A stretch of 64,000 bases of DNA from Mycetocola spongiae. GTDB taxonomy: Bacteria > Actinomycetota > Actinomycetes > Actinomycetales > Microbacteriaceae. The position numbers and the translations under genes were made by a program. Positions within the stretch are counted from its first letter, which is position 1, and each line of letters opens with the position of its first letter. Under the pieces are notes generated by a model. The model ran no database searches, was not told the origin of the DNA, and saw nothing but the letters and a program-made list of their open reading frames with translations. Below are positions 1 to 64,000 of this stretch, in pieces. The stretch is from the NCBI RefSeq assembly GCF_020424085.1, contig NZ_CP080203.1:2728001-2792000 (forward strand), written 5' to 3'.

Positions 1-706
1 GGTCATTGGCATAAACATCGCGGATCACCAGGTCACCCGCTCCGCTGACCTGATCCCCGGGCGCCACGAGCTTCCAGGCGATGACGTCCTCATTGCCCGG
101 CACCACAAAGCCGCCCTTTTGTATCTCGGTGGGCATCGGGGAGGGGCGGGGGACGATTCCCGTTCCGCCGGGAAGCGGGATCGCGACGCTGCCGCTTTCC
201 AGGCCAAAAACCACGGTGGTGCTCTCCGTCACGGTGACCGCGTTCACGATAAACCAGAGTTTCCCCGCCACGAAGTCGCGGCCGGCCACATAATCGGAGA
301 GGATGCAGTCGATGCGGGCGGGGAGGGGCAGCTGCGCGGGAACCGCGGTGCAGGATCCGGCCGGCTGGAGGGACGTGGTTTCCAGGGGGAAGGGGTCTCC
401 GCCGTTGACCTGAAACTCGAGGGGAAGCTGCAGGGAAAATACATCGCCGGGTTGTGCGGAGGCATCAACGCTCCAGTCCGCATCCACGCGTAGCGTGTCA
501 TAGAGCATCACCGGGGGTACCCCGCCGGAGGTCTGTGTGATCCTGATGCTTCCGGGGGTGATGCCCTCAAGCTGCGTGGCGCTCGCCGGGGCACTCAGCC
601 CGGCGAGGGCGAGGAGGGAGGCAAGCCCCAGCGCAAGTGCACCGCCGAGCCGCGAGCGTCGCGGCCGCGGAGGGCGTGACGGACGTGCGTGTGAACGTGT
701 ATTCAT
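1..706 (-). CDS. Secreted surface/adhesin-like protein, C-terminus cut by the window edge
   Basis: An open frame of 235 codons runs from ATG 706-704 to base 1 without a stop, so the C-terminus lies outside the window. The N-terminus is Arg-rich (RPSRPPRPRRSRLGG), then a hydrophobic stretch (ALALGLASLLALAGLSAPASA) at about residues 22-42 that looks like a Sec signal peptide with an AxA cleavage site. The mature part is Pro/Gly/Thr/Val-rich and predicted beta-strand, with segments such as YDTLRVDADWSVDAS and QKGGFVVPGNEDVIAWKL. These resemble the Ig-like or SdrG/collagen-binding folds of actinobacterial cell-wall adhesins. That assignment is inference; a sortase motif, if any, would be outside the window. 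Confidence 0.6.
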   Translation of the reverse strand, partial: MNTRSHARPSRPPRPRRSRLGGALALGLASLLALAGLSAPASATQLEGITPGSIRITQTSGGVPPVMLYDTLRVDADWSVDASAQPGDVFSLQLPLEFQVNGGDPFPLETTSLQPAGSCTAVPAQLPLPARIDCILSDYVAGRDFVAGKLWFIVNAVTVTESTTVVFGLESGSVAIPLPGGTGIVPRPSPMPTEIQKGGFVVPGNEDVIAWKLVAPGDQVSGAGDLVIRDVYAND

Positions 707-1047
707 TTTTCCCCTTATCAGGGAGCAACACGAGTCCCGTGTGCCCCTCTCGGCGGGAGCCCACAGACCGCCCCGAGCCGCCGCTTCCTATTTCACACCC
801 GCCGTCACCGGGGGTGTATCCCCTTGTTCACACCACGCAGATATCAGGTGGTATGTCACTGTATTGTAGGCGCACCCCGTGAATTTCGTGAGGAATTTTC
901 CGGCGCCGATGGCCCGCCTGGCGGATCGGCCCGGGGCGGCGCGCATCCGCCCCTGCCCGCGCAGAAACCGGCGGTGCGGGCGCCGCAATTAGCGCTGTGC
1001 GCGAGGCGACCGCCCGGAGAAGGGTGCGTCCAAGACGCCCCAGGAAG
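707..1047. other. Intergenic region with no gene seen
   Basis: This 341-base stretch lies between the surface-protein gene and tRNA-Lys. It probably holds the minus-strand promoter of the surface protein: a TACAAT hexamer reads on the minus strand at 868-863, but I see no convincing -35. No open frame here looks like a protein. Frames that continue through the tRNA are antisense artefacts. Confidence 0.5.
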
Positions 1048-1120
1048 TGGGCCCGGCGGGGCTCGAACCCGCGACCCGCGGATTAAAAGTCCGATGCTCT
1101 GCCAACTGAGCTACAGGCCC
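1048..1120 (-). tRNA. tRNA-Lys (TTT)
   Basis: A cloverleaf folds on the minus strand. The acceptor arm GGGCCTG (1120-1114) pairs with CGGGCCC (1055-1049), with discriminator A at 1048. The D arm contains AGCTCAGTTGG, the anticodon loop is CTTTTAA with anticodon TTT at 1087-1085, and the T arm contains GGTTCGAGCC. CCA is not encoded. A possible -10 (CATAAT, minus strand, 1140-1135) lies about 15 bases upstream. Confidence 0.95.
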
Positions 1121-1284
1121 AACATTTCATTCAAATTATGGTGGAAAGTGGCGTGACCAATGACCATCATAAAAAGGTGAACATCACCAGTGTAACGGAT
1201 TTCGCTGACCGTTCGTGGACAGTGTTTCGCCGGGTGTGGCGGTAGCCTGGAAATCGTCGTTTATCCGCGGGAAGGACCCCAGTC

Positions 1285-1914
1285 ATCGCCGAAGAATTTC
1301 ATAAGCCCACGCTCTTTCCCGGCGCGCTTTTTGCCGCGTTTATCGGGGGAGCCGATCCGGCCGAAACCAGCCGGATCTCGCATGAGACCGCGCACGCACT
1401 GCTGTCCCGGGTGCGGGCCGATCCCGATTCAGGCATCCTCGATCGACTGATCGCCTATACCGATGACCACGGCATCGAGACCATCGCCGAACTCTGGTCC
1501 TCCGCGACCGCGCGCAGCCTGCCGGGTGCGCTCTGGCGCATCTATCTCATCCGCCTGCTGGTGCACCAGGACTCCGAGACCGCGAGCTATGTCTATCGCC
1601 GCGGCGTGGAGGAACTGATCACCATCGACCCGGTGGTGGCCGGCGCGGCCGAGCCGACCAGCGTGGCCGAGATCACCGCCCTGGCCGATGAGATCCTGCG
1701 CGGCATCTTTGAGGGAGATTTTGCGATCGCCCTCGAGCGCGCCGCCGCCTTCTGCCGTGTGAGTGCCGCCGGTTGCCTCGCCCTCGCGGCGGATGCCGAG
1801 CTGATCCACCCCGAGCGGGCACGGGAGCTCACGCGGCGCGCGCTGCGCTACAGCACATTCGCCTCCGATCTCGCCTCCTGCGCCCGGCTCTGGCGCACCG
1901 ACTCGCTGGACTAA
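1285..1914 (+). CDS. Conserved actinobacterial hypothetical protein, about 209 aa, non-canonical start
   Basis: The frame is open from just after TAG 1243-1245 to TAA 1912-1914. The first ATG/GTG/TTG in frame is GTG 1411 (167 aa), but the frame is clearly coding before it: EEFHKPTLFPGALFAAFIGG followed by DPAETSRISHETAHALLSRV. A good Shine-Dalgarno (GGAAGG, 1270-1275) sits 9 nt before an in-frame ATC at 1285, so I place the start there. The product is predicted soluble and alpha-helical. From memory, Microbacteriaceae homologues of about 210 aa with this N-terminus are sometimes labelled 'RNA polymerase subunit beta', which has no support in this sequence. Function unknown. Confidence 0.65.
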   Translation: MAEEFHKPTLFPGALFAAFIGGADPAETSRISHETAHALLSRVRADPDSGILDRLIAYTDDHGIETIAELWSSATARSLPGALWRIYLIRLLVHQDSETASYVYRRGVEELITIDPVVAGAAEPTSVAEITALADEILRGIFEGDFAIALERAAAFCRVSAAGCLALAADAELIHPERARELTRRALRYSTFASDLASCARLWRTDSLD

Positions 1915-2210
1915 ACGAATATTTTTGGCCTCCGCCGCGCCGCGGATTCCGCGCCCGTTCGCGCTCAACGAAAAATTTGGGCCCCGGGCGGGAACACCGC
2001 GGCGGGAGATTTGTTACACTAAATACGCCGGGCCGCAGAACCCCGGGCTCCAATTTTTGCCGCCGCGAGCGGCCTTCCGCCGAGAGGCGTTCCTGCGGCC
2101 TGGCACCTTCTTTTAAGCCGCACGCGCTTGGCCCCCGGCGGATGTCCCCCGCCGCCCGGGTATCGATCCTGCCGCGATTTCCCGCTCCCCGATCGGGGTT
2201 CGCCGGGATA
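1915..2210. other. Intergenic region, no gene seen
   Basis: About 296 bases of GC-rich sequence lie between two gene ends (plus-strand hypothetical, minus-strand pstB). One AT-richer patch at 2011-2025 (TTGTTACACTAAAT) could be a plus-strand -10 region, followed by a weak inverted repeat and a run of five T at 2056-2060. That is the architecture of a short RNA, but the hairpin is poor, so I do not call a gene. Confidence 0.4.
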
Positions 2211-2245
2211 TAAAAACCCCGGATCATCGGGGAGATGATCCGGGG
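2211..2245 (-). terminator. Rho-independent terminator of the pst operon
   Basis: A perfect 12-bp stem (CCCCGGATCATC at 2217-2228 against 2234-2245) encloses a 5-nt loop. Read on the minus strand it is followed directly by TTTTTA (2216-2211). It ends pstB, whose stop is 26 bases upstream. Confidence 0.92.
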
Positions 2246-2270
2246 TATCGGGCCGCGCCGCGGGGAGGGC

Positions 2271-3050
2271 CTATCCGAAGCGGCCGGAGACGTAGTCCTC
2301 GGTGGCCTGCACGGAGGGCTGCGTGAAGATCGTATTGGTATCCGCGTACTCGATGAGCTTTCCGGGGGCACCGGTTCCGGCGATGTTAAAGAATGCCGTC
2401 TTATCGGATACCCGCGAGGCCTGCTGCATGTTGTGGGTCACGATCACGATCGTATACTCCTGCTTGAGCTCCTCCATGAGGTCCTCGATCGCGAGGGTCG
2501 AGATCGGGTCGAGGGCCGAGCAGGGCTCGTCCATCAGCAGGATATCGGGGGATACCGCGATCGCGCGGGCGATGCACAGGCGCTGCTGCTGGCCACCGGA
2601 CAGGCCCGAACCGGGCTTATCCAGGCGGTCCTTCACCTCGTTCCAGAGGTTTGCGCCGCGCAGCGAGGACTCCACCAGGGCCTCGGAATCGGACTTCGCC
2701 ATACGTCGGTTATTCAGCTTCACGCCCGCGAGAACGTTCTCCTTAATCGACATCGTGGGGAACGGGTTGGGGCGCTGGAACACCATACCCACCTGGCGGC
2801 GCACCAGCACCGGGTCCACGCCGGGACCGTAGAGGTCGTCGCCGTCGATGAGCACCTCGCCCTCCACGCGGGCACCCGGGATGACCTCGTGCATGCGGTT
2901 CAGCGTGCGCAGGAACGTGGACTTGCCACAGCCGGACGGGCCGATGAACGCGGTAACGCTGCGCGGCTCGATCGTGAGTGAAACACCCTCCACGGCGCGG
3001 AACTTGGAGTAATAGACGTTGAGGTCGCGGACCTCGATGCGCTTAGACAC
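2271..3050 (-). CDS. pstB: Phosphate ABC transporter ATP-binding protein PstB
   Basis: This 259-aa protein is the ATPase of the high-affinity phosphate importer PstSCAB and acts on the cytoplasmic face of the membrane. It has Walker [10 protein letters not shown] near residue 34, the ABC signature LSGGQQQR, Walker [13 protein letters not shown] and the H-loop VTHN. The family-typical [18 protein letters not shown] and [18 protein letters not shown] segments point to PstB rather than another importer. It is the last gene of pstS-pstC-pstA-pstB, starts 18 nt after pstA and ends at a strong terminator. In Mycobacterium the corresponding phoT sits beside the glnR-mshD pair, as pst does here. Confidence 0.97.
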
Positions 3051-3068
3051 GGTTATCCTTCGGGTGTT

Positions 3069-4124
3069 CTATCGGGAAAACTTCGGGGAGAAGATGCGGG
3101 CGATCAGGCGGCCGATGAGGTTCAGCGCCATCACGATCAGAATCAGCGTGAGCGCGCCCGTCCAGGCCCGGTCAAGATAGGGCTGCGGATCGGCTCCCTG
3201 CTGGGCATAGGAGTTATATACAAAGAGCGGCAGCGACATCATGCGGCCATCAAAGAGGTTGTAATTCATCGACTGGGTGAATCCGGCCACCACCAGCAGC
3301 GGGGCGGTCTCGCCGATCACGCGGGCCACGGCCAGCAGCGCGCCGGTGATGATTCCGGCCAGCGAGGTGGGCAGGACCACCTTCAGGATCGTGAGGTACT
3401 TGGGCACACCCAGGGCCAGCGAGGCCTCGCGCAGCTCATTCGGGACGAGCTTCAGCATCTCCTCGGTCGAGCGCACCACCACGGGGATCATCAGCAGCGA
3501 GAGCGCAATCGAACCGGCGATACCCATGCGCACCCCGGGCCCAAAGATCAGGCCAAATAGGGCATAGGCGAAGAGACCCGCAACGATCGACGGGATACCG
3601 ATCATGATGTCTACGAGGAAGGTGATCCACTTGGCGAGGCGGCCGCGGCCGTATTCCACAAGATAGATCGCGGTGAGAATACCAATCGGGATGGAGATGA
3701 TCGCGGTGGCCAGCGTGATCAGCAGGGTTCCGGTGATCGCGTGCAGCGCCCCACCGCCCGCATCGGTCACGTTACGCATCGAGGAGGTGAAAAACTCCAG
3801 GTCAAAACGGGCCATGCCCATGCCGATCGTGGTGGCGGCCACCGAGATCAGCGGTACCAGCGCGAGCGCAAACGCGAGCGTCACCAGCGCGGTCATCAGC
3901 CGGTCCTTGGCCTTGCGGCCACCCTCCACGGCGAGCGAGAGGGTATATACCAGCACCACAAACAGGATTGCCCCGGTGACGATGATTCCGGCAATCGAGT
4001 CATTCCCGAGGATCAGGAAGACCGCGGCGGTCACGGCGAGCGAGACCAGGCAGATCCACAGCGGGGCAAATCTGGGCAGCTTGCCGGCCGTGAGGGCATT
4101 GGCAATAGGCGCTGTATGCGACAT
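3069..4124 (-). CDS. pstA: Phosphate ABC transporter permease PstA
   Basis: One of the two membrane-spanning subunits of the phosphate importer, 351 aa. An N-terminal extension with hydrophobic helices (about residues 25-70) precedes the usual PstA core. The core has the EAA loop REASLALGVPKYLTILKVVL that contacts PstB, and the conserved GIPSIVAGLFAYALFGL and RVIGETAPLLVVAGF segments. Its ATG overlaps the pstC stop by one base (TAATG), indicating translational coupling. The length exceeds the common PstA size of about 290 aa because of the N-terminal helices, which is usual in actinobacteria. Confidence 0.95.
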   Translation of the reverse strand: MSHTAPIANALTAGKLPRFAPLWICLVSLAVTAAVFLILGNDSIAGIIVTGAILFVVLVYTLSLAVEGGRKAKDRLMTALVTLAFALALVPLISVAATTIGMGMARFDLEFFTSSMRNVTDAGGGALHAITGTLLITLATAIISIPIGILTAIYLVEYGRGRLAKWITFLVDIMIGIPSIVAGLFAYALFGLIFGPGVRMGIAGSIALSLLMIPVVVRSTEEMLKLVPNELREASLALGVPKYLTILKVVLPTSLAGIITGALLAVARVIGETAPLLVVAGFTQSMNYNLFDGRMMSLPLFVYNSYAQQGADPQPYLDRAWTGALTLILIVMALNLIGRLIARIFSPKFSR

Positions 4125-5062
4125 TAGTTGGCTCCCGAGAAGTCTTTGCGGCGGGCCACGATCGCGCGGGCCACGAAGTTCACCGCGAACGTGATCACAA
4201 ACAGGATGAGGCCGGTTGCGATGAGCACGTTAATGCCCACGCCGTGTGCCTCGGGGAAGTTCAGGGCGATATTGGAGGCGATCGTATTGGGGTTGGTGGA
4301 CTGCAGGAGCACAAAGCTCACCACGACGCTCGGGGAGAGCACCATCGCCACGGCCATCGTCTCGCCGAGTGCGCGGCCGAGGCCCAGCATCGAGGCGGAG
4401 ACCAGGCCCGAGCGGCCAAAGGGCAGCACGGCCATCTTGATCATTTCCCAGCGCGTGGCGCCGAGGGCCAGGGCGGCCTCCTCGTGCAGCTTGGGGGTCT
4501 GCAGGAAGATCTCGCGGGCCATGGCCGTGATGATCGGAAGGATCATCACCGCGAGCACGATGGCCACGGTGAGGATCGTGCGGCCGGTTCCGGAGACCGG
4601 ACCGGCGAAGAGGGGGAACCAGCCCATGTTTTCGGTGAGCCAGGTATATACCGGCTGCACCGCGGGGGCGAGGACCTTAATGCCCCACAGGCCAAATACC
4701 ACGGAGGGCACGGCGGCGAGGAGGTCGATCACATAGCCGAGGGTCTGGGCGAGGCGGCGCGGGGCATAGTGGCTGATAAACAGCGCGATGCCCGTGGCCA
4801 GCGGAACGGCCATGATCAGGGCGAGGAACGCGGCCCAGATGGTTCCGAAGGCGAGGGGGCCCACATAGGCCCAGAAGCTGGAGGGGGAGCCCTTGAGCTG
4901 GGTGGAATCGGCCGAGAAGGCGGGGATCGCCTCGACCACCAGGAAGATGGCCACGGCGGCGAGGGCCACGAGGATCAGGCTTCCGGCGATCAGGCTGCTC
5001 CGGGCAAAAACGCGGTCACCCAGGCGGATGACGGGCTTGGGCCGTGCGGTTTCTGTGGTCAT
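4124..5062 (-). CDS. pstC: Phosphate ABC transporter permease PstC
   Basis: The second permease subunit, 312 aa, about six membrane helices. The first helix is near residues 25-45 (LIAGSLILVALAAVAIFLVV). The EAA motif HEEAALALGATRWEMIKMAV and the PstC signature GLGRALGETMAVAMVL are present. It starts at ATG 5062 and lies 81 nt downstream of pstS; a large hairpin in that gap probably lowers its expression relative to PstS. Its stop shares a base with the pstA start. Confidence 0.95.
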   Translation of the reverse strand: MTTETARPKPVIRLGDRVFARSSLIAGSLILVALAAVAIFLVVEAIPAFSADSTQLKGSPSSFWAYVGPLAFGTIWAAFLALIMAVPLATGIALFISHYAPRRLAQTLGYVIDLLAAVPSVVFGLWGIKVLAPAVQPVYTWLTENMGWFPLFAGPVSGTGRTILTVAIVLAVMILPIITAMAREIFLQTPKLHEEAALALGATRWEMIKMAVLPFGRSGLVSASMLGLGRALGETMAVAMVLSPSVVVSFVLLQSTNPNTIASNIALNFPEAHGVGINVLIATGLILFVITFAVNFVARAIVARRKDFSGAN

Positions 5063-5095
5063 GGTAGGCGAGGCCCTGTGATCCTTCGGTCGAAA

Positions 5096-5129
5096 GCGTG
5101 GCCCGGCCTTGAGAAAGGCCGGGCCACGC
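5096..5129 (-). terminator. Partial terminator / attenuator between pstS and pstC
   Basis: A perfect 15-bp stem (5096-5110 with 5115-5129, 4-nt loop) is followed on the minus strand by only TTTCG, not a real U-tract. This layout between a binding-protein gene and its permease genes commonly gives more pstS than pstCAB transcript, through premature stopping or 3'-end protection. The effect here is inferred. Confidence 0.7.
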
Positions 5130-5143
5130 CTGGGTGGGGTGTA

Positions 5144-6262
5144 TTACTTGATGCTGGCGATCGCGGTGGCGACCTTGGCGCTCAGGTCGGCCGAGAGGGG
5201 CGCGTTTCCGGCCTTCTCCGCGGCTGCCTTCTGGCCGGCCTCGCTGGTGATATAGCCGAGGTAACCCTTGACCAGTTCGGCCTGGGCCGCGTCGTTATAC
5301 TCCTCGCACGCGATGGCGTAGCTCACGAGCACGATCGGGTAGTGGGTGGGGTCGGTGGTCTTGCGGTCGAGCTTGATCGCGAGGTCATTGGCGGAGCGGC
5401 CCTCAACGAGGGGCGATTCGGCAACCACGGCCGCGGCGGCCTCGGCGCTATAACCAACGAACTTCTCGCCAACCTTGATCTTGACAACACCCAGCGAACC
5501 GGCGCGCGAGGCGTCGGCATAGCCGATCATGTTGGTGCCGTTGGTCACGGCGTCAACCACACCGGAGGTGCCGTTGGCACCCTCGCCGCCGAAGCCGGCG
5601 GGGAAGTCATCGGCGGGCTTCTCGGTCCAGACATCCGCGGCGTTCTGGTTCAGGTAGTCGGCGAAGTTCTTGGTGGTACCCGATCCGTCCGAGCGGTGCA
5701 CGGCGTTGATCTTGGCATCGGGGAGCTTGGCATCGGCGTTGAGGGCCACGATCGCGGGGTCGTTCCACGAGGTGATCTGGCCGGCGAAGATCTTGGCCAG
5801 CGTGGAGGCGTCGAGGTTCAGGTCCTTCACTCCCTCGACGTTGAAGATCACGGCGATGGGGGAGATATATACGGGGATGTCGATGGCCTTGGTATCGGCC
5901 TTGCAGGTGCCGAAGCTTCCGGCGAGTTCCTCATCGGACAGGGCCGAGTCGCTACCGGCGAAGGCCGAGCCACCGGCGATGAAGGCCTTGCGGCCGGCAC
6001 CCGAACCGGAGGGGTCGTAGTTGACGGTGACCTTTTCGTTGGCGGTCTGGAAGGCGGCGATCCAGGTGTCCTGGGCGGTGCCCTGGCTGGAGGCTCCGAT
6101 ACCAACAAGCTCACCCGAGAGGGTGCTGGCGGGGGCTCCGCTGGCCGACTCGGAGGGCGTTGCGCCACCCTCGTTTGCCGCACAGGAGGTGAGAGCGAGG
6201 GCGCTAATGGCCGCGATGACCGAGACGCGGGCTACCGGGGAAAACTTCACGAGTAAATCCAT
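5144..6262 (-). CDS. pstS: Phosphate ABC transporter substrate-binding lipoprotein PstS
   Basis: A periplasm-side phosphate receptor anchored as a lipoprotein, up to 372 aa. The signal peptide ends in a lipobox ALTSC (Cys near residue 27), followed by a Ser/Ala linker. PstS phosphate-binding segments are present: GIGASSQGTAQDTW, SGSGAGRKAFI, FAGSDSALSDEEL, and the RSDGSGTTKNFADYL loop. Two starts are possible: ATG 6262 (MDLLVKFSP) and GTG 6250, which gives a more canonical signal peptide (VKFSPVARVSV). Neither has a strong Shine-Dalgarno. A PHO-box-like repeat lies about 60-100 bases upstream, so induction by phosphate starvation is expected. Confidence 0.96.
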   Translation of the reverse strand: MDLLVKFSPVARVSVIAAISALALTSCAANEGGATPSESASGAPASTLSGELVGIGASSQGTAQDTWIAAFQTANEKVTVNYDPSGSGAGRKAFIAGGSAFAGSDSALSDEELAGSFGTCKADTKAIDIPVYISPIAVIFNVEGVKDLNLDASTLAKIFAGQITSWNDPAIVALNADAKLPDAKINAVHRSDGSGTTKNFADYLNQNAADVWTEKPADDFPAGFGGEGANGTSGVVDAVTNGTNMIGYADASRAGSLGVVKIKVGEKFVGYSAEAAAAVVAESPLVEGRSANDLAIKLDRKTTDPTHYPIVLVSYAIACEEYNDAAQAELVKGYLGYITSEAGQKAAAEKAGNAPLSADLSAKVATAIASIK

Positions 6263-6321
6263 TCGTTATGAACACAGGACGAGCTCCTGGTGCGGGCTCG
6301 TTCTGTACGCTATGCGCCGTT

Positions 6322-6361
6322 GGTGACCAACTTGCCATGCGTGGGTAAACGGAAGGTTAAC
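6322..6361 (-). promoter_or_regulatory. PHO-box-like direct repeats upstream of pstS
   Basis: On the minus strand, GTTAACC (6361-6355) and GTTTACC (6350-6344) are spaced exactly 11 bp apart, the unit length of actinobacterial PHO boxes built on GTTCACC. A third related unit, GGTCACC (6328-6322), falls in register 22 bp further on, with a degenerate unit between them. The likely binder is RegX3, encoded in this window at 16443-17132. Sites seen in the sequence; binding inferred. Confidence 0.72.
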
Positions 6362-6507
6362 GCGAGTGAATGCTCGGTGCCGCGGGCCGATTTTCCTCGG
6401 GAACACGCGGAACGGTGCCGCCCGGTGTCACCCCAAGGGGGACAGGGAACATCGATTTTGGGGCGCGATAGGCCCCGCCCGGCGCGCGCCGGGCGGGGTC
6501 CGGGGGC

Positions 6508-7446
6508 CTAAACGTCGGGTGCGTCGTGGGTTTCGATCGAGATGATGCCCGAACTCGGGTTGCTCGCCGAGAGGTGCACCACCGAGAAGGCGGCGGTGCC
6601 CAGCGCCGCGGCGCTGTGTAGATAGGAGCCGGTCACGCTGCCGGTGGCGAGGGCGATCTCGCGCAGCAGCTCGGGCACCAGCGGGGCGTGCGAGCAGATC
6701 ACGGCATTCTTACCCGAACGCACGCGCTTACCCACCACCGAGCGCGGATCGGCCGTGCCCTCCTCGAAGGAGTCCTGGCTGATCCGGGCCGTGCGCTTGG
6801 GCTCGATTCCGGTGCTGGCCGCGAGCGCCGCCACCGTGGTCACGCAGCGCACGGCATCGCTGGTCACGATGCGGCGCGGGCCAAAGGCCTCCAACGTGGG
6901 CACAATTGCCTGCGCCTGACGGGCCCCGCGCGGGGTCAGCGGGCGGGTGGCATCCGGGCCGTTCCACTCCGAGGGCGACGTGGCCTTGGCATGACGCAGC
7001 ACGGTGATCGAGAAGGTATCGGTGACCCCCTCGGCCACAAGCCGCTCAAATTGCTCCACGATCTCCACGTCGTGGGCGAAGCTCAGATAGCTTTTGGCCT
7101 TGCGCAGCGTGACCCATTCCAGCGCGGCCACCTCGCCATTGGGGCGGAACGTGGACTCGCGCACCGCGGCCTCGGTGACCTTGGCCGCCCAGTAGTGCAC
7201 CACCTTTTCCTTGCCGGAGGCGAGGGGGTAGCGGCTCACGCCCAGGGGTACCCCCAGGCGCACACCGAGGCCGGTCTCCTCCTTGATCTCGCGCACGGCG
7301 GTCTGCGGAAGCGTCTCGCCGGGATCAACCTTTCCCTTGGGAATGGTGATATCGGCGTATTCCGTGCGGTGGATCACCAGGATGTGGATCTTGCCCTCGA
7401 TGGGGCGCCAGCACAGCGCTCCGGCGGCATAAACGGCTTTATTCAT
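6508..7446 (-). CDS. Nudix hydrolase / histidine phosphatase fusion (MutT1-like)
   Basis: A two-domain 312-aa protein. The N-terminal Nudix domain has a full Nudix box at residues 38-60 (GKVDPGET... REIKEETGL) with the catalytic Glu residues. The C-terminal half is a SixA/phosphoglycerate-mutase-like domain starting at ITVLRHAKAT (RH motif near residue 155). The same fusion is known in mycobacterial MutT1, which acts on 8-oxo-(d)GTP and diadenosine polyphosphates; substrate here is inferred. It starts on the base after the ppk stop (TGAATG), so the two are cotranslated. Mycobacterial mutT1 also adjoins ppk. Confidence 0.88.
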   Translation of the reverse strand: MNKAVYAAGALCWRPIEGKIHILVIHRTEYADITIPKGKVDPGETLPQTAVREIKEETGLGVRLGVPLGVSRYPLASGKEKVVHYWAAKVTEAAVRESTFRPNGEVAALEWVTLRKAKSYLSFAHDVEIVEQFERLVAEGVTDTFSITVLRHAKATSPSEWNGPDATRPLTPRGARQAQAIVPTLEAFGPRRIVTSDAVRCVTTVAALAASTGIEPKRTARISQDSFEEGTADPRSVVGKRVRSGKNAVICSHAPLVPELLREIALATGSVTGSYLHSAAALGTAAFSVVHLSASNPSSGIISIETHDAPDV

Positions 7447-9621
7447 TCACCTACGGGTCCTCGGGCGTCGACGGGTCGTGATCTGCTGCATCAGTTTATC
7501 CTGCAGATCAACCAGCGGCGCGCCCTCGGCGTCCAAACTGTGTCGCGTCCAGACGCCATCGGGACCCAGATTCCAGGCCGAGGTGCCGGGGTCCATGGCG
7601 AGGTCAAAGATCTCGTGAATCTCCTGGAGGTGGGCGGGTTCCACGAGCCGCACCAGCGCCTCGACCCGGCGGTCGAGGTTGCGATGCATCATATCGGCGC
7701 TGCCGATAAACGTATGCGGGTCGCCGTCGTTTTCAAAGGCGAAGATGCGGGAGTGTTCCAGGAAGCGACCGAGGATCGAGCGCACCCGGATATTCTCGCT
7801 CAGCCCGGGCACGCCGGGGGTGAGGCTGCAGATGCCGCGCACCCAGACCTCCACGGGCACCCCGGCATTGCTTGCGCGATACAGGGCGTCGATGATCGCC
7901 TCGTCCACGATCGAGTTGACCTTAATGCGGATGCCGCTGGGCTTGCCCTCAAGCGCATTGCGACGCTCGGTATCGATATGCTTCAGCAGGCCCTTGCGCA
8001 GGTGCAGGGGTGCCACCAGCAGCCGCTTAAACTTCTTCTCGATGGCATAACCGGAGAGCTCGTTAAAGAGGCGGGTGAGGTCCTTGCCCACCTGGGCATC
8101 GGCGGTCAGCAGCCCGAAGTCCTCATAGATGCGGCTGGTCTTGGGGTTGTAATTGCCCGTACCGATATGGCTATAGCTCTGCAGCCGGCCGTTTTCGGCG
8201 CGGATGACATGGGCGAGCTTGCAGTGGGTTTTGAGTCCCACCAGGCCATACACCACGTGCACGCCGGCCTTTTCCAGCTTGCGTGCCCAGGTGATATTGG
8301 CCTGCTCATCGAAGCGCGCCTTAATCTCCACCAGCGCCAGCACCTGCTTGCCGGCCTCGGCCGCCTGGATCAGGGCCTCCACGATGGGGGAGTCCCCCGA
8401 GGTGCGGTATAGCGTCTGCTTAATGGCGAGCACGTGCGGATCGGCCGCTGCCTGCTCCAGGAACTCCTGCACGCTCGTGGCAAAGGACTCATAGGGGTGG
8501 TGCAGCAGGACGTCGCCGCGCGAGATCACGTCGAAGAAGTCCACCTTGCCATTGGCCTCGGAGGGCTGAAGGGCGAGCGCGGTGGTGGGCAGGCGCTTGG
8601 GGAAGCGCAGATCGGGGCGATCCACCCCGCCCAGGCTAAACAGGCCGCCGAGGTCCAGCGGGGCCGGGAGGCGATAGATTTCCTGCTCGGTGATATCCAG
8701 CTCGCGCACGAGCAGACCAAGCGTGACCGGGTCCATATCCTCGGAGACCTCGAGCCGGATGGGCGGGCCAAAGCGGCGGCGCAGCAGCTCCCGCTCGAGC
8801 GCCTGGATGAGGTTTTCGGACTCGTCCTCCTCGACCTCTACGTCCTCGTTGCGGGTGACCCGGAACACGTGGTGTTCGAGGATCTCCATGCCGGGGAATA
8901 GATCGTCGAGGTGGTTGGCGATCACCTCCTCCAGGGAGATGAAGCGCGCGTTGCGCAGCGATTCCGAGCGGTCCACGCGAATGAACCGCGGCAGCATCTG
9001 CGGCACCTTAAGGCGTGCAAACTCCTGCCTGCCGGTCTTGGAATTGCGGATGCGGATGGCGAGGTTAATCGACAGCCCCGAAATATAGGGGAACGGGTGT
9101 GCGGGGTCCACCGCGAGCGGCATCAGGATGGGGAAGAGCTGATCGGCGAAATAGACGTCGAGGCGTTCCCGATCGGCGGCGTCCAGATCGCTCCAGTTCA
9201 CAACACCGATGCCGGCCTCGCCGAGGGCGGGGGAGACCAGGGTGCGCCAGGCGCGCGCGTGGCGCTCCTGCAATTCGTGGGCCTTGAGCGAGATATCGCC
9301 CAGCACATCCGAGGGTGCGCGGCCCACATTGGTGGGCACGGCCAGGCCGGTCAGGATGCGGCGCTTAAGCCCGGCCACCCGCACCATGAAAAATTCGTCG
9401 AGGTTGGAGGCAAAGATCGCGAGGAAATTGGCGCGCTCCAGCTCGGGGATCGTGGGATCCTCGGCGAGCTCCAGGACGCGCTGGTTGAATGCCAGCCAGC
9501 TCAGCTCGCGGTCGAGATAGCGACCCTCGGGGAGGCTCGGGTCCATGGCGTCGACCTCGATATCAAAATCGTCGTCATCGCCGCCCAGGCCGGTATCCAT
9601 CGGAATATTTTGCAGTGCCAT
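7447..9621 (-). CDS. ppk1: Polyphosphate kinase 1
   Basis: Makes inorganic polyphosphate reversibly from ATP. Length is 724 aa if started at ATG 9621 (MALQNIPMD), in line with actinobacterial Ppk1. The frame is open 46 codons further upstream, but that extension would run into mshD and is not Ppk-like. The N domain begins at [17 protein letters not shown]. The autophosphorylation site lies in [18 protein letters not shown] (His485), and the second catalytic segment [16 protein letters not shown] is near the C-terminus. It sits upstream of and contiguous with the MutT1-like gene, in the phosphate-metabolism block. Confidence 0.96.
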
Positions 9622-9694
9622 TGACCCATCGTGGCACCTTATTCGGGGTAACGCCAAGAATATTTCGCGATCCCCGAGCGATTTAACTCGCCGT

Positions 9695-10525
9695 TCATAT
9701 CCTCCGGTACTGCACATCCACGGTGGCCTCGATAAAACCCAGCGAGCGATAGAGCGCAACGGCCCCGCTATTGGACTCGTCCACGTAGAGACTCGCGGTG
9801 CTCAGCCCCAGCGCGCGCAGCCGGGCGAGCCCCGCATTCATGAGCCGACGCCCCAGCCCCTGGCCGGCATTTTCCGGGTTGACGCCGATCACATAGATCT
9901 CGCCGTCACTCGCCCCCGGCTCCACCTTGAGCCAGAGATAGGCCAGGATGTTATTGCCCTCCCGGGCCAGCAGGAAGTTCTCCGCGCTAAACCACGGCTC
10001 GGCCTCGCGCGCGAGCACATCGGCCACCGTGATCTTGCCCTGCTCGGGATGATCGGCAAAGACCCGCGCATTCAGCGCGACCCAGGCCTCCTCATCGCGG
10101 CCCGGGATAAACGTCGAAAAGGACTCGGCGGGGGCCGCCTCGCCGGAGAGCGGGGCGCTCAGCTGGAAGAGCACCCGGTCGCGGCGAAAACCGTGTTTCA
10201 GGGCGAGGGCCCGCGCCCCCTCGTGATCGCCGTGCGCCCAGGCCGCGTGAATCTGCGGCTGCAGCACCGCGTTCAGCAGCGTTTCGCCCAGGCCGCGGCG
10301 GCGATACTCGGGGTCGATCACGGCCTCCAGCTCGCCCTCCCCGGTGAGGGCGGCGCCCAGAATCTCGCCGTCCCAGTCCAGGACCGTGGCCGTGCGGGAG
10401 CCCGCGCGGGCGGCGAAGAGCGCCTGATCGTTAAACGCGCGCTGGCCGTCCACCGCGGCGGCCCGGCCGGCGAGGTCCTCAAGCTCGGAGAGATCGGCGG
10501 CGGGGCGAATCCGGGGACTACTCAT
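9695..10525 (-). CDS. mshD: Mycothiol synthase MshD (tandem GNAT acetyltransferase)
   Basis: Catalyses the last step of mycothiol synthesis, acetylation of Cys-GlcN-Ins by acetyl-CoA. The 276 aa contain two GNAT folds. The N-terminal one has the acetyl-CoA loop [11 protein letters not shown]. The catalytic C-terminal one has [21 protein letters not shown] and the closing [23 protein letters not shown]. Its start overlaps the glnR stop by 4 nt (10522-10525), so translation is coupled to the regulator. The glnR-mshD pairing is conserved in actinobacteria, including Mycobacterium. Confidence 0.92.
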
Positions 10526-11199
10526 GATGTCTCCTCTGGGGTGTCTTCGGCGAGGTTAAAGCGATAGCCCACATTGCGAATGGTCACGATCAGTTGTTCC
10601 ATATCGCCGAGCTTGGCGCGCAGCCGCCGGATGTGGACATCCACGGTGCGGGTGCCGCCAAAATAGTCATAACCCCAGACCTCGCTCAGCAGCTGCTCGC
10701 GGGTAAATACCCGCCCCGGGTTGCCCACAAAAAACCGCAGCAGCTCAAATTCCTTATAGGTCAGATCAAGCGCGCGCCCCTGGACCCGGGCCGAATAGCT
10801 GGTCTCGTCGATCGTGACACCCGAGGTCTGGATGCGCCGCGCGGCCGGCTCGCTGGGGGCGCGGCCCAGCGCCAGCCGCAGGCGGGCGTCCAGCTCGGCC
10901 GGGCCGATGCCCGCGAGCAGGACATCGTGGATGCCCCAGTCGGCGTTCACCACCGACAGCCCGCCCTCGGTCAGCACAATAAACAGCGGCGTGGAGGGAT
11001 CGGTGCCGTGCAGGATCTTGCACAGCGAGCGGGCCGCCGCGAGATCGCCGCGGCCGTCCACGATCACGGCATCCGAATCGGGGGCCGCCGCGAGTCGATC
11101 GGCGCGGGCCGGAACCTGGCGGGCCTGATGCGAGAGCAATCCGAGCGCGGGCAGCACCTCGGTCTCTCCCTGGTTGGTGAGTATCAAGAGTCGTGCCAC
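10522..11199 (-). CDS. glnR: GlnR-type orphan OmpR-family regulator
   Basis: A 225-aa DNA-binding protein. The N-terminal receiver-like domain resembles GlnR ([36 protein letters not shown] with Asp48, [18 protein letters not shown]) but lacks the usual acidic DD pair and the conserved Lys of active receivers. This fits GlnR, which works without phosphotransfer. The C-terminal winged helix ([32 protein letters not shown]) is complete. In streptomycetes and mycobacteria GlnR controls nitrogen assimilation genes. No sensor kinase is adjacent, and it is translationally coupled to mshD. Confidence 0.85.
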
Positions 11200-11307
11200 G
11201 GGTTCGTTCTCCTCCGGTGGTGATCTAGGCCCATCCTACTGTTGTGAATTTCCTCCCCGTGACTAGGGGCGATGGCCAGCGCCGCCGGAATCGGGCAGAA
11301 TGGGGGT

Positions 11308-11598
11308 GTGAACCAATTCTCCGAAGTCGCCGTCCCCCGCCGCCGCGATATCTTCGTGGTGTGGGGTGTGGCCCTCGTGGGCGGCATCCTGGTCTGGATT
11401 TTTGCCCCCGGCACCTCCGCCTTCACCTGGCTCGCGATCACCCTCGCCGTGGCCACCATGGTCACATTTGGGATACAGCTCTACGGCGCGAAAAAAACCG
11501 GATTTATTGATCGGGTGGCCGCGAGTATCGGGGGTTCCGTGGTGATTCTGGGTGTCATGAGCACCATCATGGGTTTCGGAAAGCTCCTCGCGGGCTAG
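11308..11598 (+). CDS. Small integral membrane protein, about 96 aa
   Basis: Starts probably at GTG 11308 (VNQFSEVAVPRRRDIF); an upstream in-frame ATG at 11272 would add 12 residues. Three predicted membrane helices cover roughly residues 16-35 (DIFVVWGVALVGGILVWIF), 40-58 (AFTWLAITLAVATMVTF) and 70-92 (AASIGGSVVILGVMSTIMGF), with short basic loops. Such proteins sit upstream of the nitrobindin-like gene in related actinobacteria as far as I recall. No functional motif; function unknown. Confidence 0.7.
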   Translation: MNQFSEVAVPRRRDIFVVWGVALVGGILVWIFAPGTSAFTWLAITLAVATMVTFGIQLYGAKKTGFIDRVAASIGGSVVILGVMSTIMGFGKLLAG

Positions 11599-11607
11599 AC
11601 TAGGTTC

Positions 11608-11715
11608 ATGCTCGCACTTGAACTGTTTTTCATCGGGTTGCTCTGTCTTGCCACCCTCGCCATCCTCTACGTCGCCGGCGTCGTCGTCGTGAACCTCTTC
11701 CGCGGTCAGCGCTAG
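11608..11715 (+). CDS. Putative 35-aa single-span membrane peptide
   Basis: ATG 11608 to TAG 11713-11715 encodes 35 residues: an acidic N-terminus (MLALELFFIG), one hydrophobic helix (LLCLATLAILYVAGVVVVNL) and a basic end (FRGQR), the topology of a small membrane peptide. It lies 9 nt after the preceding membrane protein and 11 nt before the nitrobindin-like gene on the same strand, which favours it being translated. No recognised family; moderate confidence. Confidence 0.5.
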   Translation: MLALELFFIGLLCLATLAILYVAGVVVVNLFRGQR

Positions 11716-11726
11716 GGTCCACGGCC

Positions 11727-12335
11727 GTGATTGAGATTCCGGTCGGCCTTCCCGCCGAGATCGTCCCGCTGTCCTGGCTTCTGGGGGTCTGGGAGGGCAC
11801 CGGTGTGCTCTCCTATACCGTGGGCGAGGAGCGAATCGAACGCGAGTTCGGTCAGCGCGTGAGCTTCAGCCACGACGGCCAGCCCTATCTCAACTACAGC
11901 TCCTATGCGTGGGTCCTCGGGGAAAACCCGGAGGATCCCGTGCAGCCGCTCGCCGCCGAGACCGGCTATTGGCGCCTGCACCGCGCCCTCACCCCCGGAG
12001 ACCCGGGCCCGGCCATGCTGCCGGCGCGCGAGGCCGCCGGGTTCACCGACGCCGAGTCCGTGGAAACCCTGCGCAATGAGGCCGGGGGCTTTGATATTCA
12101 GGCTTCGATCATCCACCCGGATGGCGTGAGCGAACTCTATCTGGGTCAGGTCAACGGCCCGCGCATCGATATCAGCACCGATGCCGTGCTGCGTGCCGCG
12201 GGTTCCAAAGACTATACGGCCGCCACCCGCATGTATGGGCTGGTGGATGCTCACCTGCTCTGGGCCTGGGATATCGCCGCGCTTGGCCAGGACCTGCGCT
12301 CGCACGCCTCCGCCCGCCTGTCCAAGGCGGAGTAG
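11727..12335 (+). CDS. FABP-family / nitrobindin-like heme-binding protein
   Basis: A 202-aa protein of the nitrobindin (DUF1794, THAP4-like) beta-barrel family. The N-terminal fingerprint LSWLLGVWEGTGVLSY carries the GxWxGxG motif. A candidate proximal heme His lies in the C-terminal LRSHASARLSK segment. Members bind ferric heme and react with NO or peroxynitrite. It starts at GTG 11727 and its TAG stop overlaps the GTG of the next gene by one base, giving a tightly coupled pair with the YgfZ-like Fe-S protein. Confidence 0.85.
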   Translation: MIEIPVGLPAEIVPLSWLLGVWEGTGVLSYTVGEERIEREFGQRVSFSHDGQPYLNYSSYAWVLGENPEDPVQPLAAETGYWRLHRALTPGDPGPAMLPAREAAGFTDAESVETLRNEAGGFDIQASIIHPDGVSELYLGQVNGPRIDISTDAVLRAAGSKDYTAATRMYGLVDAHLLWAWDIAALGQDLRSHASARLSKAE

Positions 12336-13468
12336 TGGACCCCTCGCCGTTCCTCGGGCTGCCCTCCGCCGTGGCGCTCGAGTCGGCCGCCGACGCCGGA
12401 GTCCCGAGCCACTACGGCAATCCGCTTGCCGAACAGCGCCGGCTCGACGAGGGCCTGGCGCTTGTGGATCTGTCCACGCGTCCGGTTTTTGAGCTGCGCG
12501 GCGAGGATCGCCTCACGTGGATCAACTCGATCACCTCGGCCGATCTGCTTGCGCTGACCCCGGGGGACTCCGGGGAGACCCTCTTCCTCGATCCGCAGGG
12601 CCGCATCGAGCACGCGGTGCCGCTGATCGAGGACGGCGTTTCGCTCTGGCTCTTGCCCGAGGCCTCCTCGGCCCCCGCGCTCTGGGCCTGGCTGCTGAAG
12701 ATGCGCTTCCGCTCGCGCGTGGAGATCCTCGATCGCACCGCCGATTACGCCCGCATTGGCGTGATGGAGCGCGCGGATGCCCCGCTGTTTTCCTCGCTGA
12801 ACGCCGTGGCCCCGCACGGGGTCCCGCTGATCTGGCGCGATCCCTGGGCCGCCGTGGTGCCCGGCGGATGGCAGTATGCCGCCGCCGATTCCGCGGGCGG
12901 ACACCCCGGCGATGGCTTCGCCTGGCGCGAGGTTCTGCTGGAGCGTTCGGGGCTGGGTGCGCTTGCCGCCGCGCATCCCGTGGCCGGCTCCCTGGCCGCC
13001 GAGGCGCTGCGCATTGCCGCGTGGCGTCCGCGCGAGAGCACCGAGGTGGACGATAAGTCCATCCCGCATGAGAGCGATTGGCTGCGCACCGCCGTCCACC
13101 TGAATAAGGGCTGCTATCGGGGGCAGGAGACCGTGGCCAAGGTGCATAACCTGGGGCATCCGCCGCGCCGCCTGGTCATGCTCAACCTCGACGGCTCCGA
13201 GGGGTTCCTCCCCGATCCCGGCAGCGAGGTGCGGGCGTTCCGCAATGACGAGCCGCGCATCGTGGGGGCCATTACCTCCTCGGCGCTGCACTATGAGCTC
13301 GGGCCGATCGCCCTCGCGCTGATCCGCCGCGCGGTGGATCCCACGATCGACCTGAGCGTGGCCCAGGACGAGGGCTGGATTGCCGCCGGCCAGGAGGTCA
13401 TTGTGCCCTCCGATGCCGGGTCGGTTGCCGATATTCCCAAGCTTCCGCGGCTCGGCGCGCGCCGCTAG
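12335..13468 (+). CDS. ygfZ: YgfZ/GcvT-like folate-dependent Fe-S assembly protein
   Basis: A 377-aa protein of the CAF17/YgfZ family, tetrahydrofolate-using helpers in maturation or repair of certain 4Fe-4S enzymes. It has the diagnostic KGCYRGQE motif (residues about 255-262), with the Cys essential in the E. coli homologue, and the GcvT-like fold (VDLSTRPVFELRGEDRLTWINSI). It starts at GTG 12335, overlapping the previous stop. The C-terminus is aminomethyltransferase-like (LALIRRAVDP). Pairing with a heme-binding nitrobindin-like gene suggests a shared role in metal-cofactor stress; that is inference. Confidence 0.88.
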   Translation: MDPSPFLGLPSAVALESAADAGVPSHYGNPLAEQRRLDEGLALVDLSTRPVFELRGEDRLTWINSITSADLLALTPGDSGETLFLDPQGRIEHAVPLIEDGVSLWLLPEASSAPALWAWLLKMRFRSRVEILDRTADYARIGVMERADAPLFSSLNAVAPHGVPLIWRDPWAAVVPGGWQYAAADSAGGHPGDGFAWREVLLERSGLGALAAAHPVAGSLAAEALRIAAWRPRESTEVDDKSIPHESDWLRTAVHLNKGCYRGQETVAKVHNLGHPPRRLVMLNLDGSEGFLPDPGSEVRAFRNDEPRIVGAITSSALHYELGPIALALIRRAVDPTIDLSVAQDEGWIAAGQEVIVPSDAGSVADIPKLPRLGARR

Positions 13469-13568
13469 CGCGCGGGCTCGGTTCGCGCGCGTATGGGGCC
13501 GCGAATCGCGGATATCCGTGCAGCGGATAAACCTCCCGTTTTTGTGGTGTCGCCGATAGACTGGGGGC

Positions 13569-14321
13569 ATGTCTGAGCCCTATACCCTCATCCTTCTCCG
13601 TCACGGTAATAGTGACTGGAACCAGAAGAACCTGTTCACCGGCTGGGTCGATGTGCGCCTGAGCGATCAGGGCGTCGAGGAGGCTCGCCGTGCCGGCCAG
13701 CTTCTGACCGACTCCGGCCTGCGCCCCGATGTGCTGTTCACCTCGGTCCTCACCCGCGCCATCCAGACCGCAAACCTCGCGCTGGATACCGCCGACCTCG
13801 CCTGGATCCCGGTCACCCGCTCCTGGCGCCTGAACGAGCGCCACTACGGTGCGCTCCAGGGCAAGGATAAGGCCCAGACCCTCGCCGAATACGGCCCCGA
13901 GCAGTTCCAGACCTGGCGCCGCTCCTTCGACGTCCCGCCGCCCGCACTGGACCACAACAGCGAGTACTCGCAGGTAAACGACCCCCGCTATGCCGATATC
14001 GACGGAGCCATCCCCGATACCGAGTGCCTGAAGGACGTCATCGACCGCATGCTCCCCTATTGGGAGGGCACCATCGCCCCGCAGCTCACCGCGGGCAAGA
14101 CCGTCCTGGTCACCGCGCACGGCAACTCGCTGCGCGCCCTCGTGAAGCACCTCGATGGCATCTCCGATGAGGACATCGCCGAGCTGAATATCCCCACGGG
14201 CATCCCGCTGGTGTACCGGCTGGATGAAAACCTCAAGCCCATCGCCCCGGCCGAATATCTGGACCCCGAGGCCGCCGCAGCGGGAGCCGCCGCGGTCGCC
14301 GCGCAGGGCGCCAAGAAGTAG
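13569..14321 (+). CDS. gpmA: 2,3-bisphosphoglycerate-dependent phosphoglycerate mutase
   Basis: Interconverts 3- and 2-phosphoglycerate in glycolysis and gluconeogenesis. The 250-aa protein has the phospho-histidine motif [18 protein letters not shown] (His11), the [13 protein letters not shown] substrate loop and the second catalytic His in [15 protein letters not shown]. The C-terminal tail is Ala-rich. It starts at ATG 13569 with its own upstream gap of 100 bases. Codon use is more C-ending than in neighbours, as expected for a highly expressed enzyme. Confidence 0.96.
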
Positions 14322-14331
14322 TAGTGGCCGG

Positions 14332-14370
14332 CCGGGCCCCGTCCCCTCGGGGGCGGGGCCCGGTCCCGTT
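14332..14370 (+). terminator. Terminator hairpin after gpmA
   Basis: CCGGGCCCCGTCCCC (14332-14346) pairs with 14349-14363, with one T-G wobble and a tight loop. It is followed by TCCCGTTT, a weak U-tract. It lies 11 bases after the gpmA stop, between convergent gpmA and phoU. Confidence 0.7.
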
Positions 14371-14375
14371 TAACG

Positions 14376-14416
14376 CCGCGGCGCCCGTGCCCCCGAGGGG
14401 GACACGGGCGCCGCGG
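14376..14416 (-). terminator. Hairpin after phoU
   Basis: A 19-bp stem (14376-14394 with 14397-14416, one bulged A at 14402) lies 9 bases past the phoU stop on the minus strand. No U-tract follows, so it is a U-less terminator or an mRNA-end stabiliser. Confidence 0.55.
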
Positions 14417-14424
14417 TCCGTGGA

Positions 14425-15084
14425 CTAGTCTTCGAGGGGCTCCGGGGCCCAGTCGCCGGTGGCGAGATACTGGACCTTCTTGGCGATCGAGACCGCGTGG
14501 TCGGCAAAACGCTCGTGATAGCGCGAGGCGAGGGTGGCATCCACGGTGGCCTCGGTGGCGCCCTTCCAGCTATCGCCGAGGACCTTCTCAAAGACGGCCA
14601 CGTGCAGGCTGTCGATGCGGTCGTCCTCGCGCTGGATCTCCTCCGCGAGCTCCACGTCCTGATTACGCAGCAGCTCGGTGAGCTTGCGCGCGATGTCCAC
14701 GTCGAGGCGGCCCATCTCGGCGAAGGTGGAGCGCAGGCCCTTGGGCACGGCGCGCTCGGGGAAGCGGTAGCGGGCGAGCTGGGCAATATGCTCGGCCATA
14801 TCGCCCATGCGCTCGAGCGAGGCGGAGATGCGCAGCGCGCTCACCACGGTGCGCAGATCGCGGGCCACAGGCTGCTGGCGGGCGAGGATGTTAATGGCCA
14901 GCTCATCAAGCGCCTTGGTGAGGATATCGATGCGGGTATCGTTCTCGATGACCTCCTCGGCCACGGCCACATCGGTTTCGTTAAACGCGCGTACGGCGTT
15001 CTCGATGGAGATAACAACCAGTTCCGAAATGGCGATTAGGCGGTCCTGAACCTCTCGCAACTCCTGCTGGAATACCTGGCGCAT
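14425..15084 (-). CDS. phoU: Phosphate signalling protein PhoU
   Basis: A cytoplasmic three-helix-bundle dimer that links Pst transporter status to the phosphate two-component system. Start ATG 15084 (MRQVFQQELREVQDRLIAIS) has the Shine-Dalgarno GAGGAG and gives 219 aa, the usual PhoU length; the longer frame upstream is not PhoU-like. Two PhoU repeats carry the metal-binding (E/D)xxxD-type segments ENDTRIDILTKALDELAIN and QREDDRIDSLHVAVFEKVL. It diverges from senX3-regX3, the usual actinobacterial arrangement, and is 8 kb from pstSCAB rather than in that operon. Confidence 0.95.
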   Translation of the reverse strand: MRQVFQQELREVQDRLIAISELVVISIENAVRAFNETDVAVAEEVIENDTRIDILTKALDELAINILARQQPVARDLRTVVSALRISASLERMGDMAEHIAQLARYRFPERAVPKGLRSTFAEMGRLDVDIARKLTELLRNQDVELAEEIQREDDRIDSLHVAVFEKVLGDSWKGATEATVDATLASRYHERFADHAVSIAKKVQYLATGDWAPEPLED

Positions 15085-15161
15085 ACTTCTCCTCAAAAAA
15101 TTACGGTGCGGCAAAAAGCCGGGGCCCGAACCCGGGCGCGTTGTCCCAGGATCGCCTGTGA

Positions 15162-15187
15162 AGGTAAACACTTGGTGCCGTTTACCT
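15162..15187. promoter_or_regulatory. Inverted repeat in the phoU/senX3 divergent promoter
   Basis: AGGTAAAC (15162-15169) and GTTTACCT (15180-15187) form a perfect 8-bp inverted repeat with a 10-bp spacer. Both arms contain GTTTACC, the same heptamer as in the PHO-box-like repeat before pstS, here in opposite orientations facing the two divergent genes. It is a candidate RegX3 autoregulation site; binding is inferred. Confidence 0.6.
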
Positions 15188-15263
15188 GAACTAATAACAA
15201 AAAACCCTGGTCGGTACGGTAGCCCTCCGGTGTCCGGTGCTGCCTACCCTCTAATCTAGTCCT

Positions 15264-16442
15264 ATGCACTCCACCTGGTTGGTGATCGCCGCGCTGGCCC
15301 TGGGCCTGGGCCTCGGTACCGGCTTCACACTGCTCTTTATCCTCGCCTCTCGCCGCGGAAAACGCGTCGCGGCCGTGGCTGCCCCGCGCGTACCCGAGGG
15401 GGTGGAGCAGGTTTTGGATGCCCTCGAGGGCGCGGGAATCGTGGTGGATCCCTCGGGCAATGTGGTCAAGGCCTCCAATGGTGCCTATACCCTCGGCCTC
15501 GTGCGCGATGGCGTGATCACCCACGGCGCGCTGGATGATCTGGCCACGGTGGTGCGCGATACCGGCGAAACCACGATGGGCGAGTTTGATCTCGGCGGCG
15601 ATAAATTCGGGGAGCTCGACCGGCACCTCGTGGCCCGCGGCGCCCGCCTCGGTGCGCGCTATATCCTGCTGCTGGTGGATGACCGCACCGAGGGACGCCG
15701 GCTGGACGATGTGCGGCGCGATTTTATCGCCAATATCAGCCACGAGCTGAAGACCCCGATCGGCGCCGTCGCGCTGCTGGCCGAGGCCCTGGACCCGGCG
15801 GCGGATGACCCCGAGCGCGTGCGCTCCTTCGCGACCAGGCTTGAGCTGGAGGCCGAGCGCCTGACCAAAATCACCGGGGATATCATCGAGCTCACGCGGC
15901 TGCAGGCGGCCGATGCGATTGGTAAACCCGATCTGGTGGATATCTCCGAGGTGGTGGCCGCGGCCATCGACCAGAATCGGGTGGTGGCCGAGGGTCATCA
16001 CGTGGATATCTTTGCCCGCACCGAAAAAAATGTGGTGGTCATCGGCGACCGTGCCCTGCTGGTGGTCGCCGTGCATAACCTGATCGCCAATGCCATCACC
16101 TATTCGCCGGATCACACCCGCGTGGGTGTGGGGGTGGCCGTGCGCGAGGGCATCGTAGAGATCGCGGTGACCGATCAGGGCCCCGGAATCGCCGAGGAGG
16201 AACGCGATCGCATTTTTGAGCGCTTCTTCCGGGTGGATCAGGCCCGCTCGCGCCATACCGGCGGCTCCGGCCTGGGCCTGTCCATCGTGAAGCACACCGT
16301 GCAGAATCACGGCGGAGAGGTGCGGGTATGGTCCCGCGTGGGCCAGGGGTCCACGTTCACCATTCGCCTGCCCGAGGCCTCGGCCGATGCCCGGGCCCAG
16401 ATTGACCAGCTTTCAGCCAGTACCAGCACAGAGGAGAACTAA
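15264..16442 (+). CDS. senX3: Phosphate-sensing sensor histidine kinase SenX3
   Basis: A 392-aa membrane kinase. An N-terminal helix (about residues 4-28, TWLVIAALALGLGLGTGFTLL) is followed by a PAS-like domain (about 45-145). HisKA follows, with the phospho-acceptor His160 in FIANISHELKTPIGAVALL, then HATPase_c with N-box NLIANAITYS and the G boxes DQGPGIAEEERDRIFERFF and GGSGLGLSIVKH. The lack of a large extracellular sensor fits SenX3/PhoR kinases that read phosphate through PhoU and Pst. regX3 starts on the base after its stop. Confidence 0.93.
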   Translation: MHSTWLVIAALALGLGLGTGFTLLFILASRRGKRVAAVAAPRVPEGVEQVLDALEGAGIVVDPSGNVVKASNGAYTLGLVRDGVITHGALDDLATVVRDTGETTMGEFDLGGDKFGELDRHLVARGARLGARYILLLVDDRTEGRRLDDVRRDFIANISHELKTPIGAVALLAEALDPAADDPERVRSFATRLELEAERLTKITGDIIELTRLQAADAIGKPDLVDISEVVAAAIDQNRVVAEGHHVDIFARTEKNVVVIGDRALLVVAVHNLIANAITYSPDHTRVGVGVAVREGIVEIAVTDQGPGIAEEERDRIFERFFRVDQARSRHTGGSGLGLSIVKHTVQNHGGEVRVWSRVGQGSTFTIRLPEASADARAQIDQLSASTSTEEN

Positions 16443-17132
16443 ATGCCCCGCATCCTGCTCGTCGAGGACGAACCCTCGCTCAGCGAACCGCTCATCTATC
16501 TGCTGGAGCGCGAGGGCTATACGGTGGAGCTCGCCGAGGACGGCCCCGCCGCGGTGGCCGCTTTCCAGGCCACGCCCGCGGACCTGATCCTGCTGGACCT
16601 GATGCTCCCCGGGATGCCCGGCACCGAGGTATGCCGCCAGATCCGCCAGGACTCGGCCGTGCCCATCATCATGGTCACCGCAAAATCCGATGAGGTGGAT
16701 ATCGTGGTGGGCCTGGAACTGGGGGCCGATGACTACATCACCAAGCCCTATAAGAGCCGCGAGCTCCTGGCCCGCGTGCGCGCAGTTCTGCGCCGCCGCG
16801 TGAGCGAGGAGGAGGATCCCGGGCTGGACGATACCGTGCTGGGCGCGGGCACCGTGGTCATGGACCTGAACCGCCATACCGTGCAGGTGCGCGGAGAAAA
16901 CGTCGCGATGCCGCTGAAGGAATTTGAGCTGCTGGAGATGCTGCTGCGTAATACCGGCCGCGTACTCACCCGCGGTCAGCTGATTGACCGGGTCTGGGGC
17001 AGCGATTATTTTGGCGATACCAAGACGCTGGACGTGCACATTAAGCGCATCCGCTCGCGGATCGAGGATGTGCCCTCCGAGCCGAAGATGCTGCTGACCG
17101 TGCGCGGCCTGGGCTACCGCTTCGAGGGATAA
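16443..17132 (+). CDS. regX3: Response regulator RegX3 (PhoB/PhoP type)
   Basis: A 229-aa OmpR-family regulator. The receiver domain has the acidic pair ED (residues 8-9), phospho-acceptor Asp52 in LILLDLMLPGMPG and Lys101 in DDYITKPYKSRELL. The C-terminal winged helix (LKEFELLEMLLRNTGRVLT, TLDVHIKRIRSRIE) is complete. It is directly downstream of senX3. Expected targets in this window are the pstS promoter and its own divergent promoter, both of which carry GTTTACC-type elements. Confidence 0.94.
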   Translation: MPRILLVEDEPSLSEPLIYLLEREGYTVELAEDGPAAVAAFQATPADLILLDLMLPGMPGTEVCRQIRQDSAVPIIMVTAKSDEVDIVVGLELGADDYITKPYKSRELLARVRAVLRRRVSEEEDPGLDDTVLGAGTVVMDLNRHTVQVRGENVAMPLKEFELLEMLLRNTGRVLTRGQLIDRVWGSDYFGDTKTLDVHIKRIRSRIEDVPSEPKMLLTVRGLGYRFEG

Positions 17133-17142
17133 CCGGCGCAGC

Positions 17143-17183
17143 AGCACAAAGGGCCCCCGTCGGTGACGGGGGCCCTTTGTGCT
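17143..17183. terminator. Bidirectional terminator between regX3 and the lipoprotein gene
   Basis: A perfect 19-bp stem (17143-17161 with 17165-17183) with a 3-nt GGT loop. Both arms end in AAAGGG/CCCTTT, so a short T stretch follows the GC core in either direction. It serves convergent regX3 (plus) and the lipoprotein gene (minus). Confidence 0.85.
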
Positions 17184-17198
17184 GGTGGAGAGGATCGG

Positions 17199-17732
17199 TT
17201 AGTGGCCGGTCTTCTGCTCGGTGGCGCCGTCCACGGCGTCGTCGATTTCCACGGTGGCCGAGGAGCTCGGGATCGGCTCCGGGGTCAGGTTGCTGTACTC
17301 CTCGAGGACCGGGTCGAGCACGGGAACCCGCACCTCGGAGCCGGTCTCATCGGCGTACTGGAAGAACACGGCGGCATCGGCACCGGAGGGCGTGGTGAGG
17401 CCCTCGAGGAGGATGCCGGATTCCTTGCCCACGCCAAATGCGGTGGAGCCGGAGGCCTTCACCTCGACGGTGACGGAGCCACCCGGGTACTCGATCAGCA
17501 GGTCCTGGGGCTTATCGCCCTGGTTGATCACGGTGACGGCAAGCACGCCGTTCTTCTTGCCATCGGCGATGATCAGGGCGTTGCGGATATCAAGCGAACC
17601 CACGTTGGTGCCGATTCCGTCGCTCGCATCGTACTGCTTCAGGGTGGCCTGCGGGGCAATCATGTTGCAGCCGGCGGTGCCGATCAAAACGGTTGCGGCA
17701 AGAACGGCCGTGGTCAAGTAACGCGCCTTCAC
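17199..17732 (-). CDS. LpqE-like lipoprotein
   Basis: A 177-aa secreted lipoprotein. The signal peptide (MKARYLTTAVLAATVLIGTAGC) has a lipobox with Cys22. The mature part is beta-rich (SLDIRNALIIADGKKNGVLAVTVINQ, VTVEVKASGSTAFGVG), like an Ig/cupredoxin-type fold, and ends in an acidic tail. It diverges from ispDF. In Mycobacterium the lipoprotein gene lpqE occupies the position upstream of carD-ispD-ispF, and the rest of that neighbourhood matches, so an LpqE counterpart is likely. From memory, Microbacteriaceae homologues are sometimes labelled 'DNA modification methylase', which nothing here supports. Function unknown. Confidence 0.72.
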   Translation of the reverse strand: MKARYLTTAVLAATVLIGTAGCNMIAPQATLKQYDASDGIGTNVGSLDIRNALIIADGKKNGVLAVTVINQGDKPQDLLIEYPGGSVTVEVKASGSTAFGVGKESGILLEGLTTPSGADAAVFFQYADETGSEVRVPVLDPVLEEYSNLTPEPIPSSSATVEIDDAVDGATEQKTGH

Positions 17733-18005
17733 TGGTCCTCCAAGAACAAGACGGGTGGCAGGCGCGCAGGATTACACGCATGCGAGGGCTAGAACAACCA
17801 CCAGTCTAGCCTGAGTGGTTGCGGGCGCGTGACCGCAAAACGAGTATTATCACATACCGTTGCCGGTTCGCGGGAAACCGCGGAGCATAATGACAGGGAG
17901 CGGCCGGCCCGGAAAACGCCGTGCCGCCGTGCTCGCCGCGGGCGCGTCCCGGCCCGATACGCGCGGGCTGCCCCGCCGCGGCGAAGTGCCCGCTACGCTC
18001 GAAAC

Positions 18006-19184
18006 ATGAGTGTTGAACCCGTTGTGGCCGTAATCGTCGTCGCCGCCGGCAGTGGAACCCGCCTCGGCGGCGATCTGCCCAAGGCCTTCCGCCCGCTCGC
18101 GGGCCGCAGCATCCTGGAACACGCACTGCATCCGGTCTTTGAGATGCGCCGCGAGGCGCAGGTGGTCGTGGTCGCCCCCGAGGCCTTTCGGGGCGAGGCA
18201 CAGACGATGCTGACCCACGTGGCGGGTGCCGCCCAGGAGTATGCCTCCGTGGTGGTGGGTGGGGCCAGCCGCCAGGAGTCCGTGGCCGCGGGCCTTGGTG
18301 CGCTCCTGCCCTCGGTGCGGATCGTGCTGGTACACGATGCCGCGCGCGCCCTGACCCCGGTGAGCCTGCTGGATAACGTGGTGGACGCCGTGGCCGCCAA
18401 TGCCCGCGGCATCGTCCCGGGTCTTGCCGTGACCGACACCATTAAACGCGTGGACTCCGAGGAGATGGTGGTGGAGACCGTGGACCGCGAGGAACTGCGC
18501 GCGATGCAGACCCCGCAGGGTTTCCCGCGCCACGCGCTGGATGCCGCATATGCCCGGGCGGATAGCGAATATACCGATGATGCCGCGCTCTTTGCCGCGG
18601 CCGGCGGCAGCGTTGCGCTGATCCCCGGGGACGCCCGCGCCTTTAAAATCACCACGCCCTGGGACCTGAACCGCGCCGAACACCTCTTGCGCCCGAGCGG
18701 CACGGAGGGCATCCGCGTGGGGGTCGGCGTGGACGTGCACGCCTATGACGATAATCAGGAGCTGTGGCTGGCCGGGCTGCACTGGCCGGGGGAGACCGGG
18801 CTGGCCGGGCATAGCGATGGCGATGCCGTGGCCCATGCCATGACCGACGCTCTACTCAGCGCCGCGCGCCTCGGCGATATCGGGTCGATGTTTGGCACCG
18901 ATGACCCGCGGTTTGCGCAGGCCTGCGGCGAGGTCTTCCTGATTGCCACGCGCGAGCGCCTGATCGCCGCGGGATTCCATATCGAAAACGTCGCGGTGCA
19001 GGTGATCGGTAACTCCCCGCGCTTCTCCGCGCGCCGCACCGAGGCCGAGGCCGTGCTTTCGGGCCTGATCGGGGCACCCGTGAGCCTGAGCGCCACCACC
19101 ACGGACCGGCTGGGTTTTGCCGGCCGCGGCGAGGGCCTCACGGCAATCGCCACGGCCTCGCTGCGCGCCACCACCGCCGGATAA
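18006..19184 (+). CDS. ispDF: Bifunctional IspD-IspF (MEP-pathway isoprenoid synthesis)
   Basis: A 392-aa fusion. IspD (about residues 1-228) transfers CMP to methylerythritol phosphate; it has the Gly-rich nucleotide loop [18 protein letters not shown] and [15 protein letters not shown]. IspF (about 235-392) makes the cyclic diphosphate; it has the metal ligands in GVDVHAYDD and the [19 protein letters not shown] segment. The steps carried out are the third and fifth of the pathway, not consecutive. Start ATG 18006 matches the IspD N-terminus; the open frame further upstream is not conserved-looking. Followed by cysS and rlmB. Confidence 0.95.
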
Positions 19185-19275
19185 CACCCTTAGTTCACCC
19201 GATTCTCCGGGAAATCCTGCGAGATATTGGGTGCCCGGCGTGCCGAGAGCCCGCGCGCCAAGTAGTCTTAGAGGC

Positions 19276-20691
19276 GTGGCACTGCACCTCTATGACTCCA
19301 AGGCTCAAGAACTTCGCGAATTTACCCCGTTAAATCCGGGTGAAGCGGGTATCTACGTTTGTGGACCCACCGTGCAGTCCTCCCCGCATATCGGCCATCT
19401 GCGCTCGGCGCTGGTTTATGATCAGCTGCGCCGCTGGCTCGATTATTCGGGCTATCGCGTGACCCTCGTGCGCAATGTCACCGATATCGACGATAAGGTC
19501 CTGGCCAATGCCACCGACGCCGAGCCCTGGTGGGCCCTCGCGTATCGCATGGAGCTGGAGTTTAACGACGGCTACCGGGCGCTGGGCATCGCCCCGCCCA
19601 CCTATGAGCCGCGCGCGACCGCGAGTATCCAGCAGATGCACGAGATCATCCTGCGCCTGATCGATCGTGGCCATGCCTATGCCGCCTCCGATGACTCGGG
19701 CGATGTGTATTTTGATGTGCGCAGCTGGCCTGCCTATGGTGCGCTCACGCGCCAGAGCGTGGACGCCATGGAGGACGCCACCGACGCCGATCCGCGTGGT
19801 AAGCGCGATCCGCATGATTTTGCGCTGTGGAAGGGCCGCAAGGACGGCGAGCCCGCCTCCGCCACCTGGTCAAGCCCGTGGGGCCCCGGCCGCCCCGGCT
19901 GGCATATCGAATGCTCGGCCATGTCGAGCCGTTATCTCGGCGGCAGTTTTGATATTCACGGCGGTGGGCTCGACCTGCGCTTCCCGCATCACGAGAACGA
20001 GCTGGCCCAGTCCACCGCGGCGGGAGACGGTTTTGCCTCCTATTGGGTGCATAACGGCCTCGTGAACGTGGGGGGACAAAAGATGTCCAAGTCCCTCGGT
20101 AACTCGCTCTTCGCCGCCGATCTGCTGGCCTCGGCCCGCCCGATTGTGCTGCGCTATTACCTGGGCCAGGCCCACTACCGTTCCACGATTGATTTCCACG
20201 ACGGCGCGCTCGATGAGGCCGCCGCGGCGCTGGACCGGATCGAGAGTTTCCTCGATCGGGTGGAGCGCCGCCTGGCCGAGACCCGCTTTGCCGGGTCCGG
20301 TACCCCCGTGCCGCCCGCGGATTTTGTGGCGGCGATGGACGATGATTTGGCCGTTCCCCAGGCGCTTGCGGTGTTGCACGACACCATTCGCTCGGGTAAT
20401 GCCGCAATCGACGGCGATGATTTGGCCGCCGCCGCTACCGCCCAGGCCGAGGTCATTGCCATGACCAATATCCTCGGCATCAACCCACTTTCGGCAACCT
20501 GGAACGAGACGGGGGAGAGCGCGGCACTATTCGCACTGGACCCCCTGGTTCAGCGGTTGCTGGGGCAACGCGAACAGGCTCGGGCCGACCGAGACTTCGC
20601 CACCGCTGACCGTATCCGTGATGACCTCCAGGCCGCGGGGATCACGATTGAAGACACCCCCTCCGGGGCACATTGGAGTATTGATGGCTAG
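19276..20691 (+). CDS. cysS: Cysteinyl-tRNA synthetase
   Basis: Charges tRNA-Cys. Class I synthetase of 471 aa from GTG 19276 ([13 protein letters not shown]); an upstream in-frame ATG adds a Pro-rich, unlikely extension. The HIGH motif is in [19 protein letters not shown], with the zinc Cys in IYVCGPTVQ. Further zinc ligands are in [13 protein letters not shown] and [17 protein letters not shown], and the KMSKS loop is in [14 protein letters not shown]. The last 8 bases overlap rlmB. The ispF-cysS-rlmB order is shared with Mycobacterium. Confidence 0.96.
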
Positions 20692-21727
20692 TAATAACGG
20701 ACGTCCGGGCGCGATGCGCAAGGCGAAGAAGGGTGCCAGCAAGGGCACCGGTGGCCTCGGCCGCAAGTCCCTCGAGGGCAAGGGCCCGACCCCCAAGGCC
20801 GAGGACCGCACGTATCACGTGGCCGGCAAGCGTAAGCTCGCCCAGGAGCGCCTCGCCGCCGCGCGCGGCGGTCGTGGACCCGCGGCCTCCAAGCGCACCG
20901 ATGCCAATTCCTCCACCGCCGCCCCGGCCCCCCAGCCGCGCCGGCAGAAGGCCCGCCAGGCCGATGAGTCGGAGATCGTCACCGGTCGCAACGCCGTGCT
21001 TGAGGCGCTGCGCGCGAAGATCCCCGCGAGTGCCCTGTATATGGCCACGCGCATCGAATACGATGAGCGCGTAAAGGAGATCATCACGATCGCCACGGGT
21101 CGTGGCATCCCGATTCTTGAGGTCATGCGTCCCGAGCTGGACCGCATGGTCAGCTTCGACTCGGTGCACCAGGGCCTCGCGCTGAAGGTGCCGCCGTATA
21201 AGTACGAGCACCCCGAGGAGCTGCTGCAGAAGACCATCTCGCGCGCCCAGAAGCCGCTGTTTGTGGCCCTGGACGGCATCACCGATCCCCGCAACCTCGG
21301 CGCGATCCTGCGCTCGACCGCCGCCTTCGGCGGGCAGGGCGTTATCGTGCCGCAGCGTCGCTCGGTGGGCATGACCGCCTCGGCCTGGCGCACGTCGGCC
21401 GGTGCCGCGGCGCGTACCCCCGTGGCGATGGCCACCAACCTCACGCAGACCATCAAGGCCTTTAAGGCGGCGGGCGTCTTTGTGATTGGTCTCGACGGCG
21501 GCGGCGATACCATGCTTCCGGGCCTGGAACTGGCCGATCGCCCGATCCTGATCGTGGTGGGTAGCGAGGGCAAGGGCCTGTCCCGCCTGGTTACCGAGAA
21601 CTGCGATGCGATCGTCTCGATTCCGATCAGCGCGGCCACCGAGTCGCTGAACGCCGGTATTGCTGCGTCGGTCACGCTCTACGAGATCTCGCGCCTGCGC
21701 GCCGAGACCGCGGCCGCCAAAAAATAG
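20684..21727 (+). CDS. rlmB: 23S rRNA (guanosine-2'-O-) methyltransferase RlmB
   Basis: A SpoU/TrmH-family enzyme, 347 aa from ATG 20684. A basic, low-complexity N-terminal arm (about residues 1-95, rich in Lys, Gly, Pro, Arg) precedes the substrate-binding domain ([19 protein letters not shown]). The knotted SPOUT methyltransferase domain follows, with motif 1 [21 protein letters not shown], motif 2 [15 protein letters not shown] and motif 3 [20 protein letters not shown]. Target G2251 is inferred from the family. It overlaps cysS by 8 bases and ends at a strong terminator. Confidence 0.94.
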
Positions 21728-21739
21728 CGGTGAGAAAAA

Positions 21740-21777
21740 CCCCCGCATTCCGGCCAGGCCGGAATGCGGGGGTTTTT
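21740..21777. terminator. Bidirectional Rho-independent terminator after rlmB
   Basis: CCCCCGCATTCCGGCC (21740-21755) is self-complementary to 21757-21772, followed by TTTTTATTTT on the plus strand; AAAAA precedes it at 21735-21739. It serves rlmB and the convergent DUF4032 gene. Confidence 0.92.
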
Positions 21778-21787
21778 ATTTTAAGCG

Positions 21788-23077
21788 CTAGACCAGGTCG
21801 CGCCAATCGGTGCCGGGCGGGGCCTCCTCGATATCCTCGGGCAGCGTGATTGCCTCGGTCGCGGGGGCGATCACGGTGGCCTCATCGCGGCGGTGACGCA
21901 GCACATCGTTGATATATGAGCTGAGCGCCTCCGCGAGCGGCACGTCGCGCCCCGACATCTCGGAGAGGTGCCAGCGGTGCTCCAGCAGCTGGTGGAAGAC
22001 CTCGGCCGGCTCCAGCTTGCCCTTCAGATCGCGCGGGATCGCCTTCACGACCGGCTCAAAGACGCGGATCAGCCACTCGTGTGCCACCATCTCCTCGTCC
22101 AGGTCCTGCTTGCCGTTTGCGGCGATATAGGCGTCGAGGTCGTTCAGGAGTCGGCGGGCCTGGTTTTCTCCCGTGTCCAGGCCCGTGAGGCGCAGCAGGC
22201 GGCGCTGGTGGTGTCCGGCGTCCACCACCTTGGGCTGGATGCGCACGGTGGTGCCGGCCTCATCGGTGCGGATCGCGAGCTCCTCGATATCAAATCCCAG
22301 CTCGTTCAGGCGGTCCACGCGCGAGCTGATCCGCCAGCGCTCGGTGGACGAGAAGGACTCGGATTCGGTCAGCTCGGTCCACAGCGAGCGATAGGCAGCG
22401 ACGATTCCATTGGAGAGCTTCACGGGGTCCAGGTCCTCATCGGCCCGGCCCCCCGCCTCCAGGTCCATCAGCTCGCCCGCGATATTTACGCGCGCGATCT
22501 CGAGGTCGTTTTCGCGCTGCCCGTTGGAGAGCCCGCCCGGGTAGAGCTTGCCGGTTTCGGCGTCCACCAGATACGCGGCAAATGCGCCGGCATCGCGGCG
22601 GAAGAGCGTATTGGACAGCGAGACATCGCCCCAGAAGAAGCCCACGATATGCAGGCGCACCAGCAGCACCGCGAGGGCGTCCACCAGCCGCGTCGCGGTA
22701 TCGGGGCGCAACTGCTGCGAGAATAGCGCGCGATAGGGGAGCGAGAAGCGCAGGTGTCGCGTGACCAGCACGGAGGGCAGTTCATCGCCGTGGCCGGTGG
22801 CCCGGCCGGTGATGACGGCCAGGGGGTCCACGCAGGGGATATCAAGGCGCTGCAGCGTGCGCAACATGTCGTATTCGCCGCGGGCCATCTCCGTGGTGGT
22901 CTCCTTCACGGCCACCACATAGCCGGAGAGATTCGCGAAGCGCACGAGGTGGCGCGAGATTCCCTTCGGCAGTGACGCGATAGTCTCGCTCGGCCAGGCC
23001 TCGAGGGGCAGGTCCCAGGGGAGGTCCAGCAGGGCGGGGTCAACGGTGGCCGACGTGATATTCAGCGATCCACTCAT
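21788..23077 (-). CDS. DUF4032 protein with kinase-like N-terminal domain
   Basis: A 429-aa cytoplasmic protein. The N-terminal half resembles small LPS-kinase/RIO-like folds: LVRFANLSGYVVAVKE could hold the nucleotide-binding Lys. GFFWGDVSLSNTLFRRDAGAF followed by YLVDAET matches the GDxxxxN...D catalytic and metal pattern of that superfamily. The C-terminal half (about 200-400) is the DUF4032 region with NELGFDIEELAIRTDEAGTTV and HEWLIRVFEPVVKAIPRDLKG. Kinase activity and substrate are inference. It is transcribed alone, next to the sugar-transporter ATPase gene. Confidence 0.8.
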   Translation of the reverse strand: MSGSLNITSATVDPALLDLPWDLPLEAWPSETIASLPKGISRHLVRFANLSGYVVAVKETTTEMARGEYDMLRTLQRLDIPCVDPLAVITGRATGHGDELPSVLVTRHLRFSLPYRALFSQQLRPDTATRLVDALAVLLVRLHIVGFFWGDVSLSNTLFRRDAGAFAAYLVDAETGKLYPGGLSNGQRENDLEIARVNIAGELMDLEAGGRADEDLDPVKLSNGIVAAYRSLWTELTESESFSSTERWRISSRVDRLNELGFDIEELAIRTDEAGTTVRIQPKVVDAGHHQRRLLRLTGLDTGENQARRLLNDLDAYIAANGKQDLDEEMVAHEWLIRVFEPVVKAIPRDLKGKLEPAEVFHQLLEHRWHLSEMSGRDVPLAEALSSYINDVLRHRRDEATVIAPATEAITLPEDIEEAPPGTDWRDLV

Positions 23078-23156
23078 GGTGCTCCTTAACGCAAAAATCG
23101 GTCTCGCTCGGCAATGAGCCGAGTCGAAACCGAGCTCGAAACCGCGGGGTACGGAT

Positions 23157-23195
23157 GCGTTCGCGGTGCCGGGGAAACCCCGACACCGCGAACGC
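23157..23195 (-). terminator. Hairpin after the UgpC-type ATPase gene
   Basis: An 18-bp near-perfect stem (23157-23174 with 23178-23195, AAA loop, one mismatch) lies 11 bases beyond the stop on the minus strand. There is no U-tract. Confidence 0.6.
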
Positions 23196-23206
23196 GAGGG
23201 CCGTGA

Positions 23207-24307
23207 TTAGGCCGAAACGGTGGGCTTGCTCAGGCGCAGGCCGGACTCGACGTCGAAGACGTGCAGGTGGTTCGGGAGAACCTCCAGGCGCACGGTCTCT
23301 CCGGCGTAGGGGTGGATGCGGCCGTCAACGCGGGCAACCAGGTCGGTACGGATGCCGTCGATATCGGCGTGACCGTAGAGGTAGCCATCGGCTCCGAGCT
23401 CCTCCACGAGGTCAACAACCACCTCGAGGCCCGCGTTGGGGTCCTCGGTGACGCGGATGTCCTCGGGGCGCACACCGATGGTGGCCTTGGGGGCGGAGGT
23501 CTGCGAGAGGGTCTCGCGCTCCACCGGGACGATGGAGGAACCGAACTGGGCGCCGCCGTCGGTCAGGCCCACCTGGAGCAGGTTCATTGCGGGCGAACCG
23601 ATGAAGCCGGCCACGAAGACGTTCTCGGGCTTCTCGTACAGGTCGCGGGGGGTTCCCACCTGCTGGAGCAGTCCGTCCTTGAGCACGGCGATGCGGTCAC
23701 CCATGGTGAGCGCCTCGGTCTGGTCGTGGGTCACATATACGGTGGTGACGCCGAGGCGGCGCTGCAGCGATGCGATCTGGGTACGGGTCTGTACGCGCAG
23801 CTTGGCGTCGAGGTTCGACAGCGGCTCGTCCATGAGGAATACCTGGGGCTGACGCACGATTGCGCGACCCATGGCCACACGCTGACGCTGACCACCCGAG
23901 AGGGCCTTGGGCTTGCGGGTGAGGTAGTCCTCGAGGTCGAGGAGCTTGGCTGCCTCCAGGACACGAGCGGCACGCTCCTCCTTGCCCACGCCGGCGATCT
24001 TCAGGGCGAAGCCCATGTTCTCGGCCACGGTCATGTGGGGGTAGAGCGCGTAGTTCTGGAAGACCATGGCGATGTCACGGTCCTTCGGGGGGATATCGGT
24101 GACGTCGCGGTCACCGATCAGGATGCGGCCGTCGTTAACCTCTTCGAGGCCGGCGAGCATGCGCAGCGACGTGGACTTACCACAGCCGGAGGGGCCAACC
24201 AGGACGAGGAATTCGCCATCCGCGACCTCGAGGTTGAGCTTATCTACCGCGGCGCGGGTTCCGCCCGGGTACATGCGTGTTGCGTTATCAAAAGTGACCG
24301 AAGCCAT
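23207..24307 (-). CDS. ugpC: Multi-sugar ABC transporter ATP-binding protein (UgpC/MsiK type)
   Basis: A 366-aa ATPase from ATG 24307 (MASVTFDNATRMYPGGTRAAV); the frame upstream to 24466 covers promoter sequence. Walker [18 protein letters not shown], signature LSGGQRQRVAMGRAIVR, Walker B VFLMDEPLSNLDAKLR and H-loop VTHDQTEAL are present. A C-terminal TOBE/MOE domain (about 240-366, with TIGVRPEDIRV) follows. No permease or binding-protein genes are nearby, as for MsiK, a shared ATPase energising several carbohydrate importers. Annotated 'UgpC' in many genomes, but the real partners are probably several. Confidence 0.9.
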   Translation of the reverse strand: MASVTFDNATRMYPGGTRAAVDKLNLEVADGEFLVLVGPSGCGKSTSLRMLAGLEEVNDGRILIGDRDVTDIPPKDRDIAMVFQNYALYPHMTVAENMGFALKIAGVGKEERAARVLEAAKLLDLEDYLTRKPKALSGGQRQRVAMGRAIVRQPQVFLMDEPLSNLDAKLRVQTRTQIASLQRRLGVTTVYVTHDQTEALTMGDRIAVLKDGLLQQVGTPRDLYEKPENVFVAGFIGSPAMNLLQVGLTDGGAQFGSSIVPVERETLSQTSAPKATIGVRPEDIRVTEDPNAGLEVVVDLVEELGADGYLYGHADIDGIRTDLVARVDGRIHPYAGETVRLEVLPNHLHVFDVESGLRLSKPTVSA

Positions 24308-24558
24308 TTTCTTCTCCTTCACCGGCAGGTACGTGCCGGACGATCCGTTGTGATGGATACCCCGCCGCGATAACACGTGCGGGGGTGCGACGACAGTGGC
24401 GCTAGGCCAGTATGGCACGCTTTTGATACGACGCGAACTGTATACAAAATAACAATTCAATTCCATTCGTTTGGCTATTATGCAGGCAGGACATTTACGA
24501 TAGGTAGGTGTGTGCCGTGTCGGATGGCACAGAGCGCACGTATCTGAAGCGAGGATCT

Positions 24559-25509
24559 ATGAGTAACAGCACCGAACCCGATCGCCAGGAAGGCTCATCG
24601 GTACGCGAATCGGTGCGCGTCCGTGCCGCGGAAATCCGTAGCGCGCAGCGCAAAAAAGACATCGCGCTCCGCTCCCTGCTGATCGGCGCGGGCGTGATCG
24701 TGGTTGCCGCAATCGTGGTCGCCGTGACCATGACCTTCGCCACCACCGAGACCTCGGCCAATACCGGGCCGGCCAATATGGCGAGCAACGGTGCCGTGGT
24801 GGGCGCCGATCTGAAAACCGTGCGCACCGAGTCCCTTCCCGTGACCGATGCCCCCCGACCCACGCCGATCGATCCGGCCGTCCCCAATATTCGGGTTTAT
24901 ATCGACTACCTCAGCGCCGATAGCGGCGAGTTTGAGAAGGCCAATGGCGAGCTGCTGAAGGGCTTCGCCCAGGACGGCGTGGCCACGGTGGAGATTCACC
25001 CGCTGGCCATCCTCACCGGTAAGTCCGCGGGCAGCCAGTATTCGCTGCGCTCGGCCAATGCCGCCGCCTGCGTGGCCAATTATTCGCCCGATACGTTCTT
25101 CGCCTTTAACCAGGCGCTCTTTGCCGATCAGCCCACCGAGGGCACCACGGGCCACGACGATAAGAAGCTGCTGAGCATCGCATCGCAGGCCGGGGCGAGC
25201 GATACCCGCGAGATCGGTAAGTGCATCGATAAGGTCACCTATAAGACCTGGGTGTCCAATGCCACCGATCGCGCCCTCGCGGATCCGATTCCGGACTCCA
25301 AGCTCGACCGCCTGAAGGGCGTTCCGACCATCATCGTGAACGATAAGGTCTATACCGGAGCCCCCGGCGATAGCAAGGAATTCCGCGCGTTTGTCCTCTC
25401 CGTTGCGAGCGAGGCACAGAATAAGGCCACCGCGAGCGCAACCCCCGAGCCTGCCGAGGAGGCCCCCGCGGAGGAGGCTCCCGCCGAGGAGGCCCCCGCC
25501 GCGGGCTAG
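24559..25509 (+). CDS. Membrane-anchored DsbA/thioredoxin-fold protein without CXXC
   Basis: A 316-aa protein from ATG 24559. A cytoplasmic N-terminus (1-37) is followed by one membrane helix (about 38-60, ALRSLLIGAGVIVVAAIVVAV) and an external DsbA-like domain (about 108-295). Where homologues have CxxC after the first strand, this one reads YLSADSGEF: Ser119-Ala-Asp-Ser122, both cysteines gone. The cis-Pro loop (GVPTIIVND) and the overall fold remain. Two other Cys occur (AACVANYS and GKCIDKV). The C-terminus repeats PAEEA three times. Redox activity is unlikely; a chaperone or binding role is inferred. Confidence 0.82.
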   Translation: MSNSTEPDRQEGSSVRESVRVRAAEIRSAQRKKDIALRSLLIGAGVIVVAAIVVAVTMTFATTETSANTGPANMASNGAVVGADLKTVRTESLPVTDAPRPTPIDPAVPNIRVYIDYLSADSGEFEKANGELLKGFAQDGVATVEIHPLAILTGKSAGSQYSLRSANAAACVANYSPDTFFAFNQALFADQPTEGTTGHDDKKLLSIASQAGASDTREIGKCIDKVTYKTWVSNATDRALADPIPDSKLDRLKGVPTIIVNDKVYTGAPGDSKEFRAFVLSVASEAQNKATASATPEPAEEAPAEEAPAEEAPAAG

Positions 25510-25562
25510 TCCGCGCCGCGGCACACCGGTGCGCGGGTGGCGGCAGGCCCGCCTCCGTGCCC

Positions 25563-25568
25563 TATAAT
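25563..25568 (+). promoter_or_regulatory. Consensus -10 element of the tRNA-Thr gene
   Basis: A perfect TATAAT hexamer lies 28 bases before the mature tRNA 5' end in otherwise GC-rich sequence. No strong -35 is visible 16-18 bases upstream. Confidence 0.65.
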
Positions 25569-25595
25569 TGGACCGTGCCGACCGCGGCACCAACC

Positions 25596-25671
25596 GCCGT
25601 TTTAGCTCAGTTGGTAGAGCACCGCACTTGTAATGCGAAGGTCGCGAGTTCGATTCTCGCAAACGGCTCCA
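25596..25671 (+). tRNA. tRNA-Thr (TGT)
   Basis: Acceptor GCCGTTT (25596-25602) pairs with AAACGGC (25661-25667), with discriminator T and an encoded CCA (25669-25671). The D arm contains TAGCTCAGTTGGTAGAGCA. The anticodon loop CTTGTAA has anticodon TGT at 25629-25631. The T arm is GCGAGTTCGATTCTCGC. Confidence 0.96.
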
Positions 25672-25674
25672 CCC

Positions 25675-25715
25675 CACCGCCCGTCCGGATTCCCCGGCCG
25701 GGCGGTGTTGTTTTT
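25675..25715 (+). terminator. Terminator of tRNA-Thr
   Basis: CACCGCCCG (25675-25683) pairs with CGGGCGGTG (25699-25707) around a 15-nt loop and is followed by TTGTTTTT. It begins 4 bases after the encoded CCA. Confidence 0.85.
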
Positions 25716-25884
25716 AAGGGGAAAACCCACTCCGGAATCCTTATTCTGAATATTGAATACAATTCTCGGTCCCCCGTGGGAGGCGCGGAATTCCGGGATT
25801 CTTGACCCACGCACCCGGCCTCGGGAGGACCAATAACCCGCGAATAATTCGGGGGATCGGGCAAACCTATGCGAAAATGGGCCG

Positions 25885-27369
25885 GTGAATAGCGAAAAAG
25901 AGGCCGTACCGGTGAGACACGTTGAACCCGAGGAGGGGGACCGTAGCTTCTTCGGACAGCCCCGCGGCCTGGCCACACTCTTTGGTGTGGAAATGTGGGA
26001 GCGCTTCTCCTTCTACGGAATGCAGGGCATCCTCGCGTTCTACCTCTACTTCTCCGCCGTGGACGGCGGCCTGGGCATGGAGCAGTCCACCGCCCTGGGA
26101 ATCGTGGGCGCCTATGGTGGAACCGTCTACCTGTTCACGATCGTCGGCGCCTGGCTCGCCGACCGGGTCCTCGGCCCCGAGCGCGTGCTGTTCTATTCCG
26201 CCGTGGTCATCATGCTGGGACATATCTGCCTCGCCGTGATTCCCGGCTTTATCGGTGTGGCCGTGGGTCTGGTCTTTGTGGCCCTGGGCAGTGGTGGGCT
26301 GAAGGCCAATGCCACGAGCATCGTGGGTCTGCTCTATACGGCCAAGGATTCGCGCCGCGATGCGGGCTTCTCGCTGTTCTACCTCGGAATTAACGTGGGA
26401 GGCTTCCTCGGCCCGATCCTGACCGGGCTGGTCCAGAGCACGGTCGGATTCCACTATGCGTTTGGCCTCGCCGCGCTGGGCATGGCCGCGGGCCTGACCC
26501 AGTACGCCTTTGGCCGTCGCCGCCTGCCCGTTGCCGCACAGGCCGTGGCCAATCCGCTGCCGCGTGCCGAGCGCGGGCGCTGGATCCTGATCACCATTGC
26601 GGCGATTGCCGTGATCGCCGTTCTGCTGCTGACGGGTGTGGTGACGGCCGAAAATATCGCCGTGAGCGTGTCCATCCTGATCAGCGCGGCAGCGGTCGTC
26701 TATTTTGCTGTGATCCTCTCCAGCAAAAAGATCACCACCATCGAGCGTCGCCGCGTATACGGCTTTATTCCGCTCTTCCTGGGCAGCGTGGCGTTCTGGG
26801 CCCTGTATATGCAGCAGTTCACCGTGCTTGCCGCGTATTCGGATTCCCGCCTGAACCGCGTGGTATTCGGCTGGGAGATGCCGCCGTCCTGGGTGCAGTC
26901 GATCAACCCGATTTTTGTCATGATCCTCTCCGGTGTCTTCGCGGCACTGTGGACCAAGCTGGGTAATCGCCAGCCCAGTACCCCGGTCAAGTTCAGCCTC
27001 TCGATCATCGGTATCGGTGTGGCCTTCCTCCTGTTCCTGCCGATGTCCGGCGGTGGCCCCGGCAGTGCACCGCTGCTGGCCCTGGTGGGTATCCTGTTCA
27101 TCTTCACGGTCTCCGAGCTGCTGCTCTCGCCCGTGGGCCTGTCGGTGGCCACCAAGCTGGCCCCGGCCGCGTTCCACACCCAGATGGTGGCGCTCTTTTT
27201 CCTCTCGGTCTCGCTGGGTTCGGCGCTGTCCGGATCGCTCGCCCAGTTCTATTCGGCCCAGACCGAGGTTCCGTATTTTGGAATTCTGGGTGCCGTGTCC
27301 ATCGTGATCGGGCTCGCGCTGCTGCTCCTGCGTGGCCCCATCCTGCGACTCTTTGCGGGAGTGCGCTAG
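25885..27369 (+). CDS. Proton-dependent oligopeptide (POT/PTR2) transporter
   Basis: A 494-aa MFS protein of the POT family, importing di- and tripeptides with protons. It has the ExxERF motif in VEMWERFSFYGMQGIL (helix 1), needed for proton coupling, a GGLKANATSIVG segment (helix 4) and the PTR2 signature FSLFYLGINVGGFLGP (helix 5). About 14 membrane helices are predicted. The start is GTG 25885 (VNSEKEAVPVRH). It stands alone between tRNA-Thr and a YdcZ gene. Relatives are often called DtpA/DtpT; specificity is not determinable here. Confidence 0.92.
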   Translation: MNSEKEAVPVRHVEPEEGDRSFFGQPRGLATLFGVEMWERFSFYGMQGILAFYLYFSAVDGGLGMEQSTALGIVGAYGGTVYLFTIVGAWLADRVLGPERVLFYSAVVIMLGHICLAVIPGFIGVAVGLVFVALGSGGLKANATSIVGLLYTAKDSRRDAGFSLFYLGINVGGFLGPILTGLVQSTVGFHYAFGLAALGMAAGLTQYAFGRRRLPVAAQAVANPLPRAERGRWILITIAAIAVIAVLLLTGVVTAENIAVSVSILISAAAVVYFAVILSSKKITTIERRRVYGFIPLFLGSVAFWALYMQQFTVLAAYSDSRLNRVVFGWEMPPSWVQSINPIFVMILSGVFAALWTKLGNRQPSTPVKFSLSIIGIGVAFLLFLPMSGGGPGSAPLLALVGILFIFTVSELLLSPVGLSVATKLAPAAFHTQMVALFFLSVSLGSALSGSLAQFYSAQTEVPYFGILGAVSIVIGLALLLLRGPILRLFAGVR

Positions 27370-27411
27370 CGGGAGGGCTAGGCTGGGGTCTTTGAGGACG
27401 GAGGAACCCCG

Positions 27412-28392
27412 ATGCCGCAGACCGCACAGAAACACCCGTTTCCGCGCTGGATAGCCCTGCCGATCGCGATGCTCGTGGGCGCGATGATGGCGACCCAGGT
27501 GCGGATCAACGGCGAACTCGGTTCGCGCCTGGACGATGGCTTCACGGCCGCCGCGAGCGCCTTTGGCATGGGGTTCCTGCTGTGCCTGATCGCGGTCAGT
27601 TTCTCGCCCGTGGCCCGTGCCGGGTTGCGCCGGGTGGTCCGTGGCCTGCGCGACGGAAGCATTCCCTGGTTTACCGTGCTGGGTGGCCTCGGTGGTGCCT
27701 TTTTTGTGCTGAGCCAGAGCCTGGTGGGGGCGCTCGTGGGAATCGCCATGTTCAGTGTGGCCGTCGTGGCCGGACAAACCCTCTCCGGGCTGGTGATCGA
27801 CGGCGTGGGCTTTGGCCCGAGCGGCCGCGTGGCGCTCACCGTGGCCCGGCTGGGCGGGGCCGTGCTGATCCTCGGGGCCGTGGGCTGGTCGGTCTCCGGG
27901 AAACTCGCGGAGAATATCGGAATCGGGGCGCTTGCCCTGCCCGTGATCTCGGGAATCCTGGTGGGCCTGCAGCAGGCCGTAAACGGGCGCGTGCGCGTGG
28001 CCGCCGGCAGCACCCTATCCGCGACCTTTATCAACTTCATCGTGGGCAGCGTGGTGCTCACCTCGGTGGCCCTGATTCATGGGCTTCTCCAGCCGCATAC
28101 GCTGGTATTTCCCTCCAACCCGCTGCTGTATCTTGGCGGCGTGCTCGGGGTCACCTTCATCGCACTCTCGGCGTTTATCGTGCAGCACACAGGGGTATTG
28201 CTCCTCGGAATGGGTACCGTGGCCGGTCAGCTCATCACCGGGGTGATCCTGGACATCGTGGATCACGGGGTGGCCGGGGTGGGGTTTTCCACCATCGGTG
28301 GGGCCGCGCTGGCCCTGATCGCGGCGCTGATTGCAAGCCTGCCCTCCCCGGCGCTCGCGCGTGGACACCGCATCGTGGACCCGCTGTCCTAG
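27412..28392 (+). CDS. YdcZ/DUF606-family membrane transporter
   Basis: A 326-aa integral membrane protein with about ten helices. It consists of two DUF606 (YdcZ) repeats, beginning at AMLVGAMMATQVRINGELG and again at ILVGLQQAVNGRVRVAAGS, which are homologous five-helix halves. The family belongs to the drug/metabolite transporter superfamily; substrates are mostly unknown. It starts at ATG 27412, 42 nt after the peptide transporter, possibly cotranscribed with it. It ends at a bidirectional terminator. Confidence 0.85.
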   Translation: MPQTAQKHPFPRWIALPIAMLVGAMMATQVRINGELGSRLDDGFTAAASAFGMGFLLCLIAVSFSPVARAGLRRVVRGLRDGSIPWFTVLGGLGGAFFVLSQSLVGALVGIAMFSVAVVAGQTLSGLVIDGVGFGPSGRVALTVARLGGAVLILGAVGWSVSGKLAENIGIGALALPVISGILVGLQQAVNGRVRVAAGSTLSATFINFIVGSVVLTSVALIHGLLQPHTLVFPSNPLLYLGGVLGVTFIALSAFIVQHTGVLLLGMGTVAGQLITGVILDIVDHGVAGVGFSTIGGAALALIAALIASLPSPALARGHRIVDPLS

Positions 28393-28400
28393 AAACCCAG

Positions 28401-28436
28401 AACGGCCCCGCTCCCCTTCGGGAGCGGGGCCGTTTT
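28401..28436. terminator. Bidirectional terminator
   Basis: AACGGCCCCGCTCCC (28401-28415) is perfectly complementary to 28420-28434 with a 4-nt loop, followed by a short TTTT (28433-28436). It separates the convergent YdcZ and nitroreductase genes. Confidence 0.85.
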
Positions 28437-28444
28437 GCCATGGG

Positions 28445-28984
28445 CTAGGACAGGGTGCCCAGGAAGCGTTCGGGGTCGATCTCCTTGCGGCGTCCGGGCT
28501 TGGCATCGGCGGGAATGCCTCCCACATAGAGCCAGCCAAGAAGCTGCTCGCCGTGGGAGAGCCCGTGCATGCGGGCCACGGGCTCGCTGCGCGTGAGTCC
28601 GCCGGTGCGCCAGAGCACACCCCAGCCGGCCTCGTGCAGCAGCAGGCTCAGCACATGAGCCACTCCGCTGGCCACGGCCTCCTGCTCCCAGTACGGCACC
28701 TTTTTGCTCTCGCGCGGGGAGACCACCACCGCGATCAGCAGCTCGGCCCGCAGGGGCTTGGAGGAGGGCTTTTTCTCCCCCTCGGCCTCGGCCAGGGCCT
28801 CACCCAGGCGCAGGCGATCCTCGCCGCGCAGCTCGATCAGGCGCCACGGCGCCAGGGAGGAGTGGTCGGCCACGCGGCCGGCCGCGGCCACCAGGCGCGC
28901 GAGCTCCTCGTGACTCGGCGCCTCGGGCGTGACCTTCGACCAGGATCTGCGGGCCAGCGCGGCCCGGTAGGCGCCGTCGCTCAC
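28445..28984 (-). CDS. Nitroreductase-family protein
   Basis: A 179-aa FMN-dependent nitroreductase-like protein. GTG 28984 (VSDGAYRAALARRSWSKVT) overlaps the msrB stop as GTGA and gives the family's usual N-terminus with the R-R-S FMN-binding segment. Later conserved parts are ADHSSLAPWRLIEL (analogue of the APSxxNxQPW loop) and AGWGVLWRTGGL. A longer start at 29026 would lie inside msrB. Translational coupling to a methionine sulfoxide reductase suggests a shared oxidative-stress or redox role. Substrate unknown. Confidence 0.82.
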   Translation of the reverse strand: MSDGAYRAALARRSWSKVTPEAPSHEELARLVAAAGRVADHSSLAPWRLIELRGEDRLRLGEALAEAEGEKKPSSKPLRAELLIAVVVSPRESKKVPYWEQEAVASGVAHVLSLLLHEAGWGVLWRTGGLTRSEPVARMHGLSHGEQLLGWLYVGGIPADAKPGRRKEIDPERFLGTLS

Positions 28985-29385
28985 TCGGCCGCCGGGGAGA
29001 AGTCCAGGGCGATCGAGTTCATGCAATAGCGATCTCCGGTGGGGGTGCCAAAACCATCGTCAAAAACGTGGCCCAGGTGTGAGCCACACGCGGCGCAACG
29101 CACCTCGGTACGCACCATGCCCAGGCTGGTGTCCTCGATCAGCTGCACCGCCTCGGGGCGGACCGACTCATAAAAGCTGGGCCATCCGCAGCCGGAATCA
29201 AATTTGGTTCCACTCTTAAAGAGCTCCGCGTTACACGCCGCACAGGTATATACCCCGCCGCGCTCCTCATCGAGCAGCTCGCCGGTCCAGGGGCGCTCGG
29301 TAGCGGCGCCGCGCAGGACCTCGTATTCCTCGGGCGAGAGTTCCTCGCGCCACTGCTCATCGGTCTTCTGTACCTGATATTCCAT
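28981..29385 (-). CDS. msrB: Peptide methionine-(R)-sulfoxide reductase MsrB
   Basis: Repairs the R-epimer of methionine sulfoxide in proteins. ATG 29385 (MEYQVQKTDEQWREELS) gives 134 aa. Zinc-binding CxxC pairs occur in YTCAACNAELF and RCAACGSHLGHVF. The conserved FDSGCGWPSFYES is present, and the catalytic Cys lies in DRYCMNSIALDF near the C-terminus. Upstream in-frame ATGs add a basic stretch with no family match. Its stop overlaps the nitroreductase start. Confidence 0.95.
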   Translation of the reverse strand: MEYQVQKTDEQWREELSPEEYEVLRGAATERPWTGELLDEERGGVYTCAACNAELFKSGTKFDSGCGWPSFYESVRPEAVQLIEDTSLGMVRTEVRCAACGSHLGHVFDDGFGTPTGDRYCMNSIALDFSPAAE

Positions 29386-29572
29386 GCCCACTCCGATCAA
29401 CGTTCTTCTGAATAATCTAACGCGCTCCGGTGTCGTTATGTTCCGCGCAATGACATATTCCGTCGCGTGGGCCCGGCGGCGCGCCGAGCCGGCCAAAAAA
29501 TCGGGTTAGACTGGGCCCCAGGGGAGTCGCAATGATCGCGGCACCGGACACTAACGGGTGGGGGAAAACATC

Positions 29573-29860
29573 GTGGCTACCGAATCGACGCACGACAAGA
29601 CCTCCCCCCGACACGGCCTCACCGAGCGCGATAAGGCAATTCTCAGCTTCGAGAATCGCTGGTGGCAGCACGCGGGGCTTAAAGAAGAGGCCATTCGGGC
29701 CGAGCTTGAGCTCTCGCCTGCCCGGTATTATCAGATTCTTTCGGGGCTTATCGATCGCACCGATGCCCTCATTTTTGACCCCATGCTGGTGAAGCGGCTT
29801 CTGCGGCTGCGGCAGGCCAGACTGGCCGCGCGGGAGCGCCGCGCTACCGGCATGGAATAA
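29573..29860 (+). CDS. DUF3263 protein
   Basis: About 95 aa from GTG 29573 (VATESTHDKTSPRHGL), preceded by GGGGGA; an in-frame ATG at 29558 is also possible. The DUF3263 domain covers the rest: LTERDKAILSFENRWWQHAG, ELSPARYYQILSGLIDR and DPMLVKRLLRLRQARLAARE. It reads like a small helix-turn-helix protein (KEEAIRAELELSPARYYQIL). It is 10 nt upstream of the LytR_C gene; the same pair exists in Mycobacterium (Rv0430-Rv0431). Function unknown, possibly a DNA-binding regulator. Confidence 0.85.
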   Translation: MATESTHDKTSPRHGLTERDKAILSFENRWWQHAGLKEEAIRAELELSPARYYQILSGLIDRTDALIFDPMLVKRLLRLRQARLAARERRATGME

Positions 29861-29870
29861 GCTCCTAGCT

Positions 29871-30443
29871 ATGCCAGAACGTTTCCCGCACGATCGCTTT
29901 GACAGCACCCCCTCGGATCTGAAGCGCGTGGGCTCGCACCGCGCGGCCGGCGCGCGAAAGCCGCGCCGCCGGGGTGTATTCATTGCGCTTGGCGCCACGG
30001 CTGCACTCGTGATCGCCGGCGTGATCGCGATCGGCGTGCTAAATATGAACCTGAACTTTGATCGGGTATTCCCGGGTGCAAGCTCCTCCGAGGAGGCGCA
30101 GACCCCCGATGAGGCGCAGCCCACGGTGGATACCGAGGCCGCGGTGCGTGTGCTCAACGGCACCTCCACGCGCGGTCTTGCGGCCGAGGCCATCCACCAG
30201 CTGAATACCGCCGGCTGGACCCAGGACATCGAGCCCGGCGATGCCGAGCAGCGGGATGCCACCGAGACCATCGTCTACTATCAGAACGCCTCGCAGGAGG
30301 CCTCGGCTCGCGGCCTGGTGGAGGCGCTTGGCGTGGGAACCCCGGTGCAATCGGAGGAATACGCCGTGGTGCCCACGGATGGTTCCGAGCCGGTCCTGCA
30401 GCTTGTGGTGGTGCTGGGCGCCGACTACGTTCCCGCACCCTAG
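29871..30443 (+). CDS. LytR_C-domain membrane protein (VirR-like)
   Basis: A 190-aa protein. The cytoplasmic basic N-terminus is followed by one membrane helix (about 36-59, FIALGATAALVIAGVIAIGVL), an acidic linker and an external LytR C-terminal domain (about 90-190, AAVRVLNGTSTRGLAAEAIHQLN). In M. tuberculosis the counterpart VirR affects vesicle release and peptidoglycan integrity; its gene also follows a DUF3263 gene and lies a few genes from groEL2, as here. A cell-envelope role is inferred from that. Confidence 0.82.
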   Translation: MPERFPHDRFDSTPSDLKRVGSHRAAGARKPRRRGVFIALGATAALVIAGVIAIGVLNMNLNFDRVFPGASSSEEAQTPDEAQPTVDTEAAVRVLNGTSTRGLAAEAIHQLNTAGWTQDIEPGDAEQRDATETIVYYQNASQEASARGLVEALGVGTPVQSEEYAVVPTDGSEPVLQLVVVLGADYVPAP

Positions 30444-30613
30444 CGCGGCGCGGTGGGTGGGCCTGCGGCCCGCGTGATGCCAGCCCATTCCCGAGAAATC
30501 CCCGGCTTTATGCGCTTTACTCGTGACCGGTTGTACCCGGTATCAACTCCCGGTGCGGCCGTCCGGGCGGCGAACGGCCTTCCCGGGTCAACACGAGTAA
30601 CGGGGGAAACATC

Positions 30614-30814
30614 ATGGCGACGGGTGTCGTTAAATGGTTCAACGCGGATAAGGGCTACGGCTTCATCACCATGGACGATGGTGAGGACGTATTTGTGCAC
30701 TATTCGGCGATCGAAATGAGCGGCTATAAGCTGCTCGACGAGGGGCAGCGGGTCACGTTTGAGGTGGGAATGGGCTCCAAGGGGGTCCAGGCCGAAAACG
30801 TTCACGTGAGTTAG
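30614..30814 (+). CDS. cspA: Cold-shock protein (CspA family)
   Basis: A 66-aa single OB-fold RNA chaperone. It has RNP1 KGYGFITM and RNP2 VFVHYSAI, starting [13 protein letters not shown]. The length and the unextended C-terminus (VQAENVHVS) match the major Csp class. The leader of about 170 bases before it (30444-30613) has GC-rich inverted repeats and no ORF; long structured leaders are typical of csp mRNAs. The Shine-Dalgarno is GGGGGAAA. Confidence 0.95.
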
Positions 30815-30895
30815 CGGCGGAGCGGATCCGCCGAAAATTCCGCCGGATCCGCCCGTCGGCGCGCCCAAAGCGCATTCGCGGGATACTGTAGCCGC

Positions 30896-31951
30896 ATGGA
30901 TCGCGCGAATCTCCCCGTTTTTTCCGTGCCCGCCAGCCGCCGAGCATTCCTCGGAGGGATCGCCGGCGGTGCCGCGCTGCTGCTTGCCGGCTGTGCCACG
31001 CGACCCGAGCCCGCGGTCACCGCCCCGGCCAGCCCCTCGCCGAGCACGCCGGCCCCCGAACTCTTTCCCCTGCGCGGTACCCCCGTGCAGGGCTCCGCGG
31101 TGCTCCACCCGTCGATCGCCGCAAAGATCGGCAACGACGTGGAGGCCCGCCCCCAGTGGGGCCTGGACCGCGCGGATATCGTGATCGAGGAGCTTGTTGA
31201 GGGCGGGCTTACCCGCTATGTCGCGGTATGGCATTCGGATATCCCGGAGGAGCTTGGCCCGCTGCGCTCGATCCGGCCGATGGACCCGGATATCATTTCG
31301 CCGTTTGGCGGGATCGTGGCCTACTCGGGTGGCCAGGAAATCTTTGTGAATCAGATGCGCGATACCGGCCTGTTTAACGCGATCCACGGCCAGGCCAATA
31401 CCGATGCGTTTATGTATCGCTCGACCAAGCGCAAGGCCCCGCATAACGTGGTGCTGCGCGCCGAGAAGCTGATCGAGGCGCATAGCGACCTCGCGCCGCC
31501 GCCCGCGCAGTTCTCCTATGCGGTGGGCGAGGAGAGCCCCTCCGCGACCGCGGGTGAGCCCGCCACCCGGATCAACGCCACGTTTTCCACGAGCCGGCGC
31601 CAGTCCTGGGCCTATAGCGCCGAGGCCGGGGTTTATGAGCGCTCGCAGCAGGATAAGCCCGATATCGGGGAAAACGATCGGGTGCTGAGCGCCCAGAACG
31701 TCATTGTGCTGCGCGTGAATATCGATAACCGCTATGAGGGCGTCCCGATGACCATGCTCGAGGGCACGGGCGAGGGGCGCATCGCCACGGGCGGTCAGTC
31801 GGTTGCGGTGACCTGGTCGAAGGCCACCGCGAAGGACCCGATCACGCTGACCCTGGCCGATGGCAATCCCGCACTGCTGGCCCCCGGCAATACCTGGATC
31901 GAATTGGTGCCGCTGATCTCGGGCGCCGAGGTGGCCTTCCTGTCCGAGTAG
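30896..31951 (+). CDS. DUF3048 (YerB-type) lipoprotein
   Basis: A 351-aa exported protein. It combines a twin-Arg-like stretch (ASRRAFLGGIAGGAALLLAGC) with a lipobox, Cys at about residue 37, so it may use Tat for export. A Pro/Ser linker precedes two DUF3048 regions: PQWGLDRADIVIEELVEGGL with LGPLRSIRPMDPDIISPFGG, and YEGVPMTMLEGTGEGRIATGG with VTWSKATAKDPITL. The family includes Bacillus YerB; function is unknown, presumably envelope-related. It is followed by the groEL promoter. Confidence 0.88.
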   Translation: MDRANLPVFSVPASRRAFLGGIAGGAALLLAGCATRPEPAVTAPASPSPSTPAPELFPLRGTPVQGSAVLHPSIAAKIGNDVEARPQWGLDRADIVIEELVEGGLTRYVAVWHSDIPEELGPLRSIRPMDPDIISPFGGIVAYSGGQEIFVNQMRDTGLFNAIHGQANTDAFMYRSTKRKAPHNVVLRAEKLIEAHSDLAPPPAQFSYAVGEESPSATAGEPATRINATFSTSRRQSWAYSAEAGVYERSQQDKPDIGENDRVLSAQNVIVLRVNIDNRYEGVPMTMLEGTGEGRIATGGQSVAVTWSKATAKDPITLTLADGNPALLAPGNTWIELVPLISGAEVAFLSE

Positions 31952-32013
31952 TGCCCGCGCGTTCGCGCTGCGCGAATCCGTATCGTTGTTCAGGCTTAAC
32001 ACAGGCTCACCGG

Positions 32014-32040
32014 CTTGCACTCACGCAGGGAGAGTGCCAG
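32014..32040 (+). promoter_or_regulatory. Degenerate CIRCE operator overlapping the groEL promoter
   Basis: CTTGCACTC (32014-32022), 9 bases, then GAGTGCCAG (32032-32040). The core GCACTC-N9-GAGTGC is fully conserved; only the outer bases deviate from the CIRCE consensus. The site overlaps a promoter: -35 TTGCAC (32015-32020) and -10 CAGAAT (32038-32043) with a 17-bp spacer. HrcA bound here would cover the promoter directly. Confidence 0.8.
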
Positions 32041-32047
32041 AATCGAG

Positions 32048-32074
32048 TTAGCACTCACAATCCCAGAGTGCTAA
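32048..32074 (+). promoter_or_regulatory. Perfect CIRCE operator (HrcA site)
   Basis: TTAGCACTC (32048-32056), 9-bp spacer, GAGTGCTAA (32066-32074): an exact match to the CIRCE consensus. It lies just downstream of the predicted -10 and 37 bases before the groEL start. It predicts HrcA repression and heat-shock induction. Confidence 0.97.
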
Positions 32075-33730
<1,656 letters not shown>

Positions 33731-33756
33731 TCCATCCCCCGCGGATCCTCCGCAGT

Positions 33757-33799
33757 CCGCATGGGCATCCTCCTTCGGGAGGGTGCCCATGCGGCGTTT
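33757..33799 (+). terminator. Terminator hairpin after groEL
   Basis: A 17-bp stem (33757-33773 with 33778-33794, one T-G wobble) closes a cUUCGg tetraloop. It is followed by CGTTTAA, a short U-tract. It lies 27 bases after the groEL stop. Confidence 0.8.
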
Positions 33800-33881
33800 A
33801 AGCCCGGGGATAGTCCGCCGGGGGTTGCCCCGCGGGAAACCGGGTGGCGCGCGGCCCGCGGCGGGCGGGCATAACCGCTGC

Positions 33882-34120
33882 CCGGAGGACGGACCCGCGC
33901 GGACGGGCCCGGAAGACGGACCCGGAAGACGCACCCGGAAGACGCACCCGGGAGGACGGGCCCGGGAGAACGGACTCAGAGGGCGGCCCCAGAGGATGCA
34001 CCCGGGACGACGGCCCGGGAGGATGCACCCGGGAGGACGGACCGAGAGCACGCACCCGGAGGACGGCCCGGGAGCACGCACCCGGGAGGACGGACCAAGG
34101 GGACGCACCCGGCAGGTCGC
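33882..34120. repeat. Degenerate GC-rich tandem repeat, 13-14 bp unit
   Basis: Roughly 17-18 consecutive imperfect copies of a unit near CCGGGAGGACGCAC fill this stretch. Copies are 12-14 bases long and alternate between GACGGAC-, GACGCAC- and GATGCAC-type ends. The unit length is not a multiple of three and varies, so no strand keeps a reading frame across it; frames that stay open here are low-complexity artefacts. It sits between the ends of groEL and putA, outside any gene. No known repeat family is recognised. Confidence 0.8.
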
Positions 34121-34152
34121 ACGCGGCGCACCGCACCGCCCACGGCTTAACG

Positions 34153-34194
34153 CCGCGGGCGCGGGACCCTCCGCAGAGGATCCCGCGCCCGCGG
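34153..34194 (-). terminator. Hairpin after putA
   Basis: CCGCGGGCGCGGGA (34153-34166) is perfectly complementary to 34181-34194 around a 14-nt loop that can itself pair further. It lies 15 bases after the putA stop on the minus strand; no U-tract. Confidence 0.55.
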
Positions 34195-34208
34195 GTGGAA
34201 AAACCTGT

Positions 34209-37200
34209 TTAGATCACGGCCTCGGACCACGGATCGGGGTTACCAAAACGGTGCGCGGTGATCGAGACGGCCTGCTCGCGCAGGAACGGCAGCATCTCCA
34301 GGCGTCCGGCCACGGTGACCGGATCGGCGTAGAGGGCCACATCCGGGCGGCCACCCAGCGCTGTATGCGCGGCCGCGGCGGAGCCACCCACCAGGCGGAT
34401 ACGGGCCGGGGCAGCCGTGGCCAGCGAGGCGAGCCAGCCGGCATCGGTCTGTGCCGTGAAGGATACTCCGGCCGCGAAGGCGGCCGCGGTGACCGCGGCG
34501 GGCACCATGATTCCCACGGATACCGGCGCGGGGTTTCCGGCGCGCACGGCGGCCAGGATCACCCGCACGGCATCGCTCAGCGTGGCATCCTCGGCGATAC
34601 GAATCGCCGCGGGTGCGGGCAGATAGCGGAATACGTTGCGCTCCACACCCAGGGCCGAGACATCCGTGGTGGCGCCGAAGTGTGCGCGCCACGCGGCCTC
34701 ATCCAGGTTGGCGGCGGTGGTCAGTGCGGCGGCATCCACGCCCGTCTCGGCCAGCGCGGCCGTCAGGATTGCGGATACGTCGCCGCCCAGCGGCAGTTCG
34801 CCCACCGCGGGCAGCTCGGTGGGCCGCCAGGAGCCCATTCCGATCAGATAATTCGGTCCGCCGGCCTTGGCCCCGGCACCGATAGCCGAACGCTTCCAGC
34901 CGCCAAAGGGCTGCCGGCGCACAATTGCACCGGTGATGCCGCGGTTCACATAGACGTTTCCGGCCTCAACGCTCGCGAGCCACGTGCGCAGCTCCTCGGG
35001 GTCCAGCGAGTGCAGCCCGGCGGTGAGACCAAACTCGGTGCCGTTCTGCACCCGGATGGCATCCTCGAGGGTGGGTACGGAGATCACGCCGAGCACCGGG
35101 CCAAAGAACTCATTGCGGTGGAAACGGCTTCCCTCGCTCACGCCGAGGCGCACGCCGGGGGAGAACAGCCGGCCGCTCTCGTCCAGCTGGCGGGGCTGTA
35201 CGGCCCAGGACTCGCCGCTATCCAGCGTGGTCAGTGCCCACTCCAGCTTGCCCGCGGCGGGCTCGATGATCGGTCCCATCTGGGTGGCGCGGTTGGTGGG
35301 ATAGTCCACGCGCAGGCTCGAGACCGAGTCCACAAGCTGGTCGAGGAAGCGAGCGGAGGTGCCCATCTTGCCCACCAGAATCACCAGGCTCGCGGCGGAG
35401 CACTTCTGCCCGGCGTGGCCAAAGGCGGAGTAGACCACATCGGCCACGGCGAGGTCAATATCGGCGCTCGGGGTCACGATGATCGAGTTTTTCCCCGAGG
35501 TCTCCGCGAGCAGTGGCAGATCATCGCGCCAGGAGCGGAACAGCTCGGCGGTCTCAAATGCGCCGGTGAGGATCACCCGATCCACGTCCGGGTGCGAGAT
35601 CAGGTGCCGACCCAGATCGCCCTCGGCAATATCGGCGAGGATCAGCAGGTCGCGCGGAATACCGGCCTCCCAGAGGATCTCGGTAATCACGGCGGCACAG
35701 CGCTTGGCCTGCGGCGCGGGCTTCACGATCACGGCGCTGCCGGCAGCCAGGGCCGAGAGCATCGAACCGGTCGGGATGGCGATCGGGAAGTTCCACGGCG
35801 GGGTCACCACGGTGAGCGTGGCGGGGGTAAATGCGGCACCGGGAACCTGGTCCAGCTCCGCGGCGCGCTCGGCGTAGTACACGGCGAAGTCGATGGCCTC
35901 GGAGACCTCGGGATCGGCCTGGTCCACGGTCTTGCCGGTTTCGGACGCGGCCACCTCGATCAGGTCGCCGCGGCGCGATTCGAGCAGCTGGGCGGCGCGG
36001 CGCAGGATATCTGCCCGCGCGGAGGCCCCACCCGAGTGCCAGGCGGCCTGGGCGGAACGCGCCCCACGGATCGCCTCGTCGATCGCTCCGGTATCGGTGA
36101 TCGCGGCGGCCTCGATCCCGGCCACACCCAGCACGGACTCCGGGATCCGGTCCACGATGGCACCGGCCCAAGCGATGTTATCGGGCAGCGAGGAATCGGT
36201 ATCGGGGGTGTTCTCGAAGGCTGCGGCGGGCAGCGGGGCAAGATCGTGCAGGCGCGACTGCACCCGGTTCGGGCCGGGCACGGTGGCATCCACGGCGGCC
36301 AGCGAGGAGAGGAAACGATCGCGCTCGCGGTTAAAGAGCTCGCGGTTCTTGGTGAGCTCAAACACGGCGGACATGAAGTTCTGGGTGCTGGCGTTTTCCT
36401 CGAGGCGGCGCACCAGATAGCTGATCGCGGCATCGAAGTTTTCCGGGGCAACCACGGGCGTATAAAGCAGCAGGGTTCCCACATCGCGGGTGATGGCCTT
36501 GGCCTGGCCCTCGGCCATGCCCAGCAGCATCTCAAATTCGACGCGGTCCTCCACGCCACGCTTCTGCGAGAGCAGGTGCGCGTGGGCGATATCAAAGAGG
36601 TTATGTCCGGCGATTCCGAGGCGCACGGCATCGGTATTCTCGGGCGTGAGGGCCCAGTCCAGGACACGCTTATAGTTGGTATCCGAATCCAGCTTGGTGT
36701 TATAGGTGGCCAGGGGCCAGCCGTGGGTGATCGCGGCGACGTTCTCCATCGCGAGGTTGGCACCCTTCACCACGCGCACCTTAATCGCGGCACCGCCGCG
36801 GGCCCGGCGCTTCTGCGACCAGGCGGTCAGGTCCTGCAGGGCCCCGAGGGCGTCCGGCAGATAGGCCTGGAGCACAATTCCGGCCTCGAGGGTGAGGAAT
36901 TCCTCGCGGTCCAGGATGGCCTTCAGCACGTCGATCGTGAGGTGCAGATCGTGGTATTCCTCCATGTCCAGGTTGATGAACTTGGGGGTGGGGGAGGAGG
37001 CGGCGAGGCGATAGAGCGGGGTCAGGCGCTCCACCACCTTGGCCACGGTATTGTCATAGTCCCAGAGGCTCAGCTCGTTAACGACCGAGGAGACCTTAAT
37101 CGAGACATAGTCCACATCGGGGCGGCTCAGCAGCGTGCGCGTGCCCTCGAGGCGGCGGTTGGCCTCGGCATCGCCGAGCACGGCCTCACCGAGCAGGTTG

Positions 37201-37643
37201 ATATTCAGGCGGTTGCCCTCGGCGGTGAGGTGCGCGATTCCCTTTCCGAGCTTCTGCTCGCGGGCATCCAGGATCAGGTGATCAACCATTCCGCGCAGGA
37301 CCTTGCGGGCGATGGGCACCACGATTCCGGGGAAGGCGGGGGCCATTGCGCCACCCAGGGCGATTGCGCCGCGCATATAGGCGGGCAGGAAGCCGGGGGC
37401 GTCCTTGGCCAGCAGGCGCAGGTTGCGTGCGGCGACCGAGAGATCCTCGGGGCGCACCACGCGGTCCACAAAGCCGAGGGTGAAGTCCAGCCCGGCGGGA
37501 TCCTTGAGGGTTTCGGCGAGCAGCGACGCGGATTTGCTCGGCGCAAAGGCCTCACTCGCGGTGAGCCATTTTTCGACGAGGGCCACGGCATCCGCGCCGG
37601 AGACCTCGGTGCGGGGCGTGGAGGGAGAGGGGGAATCGGCCAT
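34209..37643 (-). CDS. putA: Bifunctional proline dehydrogenase / glutamate-semialdehyde dehydrogenase PutA
   Basis: Oxidises proline to glutamate in two steps. ATG 37643 (MADSPSPSTPRTEVSG) with Shine-Dalgarno AAGGA gives 1144 aa. The FAD-linked proline dehydrogenase domain covers about residues 95-430 (LNINLLGEAVLGDAEANRRL, INLDMEEYHDLHLTIDVL). The NAD-dependent aldehyde dehydrogenase domain covers about 530-1000: catalytic Cys748 in GHAGQKCSAASL, Glu in LLAETSGKNSI, and TPPWNFPIAIPTGSM. A C-terminal region of about 140 aa follows. No N-terminal DNA-binding domain is present, so it is not autoregulatory. It is divergent from a PucR-type regulator that probably controls it. Confidence 0.95.
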   Translation of the reverse strand: MADSPSPSTPRTEVSGADAVALVEKWLTASEAFAPSKSASLLAETLKDPAGLDFTLGFVDRVVRPEDLSVAARNLRLLAKDAPGFLPAYMRGAIALGGAMAPAFPGIVVPIARKVLRGMVDHLILDAREQKLGKGIAHLTAEGNRLNINLLGEAVLGDAEANRRLEGTRTLLSRPDVDYVSIKVSSVVNELSLWDYDNTVAKVVERLTPLYRLAASSPTPKFINLDMEEYHDLHLTIDVLKAILDREEFLTLEAGIVLQAYLPDALGALQDLTAWSQKRRARGGAAIKVRVVKGANLAMENVAAITHGWPLATYNTKLDSDTNYKRVLDWALTPENTDAVRLGIAGHNLFDIAHAHLLSQKRGVEDRVEFEMLLGMAEGQAKAITRDVGTLLLYTPVVAPENFDAAISYLVRRLEENASTQNFMSAVFELTKNRELFNRERDRFLSSLAAVDATVPGPNRVQSRLHDLAPLPAAAFENTPDTDSSLPDNIAWAGAIVDRIPESVLGVAGIEAAAITDTGAIDEAIRGARSAQAAWHSGGASARADILRRAAQLLESRRGDLIEVAASETGKTVDQADPEVSEAIDFAVYYAERAAELDQVPGAAFTPATLTVVTPPWNFPIAIPTGSMLSALAAGSAVIVKPAPQAKRCAAVITEILWEAGIPRDLLILADIAEGDLGRHLISHPDVDRVILTGAFETAELFRSWRDDLPLLAETSGKNSIIVTPSADIDLAVADVVYSAFGHAGQKCSAASLVILVGKMGTSARFLDQLVDSVSSLRVDYPTNRATQMGPIIEPAAGKLEWALTTLDSGESWAVQPRQLDESGRLFSPGVRLGVSEGSRFHRNEFFGPVLGVISVPTLEDAIRVQNGTEFGLTAGLHSLDPEELRTWLASVEAGNVYVNRGITGAIVRRQPFGGWKRSAIGAGAKAGGPNYLIGMGSWRPTELPAVGELPLGGDVSAILTAALAETGVDAAALTTAANLDEAAWRAHFGATTDVSALGVERNVFRYLPAPAAIRIAEDATLSDAVRVILAAVRAGNPAPVSVGIMVPAAVTAAAFAAGVSFTAQTDAGWLASLATAAPARIRLVGGSAAAAHTALGGRPDVALYADPVTVAGRLEMLPFLREQAVSITAHRFGNPDPWSEAVI

Positions 37644-37742
37644 GAGGATCCTTCGTTGCGGGGCACTGATGAGGGCGAGCATGCGCTCCCGTCCGGGGAC
37701 GGGCATACTCGCTCTTTAATATACGAGCCCCATCCCCCCAAT

Positions 37743-37791
37743 CATTAGGTCGATTGCACTAATGGTGGGCTGGTTCATGGTTCAATTGAAC
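37743..37791. promoter_or_regulatory. Candidate operators in the putA/regulator divergent promoter
   Basis: Two dyads stand close together: CATTAG-N10-CTAATG (37743-37748 and 37759-37764) and the 12-bp perfect palindrome GTTCAATTGAAC (37780-37791). This AT-rich stretch is the only one in the 177-base divergent gap, which suits both promoters and a PucR-family dimer. Binding is inferred. Confidence 0.55.
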
Positions 37792-37820
37792 AAGAGTCAC
37801 GGAGTGGTTGGGGGAACGGT

Positions 37821-39461
37821 ATGGCGGAATCAACCGGGGGCGCGGCGGTCACGCTTGCGGGGGTGCTGCGCACGGTGGGCCAGCCGCTGATCCGCCTCGT
37901 GGCCCCCGCCTCCACGGGGCATATCCCGCTCGCCTCGGTCGCGGTGGTGGAGGCCCAGGAGCTGCGCTCCGCGAGCCTGCCCGGCGCCGATGCGCTCCTT
38001 GTGATCGGCGCCCGCGAAAGCGACCTGCCCGCGCTCCTGCCGCTTGTGCGCCCGGGCACCGTGGTCTTCATGAAGCTCGCCGAGCACGCCGATCCGGCCG
38101 CGGATCCCGCGATTATGGCCCTGATCCGCCGCCGCCGGTTGGCCCTGGTGCGGGTGCACCCCGATGCGGGCTGGGATCAGCTCACGGGCATCCTGCAGCG
38201 CCTGCTTGCCGAAAACGAGGGCACCCGGGCCGAGAGTGCTGAACGCGGCGACCTCTTTGCCCTCGCCGAGAATATTGCCGCGCAGGTGCGCGGCCTGGTA
38301 ACCATCGAGGACCTGGGCGGGGACGTGCTGGCCTATTCCCGGGTCACGGCGGGCGCGGATGAACTCCGAATCTCCTCGATTCTCGGCCGCCGCGGGCCCG
38401 CCGATCAGATGCGGCGGCTCAGCGATGAGGGTGTGCTCTCGGCGCTGGCCCGCGAGGGCGGGGTGCTGCGGGTGCCCGCCGCCCCCGAGCTGCGCCGCGA
38501 GGCCCGGCTCGCCGCGGGGATCTTCCACGACGGCGAGCACCTCGGCAACCTCTGGGTGCAGCGCGGCAGCGAGGAGTTTTCCGCGGATGCCGAGACCCTG
38601 GTGCCCGGGGCCGCGCGGCTCGCGGCCGAGATTATGCGCGGCCGGGTGGCCGTGGCCCCGCGCGAGGACAGGCTGGTACTGCTGGGCCTGGGGCTCGGCG
38701 CCCCGGGCGAGGCCCCGAGCATCACCGAGAGCTATGCGCTGGCCGCGCAGGTAAATCCGCGGGCGGGCGAGATGCTCGCGGTGGTGGGCTTTGAGTGGCT
38801 GCCACCCGGAGCGGCGCCCGGGGAGGACGATCCGGGCGAGATCCTCACGGAGATTGCCCGCTATCTGCGGTTGCATGCCGCGAGCTTCCGGCGGCCCCTG
38901 CCGCTGGCCCGGCACGGCCGACGCCTCTATGGTGTGCTCGCAACGGCGGCGATACCGCACCTGGAGCGCTGGGCGAGCGTGGCGATCGAGGACTCCCGCG
39001 GGCGCTTTGGCCCCGGGCTGCGCGCGGGCCTCGCGGAGGCGCCGGAGGATATTCCCACGCTCCCCGCGGCGCGAATCTCCGTGGATCACCTGCTGGATAC
39101 CCTGCGCAGCGATTCCCGGCGTCCCGATCCGCGCCATCCGAGTGTGGTGACCCTCGCGGGCCTGCGCTCCGAGGTATTGCTCGGCGAGATCATCGACCTG
39201 GTGGCGGCCAAACCCGCGCTGCGTGATCCGCGCCTGCACCTCCTGCACAAACACGACGCGGGCGGGGACGGGGCGCTGGTGCCCACGCTGCGCGCGTATC
39301 TGGATGCGTTCTCCGATGTCCGCACCGCGGCATCGGCGCTGGGGATTCATCCCAATACCCTGCGCTATCGGCTGGGAAGGATCGCCGATATCAGCGGGCT
39401 GGACCTCGGCGATCCGGCCACCCGGGTGATGCTCGCGGTGCTGCTGCGGGTCGAGGGCTAG
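37821..39461 (+). CDS. PucR-family transcriptional regulator, probable putA activator
   Basis: A 546-aa regulator. The N-terminal part (about 1-130) resembles the PucR purine-catabolism domain (LLVIGARESDLPALLPLVRPG). The middle (about 140-330) is GAF/CdaR-like. The C-terminus is the PucR-type helix-turn-helix: YLDAFSDVRTAASALGIHPN followed by TLRYRLGRIADISGLDL. PucR/PutR-type proteins divergent from proline catabolic genes activate them in other actinobacteria. Its stop overlaps the stop of the convergent sensor kinase through CTAG (39458-39461). Confidence 0.88.
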   Translation: MAESTGGAAVTLAGVLRTVGQPLIRLVAPASTGHIPLASVAVVEAQELRSASLPGADALLVIGARESDLPALLPLVRPGTVVFMKLAEHADPAADPAIMALIRRRRLALVRVHPDAGWDQLTGILQRLLAENEGTRAESAERGDLFALAENIAAQVRGLVTIEDLGGDVLAYSRVTAGADELRISSILGRRGPADQMRRLSDEGVLSALAREGGVLRVPAAPELRREARLAAGIFHDGEHLGNLWVQRGSEEFSADAETLVPGAARLAAEIMRGRVAVAPREDRLVLLGLGLGAPGEAPSITESYALAAQVNPRAGEMLAVVGFEWLPPGAAPGEDDPGEILTEIARYLRLHAASFRRPLPLARHGRRLYGVLATAAIPHLERWASVAIEDSRGRFGPGLRAGLAEAPEDIPTLPAARISVDHLLDTLRSDSRRPDPRHPSVVTLAGLRSEVLLGEIIDLVAAKPALRDPRLHLLHKHDAGGDGALVPTLRAYLDAFSDVRTAASALGIHPNTLRYRLGRIADISGLDLGDPATRVMLAVLLRVEG

Positions 39462-41332
39462 GCCCCGGGCTCCGCGTCCGCTTCGGGAGCCTCGGGGGTC
39501 GCGGCAATCAGCGGCAGCCGCACCCGGAACGTGGCGCCGCCACCCGGGGTCTCTCCCACGGTGACCGAGCCGCGGTGGGCCGTGATGATCGAGGAGACGA
39601 TCGCCAGGCCCAGGCCGCTGCCGCCGGTCTCCCGCGCACGCGAGGTATCGGCGCGCCAGAAGCGCTGGAAGATCTTCTCGCGGATCTGCTCGGGGACACC
39701 CTCGCCGTGGTCAATCACGGCGATCGTGGCCTCGCCGGTCTCGGGATTGGCGGAGACGCCAATCTCGATGGGGCACTCCACGGGGGTAAAGCGCAGCGCG
39801 TTACCGATCAGGTTGGTGACCACCTGGCGAATCTTATTTTCCTCGGCCAGGACCATCGCGGGGACCTCCAGCGTGGGAACGCGGGGGGTCGTGGAGGCGA
39901 TGGGCGTGGGCGGCAGCTCCGCGGCGGCCCCGCGCTCGCTCGCGCGGCGGGGTCGGCGTCCGCGCAGCCGGGAAACCAGCGCTATTGCCCCGCTGGGCGT
40001 GGCCTCGGCGCCGGCCTGATCGCGTGCGCCGCGGCCGCGGCCGGCCCCGCGCGCACCCGGCTTCGCGGCGGCGGGCTCAACGCCCACGCCGGGGATTTCA
40101 TCGGTAGCGGGCGGGCGCGTGAGTGGCGGGTGGCCGCCCAGCGCATCGTGATTGGGGGGAAGCGGCGGGCGCGGGGGAATCGCGGTGGCCTCGCCGGTAT
40201 CCGCCGCCTCGGGCGCGGCAGGCACGGCGGGGGCAACGGGCTCGGGGTGGTCGATCACCACGTTAACGGTGCGCCCGGGGGAGGCGGCGCGCGCGTCCAT
40301 GACGGAATCGCGCGCGATTGCGGCCAGGTCGATTACGGCGAGGTTCAGCGGCTTGGTTTCGTCCAGGCGGGCGAGTTCCAGGAGGTCCTCCACGAGGGTG
40401 CCCATCCGGATCGCCTCCTTCTCGATGCGCTCCATGGCCTGCGCCACGTCCTCATCGGTTTGCAGGGCGCCCATCCGGTAGAGCTCGGCATAGCCGCGCA
40501 CGGTGACCAGGGGGGTGCGCAGCTCGTGGCTGGCATCGCCCACAAAGCGCCGCATCTGGCCGATGGTTTTGGCCCGATCGGAGAAGGCCCGATCGATGCG
40601 GTTCAGCATGGTGTTGAGCGAGCGGTTTAGCCTGCCCACCTCGGTATTGGGCGTGGAGACGGCAAGCCGCTGGCTGAAATCGCCCTCGGCGATGGCCGCG
40701 GCCATATGCTCCACCTCGCGCAGGGGAGTGAAGGTGCTGGTGACCAGCAGGCGGGTGAGGGCGGCGCCAAAAAGAATGACGCCCAGGCCCAGGCCGAAGA
40801 AAATCGTGAGATACATCGCGATGAATTTTTCGGTCTCCGCCGTGGAGACGGCCACCATCAGCACGCCGGGCTCATCGTAATTGGAGATGGTGGCGCGCAG
40901 CAGCACGGCCCGGAAATGGGTATTGCCGTCCACGCTATCCACGGAGAAGGGGATGCCCGCACTGCCCACGGCATCGGAGATGACCAGGGTGGCGGGGATT
41001 TGTGGTCGCTGACCCGCGGGCTTTTCCATCCAGTTGGAGGTGAGGAATACCCCGCGCGTGGGCTCAAATACAGCGGTGTAATAGTCGTTACCGGAGCCCG
41101 AGCCGGCCACACCGCTCGAGGCGGTGGGCCGGATGACCTTATTATTATTCAGGTAGCTCTCGGCGGTGGCCTTAAGTTTCGCGTCGAGCTGGCCCTGCAC
41201 GGCAGGCTTGAGCATCGCCATCGTGCCGATGCCCGCGACGAGAATTCCAAAGGCCAAGACCAGGACGGTGACGCCGGTGATCTTCGACCGAAGCGAGACG
41301 GTATTCCACCACTCGCTGATCGAGTCATGCAT
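39458..41332 (-). CDS. Sensor histidine kinase with long disordered insertion (MprB/TrcS type)
   Basis: A 624-aa kinase. TM1 is at about 17-38 and an external sensor domain at about 40-165. TM2 lies at about 171-195, then HAMP (about 195-250). HisKA carries His269 in GDASHELRTPLVTVRGYAEL. HATPase_c starts near 330 with the N-box QVVTNLIGNALRF at about 503-515 and ends with RETGGSGLGLAIVSSIITAH. Unusually, about 125 residues rich in Pro, Ala and Arg (about 364-490) are inserted between the first ATPase strands and the N-box. It is encoded 11 nt after its response regulator. Signal unknown. Confidence 0.9.
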   Translation of the reverse strand: MHDSISEWWNTVSLRSKITGVTVLVLAFGILVAGIGTMAMLKPAVQGQLDAKLKATAESYLNNNKVIRPTASSGVAGSGSGNDYYTAVFEPTRGVFLTSNWMEKPAGQRPQIPATLVISDAVGSAGIPFSVDSVDGNTHFRAVLLRATISNYDEPGVLMVAVSTAETEKFIAMYLTIFFGLGLGVILFGAALTRLLVTSTFTPLREVEHMAAAIAEGDFSQRLAVSTPNTEVGRLNRSLNTMLNRIDRAFSDRAKTIGQMRRFVGDASHELRTPLVTVRGYAELYRMGALQTDEDVAQAMERIEKEAIRMGTLVEDLLELARLDETKPLNLAVIDLAAIARDSVMDARAASPGRTVNVVIDHPEPVAPAVPAAPEAADTGEATAIPPRPPLPPNHDALGGHPPLTRPPATDEIPGVGVEPAAAKPGARGAGRGRGARDQAGAEATPSGAIALVSRLRGRRPRRASERGAAAELPPTPIASTTPRVPTLEVPAMVLAEENKIRQVVTNLIGNALRFTPVECPIEIGVSANPETGEATIAVIDHGEGVPEQIREKIFQRFWRADTSRARETGGSGLGLAIVSSIITAHRGSVTVGETPGGGATFRVRLPLIAATPEAPEADAEPGA

Positions 41333-41343
41333 GTATTTCGGGG

Positions 41344-42033
41344 CTACGCCTTCGAGGTCTTGAGCATATATCCAAAGCCACGCTTGGTCTGGATGAGGGG
41401 CTCGGACGAGTACTGATCGAGCTTGCGGCGCAGATAGGAGATATAGCTCTCCACGATGCCGGCGTCGCCGTTAAAATCGTACTCCCACACGTGGTCAAGA
41501 ATCTGCGCCTTGCTGAGCACCCGGTTGGGGTTGAGCATCAGATAGCGCAGGAGCTTAAACTCGGTGGGGCTCAGCTCGATCGGGGTCTCGCCGACCAGAA
41601 CCTCGTGGGTGTCCTGGTCCATGGTGAGCTCGCCGGTGCGGATGATGGCGTCCTCATCGGCCTGCATCGTGCGGCGCAGGATGGCCTTAATGCGGGCGAC
41701 GATCTCATCGAGGCTGAAGGGCTTGGTGACATAGTCGTCGCCGCCCACCGTGAGGCCCGTGATTTTATCCTCGGTATCGTCCTTCGCGGTGAGGAACAGG
41801 ATGGGGGCGGTATAGCCCGCGGCCCGCAGGCGCTTGGTGACGCCGAAGCCGTTCATATCGGGGAGCATGACATCGAGGATGATGAGGTCTGGTTCTTCTT
41901 CCAGGACGGCGGAGATGGCCTGTGCGCCATTTCCCACCGCACGTACCGCAAAGCCGGCAAAGCGCAGGCTTGTGGTCAGCAGGTCGCGAATATTGGGTTC
42001 ATCGTCGACAATGAGAATTCTTGGTCCGGTCAT
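41344..42033 (-). CDS. OmpR-family response regulator (partner of the downstream kinase)
   Basis: A 229-aa regulator. The receiver has DDE (10-12), phospho-acceptor Asp54 in LIILDVMLPDMNGFGV and Lys104 in DDYVTKPFSLDEIV. The winged helix includes LSPTEFKLLRYLMLNPNRVL and VESYISYLRRKLDQYSSEPL. The sequence falls in the MprA/TrcR-like group. It starts 40 nt after the XPB stop on the same strand, so some read-through from that operon is possible. The kinase follows directly. Confidence 0.92.
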   Translation of the reverse strand: MTGPRILIVDDEPNIRDLLTTSLRFAGFAVRAVGNGAQAISAVLEEEPDLIILDVMLPDMNGFGVTKRLRAAGYTAPILFLTAKDDTEDKITGLTVGGDDYVTKPFSLDEIVARIKAILRRTMQADEDAIIRTGELTMDQDTHEVLVGETPIELSPTEFKLLRYLMLNPNRVLSKAQILDHVWEYDFNGDAGIVESYISYLRRKLDQYSSEPLIQTKRGFGYMLKTSKA

Positions 42034-42073
42034 GTATTCAGTATCTGCGAGCTGTCTGGATAAATCCTGAACG

Positions 42074-43762
42074 TTATCGGAGAAGCGCGGCGGCGTCGTC
42101 CCCTGCCCCGACCGGGGGCGCGTCCAGCTCCGCCGAATCCGAGTCCAGAATCGTATAGCTATAGCCCTGCTCGGCGAGGAACCGCTGGCGATTCAGCGCA
42201 AAATCCTGGTCCAGGGTATCCCGCGCCACGAGGGTATAAAAATGCGCGGTTTTGCCCGATTCCTTGGGCCGCAACAGGCGACCCAGGCGCTGGGCCTCCT
42301 CCTGGCGCGAGCCAAAGGAACCGGAGACCTGAATGGCCACGCTCGCCTCGGGGAGATCCACCGAGAAATTGGCCACCTTGGAGACCACCAGCACCTCGAT
42401 CTCGCCCACGCGGAACGCCTGAAAGAGGCGCTCGCGCTCGTCTACATCGGTGGAACCGGTGAGCTGGGGCACACCCAGGGCCTCGGCGATCTCATCGATC
42501 TGATCCAAATACTGGCCGATGATCAGGATGCGCTCGCCGCGGTGACGCTCGAGCAGGCGGCGCACGATCGGGAGCTTTGCCTGCGCGGTGGCCGCGAGCC
42601 GATAGCGGTCCTCATCGGCGGCCGCGGCATAGGCCATGCGATCGCCGTGCGGCAGATCCACGCGCACCTCAAAACACTCCGCGGGGGAGATAAAGCCCTG
42701 GGCCTCGATCTCCTTCCACGGTGCATCAAAACGCTTGGGCCCGATCAGGCTGAAAACATCGCCCTCGCGGCCGTCCTCGCGCACAAGCGTGGCGGTCAGG
42801 CCCAGGCGGCGGCGCGCCTGTAGCTCGGCCGTGAGCTTAAACACGGGCGCGGGCAGCAGGTGGACCTCGTCGTAGACCACGAGGCCCCAGTCCATCGCGT
42901 CCAGGAGCGCGAGGTGGGCATATTCGCCCTTCCGCCGCGCGGTGAGGATCTGATACGTGGCGATCGTCACCGGCTTAACCTCCTTGGTCTGGCCGGAATA
43001 CTCGCCGATCTCCTCCTCGGTCAGGCTCGTGCGGCGCAGGAGCTCATCGCGCCACTGCCTCGCCGAGACCGTATTGGTCACGAGGATCAGCGTATTGGTG
43101 CCCGCGGTGGCCATGGCCCCCGCGCCCACCAGGGTCTTGCCGGCGCCACAGGGCAGCACCACCACACCCGAGCCGCCCGCAAAAAAATTATCGATCGCCT
43201 TCTGCTGATAACCGCGCAGCTCCCAGCCGTCCTGGTGCAGCGTGATCTCGTGCGGGGTACCCGGGGTATAACCCGCGAGATCCTCCGCGGGCCAGCCGAT
43301 CTTCACGAGGTCCTGCTTCAGCTGCCCGCGCGCCCACGGCTCCACCAGATAGGTGCCGGGTGTGGGGTTGCCGATTAGCAGCGGTGCGATGCGCTTGGAC
43401 CCGGCGACCTCCGCGAGGACCGCCTCGTCCTCGGAGCGCAGAATCAGCGCACCCTCGGCATCGCGCTCGATCACGAGGCGGCCATAGCGGTTCACGGTAT
43501 CGGCGATATCCAGGGTCACGCTCGGCGGGATCGCAAACTTGGAGAAGCGCTCCAGCGTGCCGATCATGTCCTCCGCGCTATGCCCCGCGGCACGCGCGTT
43601 CCACAGCCCCAGCCGGGTGATCCGATAGGTATGGATATGCTCGGGCGCGCGCTCCAGCTCGGCAAATACCGCAAGCTCGTGGCGCGCATCCTCGGCGAGG
43701 GGGTGGGCTACTTCGAGCAGGACCGTGCGATCGCTCTGGACAATGAGGGGGCCGTCTGACAT
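42074..43762 (-). CDS. XPB-type DNA repair helicase
   Basis: A 562-aa superfamily 2 helicase, homologue of archaeal and eukaryotic XPB (ERCC3), which translocates 3'-5' on DNA. An N-terminal damage-recognition-like region precedes motif I PCGAGKTLVGAG, motif II (DEVH box) VVYDEVHLLP, motif III GLTATLVRED and motif VI SRQEEAQRLGRLLRP. It is 30 nt downstream of the helicase-associated gene. The pair is conserved in actinobacteria (Rv0861c-Rv0862c in M. tuberculosis). The exact repair pathway in bacteria is unsettled. Confidence 0.93.
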   Translation of the reverse strand: MSDGPLIVQSDRTVLLEVAHPLAEDARHELAVFAELERAPEHIHTYRITRLGLWNARAAGHSAEDMIGTLERFSKFAIPPSVTLDIADTVNRYGRLVIERDAEGALILRSEDEAVLAEVAGSKRIAPLLIGNPTPGTYLVEPWARGQLKQDLVKIGWPAEDLAGYTPGTPHEITLHQDGWELRGYQQKAIDNFFAGGSGVVVLPCGAGKTLVGAGAMATAGTNTLILVTNTVSARQWRDELLRRTSLTEEEIGEYSGQTKEVKPVTIATYQILTARRKGEYAHLALLDAMDWGLVVYDEVHLLPAPVFKLTAELQARRRLGLTATLVREDGREGDVFSLIGPKRFDAPWKEIEAQGFISPAECFEVRVDLPHGDRMAYAAAADEDRYRLAATAQAKLPIVRRLLERHRGERILIIGQYLDQIDEIAEALGVPQLTGSTDVDERERLFQAFRVGEIEVLVVSKVANFSVDLPEASVAIQVSGSFGSRQEEAQRLGRLLRPKESGKTAHFYTLVARDTLDQDFALNRQRFLAEQGYSYTILDSDSAELDAPPVGAGDDAAALLR

Positions 43763-43792
43763 AACCTATAAGCTTACTCGGGCGAACACCGG

Positions 43793-45496
43793 TTAGGAAC
43801 TCGTCCGTTCAGTGACGCTCGTGATGAGGGATAGCGGGAGTGTGCGCTCGGTATCGGCCGCCTTATCCAGGCCGCGGATGCGACCACCGGCGATGCCCGT
43901 GGGCTCCAAGACAAAGGTGACCTCGCCCCGGCCGGGGAGAACCGCGGTGATTTCCAGCGTGGTCTTGGCCTTCAGCGCGACCAGGAGGCGGCGGGCGAGC
44001 CACGCCTCATCGCCGTGATTCAGGAGGGCGGCCGCCGCGGAGTGCAGGCGGGCCATGAGCTCGGTATAGTCGGGCGCAGCCGTGCCGGTCCCGGAGCGGC
44101 CCACGCGGCGCCGGCGCAGCCGCAGGAACGAGCCATCGGCGGACTCGGCCACCGCGGGATATTTGGCATCGGCCAGGGCCCAGAACAGCACCTCGGAATC
44201 AAAGCGGCTCACGGCACCCAGATCCGATTCGCGCAGGAGCGAGAGCGGCATCAGGTTGCGATCCACCATGATCTGGTCCAGGACCCGCGCATCGGTGGCC
44301 CGCACATAGCTGGAGTGGCCGTCCACGGGCGGCGAGAGCTGGCCCACCCGGATCGACCCAAATCTCTCGGCACACTGATTAATCAGATAGGACACCGGCT
44401 GGGGCAGCCCGGAGAGCGATACCCGGCCCAGGAACTCGAGCATCTCCTCGGCGGTAACACCCGTGCTCAGGCCGCGCATGATGCTTGTCTCGCCGAGGCG
44501 ATAGCTGGATGCCTCGGCCCGCACCTCCAGATCGGCAAAGCCGCGCAGCGTGCGCTCGACCTCGGAGTCCAGGACACCCGGGGCGATGATCGTGAGATCG
44601 TGCTGCAGATAAAAACCGGCCACGGGCGGCGGGAAGGCATCGGTGAGCAGCTCGGTGAGGGTCTCGGGGGCGGTCAGGGCGCGCAGCCCCGCCTCCTCCA
44701 GGCGGCCGTTTTGTTGCAGGCCCAGGAGCTCACCCTGGAGCAGGAACGTAGCCAGCTCGGCGGCGATGATCTCGCCCCCGGCCGGATACCACCAGCGCAA
44801 GAGGGTGCCCAGATCGTCGGTGGGGTGGGCGGCCACGGCGGTGGGAAAGGACGCGGGGAGCACCAGGGCCCAGGCAGCGGCGAGGGATACCCAGCGCTCG
44901 GCCGCGGAGAGCAGGAGCCAGCGCTCGCCCGCCTCGGTGGGCAGCCAGCCCTCGGGCTCCAGGGAGACCAGATCGGCCCCGCGGGCCAGGTGCAGGGTGT
45001 CCAGGACGATCGCGGGGTCCACATCAAGCTCGGCCGCGAGGCGTCGCGTCTCGGGCTGGGATAGTCCGCCGCGGCTGAGCTCGCGGGCCGGGGTCTCACC
45101 CAGGCCCAGCACCAGCTCGGAGATGATGCCCACGCCGCGCACGGCACGGCCAATTCCGGGAAGACCGGGAACGGGGTCGGGGCCCGCGGGAAGCTCGGGC
45201 GTATCCAGGGAGGCGCCCGCGAGATCGGTCACGGCCTCGGTCACGGAGTCCAGATACTTGGCGTCGGTGCCCTCGGCAGTGGGGAGGATCAGGCCCAGCC
45301 CGGCGAGCACTGCACGCAGCGCGGGGGCGGGGCGGTCGGGCTGCTCGCGGAGCAGGGCGAGTGCCTCGCGATCCAGGTGGGTCAGCGCCCGGGCGATGGA
45401 CTCGCGGCTCAGGAGCAGATCGGCCAGATCAAAAAAATCGGCCACCCGGGTATTGCCGGGCACGCAGCGGGCGTGCAGGAGTGTGCCCAGGCTCAC
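43793..45496 (-). CDS. Helicase-associated protein, partner of XPB; N-terminus uncertain
   Basis: At least 567 aa from GTG 45496. Homologous to the long helicase-associated proteins that precede XPB in actinobacteria (Rv0862c type): winged-helix-like N-terminal repeats (ESIARALTHLDREALALL, PETRRLAAELDVDPAIVLDTL) and a conserved C-terminal part (YVRATDARVLDQIMVDRNLM). The frame continues upstream of the GTG and looks genuine (DLRSLATSLAGLDPVSLG aligns with the expected start of the family), but no ATG/GTG/TTG occurs there. A CTG at 45568, overlapping the TGA of the upstream gene, is the best alternative start (591 aa). Confidence 0.85.
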   Translation of the reverse strand: MSLGTLLHARCVPGNTRVADFFDLADLLLSRESIARALTHLDREALALLREQPDRPAPALRAVLAGLGLILPTAEGTDAKYLDSVTEAVTDLAGASLDTPELPAGPDPVPGLPGIGRAVRGVGIISELVLGLGETPARELSRGGLSQPETRRLAAELDVDPAIVLDTLHLARGADLVSLEPEGWLPTEAGERWLLLSAAERWVSLAAAWALVLPASFPTAVAAHPTDDLGTLLRWWYPAGGEIIAAELATFLLQGELLGLQQNGRLEEAGLRALTAPETLTELLTDAFPPPVAGFYLQHDLTIIAPGVLDSEVERTLRGFADLEVRAEASSYRLGETSIMRGLSTGVTAEEMLEFLGRVSLSGLPQPVSYLINQCAERFGSIRVGQLSPPVDGHSSYVRATDARVLDQIMVDRNLMPLSLLRESDLGAVSRFDSEVLFWALADAKYPAVAESADGSFLRLRRRRVGRSGTGTAAPDYTELMARLHSAAAALLNHGDEAWLARRLLVALKAKTTLEITAVLPGRGEVTFVLEPTGIAGGRIRGLDKAADTERTLPLSLITSVTERTSS

Positions 45497-45564
45497 CGGG
45501 TCGAGACCGGCGAGGGACGTGGCGAGGGACCGGAGATCCGGTACCGGGGAACCGCCCGTGGGGT

Positions 45565-45843
45565 TCAGTGGGTGACCCCGGAGCGGGAATTGGCCCGGGA
45601 ACGTCCGCGGCCTCCGCCGAGGACCAGGGCGATCACGATGATAAAGGCACCGGGCAGACCCACCCAGGGCGCAAACGTAATGGCACGCCAGAGCGGGGTA
45701 TCAAAATCGGCCTGGGCCATTCCGTTCCCCGTGCCGATCATAATCGCGAAGAACGCGATGACGGACACGGCGATCAGCGCCACGAGCACATAGGCCAGGC
45801 TGCGTTCCACGCGGGAAACACTTCTCGTCTTGTCGGTAGTCAC
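45565..45843 (-). CDS. Small two-helix membrane protein
   Basis: A 92-aa protein from GTG 45843 (VTTDKTRSVSRVERSLAYVL) with Shine-Dalgarno GAAGGGG. Two membrane helices lie at about 16-38 (LAYVLVALIAVSVIAFFAIM) and 62-82 (VGLPGAFIIVIALVLGGG), followed by a basic tail. It lies upstream of the helicase-associated gene, whose true start may overlap its stop. Orthologues occur next to this locus in related genera as far as I recall. Function unknown. Confidence 0.75.
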   Translation of the reverse strand: MTTDKTRSVSRVERSLAYVLVALIAVSVIAFFAIMIGTGNGMAQADFDTPLWRAITFAPWVGLPGAFIIVIALVLGGGRGRSRANSRSGVTH

Positions 45844-46027
45844 CCCTTCAGGATAGTCGCCCCAGCGTGTCGGGGCGAACATCGCCGCGGCACGGAGCCG
45901 CCTTTTTGGGGGCTGGCCCGGTAAGCTGGGCCTCACGGACGTTACGTTCGTAGCGCCCTCCATACGGCCGGGTGCTTCAGGTTGGATCGCCGCGATGCGC
46001 GATCCCCAACGGGGTGAGGTTACACCG

Positions 46028-46411
46028 ATGCCTACCGGCAAGGTCAAGTTTTACGACGAGGATAAGGGCTTTGGCTTTATCTCCAGCGACGATGGACAGG
46101 AAGTGTTCCTGCACGCCTCCGCGTTGCCCGCCGGCGTGACCGCGGTGAAGCCCGGAATGCGTCTCGAGTTTGGGATTGCCGATGGCAAGCGCGGTGCGCA
46201 GGCCCTCTCCGTGCGCGTCCTGGATGCACCGCCCTCGATGGTCAAGCTGAAGCGCAAGCCCGCCGACGATATGGCCATCATCATCGAGGACCTCGTTAAG
46301 GTCCTCGACGGCCTCGGCGGCAACCTGCGCAAGGGCCGCTATCCCGATAACGCGCACTCGCATAAGGTGGCCGAGCTGATGCGCCGCGTCGCCGACGAGC
46401 TGGACGCGTGA
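46028..46411 (+). CDS. Extended cold-shock protein (CspB-like)
   Basis: A 127-aa protein from ATG 46028 with Shine-Dalgarno GGGGTGAGG. The N-terminal cold-shock domain (residues 1-66) has RNP1 KGFGFISS and RNP2 VFLHASAL. An extra C-terminal helical domain of about 60 residues (MAIIIEDLVKVLDGLGGNLRKG, HKVAELMRRVADELDA) marks the actinobacterial CspB class (Rv0871). It is coupled to the DUF3027 gene by a GTGA overlap. A small hairpin, GGATCGC to GCGATCC, precedes it in the leader. Confidence 0.92.
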   Translation: MPTGKVKFYDEDKGFGFISSDDGQEVFLHASALPAGVTAVKPGMRLEFGIADGKRGAQALSVRVLDAPPSMVKLKRKPADDMAIIIEDLVKVLDGLGGNLRKGRYPDNAHSHKVAELMRRVADELDA

Positions 46412-47823
46412 CCACTTCCGGCGGAGATTTCGCCGATCCCGCGGGCGATGCCCGCGATAGAACCAACGAGGAGATCGTGACCGAAGACAGCAAGCAGACA
46501 CCCGAGGCGCCCCGGCGTCGCACGGGTTCGCGCCGCGCCACCACGTCCGTGGTGAGCACCGGCGGCACCGGACTGATCGTCCCCGAGGCCGCCCCGGCGG
46601 TCCCCGCTCAGAGCGCTCCCGCGACCCCCGCTCCCGTGGTGGCCCCCGTGGTCACCGAGCGTCCCGCGGCCAAGAGCCGCTCGCGCCGGGTATCGGTGGC
46701 CGTGGCCGGCACCGAAATCACCGCCAATGGGGAGCCGCTCGCGGCCCGCGAGGCGGCGGCCGTCGTGACCGAGGCGCCCGAGCGCCCGGCCCGCACCGCC
46801 CCCACCACGCGGCGGGAGCGGCCGGTTATCGCCGAGCCCGTGGCCGAGCCGAGTGCCGCGGAGGAGCCCCGCACCGACCAGGAGCCCGCGGGGGAGTCCC
46901 CGGCTCGGGGTCGCTCGCGCCGCAGCCGCTCGCGTGCAGGTTCCGCCGCGCGCGAGGAGTCCCCGGCCGTCACCGCCGACGCGGACGCCCCCGTCGAGGC
47001 CCGGACGCAGGCACCCGCCGCGAAGGCCGAGCCGGCCGCCGCGGAGCCCGAGGCTGCCCCGGTGGCCGAGGCCGCCGCGGAGCCCGAGGCTGCCCCGGAG
47101 CCCGAGGAGGCCGCCCCCGAGGCCGTGATCTACGCCCCGGACCCCGTCCTGGCCGTGGCAGTGGAGCAGGCCCGCGCGGCACTGCTTGAGGTGATTCCGG
47201 AATCCGATATTGGTCGTCACGTGGGCAATAAGGCCGATGGCGAATTTGCGCTTTCGCTGCTCTTTGAGAACCGCCTGCGCGGCTATCCGGGCTGGTATTG
47301 GAGCGTCACGATGGGGCGCGTGGACGCGCAGTCCGAGCCCAATGTGCTGGAAATCTCGCTGCTGCCCAATCTCACCGAGGCCCTCCTCTCTCCCGAGTGG
47401 ATCCCGTGGTCCGAGCGCCTGGCCGATTATCGTGCCACGCAGCAGGCCGCGGCCCTCCTCGCCGCCGAGGATCACGAGGATGACCTCGACGACGATCACG
47501 AAGACGATGACCACGAAGACGATCACGAGGATGACTTCGACGAGCGCGGCGCACTGCTGCACGGCGGGGATATCGACGGCGTGGACGTGGACGAGGCGCT
47601 TGCGCTCGCCGCGGACGACGCGGATGAGGATGAGGAAGACGAGTCCGAGCCCGAGGCCGAGCCCGCCCCCGCGCTCGAGAGCGATGCCGAGGGTGAATAC
47701 TCGCGCAAGACCGCCCGCCGCGGACGCACGCGGGCACCGGCCTTTGACGAGTATGAGGACACCTATCGCGATGTAGACCGCTATAACCGCTCGCGCGGTG
47801 GCGGACGCGGACGTCGCCGCTAG
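46408..47823 (+). CDS. DUF3027 protein with long disordered arms
   Basis: A 471-aa protein starting at GTG 46408 within the csp stop. Residues about 1-235 are disordered, Ala/Pro/Glu/Arg-rich. The DUF3027 core (about 238-350) contains AVAVEQARAALLEVIPESDI, GRHVGNKADGEFALSLLFEN and YPGWYWSVTMGRVDAQSEPN. Then follows a strongly acidic tract with DHEDD repeats (about 353-375) and a basic end rich in Arg and Gly. The core resembles a small protein-binding domain of unknown function. In Mycobacterium the DUF3027 gene adjoins serC, as here. It is coupled to the cold-shock gene. Confidence 0.85.
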   Translation: MTTSGGDFADPAGDARDRTNEEIVTEDSKQTPEAPRRRTGSRRATTSVVSTGGTGLIVPEAAPAVPAQSAPATPAPVVAPVVTERPAAKSRSRRVSVAVAGTEITANGEPLAAREAAAVVTEAPERPARTAPTTRRERPVIAEPVAEPSAAEEPRTDQEPAGESPARGRSRRSRSRAGSAAREESPAVTADADAPVEARTQAPAAKAEPAAAEPEAAPVAEAAAEPEAAPEPEEAAPEAVIYAPDPVLAVAVEQARAALLEVIPESDIGRHVGNKADGEFALSLLFENRLRGYPGWYWSVTMGRVDAQSEPNVLEISLLPNLTEALLSPEWIPWSERLADYRATQQAAALLAAEDHEDDLDDDHEDDDHEDDHEDDFDERGALLHGGDIDGVDVDEALALAADDADEDEEDESEPEAEPAPALESDAEGEYSRKTARRGRTRAPAFDEYEDTYRDVDRYNRSRGGGRGRRR

Positions 47824-47838
47824 GCGCGATCCCACCGC

Positions 47839-47883
47839 AAAACGGCCCCGCCCCCGGACAAGATCCGGGGGCGGGGCCGTTTT
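47839..47883. terminator. Bidirectional terminator between DUF3027 gene and serC
   Basis: A perfect 20-bp stem (47839-47858 with 47864-47883, CAAGA loop), with AAAA at one end and TTTT at the other, so it acts in both directions for the convergent genes. Confidence 0.92.
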
Positions 47884-47895
47884 ATGCTGGGGAGC

Positions 47896-49017
<1,122 letters not shown>

Positions 49018-49147
49018 CTAGGGGTCTTGGCGCCCGCACCCTGCTCCGTTTCGGTCGAAAGGCACGCCGAGCAGGCCACGCTATCGACAGCTTGTCGGGG
49101 TAACCCAGTAAGCTAACACCGACCCCCGCGGGCGACTAGGGAGAACG

Positions 49148-49843
49148 ATGGCTGACCTCATTGACACCACAGAGATGTACCTCCGAACCATTCTGGACCT
49201 GGAAGAGGAGAACATCATTCCTCTGCGCGCCCGGATCTCGGAGCGCCTTGGACACTCGGGACCCACGGTCTCGCAGACCGTGGGGCGCATGGAGCGAGAC
49301 GGCCTGGTGGTTGTCTCCGATGACCGCCACCTGGAGCTCACCGCCGAGGGGCGCCGCAAGGCCGTCCATGTGATGCGTAAGCACCGCCTGGCCGAGCGCC
49401 TGCTGAGCGATGTCATCGGCCTGGAGTGGGAGCTTGTGCACGATGAGGCCTGCCGCTGGGAGCACGTCATGAGCGAGCAGGTGGAGCGCAAGCTGCTGGA
49501 GGTCCTGGGCCACCCCACGGAGTCCCCCTATGGCAACCCGATCCCGGGGCTGTCCGAGCTGGGCGGCGTGGCCGCCCCCGAGTTCATCACGGGCGTCACC
49601 AGCCTGGTGAACCTCGTGGCCGAGGCCGAGGCACCCGTGCGCGGCACCATTCGCCGCCTGAGCGAGCCGGTGCAATTTGAGCCCGAGCTGCTGCTTCAGC
49701 TGAAGCAGGCCGGCGTGATGCCCGGCGGCGTGGGCGAGTTTTCCAAGGCCGGATCTTACGTTCTTGTACAGGTTGAAGGTTTTGGTGATGGACTTGAGCT
49801 GCCGAATGAGGTAGCCACCCATATTTACGCAGAAACCCTCTAG
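49148..49843 (+). CDS. ideR: Iron-dependent repressor IdeR/DtxR
   Basis: A 231-aa Fe(II)-dependent repressor. The HTH is at about 27-50 (RARISERLGHSGPTVSQTVG). The metal ligands keep DtxR numbering: Met10, His79, Glu83, His98, Cys102, Glu105 and His106 are all present (CRWEHVMS). Cys102 indicates the iron-type DtxR/IdeR subgroup over the manganese-type MntR. A C-terminal SH3-like FeoA domain (about 150-231) is present. It should repress siderophore and iron-uptake genes, none of which are in this window. Confidence 0.94.
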   Translation: MADLIDTTEMYLRTILDLEEENIIPLRARISERLGHSGPTVSQTVGRMERDGLVVVSDDRHLELTAEGRRKAVHVMRKHRLAERLLSDVIGLEWELVHDEACRWEHVMSEQVERKLLEVLGHPTESPYGNPIPGLSELGGVAAPEFITGVTSLVNLVAEAEAPVRGTIRRLSEPVQFEPELLLQLKQAGVMPGGVGEFSKAGSYVLVQVEGFGDGLELPNEVATHIYAETL

Positions 49844-49860
49844 TTTCCGCGGATCTACGG

Positions 49861-49911
49861 GCCTCCCTCGTTCCACCATTTGGTGGACACGACGGGAGGC
49901 TCGTCCTCTTT
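49861..49911 (+). terminator. Terminator after ideR
   Basis: GCCTCCC (49861-49867) and GGGAGGC (49894-49900) enclose a second stem CCACC/GGTGG with small bulges. It is followed by TCGTCCTCTTT. Confidence 0.7.
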
Positions 49912-50136
49912 AAGGGGGACAATGCGACAGTCGTGTTACCAATTTGTTAGAAATATCCCCCCAGAAGATGACAACGGGCTCATCTTCGCGTATTCTCGGT
50001 TGAGTCCGAAGGCCTAACTAGGTCGCAGGACCCGATGCGAGGCGCCTACCCAATCGTCTCCTCGCTATCGAGACACCAAGAATTCTTGATGTGGACGAGC
50101 AACTTGCATGTTGTGGGGGCGTCGGAGGTTACAACT
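49912..50136 (+). other. Long leader of the NlpC/P60 gene
   Basis: About 225 bases of non-coding sequence before the TTG start. It contains a hairpin GAAGATGA/TCATCTTC (49964-49971 with 49980-49987) and further GC-rich pairings around 50009-50060. Long leaders before NlpC/P60 hydrolase genes in actinobacteria often carry c-di-AMP (ydaO) riboswitches. I cannot match the conserved ydaO core here, so a regulatory RNA is possible but unproven. Confidence 0.4.
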
Positions 50137-50997
50137 TTGGCTGAAGTAGGTACCAACGAGTCGAACGCAGACTCCTTGACCGTCGCACGGACCCAGGCGA
50201 TGACCCGTCGGGAGACCCGACTGGCCCGTGACGCAGCACCCGCTCCCCGCCGCCAGGCAGCCGCACCGGCACCCGCGGCCCCGCGCCGCCGCTGGGGCTC
50301 CACGGTAGCCGTGGCCCTGGCCGTCCCCGCACTCTTTGGCACCGTGGCCCTCCCGGCCTATGCCATCAATAACAACACGGACGCCGCCGGCACCTCGCTT
50401 CAGGACGCCAAGGACGCGGGCGCCCAGGCGTTCACCGCCCCCGCCGCCGATGAGGCCAGCGAGGCCACCGCCGTTTCTCGTGAGGGTTATACCGCCACGA
50501 GCGACGCCGAGATCGCCCAGGCCGCCCAGGTCGCCGCCGCCACGGCTCGCGCCGAGCAGGCCGCCGCCGGTCGCAGCCAGTTCGCCGCGCAGCAGGCAGC
50601 CTATAGCGGCCCGAGCGCAAGCGACCTGCTCTCCACCTCGGGTGCCGCAATGCCCGACTACAGCCTCTCGGCCGTCTTCAGCGAGGCCCTGAAGTACCAG
50701 GGTGTCCCGTATGTCTTTGGTGGGGCCACCCCCGCCGGCTTCGACTGCTCGGGCTTTGTGAAGTACGTCTTCGCCAAGTTCGGCATCAACATGCCGCATA
50801 ACTCCACCACCCAGGGCAACATGGGCAAGAAGATCGCCGTGGCCGATGCCGTGCCCGGTGACCTCGTGGTGAGTGCCGGACACATCGGCTTCTACGCCGG
50901 AAACGGAATGATCCTGCACGCCTCGCAGCCCGGAACCCCGCTGCGCATCGGTCCGATCTACGCCAAGAACTGGTCGATCGTCCGCGTGGGAATCTAA
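50137..50997 (+). CDS. Secreted NlpC/P60 peptidoglycan hydrolase
   Basis: A 286-aa protein. TTG 50137 (L/M-AEVGTNESNADSLTV) has the ideal Shine-Dalgarno GGAGG at 50124-50128, 8 nt away; longer in-frame starts lack one. A basic N-terminal part, a signal or anchor helix (TVAVALAVPALFGTVALPAYA) and an Ala-rich linker precede the NlpC/P60 domain (last 115 aa). The catalytic Cys is in GFDCSGFVKYVFAKFG, His in AGHIGFYAGNGMILHAS. It cleaves peptide bonds in the cell-wall stem peptide. Confidence 0.88.
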   Translation: MAEVGTNESNADSLTVARTQAMTRRETRLARDAAPAPRRQAAAPAPAAPRRRWGSTVAVALAVPALFGTVALPAYAINNNTDAAGTSLQDAKDAGAQAFTAPAADEASEATAVSREGYTATSDAEIAQAAQVAAATARAEQAAAGRSQFAAQQAAYSGPSASDLLSTSGAAMPDYSLSAVFSEALKYQGVPYVFGGATPAGFDCSGFVKYVFAKFGINMPHNSTTQGNMGKKIAVADAVPGDLVVSAGHIGFYAGNGMILHASQPGTPLRIGPIYAKNWSIVRVGI

Positions 50998-51018
50998 TTC
51001 CATAATTGCTTCCGACCA

Positions 51019-51050
51019 AAAGGCGCGTTTTCCTCGGAAAACGCGCCTTT
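51019..51050 (+). terminator. Terminator after the NlpC/P60 gene
   Basis: AAAGGCGCGTTTTCC (51019-51033) is perfectly complementary to 51036-51050 with a 2-nt apex. The right arm ends in TTT, giving a short U-tract. It is 22 bases past the stop. Confidence 0.75.
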
Positions 51051-51060
51051 GGTGTATTAG

Positions 51061-51310
51061 GGTAAAGCCGTTACCTCGTAGTGAAGGAGCGGAAGATCAT
51101 GGCCCGAATACCCGGCGTCCCACCCAAGGATGCTCGTGGTGTGCGAGAGATGTGGTTTTCCCCCCGGATATCGGCCGACGTGAAGTCTGCCACCGTGGCG
51201 CTGTCTGAAAAGACGGCGCCATTTTTGTTTTCCGGGGGCCCGCTTCCCGCTGCGGTACTGCAGTCGAATAACCGCGAAGCCGTCACGGCCATTCGAGAGG
51301 AAAAATACCC
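51061..51310 (+). other. Leader region of the HNH gene; possible gene remnant
   Basis: A Shine-Dalgarno-like AAGGAG (51084-51089) and ATG 51099 open a frame beginning MARIPGVPPKDARG. Its first 10 or so residues resemble the start of carboxymuconolactone-decarboxylase-like proteins. The frame then loses any resemblance, passes through a terminator hairpin and runs into the HNH gene in another frame. I read it as a remnant or a chance leader ORF, not a gene. Confidence 0.35.
51197..51231 (+). terminator. Intrinsic terminator in the HNH leader
   Basis: GGCGCTGTCT (51197-51206), GAAA loop, AGACGGCGCC (51211-51220, one T-G wobble), then ATTTTTGTTTT. It stands 80 bases before the HNH start, so transcripts from upstream stop before that gene or are conditionally terminated. 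Confidence 0.8.
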
Positions 51311-51808
51311 ATGCGTACACTTGTGCTCAACGCGGGCTATGAACCGCTTGCCATCGTCTCCTTCCGTCGCGCCCTGGTCCTGGTCCTTAACCACAAGGCC
51401 ACGATCATCGAGGCCGACGCCGAACATCCCGTGACCGGTGCGGACGCCAGCTATGAGCGCCCACTCGTGATCGTGCTCGGCCGATATGTGCGCATGCCGC
51501 GCACGCGGCGGGTGCCGGTTACCCGGCGCGGTGTGCTGCGCCGCGACGCGTTTACATGCGCCTATTGTGGGCTGCCGGCCAATACCATCGATCATGTGCT
51601 GCCGCGCTCGCGCGGGGGTGCCGGCTCCTGGGAGAACCTGGTGGCCTGCTGCACGCGCTGCAATAACCAGAAGGCCGACCGCACGCCGCGGGAGATGGGC
51701 TGGAGCCTGAGCTGGGCGCCCGTGCCGCCGCGCGGGGCCACCTGGACCATGCGCGGGGCGGACCGGGCGCTGCCGTCCTGGGAGCAGTATCTGGAGCAGG
51801 CGGCCTAG
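51311..51808 (+). CDS. HNH endonuclease-family protein
   Basis: A 165-aa protein. Residues about 1-75 form the actinobacterial N-terminal domain (MRTLVLNAGYEPLAIVSFRR). The HNH domain spans about 78-130, with zinc CxxC pairs (FTCAYCGLPA, ACCTRCNNQK) and the catalytic TIDHVLPRSRGG followed by SWENLVACC. This single-copy protein is widespread in actinobacterial chromosomes outside mobile elements. Its role is unknown, probably a DNA-cleaving or repair nuclease. The start is preceded by GAGAGGAAA. Confidence 0.9.
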   Translation: MRTLVLNAGYEPLAIVSFRRALVLVLNHKATIIEADAEHPVTGADASYERPLVIVLGRYVRMPRTRRVPVTRRGVLRRDAFTCAYCGLPANTIDHVLPRSRGGAGSWENLVACCTRCNNQKADRTPREMGWSLSWAPVPPRGATWTMRGADRALPSWEQYLEQAA

Positions 51809-51857
51809 GGTCCGGCCGTTCCCTCCCGGGAGCGGCGACGGGCGCGGGTGCGGGTGC

Positions 51858-52436
51858 TTAGGGCTTCAGGCCCGCGAGGGGCTGGGCGGCGGTATAGGCC
51901 AGGAACTCCTCCGCGATATCGATGCCGCGGTCCACAACCCACTGCTGTTGCAGGCCATCGGCCACGGCAATCAGGCGGCGGGCATGCGAGCGCACCTGCG
52001 CGGGGGAGAGCTCCCGGCCATCGGGCTGCGTGCAAATCAGCTCGGAGAGCCCGGTAATCAGCCGATCAAAGCGCTCGGCCATGAACGCCGCGGCGGGGTG
52101 CTCGGGGTCGCTTGCGGCAGCCAGGAGGGTGACAAATAGCTCGATCAGGCCCGGCTCATTGGCGTTTGCACGCAGGACGGCGATAAAGCCCCGCATCGGC
52201 GGCAGGCCCTCGGTATTTGCGCGGGCCACCTCATCGCGTAATTGCAGCGTTTTTACCAGGAGGTCCTCGCGCGAATCAAAATAGTGCATGAGGCCCGCGA
52301 GGCTGATATTGCAGCGCTGGGCGAGCGTGCGCAGCGAGGTGCCGCGGTAGCCCTCGACGGCAAAGAGCTCAAGCGCGGAGCGCAGAATTTCCTCGCGCTT
52401 GGCCGCGCCCTTGGTGGAGCTTCCTCTTCCCGGCAT
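51858..52436 (-). CDS. TetR-family regulator (likely of the GH3 gene)
   Basis: A 192-aa regulator from ATG 52436 (MPGRGSSTKGAAKREEILRS); ATG 52445 is an alternative. The TetR HTH spans about 15-60: RTLAQRCNISLAGLMHYFDS. The C-terminal ligand domain is helical. It diverges from the beta-glucosidase gene across about 100 bases holding a clear promoter, so it most likely controls that gene. TetR control of GH3 glucosidases with plant beta-glucosides as inducers is known in this family of organisms; the ligand here is inference. Confidence 0.87.
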   Translation of the reverse strand: MPGRGSSTKGAAKREEILRSALELFAVEGYRGTSLRTLAQRCNISLAGLMHYFDSREDLLVKTLQLRDEVARANTEGLPPMRGFIAVLRANANEPGLIELFVTLLAAASDPEHPAAAFMAERFDRLITGLSELICTQPDGRELSPAQVRSHARRLIAVADGLQQQWVVDRGIDIAEEFLAYTAAQPLAGLKP

Positions 52437-52463
52437 GCCCACCATCGTATCCCAGCCGGGGCA

Positions 52464-52493
52464 TTGCATCCGCAAAACCGAACACTGTATGCT
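52464..52493 (+). promoter_or_regulatory. Promoter of the beta-glucosidase gene
   Basis: -35 TTGCAT (52464-52469), 18-bp spacer, -10 TATGCT (52488-52493), 45 bases before the GH3 start. It is the only AT-richer segment in the divergent gap. Confidence 0.6.
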
Positions 52494-52537
52494 TTCTCAA
52501 AAGGCCGGAGCACTACCCGCGAAGGGATCCACGGATC

Positions 52538-54790
52538 ATGCAGAAAAACCAGGTTGCGTCCATACTGTCCACCCTCACTCTGGAGGAGAAGGCCTCGCTG
52601 CTCAGCGGCGCCGATTTCTGGAGCACCGTGGCGATCGAGCGGGCAGGGGTCCCCTCGATAGCCGTCTCCGATGGGCCACACGGCGTGCGCAAGCAGGCCA
52701 CGGGCGGCGACCACCTGGGCCTGCTCTCGGGGGAACCCGCAACCTGCTTCCCGCCCGCGACCGGGCTCGGTTCCAGCTGGGACAGCGAGCTGATCGAGCG
52801 GGTGGGGCGCGCGCTCGGGCAGGAGGCGCTCGCGCTGAACGTGAGCGTGCTGCTGGGCCCCGGCATTAACATCAAGCGCGATCCGCGCTGTGGCCGCAAT
52901 TTTGAGTACCTCTCCGAGGACCCCCTGCACGCGGGCGTGCTGGGCGGGGCCCTCGTGCGCGGCATCCAGTCCCGGGGTGTGGGGGCCTCGGTGAAGCACT
53001 TCGCCGCGAATAATCAGGAGACCGACCGGATGCGCGTGAGCGCCGAGGTGGACGAGCGCACGCTGCGGGAGCTCTATTTCCCCGCGTTCCGCCGCATCGT
53101 GCACGAGGAATCCCCGTGGACCGTGATGTGCTCCTATAACCGCATCAACGGGGTATTTGCCTCGGAGGACCGCTGGCTGCTCACCGAGGTACTGCGCGAG
53201 GACTGGGGTTTTGACGGGCTGGTGGTGTCCGATTGGGGCGCCGTATCCAATCGGCCCGCGGCACTCGCGGCCGGACTGGACCTGGAAATGCCCACCACGG
53301 GTGGCCGCACCGATGCCGAGGTGGTGGCCGCCGTGCGTGCCGGAACGCTCCCGGAGGATGTGCTGAACGCATCCGCGGCGCGCGTGATTGAGCTCGCGCT
53401 GCGCGGGGTGGAAAACCGCCGCCCCGAGACCAGTATCGATGTGGACGCGCATCATGCCCTCGCCCGCGAGGCGGCGGCCGCGAGCGTGGTCCTGCTGCGC
53501 AATGAGGGCGGGATCCTCCCGCTGCCCACCGATTCGGGCTCGCTCGCGGTGATCGGCGAATTTGCCCGCACCCCGCGCTATCAGGGCTCGGGCAGCTCGC
53601 AGATCGTGCCGACCCGCCTGGATAACGCCCTGGACGAGATCCGCGCGCTGGCCCCCACCCTGGAGGTGAGCTTTGCCGCGGGCTTCCGGCTCGACGGAAC
53701 CCGGGACGCGGGGCTCACCGCCGAGGCAATCACCGCGGCCGCGGAGGCCGAGACCGTGCTGTATTTCTGCGGTCTACCCGATGCCGCCGAATCCGAGGGA
53801 TTTGACCGCGCCGATATCGATCTGCCCGCCGATCAGCTCGGCCTGCTGGCCGAGCTTCTCCGCGTGAATCCCCGCGTTATCGTGGTGCTCAGCAACGGCG
53901 GCGTGGTGCGGCTCTCGCCGTGGTCCGGCACGGTGCCCGCGCTGCTCGAGGGCTGGCTCCTGGGCCAGGCCGGGGGTGGCGCCCTCGCGGACGTGATCTT
54001 TGGCCGGGTGAATCCCTCGGGCCGCCTCGCCGAGACCATTCCCGAGCGCCTGTGCGACGTACCCGCCTATACCAATTTCCCGGGCGAGCAGGGCCGCGTG
54101 CACTACGGCGAGGGGCTCTACGTGGGGTATCGCCACTACGATACCCGCGACGCCGCGGTGGCCTACCCGTTTGGCTTTGGCCTGTCCTATACAACCTTTA
54201 GCTATGGTGAGCCCACCGTGCGGGTGGAGGGCGATCGCGTGGTGATCGACCTCGACGTGACCAATACCGGTGAGCGCGATGGCCGCGAGATCGTGCAGGT
54301 ATATACCGGGCTCGACGGTGCGGCCGTGAGCCGCCCAGTGCACGAGCTGCGCGCCTTTAGCGCGGTGGCGATTGCCGCGGGGCAGACCGCGCGGGTGAGC
54401 CTGGGCTTTGCTGTGCGCGACCTCGCCTATTATCACGTGGACGCCGGCGCCTGGGTGGTGGAACCCGGCACGTATCGTGTGGAGGTCGGGGCCTCCTCGC
54501 GGGATCTGCGCCACGTCTCCACGGTGGCAATCGCGGGGGATGCCAACCCCGCGCGGCTGAGCGGGGATTCCACGCTCAGCGAGTGGTTTAGCGATCCGGT
54601 GGGAGGCCCGATCCTGCAGGCGGCACTGACCGCGCAGGGCGAGGGTGGTGCCGCGATGGGCGGGGCCCTGGGTGACCCCGAGATGGCCAAGATGGCCGAG
54701 CAGATGCCGCTGCGCCTGCTCGTGACCTTCGGTGCGGTGGATAGCGCGCAGATCGATGCGCTGATCGCCGCGGTGGACGCCGCGCGCTAG
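52538..54790 (+). CDS. Glycoside hydrolase family 3 beta-glucosidase
   Basis: A 750-aa cytoplasmic enzyme (no signal peptide) that removes terminal beta-linked glucose. It has the GH3 N-domain (about 1-290) with substrate segments VSDGPHGVRKQATGG and IKRDPRCGRNFEYLSEDP, and the nucleophile Asp232 in DGLVVSDWGAVSNR. The GH3 C-domain (about 300-530) includes AASVVLLRNEGGILPL, and an Fn3-like domain (about 560-635) includes VTNTGERDGREIVQVY. A C-terminal tail follows. The start ATG 52538 lacks a strong Shine-Dalgarno apart from GAAGGGA upstream. Confidence 0.94.
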   Translation: MQKNQVASILSTLTLEEKASLLSGADFWSTVAIERAGVPSIAVSDGPHGVRKQATGGDHLGLLSGEPATCFPPATGLGSSWDSELIERVGRALGQEALALNVSVLLGPGINIKRDPRCGRNFEYLSEDPLHAGVLGGALVRGIQSRGVGASVKHFAANNQETDRMRVSAEVDERTLRELYFPAFRRIVHEESPWTVMCSYNRINGVFASEDRWLLTEVLREDWGFDGLVVSDWGAVSNRPAALAAGLDLEMPTTGGRTDAEVVAAVRAGTLPEDVLNASAARVIELALRGVENRRPETSIDVDAHHALAREAAAASVVLLRNEGGILPLPTDSGSLAVIGEFARTPRYQGSGSSQIVPTRLDNALDEIRALAPTLEVSFAAGFRLDGTRDAGLTAEAITAAAEAETVLYFCGLPDAAESEGFDRADIDLPADQLGLLAELLRVNPRVIVVLSNGGVVRLSPWSGTVPALLEGWLLGQAGGGALADVIFGRVNPSGRLAETIPERLCDVPAYTNFPGEQGRVHYGEGLYVGYRHYDTRDAAVAYPFGFGLSYTTFSYGEPTVRVEGDRVVIDLDVTNTGERDGREIVQVYTGLDGAAVSRPVHELRAFSAVAIAAGQTARVSLGFAVRDLAYYHVDAGAWVVEPGTYRVEVGASSRDLRHVSTVAIAGDANPARLSGDSTLSEWFSDPVGGPILQAALTAQGEGGAAMGGALGDPEMAKMAEQMPLRLLVTFGAVDSAQIDALIAAVDAAR

Positions 54791-54801
54791 CGGCTTAACC
54801 A

Positions 54802-54846
54802 CGCGTGGCCGCGGGAACGGGGAGACCCCGATCCCGCGGCCACGCG
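54802..54846. terminator. Bidirectional hairpin between GH3 and hmp
   Basis: A 21-bp stem (54802-54822 with 54826-54846, one A-A mismatch) between convergent genes; no U-tract on either side. Confidence 0.6.
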
Positions 54847-54856
54847 CCCGGGTGGG

Positions 54857-56023
54857 TTAGGCCGTGGCGGGCAGCCAGACATCGGGACCAAAGATCTCAT
54901 AGTGGATGCTGCGCGCGGGAAGGCCCGCCGCGAGGGCCTGCTCGCGGATCGACTTCATGAACGGCTGCGGGCCACAGATATAGAGCTCGGCATCTGCGGG
55001 CAGATCCACGCCGTCGAGGCTCATATAGCCGCCGTGGGCGCCCTCCTCGGGCTCCTCCATCCAGGTGCGCAGGGTCGCGGACTCCAGTGCGGCGATATCG
55101 GCGGCGATCTGGGCGTGCAGGGCCCAGTCGGCCCCCGAGCGGTCGGCATGCAACACGGTGACCGCGCGGGTCGAGCGATCCTCGGCGAGGGAGCGCAGGA
55201 TCGCGGCGGTGGGGGTGCTGCCGATTCCCGCGGAGGCCAGGATCAGCGGGTGCTCACCCGTGGCCAGGACCACATCCCCATAGGGATTGGACAGGTCCAC
55301 GATCGAGCCCACGGGCAGGGCATCGCAGAGCACGGGGGATACCGCGCCATCGCGATCGCGGCGCACGGTGATTCTGCGGCCCGTGCCGCGGCCGCCGGTG
55401 AGGGTGAACTGGCGCGCCTGGCGCAGGCCCGAGGGGAGGGCCACGCGCACGCTCACATACTGACCGGCGACCGCGGCGGTCACGGGGGTCTCATCGGCGG
55501 GCTCAAATTCGAGGGTCACGGCACTATCGCCATGCTCCTCGCGGTGGACGATGCGCCACGGGGCCCAGTGCTGGTTATTGGCCTGGATTCCGTAGAGATC
55601 GCGCTCCAGGGCAATTAGGGCGTGGGCCATGAGCCAGTACACCTCGGTCCAGGCATCGGCGATCTCGGCGGTAATCACCTCGGCGAGGTCCTCGGCGATC
55701 GCGGCAAAGAGGTGCTCATAGACGATGTCGTATTGTTCAGCGGTGACGCCGAGGGAGGTATGGCGGTGGGCGATGCGCGAGAGCATGGTCTCGGGATAGG
55801 TATCGGGGTGGGCCAGCAGGTGGGTGGCGAAGACCGCGATGCTCCCGGCGAGGGCCTGGGGCTGCTCCCCGCTGCCCTGATTGGCGGTGTTAAAAACGCC
55901 GTCCAGCAGCTCCGGGTGGGCGGCAAACATCTTCTGATAAAACACCGGGGTGATATGACCGATGCGCGAGCCGATCAGCGGCAGGGTGGCCTCGATCACG
56001 GGGCGGGATTTTTCGGAGAGCAT
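54857..56023 (-). CDS. hmp: Flavohaemoglobin (nitric oxide dioxygenase)
   Basis: Converts NO to nitrate with O2 and NADPH. A 388-aa protein from ATG 56023 (MLSEKSRPVIEATLPLIGSR); an in-frame ATG at 56080 lies inside the operator and is unlikely. The globin domain covers about 1-140, with the proximal-His region in VTAEQYDIVYEHLFAAIAED. The FAD domain (about 150-255) includes SGLRQARQFTLTGG. The NAD domain (about 260-388) includes LASAGIGSTPTAAILRSLA and YICGPQPFMKSIREQAL. It lies downstream of an NsrR-type repressor gene. Confidence 0.93.
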   Translation of the reverse strand: MLSEKSRPVIEATLPLIGSRIGHITPVFYQKMFAAHPELLDGVFNTANQGSGEQPQALAGSIAVFATHLLAHPDTYPETMLSRIAHRHTSLGVTAEQYDIVYEHLFAAIAEDLAEVITAEIADAWTEVYWLMAHALIALERDLYGIQANNQHWAPWRIVHREEHGDSAVTLEFEPADETPVTAAVAGQYVSVRVALPSGLRQARQFTLTGGRGTGRRITVRRDRDGAVSPVLCDALPVGSIVDLSNPYGDVVLATGEHPLILASAGIGSTPTAAILRSLAEDRSTRAVTVLHADRSGADWALHAQIAADIAALESATLRTWMEEPEEGAHGGYMSLDGVDLPADAELYICGPQPFMKSIREQALAAGLPARSIHYEIFGPDVWLPATA

Positions 56024-56070
56024 GGCTGGCCCTTTCTTTAGACGGCACCCCGGTAGTACCCCCGGGGTGA

Positions 56071-56095
56071 ATATGCGCATTTAATATGCGTATAT
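56071..56095 (-). promoter_or_regulatory. Probable NsrR operator upstream of hmp
   Basis: ATATGCGCAT (56071-56080), TTAAT, ATGCGTATAT (56086-56095): an inverted repeat with 9 of 10 matching positions, AT-rich in a GC-rich background. It lies 48 bases before the hmp start. The layout resembles the AT-rich dyads bound by NsrR at hmp promoters elsewhere. Confidence 0.7.
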
Positions 56096-56222
56096 TGATG
56101 CCAGTGTGCTCGCTTGAACGTGCCGCCGGGCCATCCGGGCGCAAAAGGCGTGCCCGGACGGCGCACCGCGCAATCGGGTGGCGTGGAAAACCTCCGGGGT
56201 GCTCCGCCGCGGCGGGCGCCGG

Positions 56223-56672
56223 CTAGAGGTGGGGGCGCAGCCCAATCGTGGCAAAGACAGGCGTCATCTGTCCGGGGGTGGGGAGCGAGGCGGCCACCAG
56301 ATGATCCAGGGCCGCATAAAACGCCTCGCGGGCATCGGCCAGGGCATGGCGCAGTGCACACTCGCCGATGAGCGGGCAGGTTGCGTGATCACCCACACAA
56401 TCGGCCACATCGTCCCGGGAGTCCAGGAGGCGCAGGATCTGGCCCACGCTCGCGGTGCGCCCGGCCACGCTCAGGCGGGCCCCGCCGGTGCGCCCAAACG
56501 TGACCTCCACCAGGCCGTGCCGGGCCAGGCCCGAGACGGCCTTGCTGACGTGGTTAAAGGGGATACCCACGGCGGTCGCGATCGCGCGGCTGGAGAGCGT
56601 GGTGCCCGGTTCGAGCGCCGCGAGCACGAGGATCGCCCGCAGGCTCACATCGGCAAAAACGCTCAGTTTCAT
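56223..56672 (-). CDS. nsrR: Rrf2-family NO-sensing repressor NsrR
   Basis: A 149-aa winged-helix regulator. The Rrf2 HTH is at about 25-50 (TTLSSRAIATAVGIPFNHVS), followed by a wing (TFGRTGGARLS). Three cysteines (Cys92, Cys99, Cys105 in DCVGDHATCPLIGECALR) match the Fe-S cluster ligands of NsrR, which loses repression when the cluster reacts with NO. Spacing is CX6C then CX5C, slightly longer than the usual NsrR spacing. It lies 199 bases upstream of hmp on the same strand, its probable target. Confidence 0.88.
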   Translation of the reverse strand: MKLSVFADVSLRAILVLAALEPGTTLSSRAIATAVGIPFNHVSKAVSGLARHGLVEVTFGRTGGARLSVAGRTASVGQILRLLDSRDDVADCVGDHATCPLIGECALRHALADAREAFYAALDHLVAASLPTPGQMTPVFATIGLRPHL

Positions 56673-56718
56673 CCCCTCAGCCTAACCGGAGCGCCGTTTT
56701 TCCGCCGAAATCCCGCCC

Positions 56719-57366
56719 CTAAGGCACGCTGCGGGCGGAGGCGCGCGCGATCGTGGCCTCGACGATGGCATCGATCGCATACTCGGTGGCCCGGGCCAGA
56801 TCCACCTCCTCGGGATCCAGCAGCCACTGCACCTGCAGGCCATCCATCGCGGCCAGGATGGCCGCGGAGGCAGCGTCCAGTTCCTCCTCGCTCACATACT
56901 CGCTGCCCTGATAGGTGCAAAAGGCCGCGCGCACCGTGGCCCGCAGCGCCCGATAGCGCTCCCGAAAATGCTCGCGCGCGGGATGGCCCTCGATCACCGC
57001 CTCGGCGGAGAGCACGGTATGGGCGCGCACCAGATCCGGGTGTTGCGCATTATCGCGCCCGGTCTCGGTGAGGTGGTGGAAGAGGGCCGCGCCCGCGGGG
57101 GAGTCCGCGGCGCGAAAATGGTCGGCATCCTGGGCCCGGCGCTGGGAGAGCGCATCGCGCAGCAGGCCGCGCTTGCTGCCAAAATGATGCAGCACCCCGG
57201 CGTGGGTCATCTCCACCTGGGAGGCGATCTCCGTGAGGGAGCCGCCCGCATAACCGCGCTGGCCAAAGGTCTCCAGGGCCACCCGCAGGATCTCCTCGCG
57301 GCGTCTTGCGGTGGTGGGTCGGCGCGATCCGGATTCGGGGGCGGAGGGGGATTCCATGACGTCCAT
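56719..57366 (-). CDS. TetR-family transcriptional regulator
   Basis: A 215-aa regulator from ATG 57366 (MDVMESPSAPESGSRR); ATG 57357 is equally possible. The TetR HTH spans about 22-65: LTEIASQVEMTHAGVLHHFGSK. The C-terminal domain includes LDAASAAILAAMDGLQVQWL. It resembles the regulator at 51858-52436 (both have the GLQ-QW motif near the C-terminus), a subgroup often linked to beta-glucosidase genes. No target gene is adjacent, apart from the divergent DUF4190 gene. Confidence 0.85.
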   Translation of the reverse strand: MDVMESPSAPESGSRRPTTARRREEILRVALETFGQRGYAGGSLTEIASQVEMTHAGVLHHFGSKRGLLRDALSQRRAQDADHFRAADSPAGAALFHHLTETGRDNAQHPDLVRAHTVLSAEAVIEGHPAREHFRERYRALRATVRAAFCTYQGSEYVSEEELDAASAAILAAMDGLQVQWLLDPEEVDLARATEYAIDAIVEATIARASARSVP

Positions 57367-57546
57367 CGTAGCGAGAGCGCGGCCGGGTGGATGCGACACG
57401 CGTACCGTCAAAGCCCGCCAACAGGTGATATAAATACCCCCCGTTTGGGGTTGTATGGGGTGTTCGATTCCATAGGCGGGAACCAGTGCGCTTCTTGCCG
57501 GTCTTGGCGGTGAGTGTCCGGTCTCCCGGCAGCGAAAGGCCCCACC

Positions 57547-58503
57547 GTGACCGATTCACAGCCCACCCCCGAGAACCCGGACGCCTCCGTACCGGGTGCC
57601 GGCGATCCCGCCCACCAGCAGTTTGTGGCCCCCGAGGCGGGCCCGACGGATTATTCCACCCCGAACTATGGCGAGTCTGGATCCTCCCCGACCGCCGGTG
57701 CACCGATGGCGCCCCCGGTGCCCGGTGCGGAGATGCCCGCCCCCGGCAACGGCGCCCCCGGATACGGCGCACCGGCCTATGGCGCCGAGGCCCCCGGATA
57801 TGGCGCCCCCGCGTACGGCGCCCCCACCTATCCCGCGGGACAGGCCGGCCCCTCCTCGGGACGTTCGCCCGCCTCCGGGTTTGATATCACGGCATTTGTG
57901 CTGTCGATTTTGGCCCCGCTCGTGGGTCTGATCATGGGAATTGTGGCCACCTCGCGGGCCCGTCGTGAGCAGCGACGCGCCTCGGGTATGGCCGCGGCCT
58001 CCGTCTGGGTGGGGGCAATCCTCACCGCCGGTTGGATCGTATTCTCGGTTGTTATGGTGATCGTCGTGATCGCGGGCACCGCGTTTGTGAGTAGCAGCGT
58101 GATCGCCAGCCTGCCCACCAATCTGCCCACCAGCCTGCCCACCACGTCGCTGCCCCGCGTGGCCCCGAGCGATGAAACGATGGAGCGCTTCTGCGATGCC
58201 TATCCCGTGCTGGCGAGCGATTTCCCCGCCCTGGACGCACTCAACATCATGGAACTCGCCGAACGTCCCGAGGGCGCGGCGAGCGAGGAGATCGCGCTGC
58301 TGGAGCGGGTATCCACTAACTCCGATGACCTGTTTATGATCTCACCCACGGATATCGAGGACCCGCTCCTGGACCTCACCTCCCACTCCGAAAGCATCGC
58401 GCGCGCCCTGTCGAATGGCTATTCCCTGGACGCCTCGGACTTCACCGGGCTCGCCAGAGACCAGCGCGATGTGGTGAGCTACGTCGCCGCCAACTGCGGC
58501 TAG
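57547..58503 (+). CDS. DUF4190 membrane protein, copy 1
   Basis: A 318-aa protein from GTG 57547 (VTDSQPTPENPDASVPG). The N-terminal 110 residues are disordered, with Gly-Tyr-Gly-Ala-Pro repeats (GYGAPAYGAEAPGYGAPAYG). The DUF4190-like part (about 113-190) has two membrane helices: ITAFVLSILAPLVGLIMGIV and VGAILTAGWIVFSVVMVIVV. The C-terminal domain of about 120 residues is predicted external (CDAYPVLASDFPALDALNIM) and ends in Cys-Gly. It is followed by a paralogue of the same length. Function unknown; probably envelope-associated. Confidence 0.8.
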   Translation: MTDSQPTPENPDASVPGAGDPAHQQFVAPEAGPTDYSTPNYGESGSSPTAGAPMAPPVPGAEMPAPGNGAPGYGAPAYGAEAPGYGAPAYGAPTYPAGQAGPSSGRSPASGFDITAFVLSILAPLVGLIMGIVATSRARREQRRASGMAAASVWVGAILTAGWIVFSVVMVIVVIAGTAFVSSSVIASLPTNLPTSLPTTSLPRVAPSDETMERFCDAYPVLASDFPALDALNIMELAERPEGAASEEIALLERVSTNSDDLFMISPTDIEDPLLDLTSHSESIARALSNGYSLDASDFTGLARDQRDVVSYVAANCG

Positions 58504-58594
58504 GGTCACCACCGAGCGGAATATTTCCGCCGGTAATTATCAGCCCGAACGGGCCGGTGGCGGATAGTATTGCGGCAGCAGCCGTGTGCTTTTT

Positions 58595-58640
58595 GCGCAG
58601 TGATGCCGCGCGTGTATTCCACGTCGCGGCATCACTGCGC
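58595..58640. repeat. Long perfect inverted repeat between the DUF4190 paralogues
   Basis: GCGCAGTGATGCCGCG (58595-58610) is perfectly complementary to 58625-58640, with a 14-nt loop that can pair further (CGTG/CACG). No U-tract follows, and a T run precedes the left arm. It is a leader hairpin of the second gene, a U-less terminator, or a trace of an inserted element. Confidence 0.65.
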
Positions 58641-58677
58641 GGGGGCACCTCCCCTCACCGCCGCGAAAGGCCATCCG

Positions 58678-59634
58678 ATGACCAGCGAAAACCCGAACTC
58701 GCCCAATCCCACCCCCGGCGATGAGCCCGCCGCGGCGCACCCGGAATGGGCGGGCCCGGATTCCGCCGGCTTTGTGCCGCCCGCGCAGGATCGGTTTGCC
58801 CCGGGCTTTTCCGCACCCGGCGAATATCCCCACGCCCCCGCGGATCTTCCGCCCGCGGGCTATGCGCCGTCCTATGCCCCGCCCGGGCAGGCCCCGGGCG
58901 GTCAGCCGCCCTATGGTGGCTATCCCGGCTCCGCACCCGCGGGTGGCTACGGGCAGTATCCGGCCGGGCGGGGCAACGAGCGTCCCCCCGCCGAGACGTT
59001 TGATATCGTCGCGTTTATTTTGTCGATCCTGGCCCCCGTGGTGGGCCTGATCCTGGGCCTGGTCTCCTCGGCCCGCGCCCGCCGCGAGCGGCGGCTCATG
59101 TCCGGGTTGGGCGTGGCCTCGATCTGGGTAGGCTCGATCCTCACCGCGCTGAGCACCCTCCTGATCGGCCTCGGCCTGCTGATGACCATGGTCTTTGGGG
59201 CCGCCTTCCTCGGCTTCGCCGCGTCCACCGCCGACCGCGTGGGCGATTCCTCCTTTGGCGATTATGGCGATTATCAGGACCTGAGCGATACCGAGCAGCG
59301 CGAGCTCTATTGTGGGGAGGCCCCCGCGCTCGTGGGCTCCTTCGCCGAACTGCGTGCGCTGGACGCCACCGCCCTGGAGGCGGCACTTCGGGCGGGGGAT
59401 GACGAGGCGCTGACCGGCCCCACCGATCTGCTCTACGAGATCGCCGATGACGCCTATAGCCTGAGCTTCTCGGCGCCGGATGACATCGTCGACTCGGTGG
59501 ACACGCTCTCCTATCTCACCGTGGTGGTGGCCGATAGCCTGCAACACGTTGACGTTTTTGTTCCCGCCGATCTGGACGAGGCCGTGCGCGAGGCCGATTC
59601 GATCGAGGCCTATACCGCCGCCACGTGCGGCTAG
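58678..59634 (+). CDS. DUF4190 membrane protein, copy 2
   Basis: A 318-aa protein from ATG 58678 (MTSENPNSPNPTPGDEPAAA). It has the same plan as copy 1: a disordered Pro/Gly/Tyr N-terminus, IVAFILSILAPVVGLILGLV and VGSILTALSTLLIGLGLLMT helices, and an external C-terminal domain (YCGEAPALVGSFAELRALDA) ending ATCG. The C-terminal domains differ much more than the helices. Tandem duplication is the simplest explanation. Function unknown. Confidence 0.8.
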   Translation: MTSENPNSPNPTPGDEPAAAHPEWAGPDSAGFVPPAQDRFAPGFSAPGEYPHAPADLPPAGYAPSYAPPGQAPGGQPPYGGYPGSAPAGGYGQYPAGRGNERPPAETFDIVAFILSILAPVVGLILGLVSSARARRERRLMSGLGVASIWVGSILTALSTLLIGLGLLMTMVFGAAFLGFAASTADRVGDSSFGDYGDYQDLSDTEQRELYCGEAPALVGSFAELRALDATALEAALRAGDDEALTGPTDLLYEIADDAYSLSFSAPDDIVDSVDTLSYLTVVVADSLQHVDVFVPADLDEAVREADSIEAYTAATCG

Positions 59635-59659
59635 CCCCGGGCCACGTCTTAACCTGCGC

Positions 59660-59684
59660 CGGGCACCGTTAGTCTCGGTGCCCG
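59660..59684 (+). terminator. Hairpin after DUF4190 copy 2
   Basis: CGGGCACCG (59660-59668) pairs with CGGTGCCCG (59676-59684) around TTAGTCT; no U-tract. It lies 25 bases after the stop and upstream of the tRNA. Confidence 0.55.
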
Positions 59685-59767
59685 TCCGCACTTCCGCTAC
59701 AGTGGATATGCAGCCGTTGCGGGTATTCCCGAGGCGGCCGCGGGGCCCGCACCCGTGCGTGCCCCGC

Positions 59768-59842
59768 GCCTCTGTAGCTCAATGGAAGAGCATGTCCGTC
59801 CTAAGGATCTGGTTGGGGGTTCGAATCCCTCCAGGGGCACCA
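59768..59842 (+). tRNA. tRNA-Arg (CCT)
   Basis: Acceptor GCCTCTG (59768-59774) pairs with CAGGGGC (59832-59838), with discriminator A and an encoded CCA (59840-59842). The D arm contains TAGCTCAATGGAAGAGCA. Anticodon CCT lies at 59800-59802 in loop GTCCTAA. The T arm is GGGGGTTCGAATCCCTCC. The sequence composition and gene content change just after it, which marks it as a probable integration site. Confidence 0.93.
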
Positions 59843-59964
59843 ATGTTTGATGTTCGAAACTGCGAATCGTTGGCGCGTGTCGCAGCTCGGCCGTCGGTCT
59901 CGGCCCATTCATCGTACTCAGAGCACGCGACCGCTCCACGCCGTATTTCTGGCTAGGGGAAAAC

Positions 59965-59988
59965 GGTGAACGGCTTCGCTCGTTCACC
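59965..59988. repeat. Short inverted repeat
   Basis: GGTGAACG (59965-59972) and CGTTCACC (59981-59988) around an 8-nt loop; no T-tract. Possibly a hairpin ending the tRNA transcript or an island-end feature. Confidence 0.45.
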
Positions 59989-60216
59989 TCCTAATGGCAA
60001 GGTCTTAGGAGTAGAACCCCGCGAACACAGAGAGCGATGCAGCGGAGCAGTAGCGATCACGCGTGTCACCGATATCTCTCAGACACCGCCACAGAACTGT
60101 GTATCCTCTGCCCTAGGCGCACCAAAACGCGTAATAGGTTGCCCGTATCGAAGGTTCGTGGGCCTTGTTTCGCTGAGGTGCATGATGAGGAAAATCAGCA
60201 ACTGAGGGGAGACATT

Positions 60217-60237
60217 ATGAATCGGTGTTGCATGTGA
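60217..60237 (+). CDS. Six-codon ORF MNRCCM with strong ribosome binding site
   Basis: GAGGGGAG (60203-60210) lies 6 nt before ATG 60217; the ORF reads Met-Asn-Arg-Cys-Cys-Met-stop. Tandem Cys codons directly behind a strong Shine-Dalgarno resemble the cysteine-responsive leader peptides described in mycobacteria. Here no plus-strand gene follows for about 2.5 kb, so it may be a leader whose downstream gene has been lost, or chance. Confidence 0.35.
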   Translation: MNRCCM

Positions 60238-60412
60238 AACCCGCAAGCAGACCGCCTGTGCGGAAGTATTGCGTTGGTTGAGTATTCGTGGTTACGGCTT
60301 ATACCGGCAATCGAGTTGAATCGCTATCTCGCCTCGTCCGTGATGTTCCGGAGACCCGGTTTCTCGGTCGCCGCGTTGGAAGGACCACTGGCTGAAACCG
60401 GAACCTACAGCT

Positions 60413-61180
60413 TTAGGTGTCGCGCCGCGTGGCGATGATGATGGATGGCAGGAGGAAGGCGAGCGTCCAGGCCAGCAGCACCAGCCAGGATACGACCGCG
60501 GGTGGCGCTGTACTCGGGATGCTGGCGAACCAGAGCGTGTATGAGGCTATGTCTGGGAGGAAGTACCAGTTCTGGCTCTGCAGTAGCGGACTGATGATCA
60601 TCAGATACAGCAGGAGCATCGCTGCTGCAGGGATCGCCCTGCGGATGAGGAGTCCGAGGGCAGAACTCAGCACTGTCATGAGCGTGAGGTACACCGCGGC
60701 GCTGAGGACGATGCGCACAGCGGTACCAATATCGATGTCGGTCATCGAGATGCGCGCTGTCAGGAGGGTCGTAGTCACGCTGGCGAGCACGACGATTATT
60801 CCTGCGGACAGCGCAAGCGGAGCGAGCGCGAGCGTGGCCGCTGCGCGCCATCGGACACGGTCGGGTATGGCGATAAGGGTGGTGCGGATCTGACCGCCGA
60901 TGTACTCGGAGCTTGAGGCGATGACGCCGAGCAGGAAGAATCCACATTGGGTCCACGTCACCGCGGTCACTCCGTAATCGAGGATGTTCGCTCCGGAAGG
61001 TCCGCCGCCCCCATTGGGAACGCTTGTCCCGAACGCGATCGATAGCACGATGGTGATCACAAACGTGCCGCCAAGTACGAGCCAGGTCGCCGGCAAGGAT
61101 ATGAGCTTCGATAATTCCGCGCCCGCTGCGAGCGCGAACGCCCGCCCGCGTGTCCGCGAAGCGTCATGCGTCGTGGTCAT
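60413..61180 (-). CDS. ABC-2-type transporter permease, subunit 2
   Basis: A 255-aa membrane protein from ATG 61180 (MTTTHDASRTRGRAFALAAG), overlapping the previous stop as ATGA. About six helices are predicted, starting LPATWLVLGGTFVITIVLSI and ending LLAWTLAFLLPSIIIATRRD. It has the ABC-2 permease segment SSEYIGGQIRTTLIAIPDRV that contacts the ATPase. It is distantly related to the other permease, so the transporter is probably a heterodimer, as in lantibiotic-immunity LanEG or bacitracin-type systems. Confidence 0.87.
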   Translation of the reverse strand: MTTTHDASRTRGRAFALAAGAELSKLISLPATWLVLGGTFVITIVLSIAFGTSVPNGGGGPSGANILDYGVTAVTWTQCGFFLLGVIASSSEYIGGQIRTTLIAIPDRVRWRAAATLALAPLALSAGIIVVLASVTTTLLTARISMTDIDIGTAVRIVLSAAVYLTLMTVLSSALGLLIRRAIPAAAMLLLYLMIISPLLQSQNWYFLPDIASYTLWFASIPSTAPPAVVSWLVLLAWTLAFLLPSIIIATRRDT

Positions 61181-61905
61181 GCATCCCTCCGTACGAACAC
61201 AATGCCCGCGGCGACCAGCATTGCCGCTACCCAAGCGGCCATAATGAATCCGCCGGCGACCGGGTTGATCTCGACGCTCGTGTGCAGCGTGGTGAACATG
61301 CGCATCCCTGCCAGGTCGGGCAGGTAGTTTGCCACCGGGAAGTTCTGCGCCAGCAGAAAGGTGACGGTCACGGCTGAGGAGTTGGCGACCAGAACCGCCA
61401 TGGGGACAATGCCGTTGCGGGTGAGAACGGTCAGCCCGAACCCGAGTAGTGCCATCATCACCCAGTAGGCGACCGCTCCACCGGCCCGAGCGAGCGTCTC
61501 CCCGTCAATATCGGGTGCTTGCGAGCCGAGCAGCAGATGAACCGTCGTATGCGCCAGCAGAACTGCGACGATCGCCAGGGCAGCGACGACGATCATCACC
61601 GTGATGATCTTGACAATCATGAGCCGTGTGCGCGAAGGTATCGCGGTCAGTGTGGTGGTGATCTGTCGACCTCCTGCAGACTCCTCGCCTTCCGTGGTGT
61701 ACTCGCTCCCGATCGCGACGACGCCGAGTACAATCGCGCCGAGCACACCGATCGCCAGCTCGGAGAATCCCGTGTCGGGGCCCGGTTGCGAGGTGAGACT
61801 AGTGATGACACAGATACCCGTTGGGATCACGAGCCCGGCGATGAGAGCCACCCACCCAGAAGGGAGACTCACGAGCTTTATCAGTTCCGCACGCAATGCC
61901 CTCAT
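61177..61905 (-). CDS. ABC-2-type transporter permease, subunit 1
   Basis: A 242-aa membrane protein with about six helices. It starts at ATG 61905 (MRALRAELIKLVSLPSGWVA), overlapping the ATPase stop. It has the coupling segment GSEYTTEGEESAGGRQITTT, the counterpart of the one in subunit 2, and a C-terminal helix VAAMLVAAGIVFVRRDA. All three genes are linked by 4-nt overlaps, so a fixed stoichiometry is likely. Substrate not determinable. Confidence 0.87.
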   Translation of the reverse strand: MRALRAELIKLVSLPSGWVALIAGLVIPTGICVITSLTSQPGPDTGFSELAIGVLGAIVLGVVAIGSEYTTEGEESAGGRQITTTLTAIPSRTRLMIVKIITVMIVVAALAIVAVLLAHTTVHLLLGSQAPDIDGETLARAGGAVAYWVMMALLGFGLTVLTRNGIVPMAVLVANSSAVTVTFLLAQNFPVANYLPDLAGMRMFTTLHTSVEINPVAGGFIMAAWVAAMLVAAGIVFVRRDA

Positions 61906-62609
61906 TGCAAGCCCTTACCGCCTGTGAGCGCGAAAAAGGCTTCCTCGAGACTTTTATATCCACGGGTGACCTCTGCGAGGGTGCCATCCGCAACGATCTG
62001 CCCTTCGCGGATCACCACCACGTCATCGACGGTCTCGGCGAGCTCGCCCATCAGATGGCTCGAGACCAGGACGGTGCGCCCTGCCGAAGCCTGCTCCCTC
62101 AGAAAGAGCCTGATCCAGCGGATGCCATCGGGGTCGAGACCGTTCACGGGTTCGTCGAGAACGAGAGCCTCGGGCTCGGCGAGCAACGCCGTCGCCAGTC
62201 CCAGCCTTCGGCCCATGCCCAGTGAATACGTAGAGACGCGTTTGCCCGCGGCCTCCTGAATTCCCACGAGTTTGAGGACTTCCTCAACGCGATCGTTGCC
62301 GATCCCTGCCGATCGCGCCACCCATTTCAGGTGCGCGCGTCCTGTTCGGGAACGATGGGCCCCGGAACCGTCGAGCACCGCACCCACACGGCGCAGTGGA
62401 TCGCGAAGAGTGGTGAAACGTTGGCCGTCCACGAGTGCCTGGCCTGACGTCGGGCGGTCCAAACCGAGTAGTATCCGCAGGGTCGAGGACTTGCCCGCTC
62501 CATTAGGGCCGAGAAATCCGGTGACCCGGCCAGGATCCGCGGTGAAAGTGATGCCGGTGAGGATGGAGCGGTTGCCTCGCATTTTTGTCACGTTCTTGAA
62601 AGTTAACAT
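61902..62609 (-). CDS. ABC transporter ATP-binding protein (BcrA/LanF-like)
   Basis: A 235-aa ATPase, first gene of the three-gene operon. Walker A is GPNGAGKSSTLRILLG, Walker B is ALVLDEPVNGLDPDGIRWIR and the H-loop is LVSSHLMGEL. The signature is YSLGMGRRLGLA, LGMG in place of LSGGQ, as in BcrA-type exporters for antimicrobial peptides. Start ATG 62609 (MLTFKNVTKMRGNRSILTG). It diverges from the sensor kinase gene. A role in export of, or defence against, a peptide or lipid is inferred from the family and the kinase pairing. Confidence 0.88.
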   Translation of the reverse strand: MLTFKNVTKMRGNRSILTGITFTADPGRVTGFLGPNGAGKSSTLRILLGLDRPTSGQALVDGQRFTTLRDPLRRVGAVLDGSGAHRSRTGRAHLKWVARSAGIGNDRVEEVLKLVGIQEAAGKRVSTYSLGMGRRLGLATALLAEPEALVLDEPVNGLDPDGIRWIRLFLREQASAGRTVLVSSHLMGELAETVDDVVVIREGQIVADGTLAEVTRGYKSLEEAFFALTGGKGLQ

Positions 62610-62724
62610 GACTCCAGACCAGCAGATGATTGAAGGTAGAACACCACAGCCAGGGGTGATCTTGATTTTCGTTCTCCTCCCCTGGGGTGAAGACTATCCG
62701 TCGTCTAATTTCTATGATGAAAGT
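62610..62724. promoter_or_regulatory. Divergent promoter of the ABC operon and two-component genes
   Basis: A 115-base AT-richer gap. It contains the inverted repeat CCAGGGG/CCCCTGG (62650-62656 and 62679-62685, 22-bp spacer) and a direct repeat GGGGTGA (62653-62659 and 62684-62690, 31 bp apart, about three helical turns). These are candidates for the NarL-type regulator encoded next door. No clear -35/-10 pair stands out. Confidence 0.45.
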
Positions 62725-63579
62725 ATGGAGAATGCCGACAGACGGAACATCACCTCCGCATGGCTGATCACCGCATGCGTAGTCGTTGTCCTTCTGCTTG
62801 TGCTGATGGCGCTCGGACGGGGCGCGCCATATGTGATGGCTGCGATCGTGGCGATCGTCACCATTGCAGTTGGGACTACGACCTGGGCGTTGCTACGCAC
62901 TCGTCGCGCCCGGCGCGCATACGAGCAGCAGCTAGTCCGGTTCGCCGCTGACCGCGCGGTACAAGCTGAGCGGCTGCGCATCGCTCGGGACCTGCACGAT
63001 TTGGCCTCTCACGGGCTCGGACTGATGACCGTTCGCGCCGCGACCGCAAATCTCACTGCCGACGATGACGATGCCGAGCGTCGGCAGGCGCTGCGGGACA
63101 TCGAGCAGCTCAGCCGCGAGACTACCTCGGAGCTGCGTAGCATGCTCGCGCTCCTACGCACCACCGGCGCAGAACACCCCGTCCCCTTGCGCCCGACACA
63201 ACCCTTTCCTGATTTGCCGAGCATCTTCGAGGAGGCGAGGAACGCCGGACTCGTTGTCATCTACCAACAGAGTGATCTGAGGAATGTTGCACCGGCGATT
63301 CAGCTGACGATCTGCGTTCTTGTCCGCGAAGGCCTTACTAATGCTCTGCGGCACGCCGGTCACACCAGTATTCACGTTACGATCGAACGCTCTGCGACAG
63401 GCATCGCGATCGACATCCAGGACGAAGGCCCTGCACCGGGCTGGTCTCCGAGCCCAGGCGCCGGAATGGGACTCCGCGGCTTAGAAGAACGCCTCGGAGT
63501 GCACCACGGTACGCTCAAAATCGAGAACACAAGCACGGGGTTCCATCTCCTCGCGAAGATCCCGGGAGGGTCCTTATGA
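62725..63579 (+). CDS. NarL-type sensor histidine kinase (HisKA_3)
   Basis: A 284-aa kinase from ATG 62725 (MENADRRNITSAWLITACVV). There are two membrane helices at about 12-30 and 34-56 with almost no external loop, so the signal is probably read in or at the membrane or via the transporter. HisKA_3 has phospho-acceptor His91 in RIARDLHDLASHGLGLMTVR. HATPase_c has LVREGLTNALRHAGHTSIHV and GAGMGLRGLEERLGVHHG. The response regulator gene overlaps its stop (ATGA). This kinase type next to a BcrA-type exporter is common for antimicrobial-peptide response modules. Confidence 0.9.
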   Translation: MENADRRNITSAWLITACVVVVLLLVLMALGRGAPYVMAAIVAIVTIAVGTTTWALLRTRRARRAYEQQLVRFAADRAVQAERLRIARDLHDLASHGLGLMTVRAATANLTADDDDAERRQALRDIEQLSRETTSELRSMLALLRTTGAEHPVPLRPTQPFPDLPSIFEEARNAGLVVIYQQSDLRNVAPAIQLTICVLVREGLTNALRHAGHTSIHVTIERSATGIAIDIQDEGPAPGWSPSPGAGMGLRGLEERLGVHHGTLKIENTSTGFHLLAKIPGGSL

Positions 63580-64000
63580 CGGCGCACTACGTGGCCACTC
63601 ATCCCCAGATCCAGCCCACCCGTCTCCTGCTGGTCGACGACCAAGCGTTGCTGCGTCGCAGCCTCCGTATCGCGATTGATCGTGAATACGACCTGACAGT
63701 CGTCGGCGAGGCCGGCACGGGAGCGGAGGCGATTGCCGCTGCTAGGGTGCTGCGCCCCGACCTCGTGCTCATGGACATCAGAATGCCCGAGATCGACGGC
63801 ATCGAGGCGACTAGGCAGATCATCGACGACGCAGCACCCGATCACACGCGCATCCTGATCCTCAGCATGTTCGAGCTCGACGAGTATCTCTATGAAGCCT
63901 TGAGGGCCGGCGCGAGCGGGTTCCTACTCAAAGACGCCCGCCCGGAGGAGTTGGTCGACGCCATCCGCCGCGTCGCCACAGGGGAGTCTCTTTTCGCGCC
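63576..64000 (+). CDS. NarL-family response regulator, cut by the window end
   Basis: The first 141 residues are visible. The receiver starts TRLLLVDDQALLRRSLRIAI with acidic pair Asp21-Asp22, phospho-acceptor Asp67 in LVLMDIRMPEIDG and Lys in SGFLLKDARPEELVDAIR. The C-terminal LuxR-type HTH expected for the family lies outside the window. It overlaps the kinase stop by 4 nt. Confidence 0.9.
   Translation, partial: MTAHYVATHPQIQPTRLLLVDDQALLRRSLRIAIDREYDLTVVGEAGTGAEAIAAARVLRPDLVLMDIRMPEIDGIEATRQIIDDAAPDHTRILILSMFELDEYLYEALRAGASGFLLKDARPEELVDAIRRVATGESLFA

Follow-up and report, generated by a model that had tools for sequence, protein, structure and literature searches.

The window analyzed here, a stretch of 64,000 nucleotides from Mycetocola spongiae, contains an open reading frame (ORF) at positions 24559..25509 on the plus strand that begins with an ATG start codon, is preceded by GAGG with a four-base spacer, and is open over its whole length. 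Based on the ORF, a match to Pfam family PF13462, and a structure model, the 316-amino-acid product was assigned as a membrane-anchored DsbA-fold protein without a CxxC motif. Two neighboring features served as synteny marks. Upstream and divergent lies a gene (23207..24466, minus strand) for a putative UgpC/MsiK-type sugar ABC ATPase, whose true start is probably internal to the reading frame at those coordinates, and downstream lies a tRNA-Thr (TGT) gene (25596..25671, plus strand).

The 316-residue protein matched the Pfam model Thioredoxin_4 (PF13462) with 41.3 bits, above the gathering cut-off of 23.2, and DSBA (PF01323) with 18.3 bits, below the gathering cut-off of 25.6; an NCBIfam search returned no family above its own cut-off. 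The best sequence matches among solved structures were entries 4jr4, 4k6x, 4ihu, and 4jr6 of DsbA (Rv2969c) from Mycobacterium tuberculosis (Mtb), with E-values of 1e-8 to 2e-8. An AlphaFold2 model calculated from an alignment of 55 proteins (the window protein and locus proteins) had a mean pLDDT of 90, and a search of the PDB for similar folds placed Mtb DsbA chains first (Z 21.6-22.1 over 175-179 residues, rmsd 2.4-2.5), with 4ihu_A at Z 22.1. The model has the fold of Mtb DsbA, a thioredoxin domain with an inserted helical domain. At its N-terminus is a long helix (residues 13-61; 24595..24741, plus strand) that would lead from a basic cytosolic stretch into a membrane anchor at about residues 38-61, a topology suggested by hydrophobicity and charge. 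The C-terminal 22 residues (295-316; 25441..25506, plus strand) form a Pro/Glu/Ala-rich tail that has no regular structure in the model; the tail carries an EEAPA-type repeat and is perhaps a wall-spanning spacer.

DsbA thiol-disulfide oxidoreductases are marked by a CxxC motif where the first helix of the thioredoxin domain begins, and this mark is absent from the window protein. The residues at that place are Ser119-Ala-Asp-Ser122 (24913..24924, plus strand; codons AGC GCC GAT AGC), and their assignment as the former CxxC rests on alignment to Mtb DsbA and to 196 orthologues next to the ugpC-type gene that have Cys in both columns. Translation and these alignments confirmed the replacement of both catalytic cysteines described in a preliminary description of this DNA. 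Because both cysteines are missing in all four genomes of the genus that were examined (g1; SADS, GADM, ASDM, and ASDM), a sequencing error is unlikely. The same description held that the fold, the anchor, and the cis-Pro loop remain. The model bears out the fold and the anchor, and the loop (V255-P256-T257; 25321..25329, plus strand) appears by alignment to be only partly intact: Pro256 is kept, and the Thr usual at position 255 is replaced by Val in the window protein and by Met in its three congeners.

The only cysteines of the window protein are Cys171 (25069..25071, plus strand) and Cys222 (25222..25224, plus strand). In the alignment to Mtb DsbA, each is matched to a cysteine; Cys140 and Cys192 of that enzyme are described in two reports as forming a structural disulfide that links helices within the inserted domain (PMC3853704, PMC3792642), and the two residues are probably halves of the equivalent disulfide here. 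In an initial census, 118 of 121 rows contained the pair. Both residues occur in all 16 CxxC-less orthologues discussed below, and each occurs in 98% of those that bear CxxC. C171/C222 thus appear to be an ordinary family feature and no new active site, and the earlier suggestion that they form an unusual alternative site was rejected because the pair aligns with the structural disulfide.

Recurrent change of the CxxC site at one locus

The nearest genera, g3 (six genomes) and g64 (two genomes), encode orthologues with 51-54% identity to the window protein that have CPIC, CPVC, CPAC, or CPFC at the site, so the closest relatives are not uniformly without CxxC, an outcome that would have spoken against the preliminary description. 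A divergent UgpC-type ATPase gene lies upstream of the DsbA-like gene in the genus, g3, and g64 alike. The tRNA-Thr gene follows the gene in the genus and g64, and was found in 121 of 215 rows of the census; immediately next to the g3 genes inspected, no such tRNA gene was seen. Since all four genomes of the genus lack CxxC and the nearest genera keep it at the same locus, the loss is placed by sequence comparison on the stem of the genus, a branch of 0.46 changes per column. The loss could therefore be dated by alignment to CxxC-bearing relatives, as had been proposed; the single sequence at hand for that proposal could show neither that such losses recur at the locus nor that the genome has CxxC paralogues.

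To count such copies, 299 family genomes were searched, of which 248 had a match at E ≤ 1e-40, and loci from a total of 244 family genomes were read. Copies beside a UgpC-type gene were kept, and 31 of the 244 genomes were dropped as the copy was not beside that gene or was at a contig end. After removal of three duplicate rows, 16 of 212 ugpC-adjacent copies (212 genomes, 63 genera) were without CxxC. A further copy (L284 of G318) also lacks it, giving 17 of 213. By genus, the losses are found in 4/4 genomes of g1, 5/5 of g69, 4/4 of g106, 1/1 of g60, 2/4 of g74, and 1/5 of g58; the sampling of g69 and g60 was extended once a loss was known there.

On a FastTree phylogeny of 221 rows from which the site columns had been removed, the CxxC character changes eight times. 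Eight changes were also obtained on a 48-row IQ-TREE tree (16 losses and 32 hand-chosen CxxC rows; a quick search whose support values are SH-aLRT alone), and starred branches require seven of these changes. The two g69 events are possibly a single one, and three events are each represented by one genome that is 82-88% complete (G064, G200, and G241). These counts give no direction by themselves; because the neighbors of each loss clade have CxxC, a loss of the motif is the natural reading of the change in each clade. A single ancient loss was rejected on the basis of these two trees.

The distribution by location was compared over 297 distinct DsbA-like rows. CxxC was present in 27/27 rows adjacent to a VKOR gene and absent in 17/212 rows beside the UgpC-type gene and in 1/58 rows elsewhere. 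Losses were thus more frequent in distinct ugpC-adjacent rows (17/212) than in all other rows (1/85; p = 0.03, uncorrected for relatedness and with an uneven sample of the other rows). The exception among the other rows, L302 (G031, genus g29), is a DsbA-like paralogue away from the ugpC-type gene that has LDAGDPKSRTLW at the site. In a separate observation, L023 and L032 are two adjacent DsbA-like genes on the same strand, both with CxxC, showing how second copies may arise.

Selection and conservation after the loss

Codon models gave an omega of 0.045 for the four members of the genus (2dlnL of 447 against omega = 1 with kappa fixed at its free estimate), a gene-wide average obtained with large dS values to the window species (0.97-1.11). 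The closest pair of congeners has a dN of 0.009 and a dS of 0.361. For orthologues with CxxC, the gene-wide omega was 0.062 (g3), 0.047 (g2), 0.034 (g33), and 0.053 (g3 with g64). The CxxC-less copies of g69 and g106 gave 0.071 and 0.072, slightly above the 0.034-0.062 range of the CxxC orthologues, and the genus falls inside that range; the CxxC paralogues of the g69 genomes gave 0.080, and the CPLC paralogue of the genus 0.072. The coding sequence is under purifying selection after the loss, in agreement with the preliminary claim that the protein is maintained; a codon-based check of this kind had been suggested there. Signs of pseudogene decay, which would have counted against that claim, were not visible, and each of the 16 loss copies in the census has an unbroken frame that spans at least residues 16-296 of the window protein. 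Branches that lead into loss clades measure 0.23-0.89 changes per column and are often long, so that a passing phase of relaxed selection on them is possible; some CxxC branches are long as well (0.93 for g93).

Seventy positions are conserved in at least 85% of the CxxC orthologues, and the two catalytic cysteines are the only ones among them kept in none of the 16 CxxC-less copies. At least 75% of these copies keep 57 of the 70, a fraction that overstates the evidence as the 16 rows are related to each other. Besides C171 and C222, the residues kept in 16/16 copies include R16, R20, A23, P71, G78, D116, F125, N129, H147, P148, and W231, of which P71 and G78 belong to the linker and R16, R20, and A23 to the stretch that is predicted to be cytosolic. 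R27 is kept in 13/16 copies. Together, R16, R20, A23, and R27 mark a basic segment before the membrane (residues 16-27; 24604-24639) with a conservation close to that of the catalytic cysteines in both types of copy; a search of the window's own genome for a second carrier of this N-terminal stretch gave no clear candidate, with two weak matches at E 0.09 and 0.58.

Changes near the former site were also seen. The cis-Pro at 256 is kept in 15/16 CxxC-less copies, being gone in L251, and also in L284. Eleven conserved positions are kept in fewer than 75% (22, 66, 70, 142, 194, 199, 236, 255, 260, 262, and 279), nine of which have no assigned link to the catalytic site. Of the other two, Thr255 (kept in 9/16) is the equivalent of Thr214 in Mtb DsbA, which is described in the accessible text of one report as bonding to both catalytic cysteines (PMC3853704), and Glu194 (kept in 7/16) corresponds, by counting along the alignment, to Glu165, placed near the catalytic cysteine in the part available of another (PMC3792642). 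At residue 121, which corresponds to the second X of the motif, 12/16 CxxC-less copies have Asp or Gly, compared with 4/196 CxxC copies. These residues arose convergently at the helix start in the separate genera g1, g69, and g106.

Paralogues and VKOR in genomes with the loss

The genome that contains the window encodes one VKOR and three further DsbA-fold proteins with CxxC: L002 (CPLC), L003 (CHWC), and L004 (CPYC). The sole VKOR match lies at G000:C1:221342-221737 and the window gene at C1:2752559, so that the latter is not VKOR-adjacent; it adjoins neither VKOR nor the gene for the CPLC paralogue. VKOR was found above the cut-off in 35/35 genomes searched, with and without the loss, and in 3/14 control genomes. 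On a midpoint-rooted FastTree phylogeny, the CPLC paralogue of the genus nests among VKOR-adjacent DsbAs, with the two nodes above it supported at 78 and 89 and those further up at 66 and 59, and was not seen beside VKOR itself. The smallest clade that includes all 27 VKOR-adjacent rows has 45 rows (support 98); for 12 of the 17 loss genomes it also contains a CxxC paralogue, which in seven of them is encoded beside VKOR. The g106 paralogues fall outside this clade.

A CxxC paralogue is present in 16/17 loss genomes, and G200 (88% complete) showed no second family member. The six g3 and two g64 genomes have a single family member at the 1e-40 threshold, and the sister genomes G005 and G068 have a single one even at E ≤ 1e-10, in each case with CxxC kept. 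Counted per genome, a second member accompanies the loss in 16/17 cases vs 37/59 CxxC genomes (hand-picked, one per genus; p = 0.015); counted per event, the figures are 6/7 vs 37/59 (p = 0.41, not significant), and a tie between a second family member and the loss is not claimed for that reason. The paralogue and VKOR data fit a division of labor between DsbA copies.

Proposed role and comparison with known systems

We consider it somewhat probable that the window gene is the orthologue of the DsbA found at the ugpC-adjacent locus, turned into a pseudo-oxidoreductase that is kept for a redox-independent binding or structural role at the membrane, with the redox duty lying with a paralogue. 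The CPLC paralogue would perform oxidative folding together with VKOR, and the window protein, presumably incapable of thiol-disulfide exchange at the old site, would be tethered to the membrane through its N-terminal helix and stabilized by a C171-C222 disulfide. A redox-independent function of the ugpC-adjacent copy may already have been present in the ancestor with CxxC. The function kept would most likely be to bind, non-covalently, an extracytoplasmic client or a partner in the membrane, as a chaperone, holdase, or scaffold; because positions near the site have changed (121, Thr255, and Glu194), the protein may not be using the old substrate groove. The roles of holdase, peptide binder, and structural protein named in the preliminary description are all possible.

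A more general proposal, which we advance tentatively and rate slightly below even, is that the DsbA of the ugpC locus has from the outset carried out a further, redox-independent job at the membrane and that its cysteines were discarded some seven or eight times in a single bacterial family when another DsbA could carry the redox load. Recurrent loss of the cysteines with the protein under selection would mean that part of DsbA-type function is not redox chemistry. If true, the loss lineages are ready-made separation-of-function mutants for the non-redox role of actinobacterial DsbA proteins, and pairs of genera with the cysteines kept and lost allow a direct test of this function. Such a job would then possibly help explain why these proteins can be essential: MdbA, which is DsbA-like, is described in the available part of one report as essential in several actinobacteria by an unidentified mechanism (PMC9974433).

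The rivals to a retained binding or structural role were considered in order of probability. Decay of the window gene is unlikely, and we gave only a small chance to a redundant copy that, with a second DsbA present and its catalytic site gone, is drifting slowly towards loss. The long branches into some loss clades, the variation of the former site among congeners, and the CxxC paralogue in nearly every loss genome are what such drift would leave behind, and there is a precedent in the second DsbA of Campylobacter jejuni, which in some strains is truncated, without CXXC, and inactive, as far as the available parts of two reports describe it (PMC8708908, PMC4152235). The intact frames of the 16 census copies, the dN and dS of the closest congeners, and the omega values, far below 1 in the genus, g69, and g106, speak against it, and the last of these disfavor a pseudogene reading. 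Pseudoenzymes often tune active relatives, and the window protein might likewise be a regulatory subunit that tunes the active CPLC paralogue by competing for, or recruiting, VKOR or substrates. This, too, we regard as improbable, and a shade more so. The protein co-occurs with VKOR, and in most loss genomes also with a VKOR-clade paralogue that has CxxC, and its cytosolic and juxtamembrane positions are conserved; however, its gene adjoins neither of the proposed partners, genomes without the loss have VKOR just as often, and the positions near the catalytic site, the side expected to bind VKOR, are among those that changed.

The last two rivals have very little probability. New serine-based chemistry could be imagined at the old site, as in the GST kappa enzymes, which are described in the accessible part of one report as having a DsbA fold and a serine at the first motif position (PMC2757866), and Ser is found at position 119 in the window protein and in 7/16 CxxC-less copies in all. 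A catalytic residue would be kept, yet position 119 is Ser, Gly, Ala, and Ala in the four members of the genus and Gln, Asn, or Asp elsewhere, and serine chemistry was rejected on this variation among congeners. An alternative redox center made of C171 and C222 draws on these being the only cysteines left and on their presence in 4/4 members of the genus. It was rejected on their alignment with the structural disulfide and their equal conservation in CxxC copies; Mtb DsbA mutants of the Cys140-Cys192 pair, moreover, retain isomerase activity according to the available text (PMC3853704).

PDILT and ERp29 are redox-dead PDI relatives of the eukaryotic endoplasmic reticulum (ER), thioredoxin-fold folding factors in which CxxC has been lost and which serve as chaperones or escorts; they differ from the window protein in being eukaryotic ER proteins of another family. 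GST kappa (HCCA isomerase) is set apart in that the first CxxC position is a conserved catalytic Ser; in the genus this position varies. Mtb DsbA (Rv2969c; PDB 4ihu, 4k6x, 4jr4, and 4jr6) shares the DsbA fold, the predicted membrane tether, a proline at the cis-Pro position, and the Cys pair in the helical insertion but, in the part of the report available, has CxxC (Cys89/Cys92) and Thr214 before the cis-Pro (PMC3853704), in place of Ser-Ala-Asp-Ser and Val255. MdbA and TsdA of Corynebacterium diphtheriae, both in the list of fold matches to the model, are an actinobacterial pair of membrane-tethered DsbA-fold proteins of which one can replace the other; unlike the window protein, they are described in the accessible text as active thiol-disulfide oxidoreductases, TsdA having CxxC (PMC9974433). 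The second DsbA of some Campylobacter jejuni strains (DsbA2) has likewise lost CXXC, but the excerpts available describe a truncated and inactive, hence decayed, protein, and it belongs to another DsbA class (PMC8708908, PMC4152235). In a limited search of the open literature, in which sources were available in part, this truncated DsbA2 was the only case encountered, and no full-length CxxC-less bacterial DsbA under selection was found. Closest to the window protein are the g3 and g64 orthologues (L008 and L040-L046), which share 51-54% identity, the divergent ugpC-type neighbor, and the second Cys pair and differ in their CPIC, CPVC, CPAC, or CPFC site and in having no second family member at the thresholds used. 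Redox-dead thioredoxin-fold proteins are already known in general; repeated loss at one locus adds interest to the present case.
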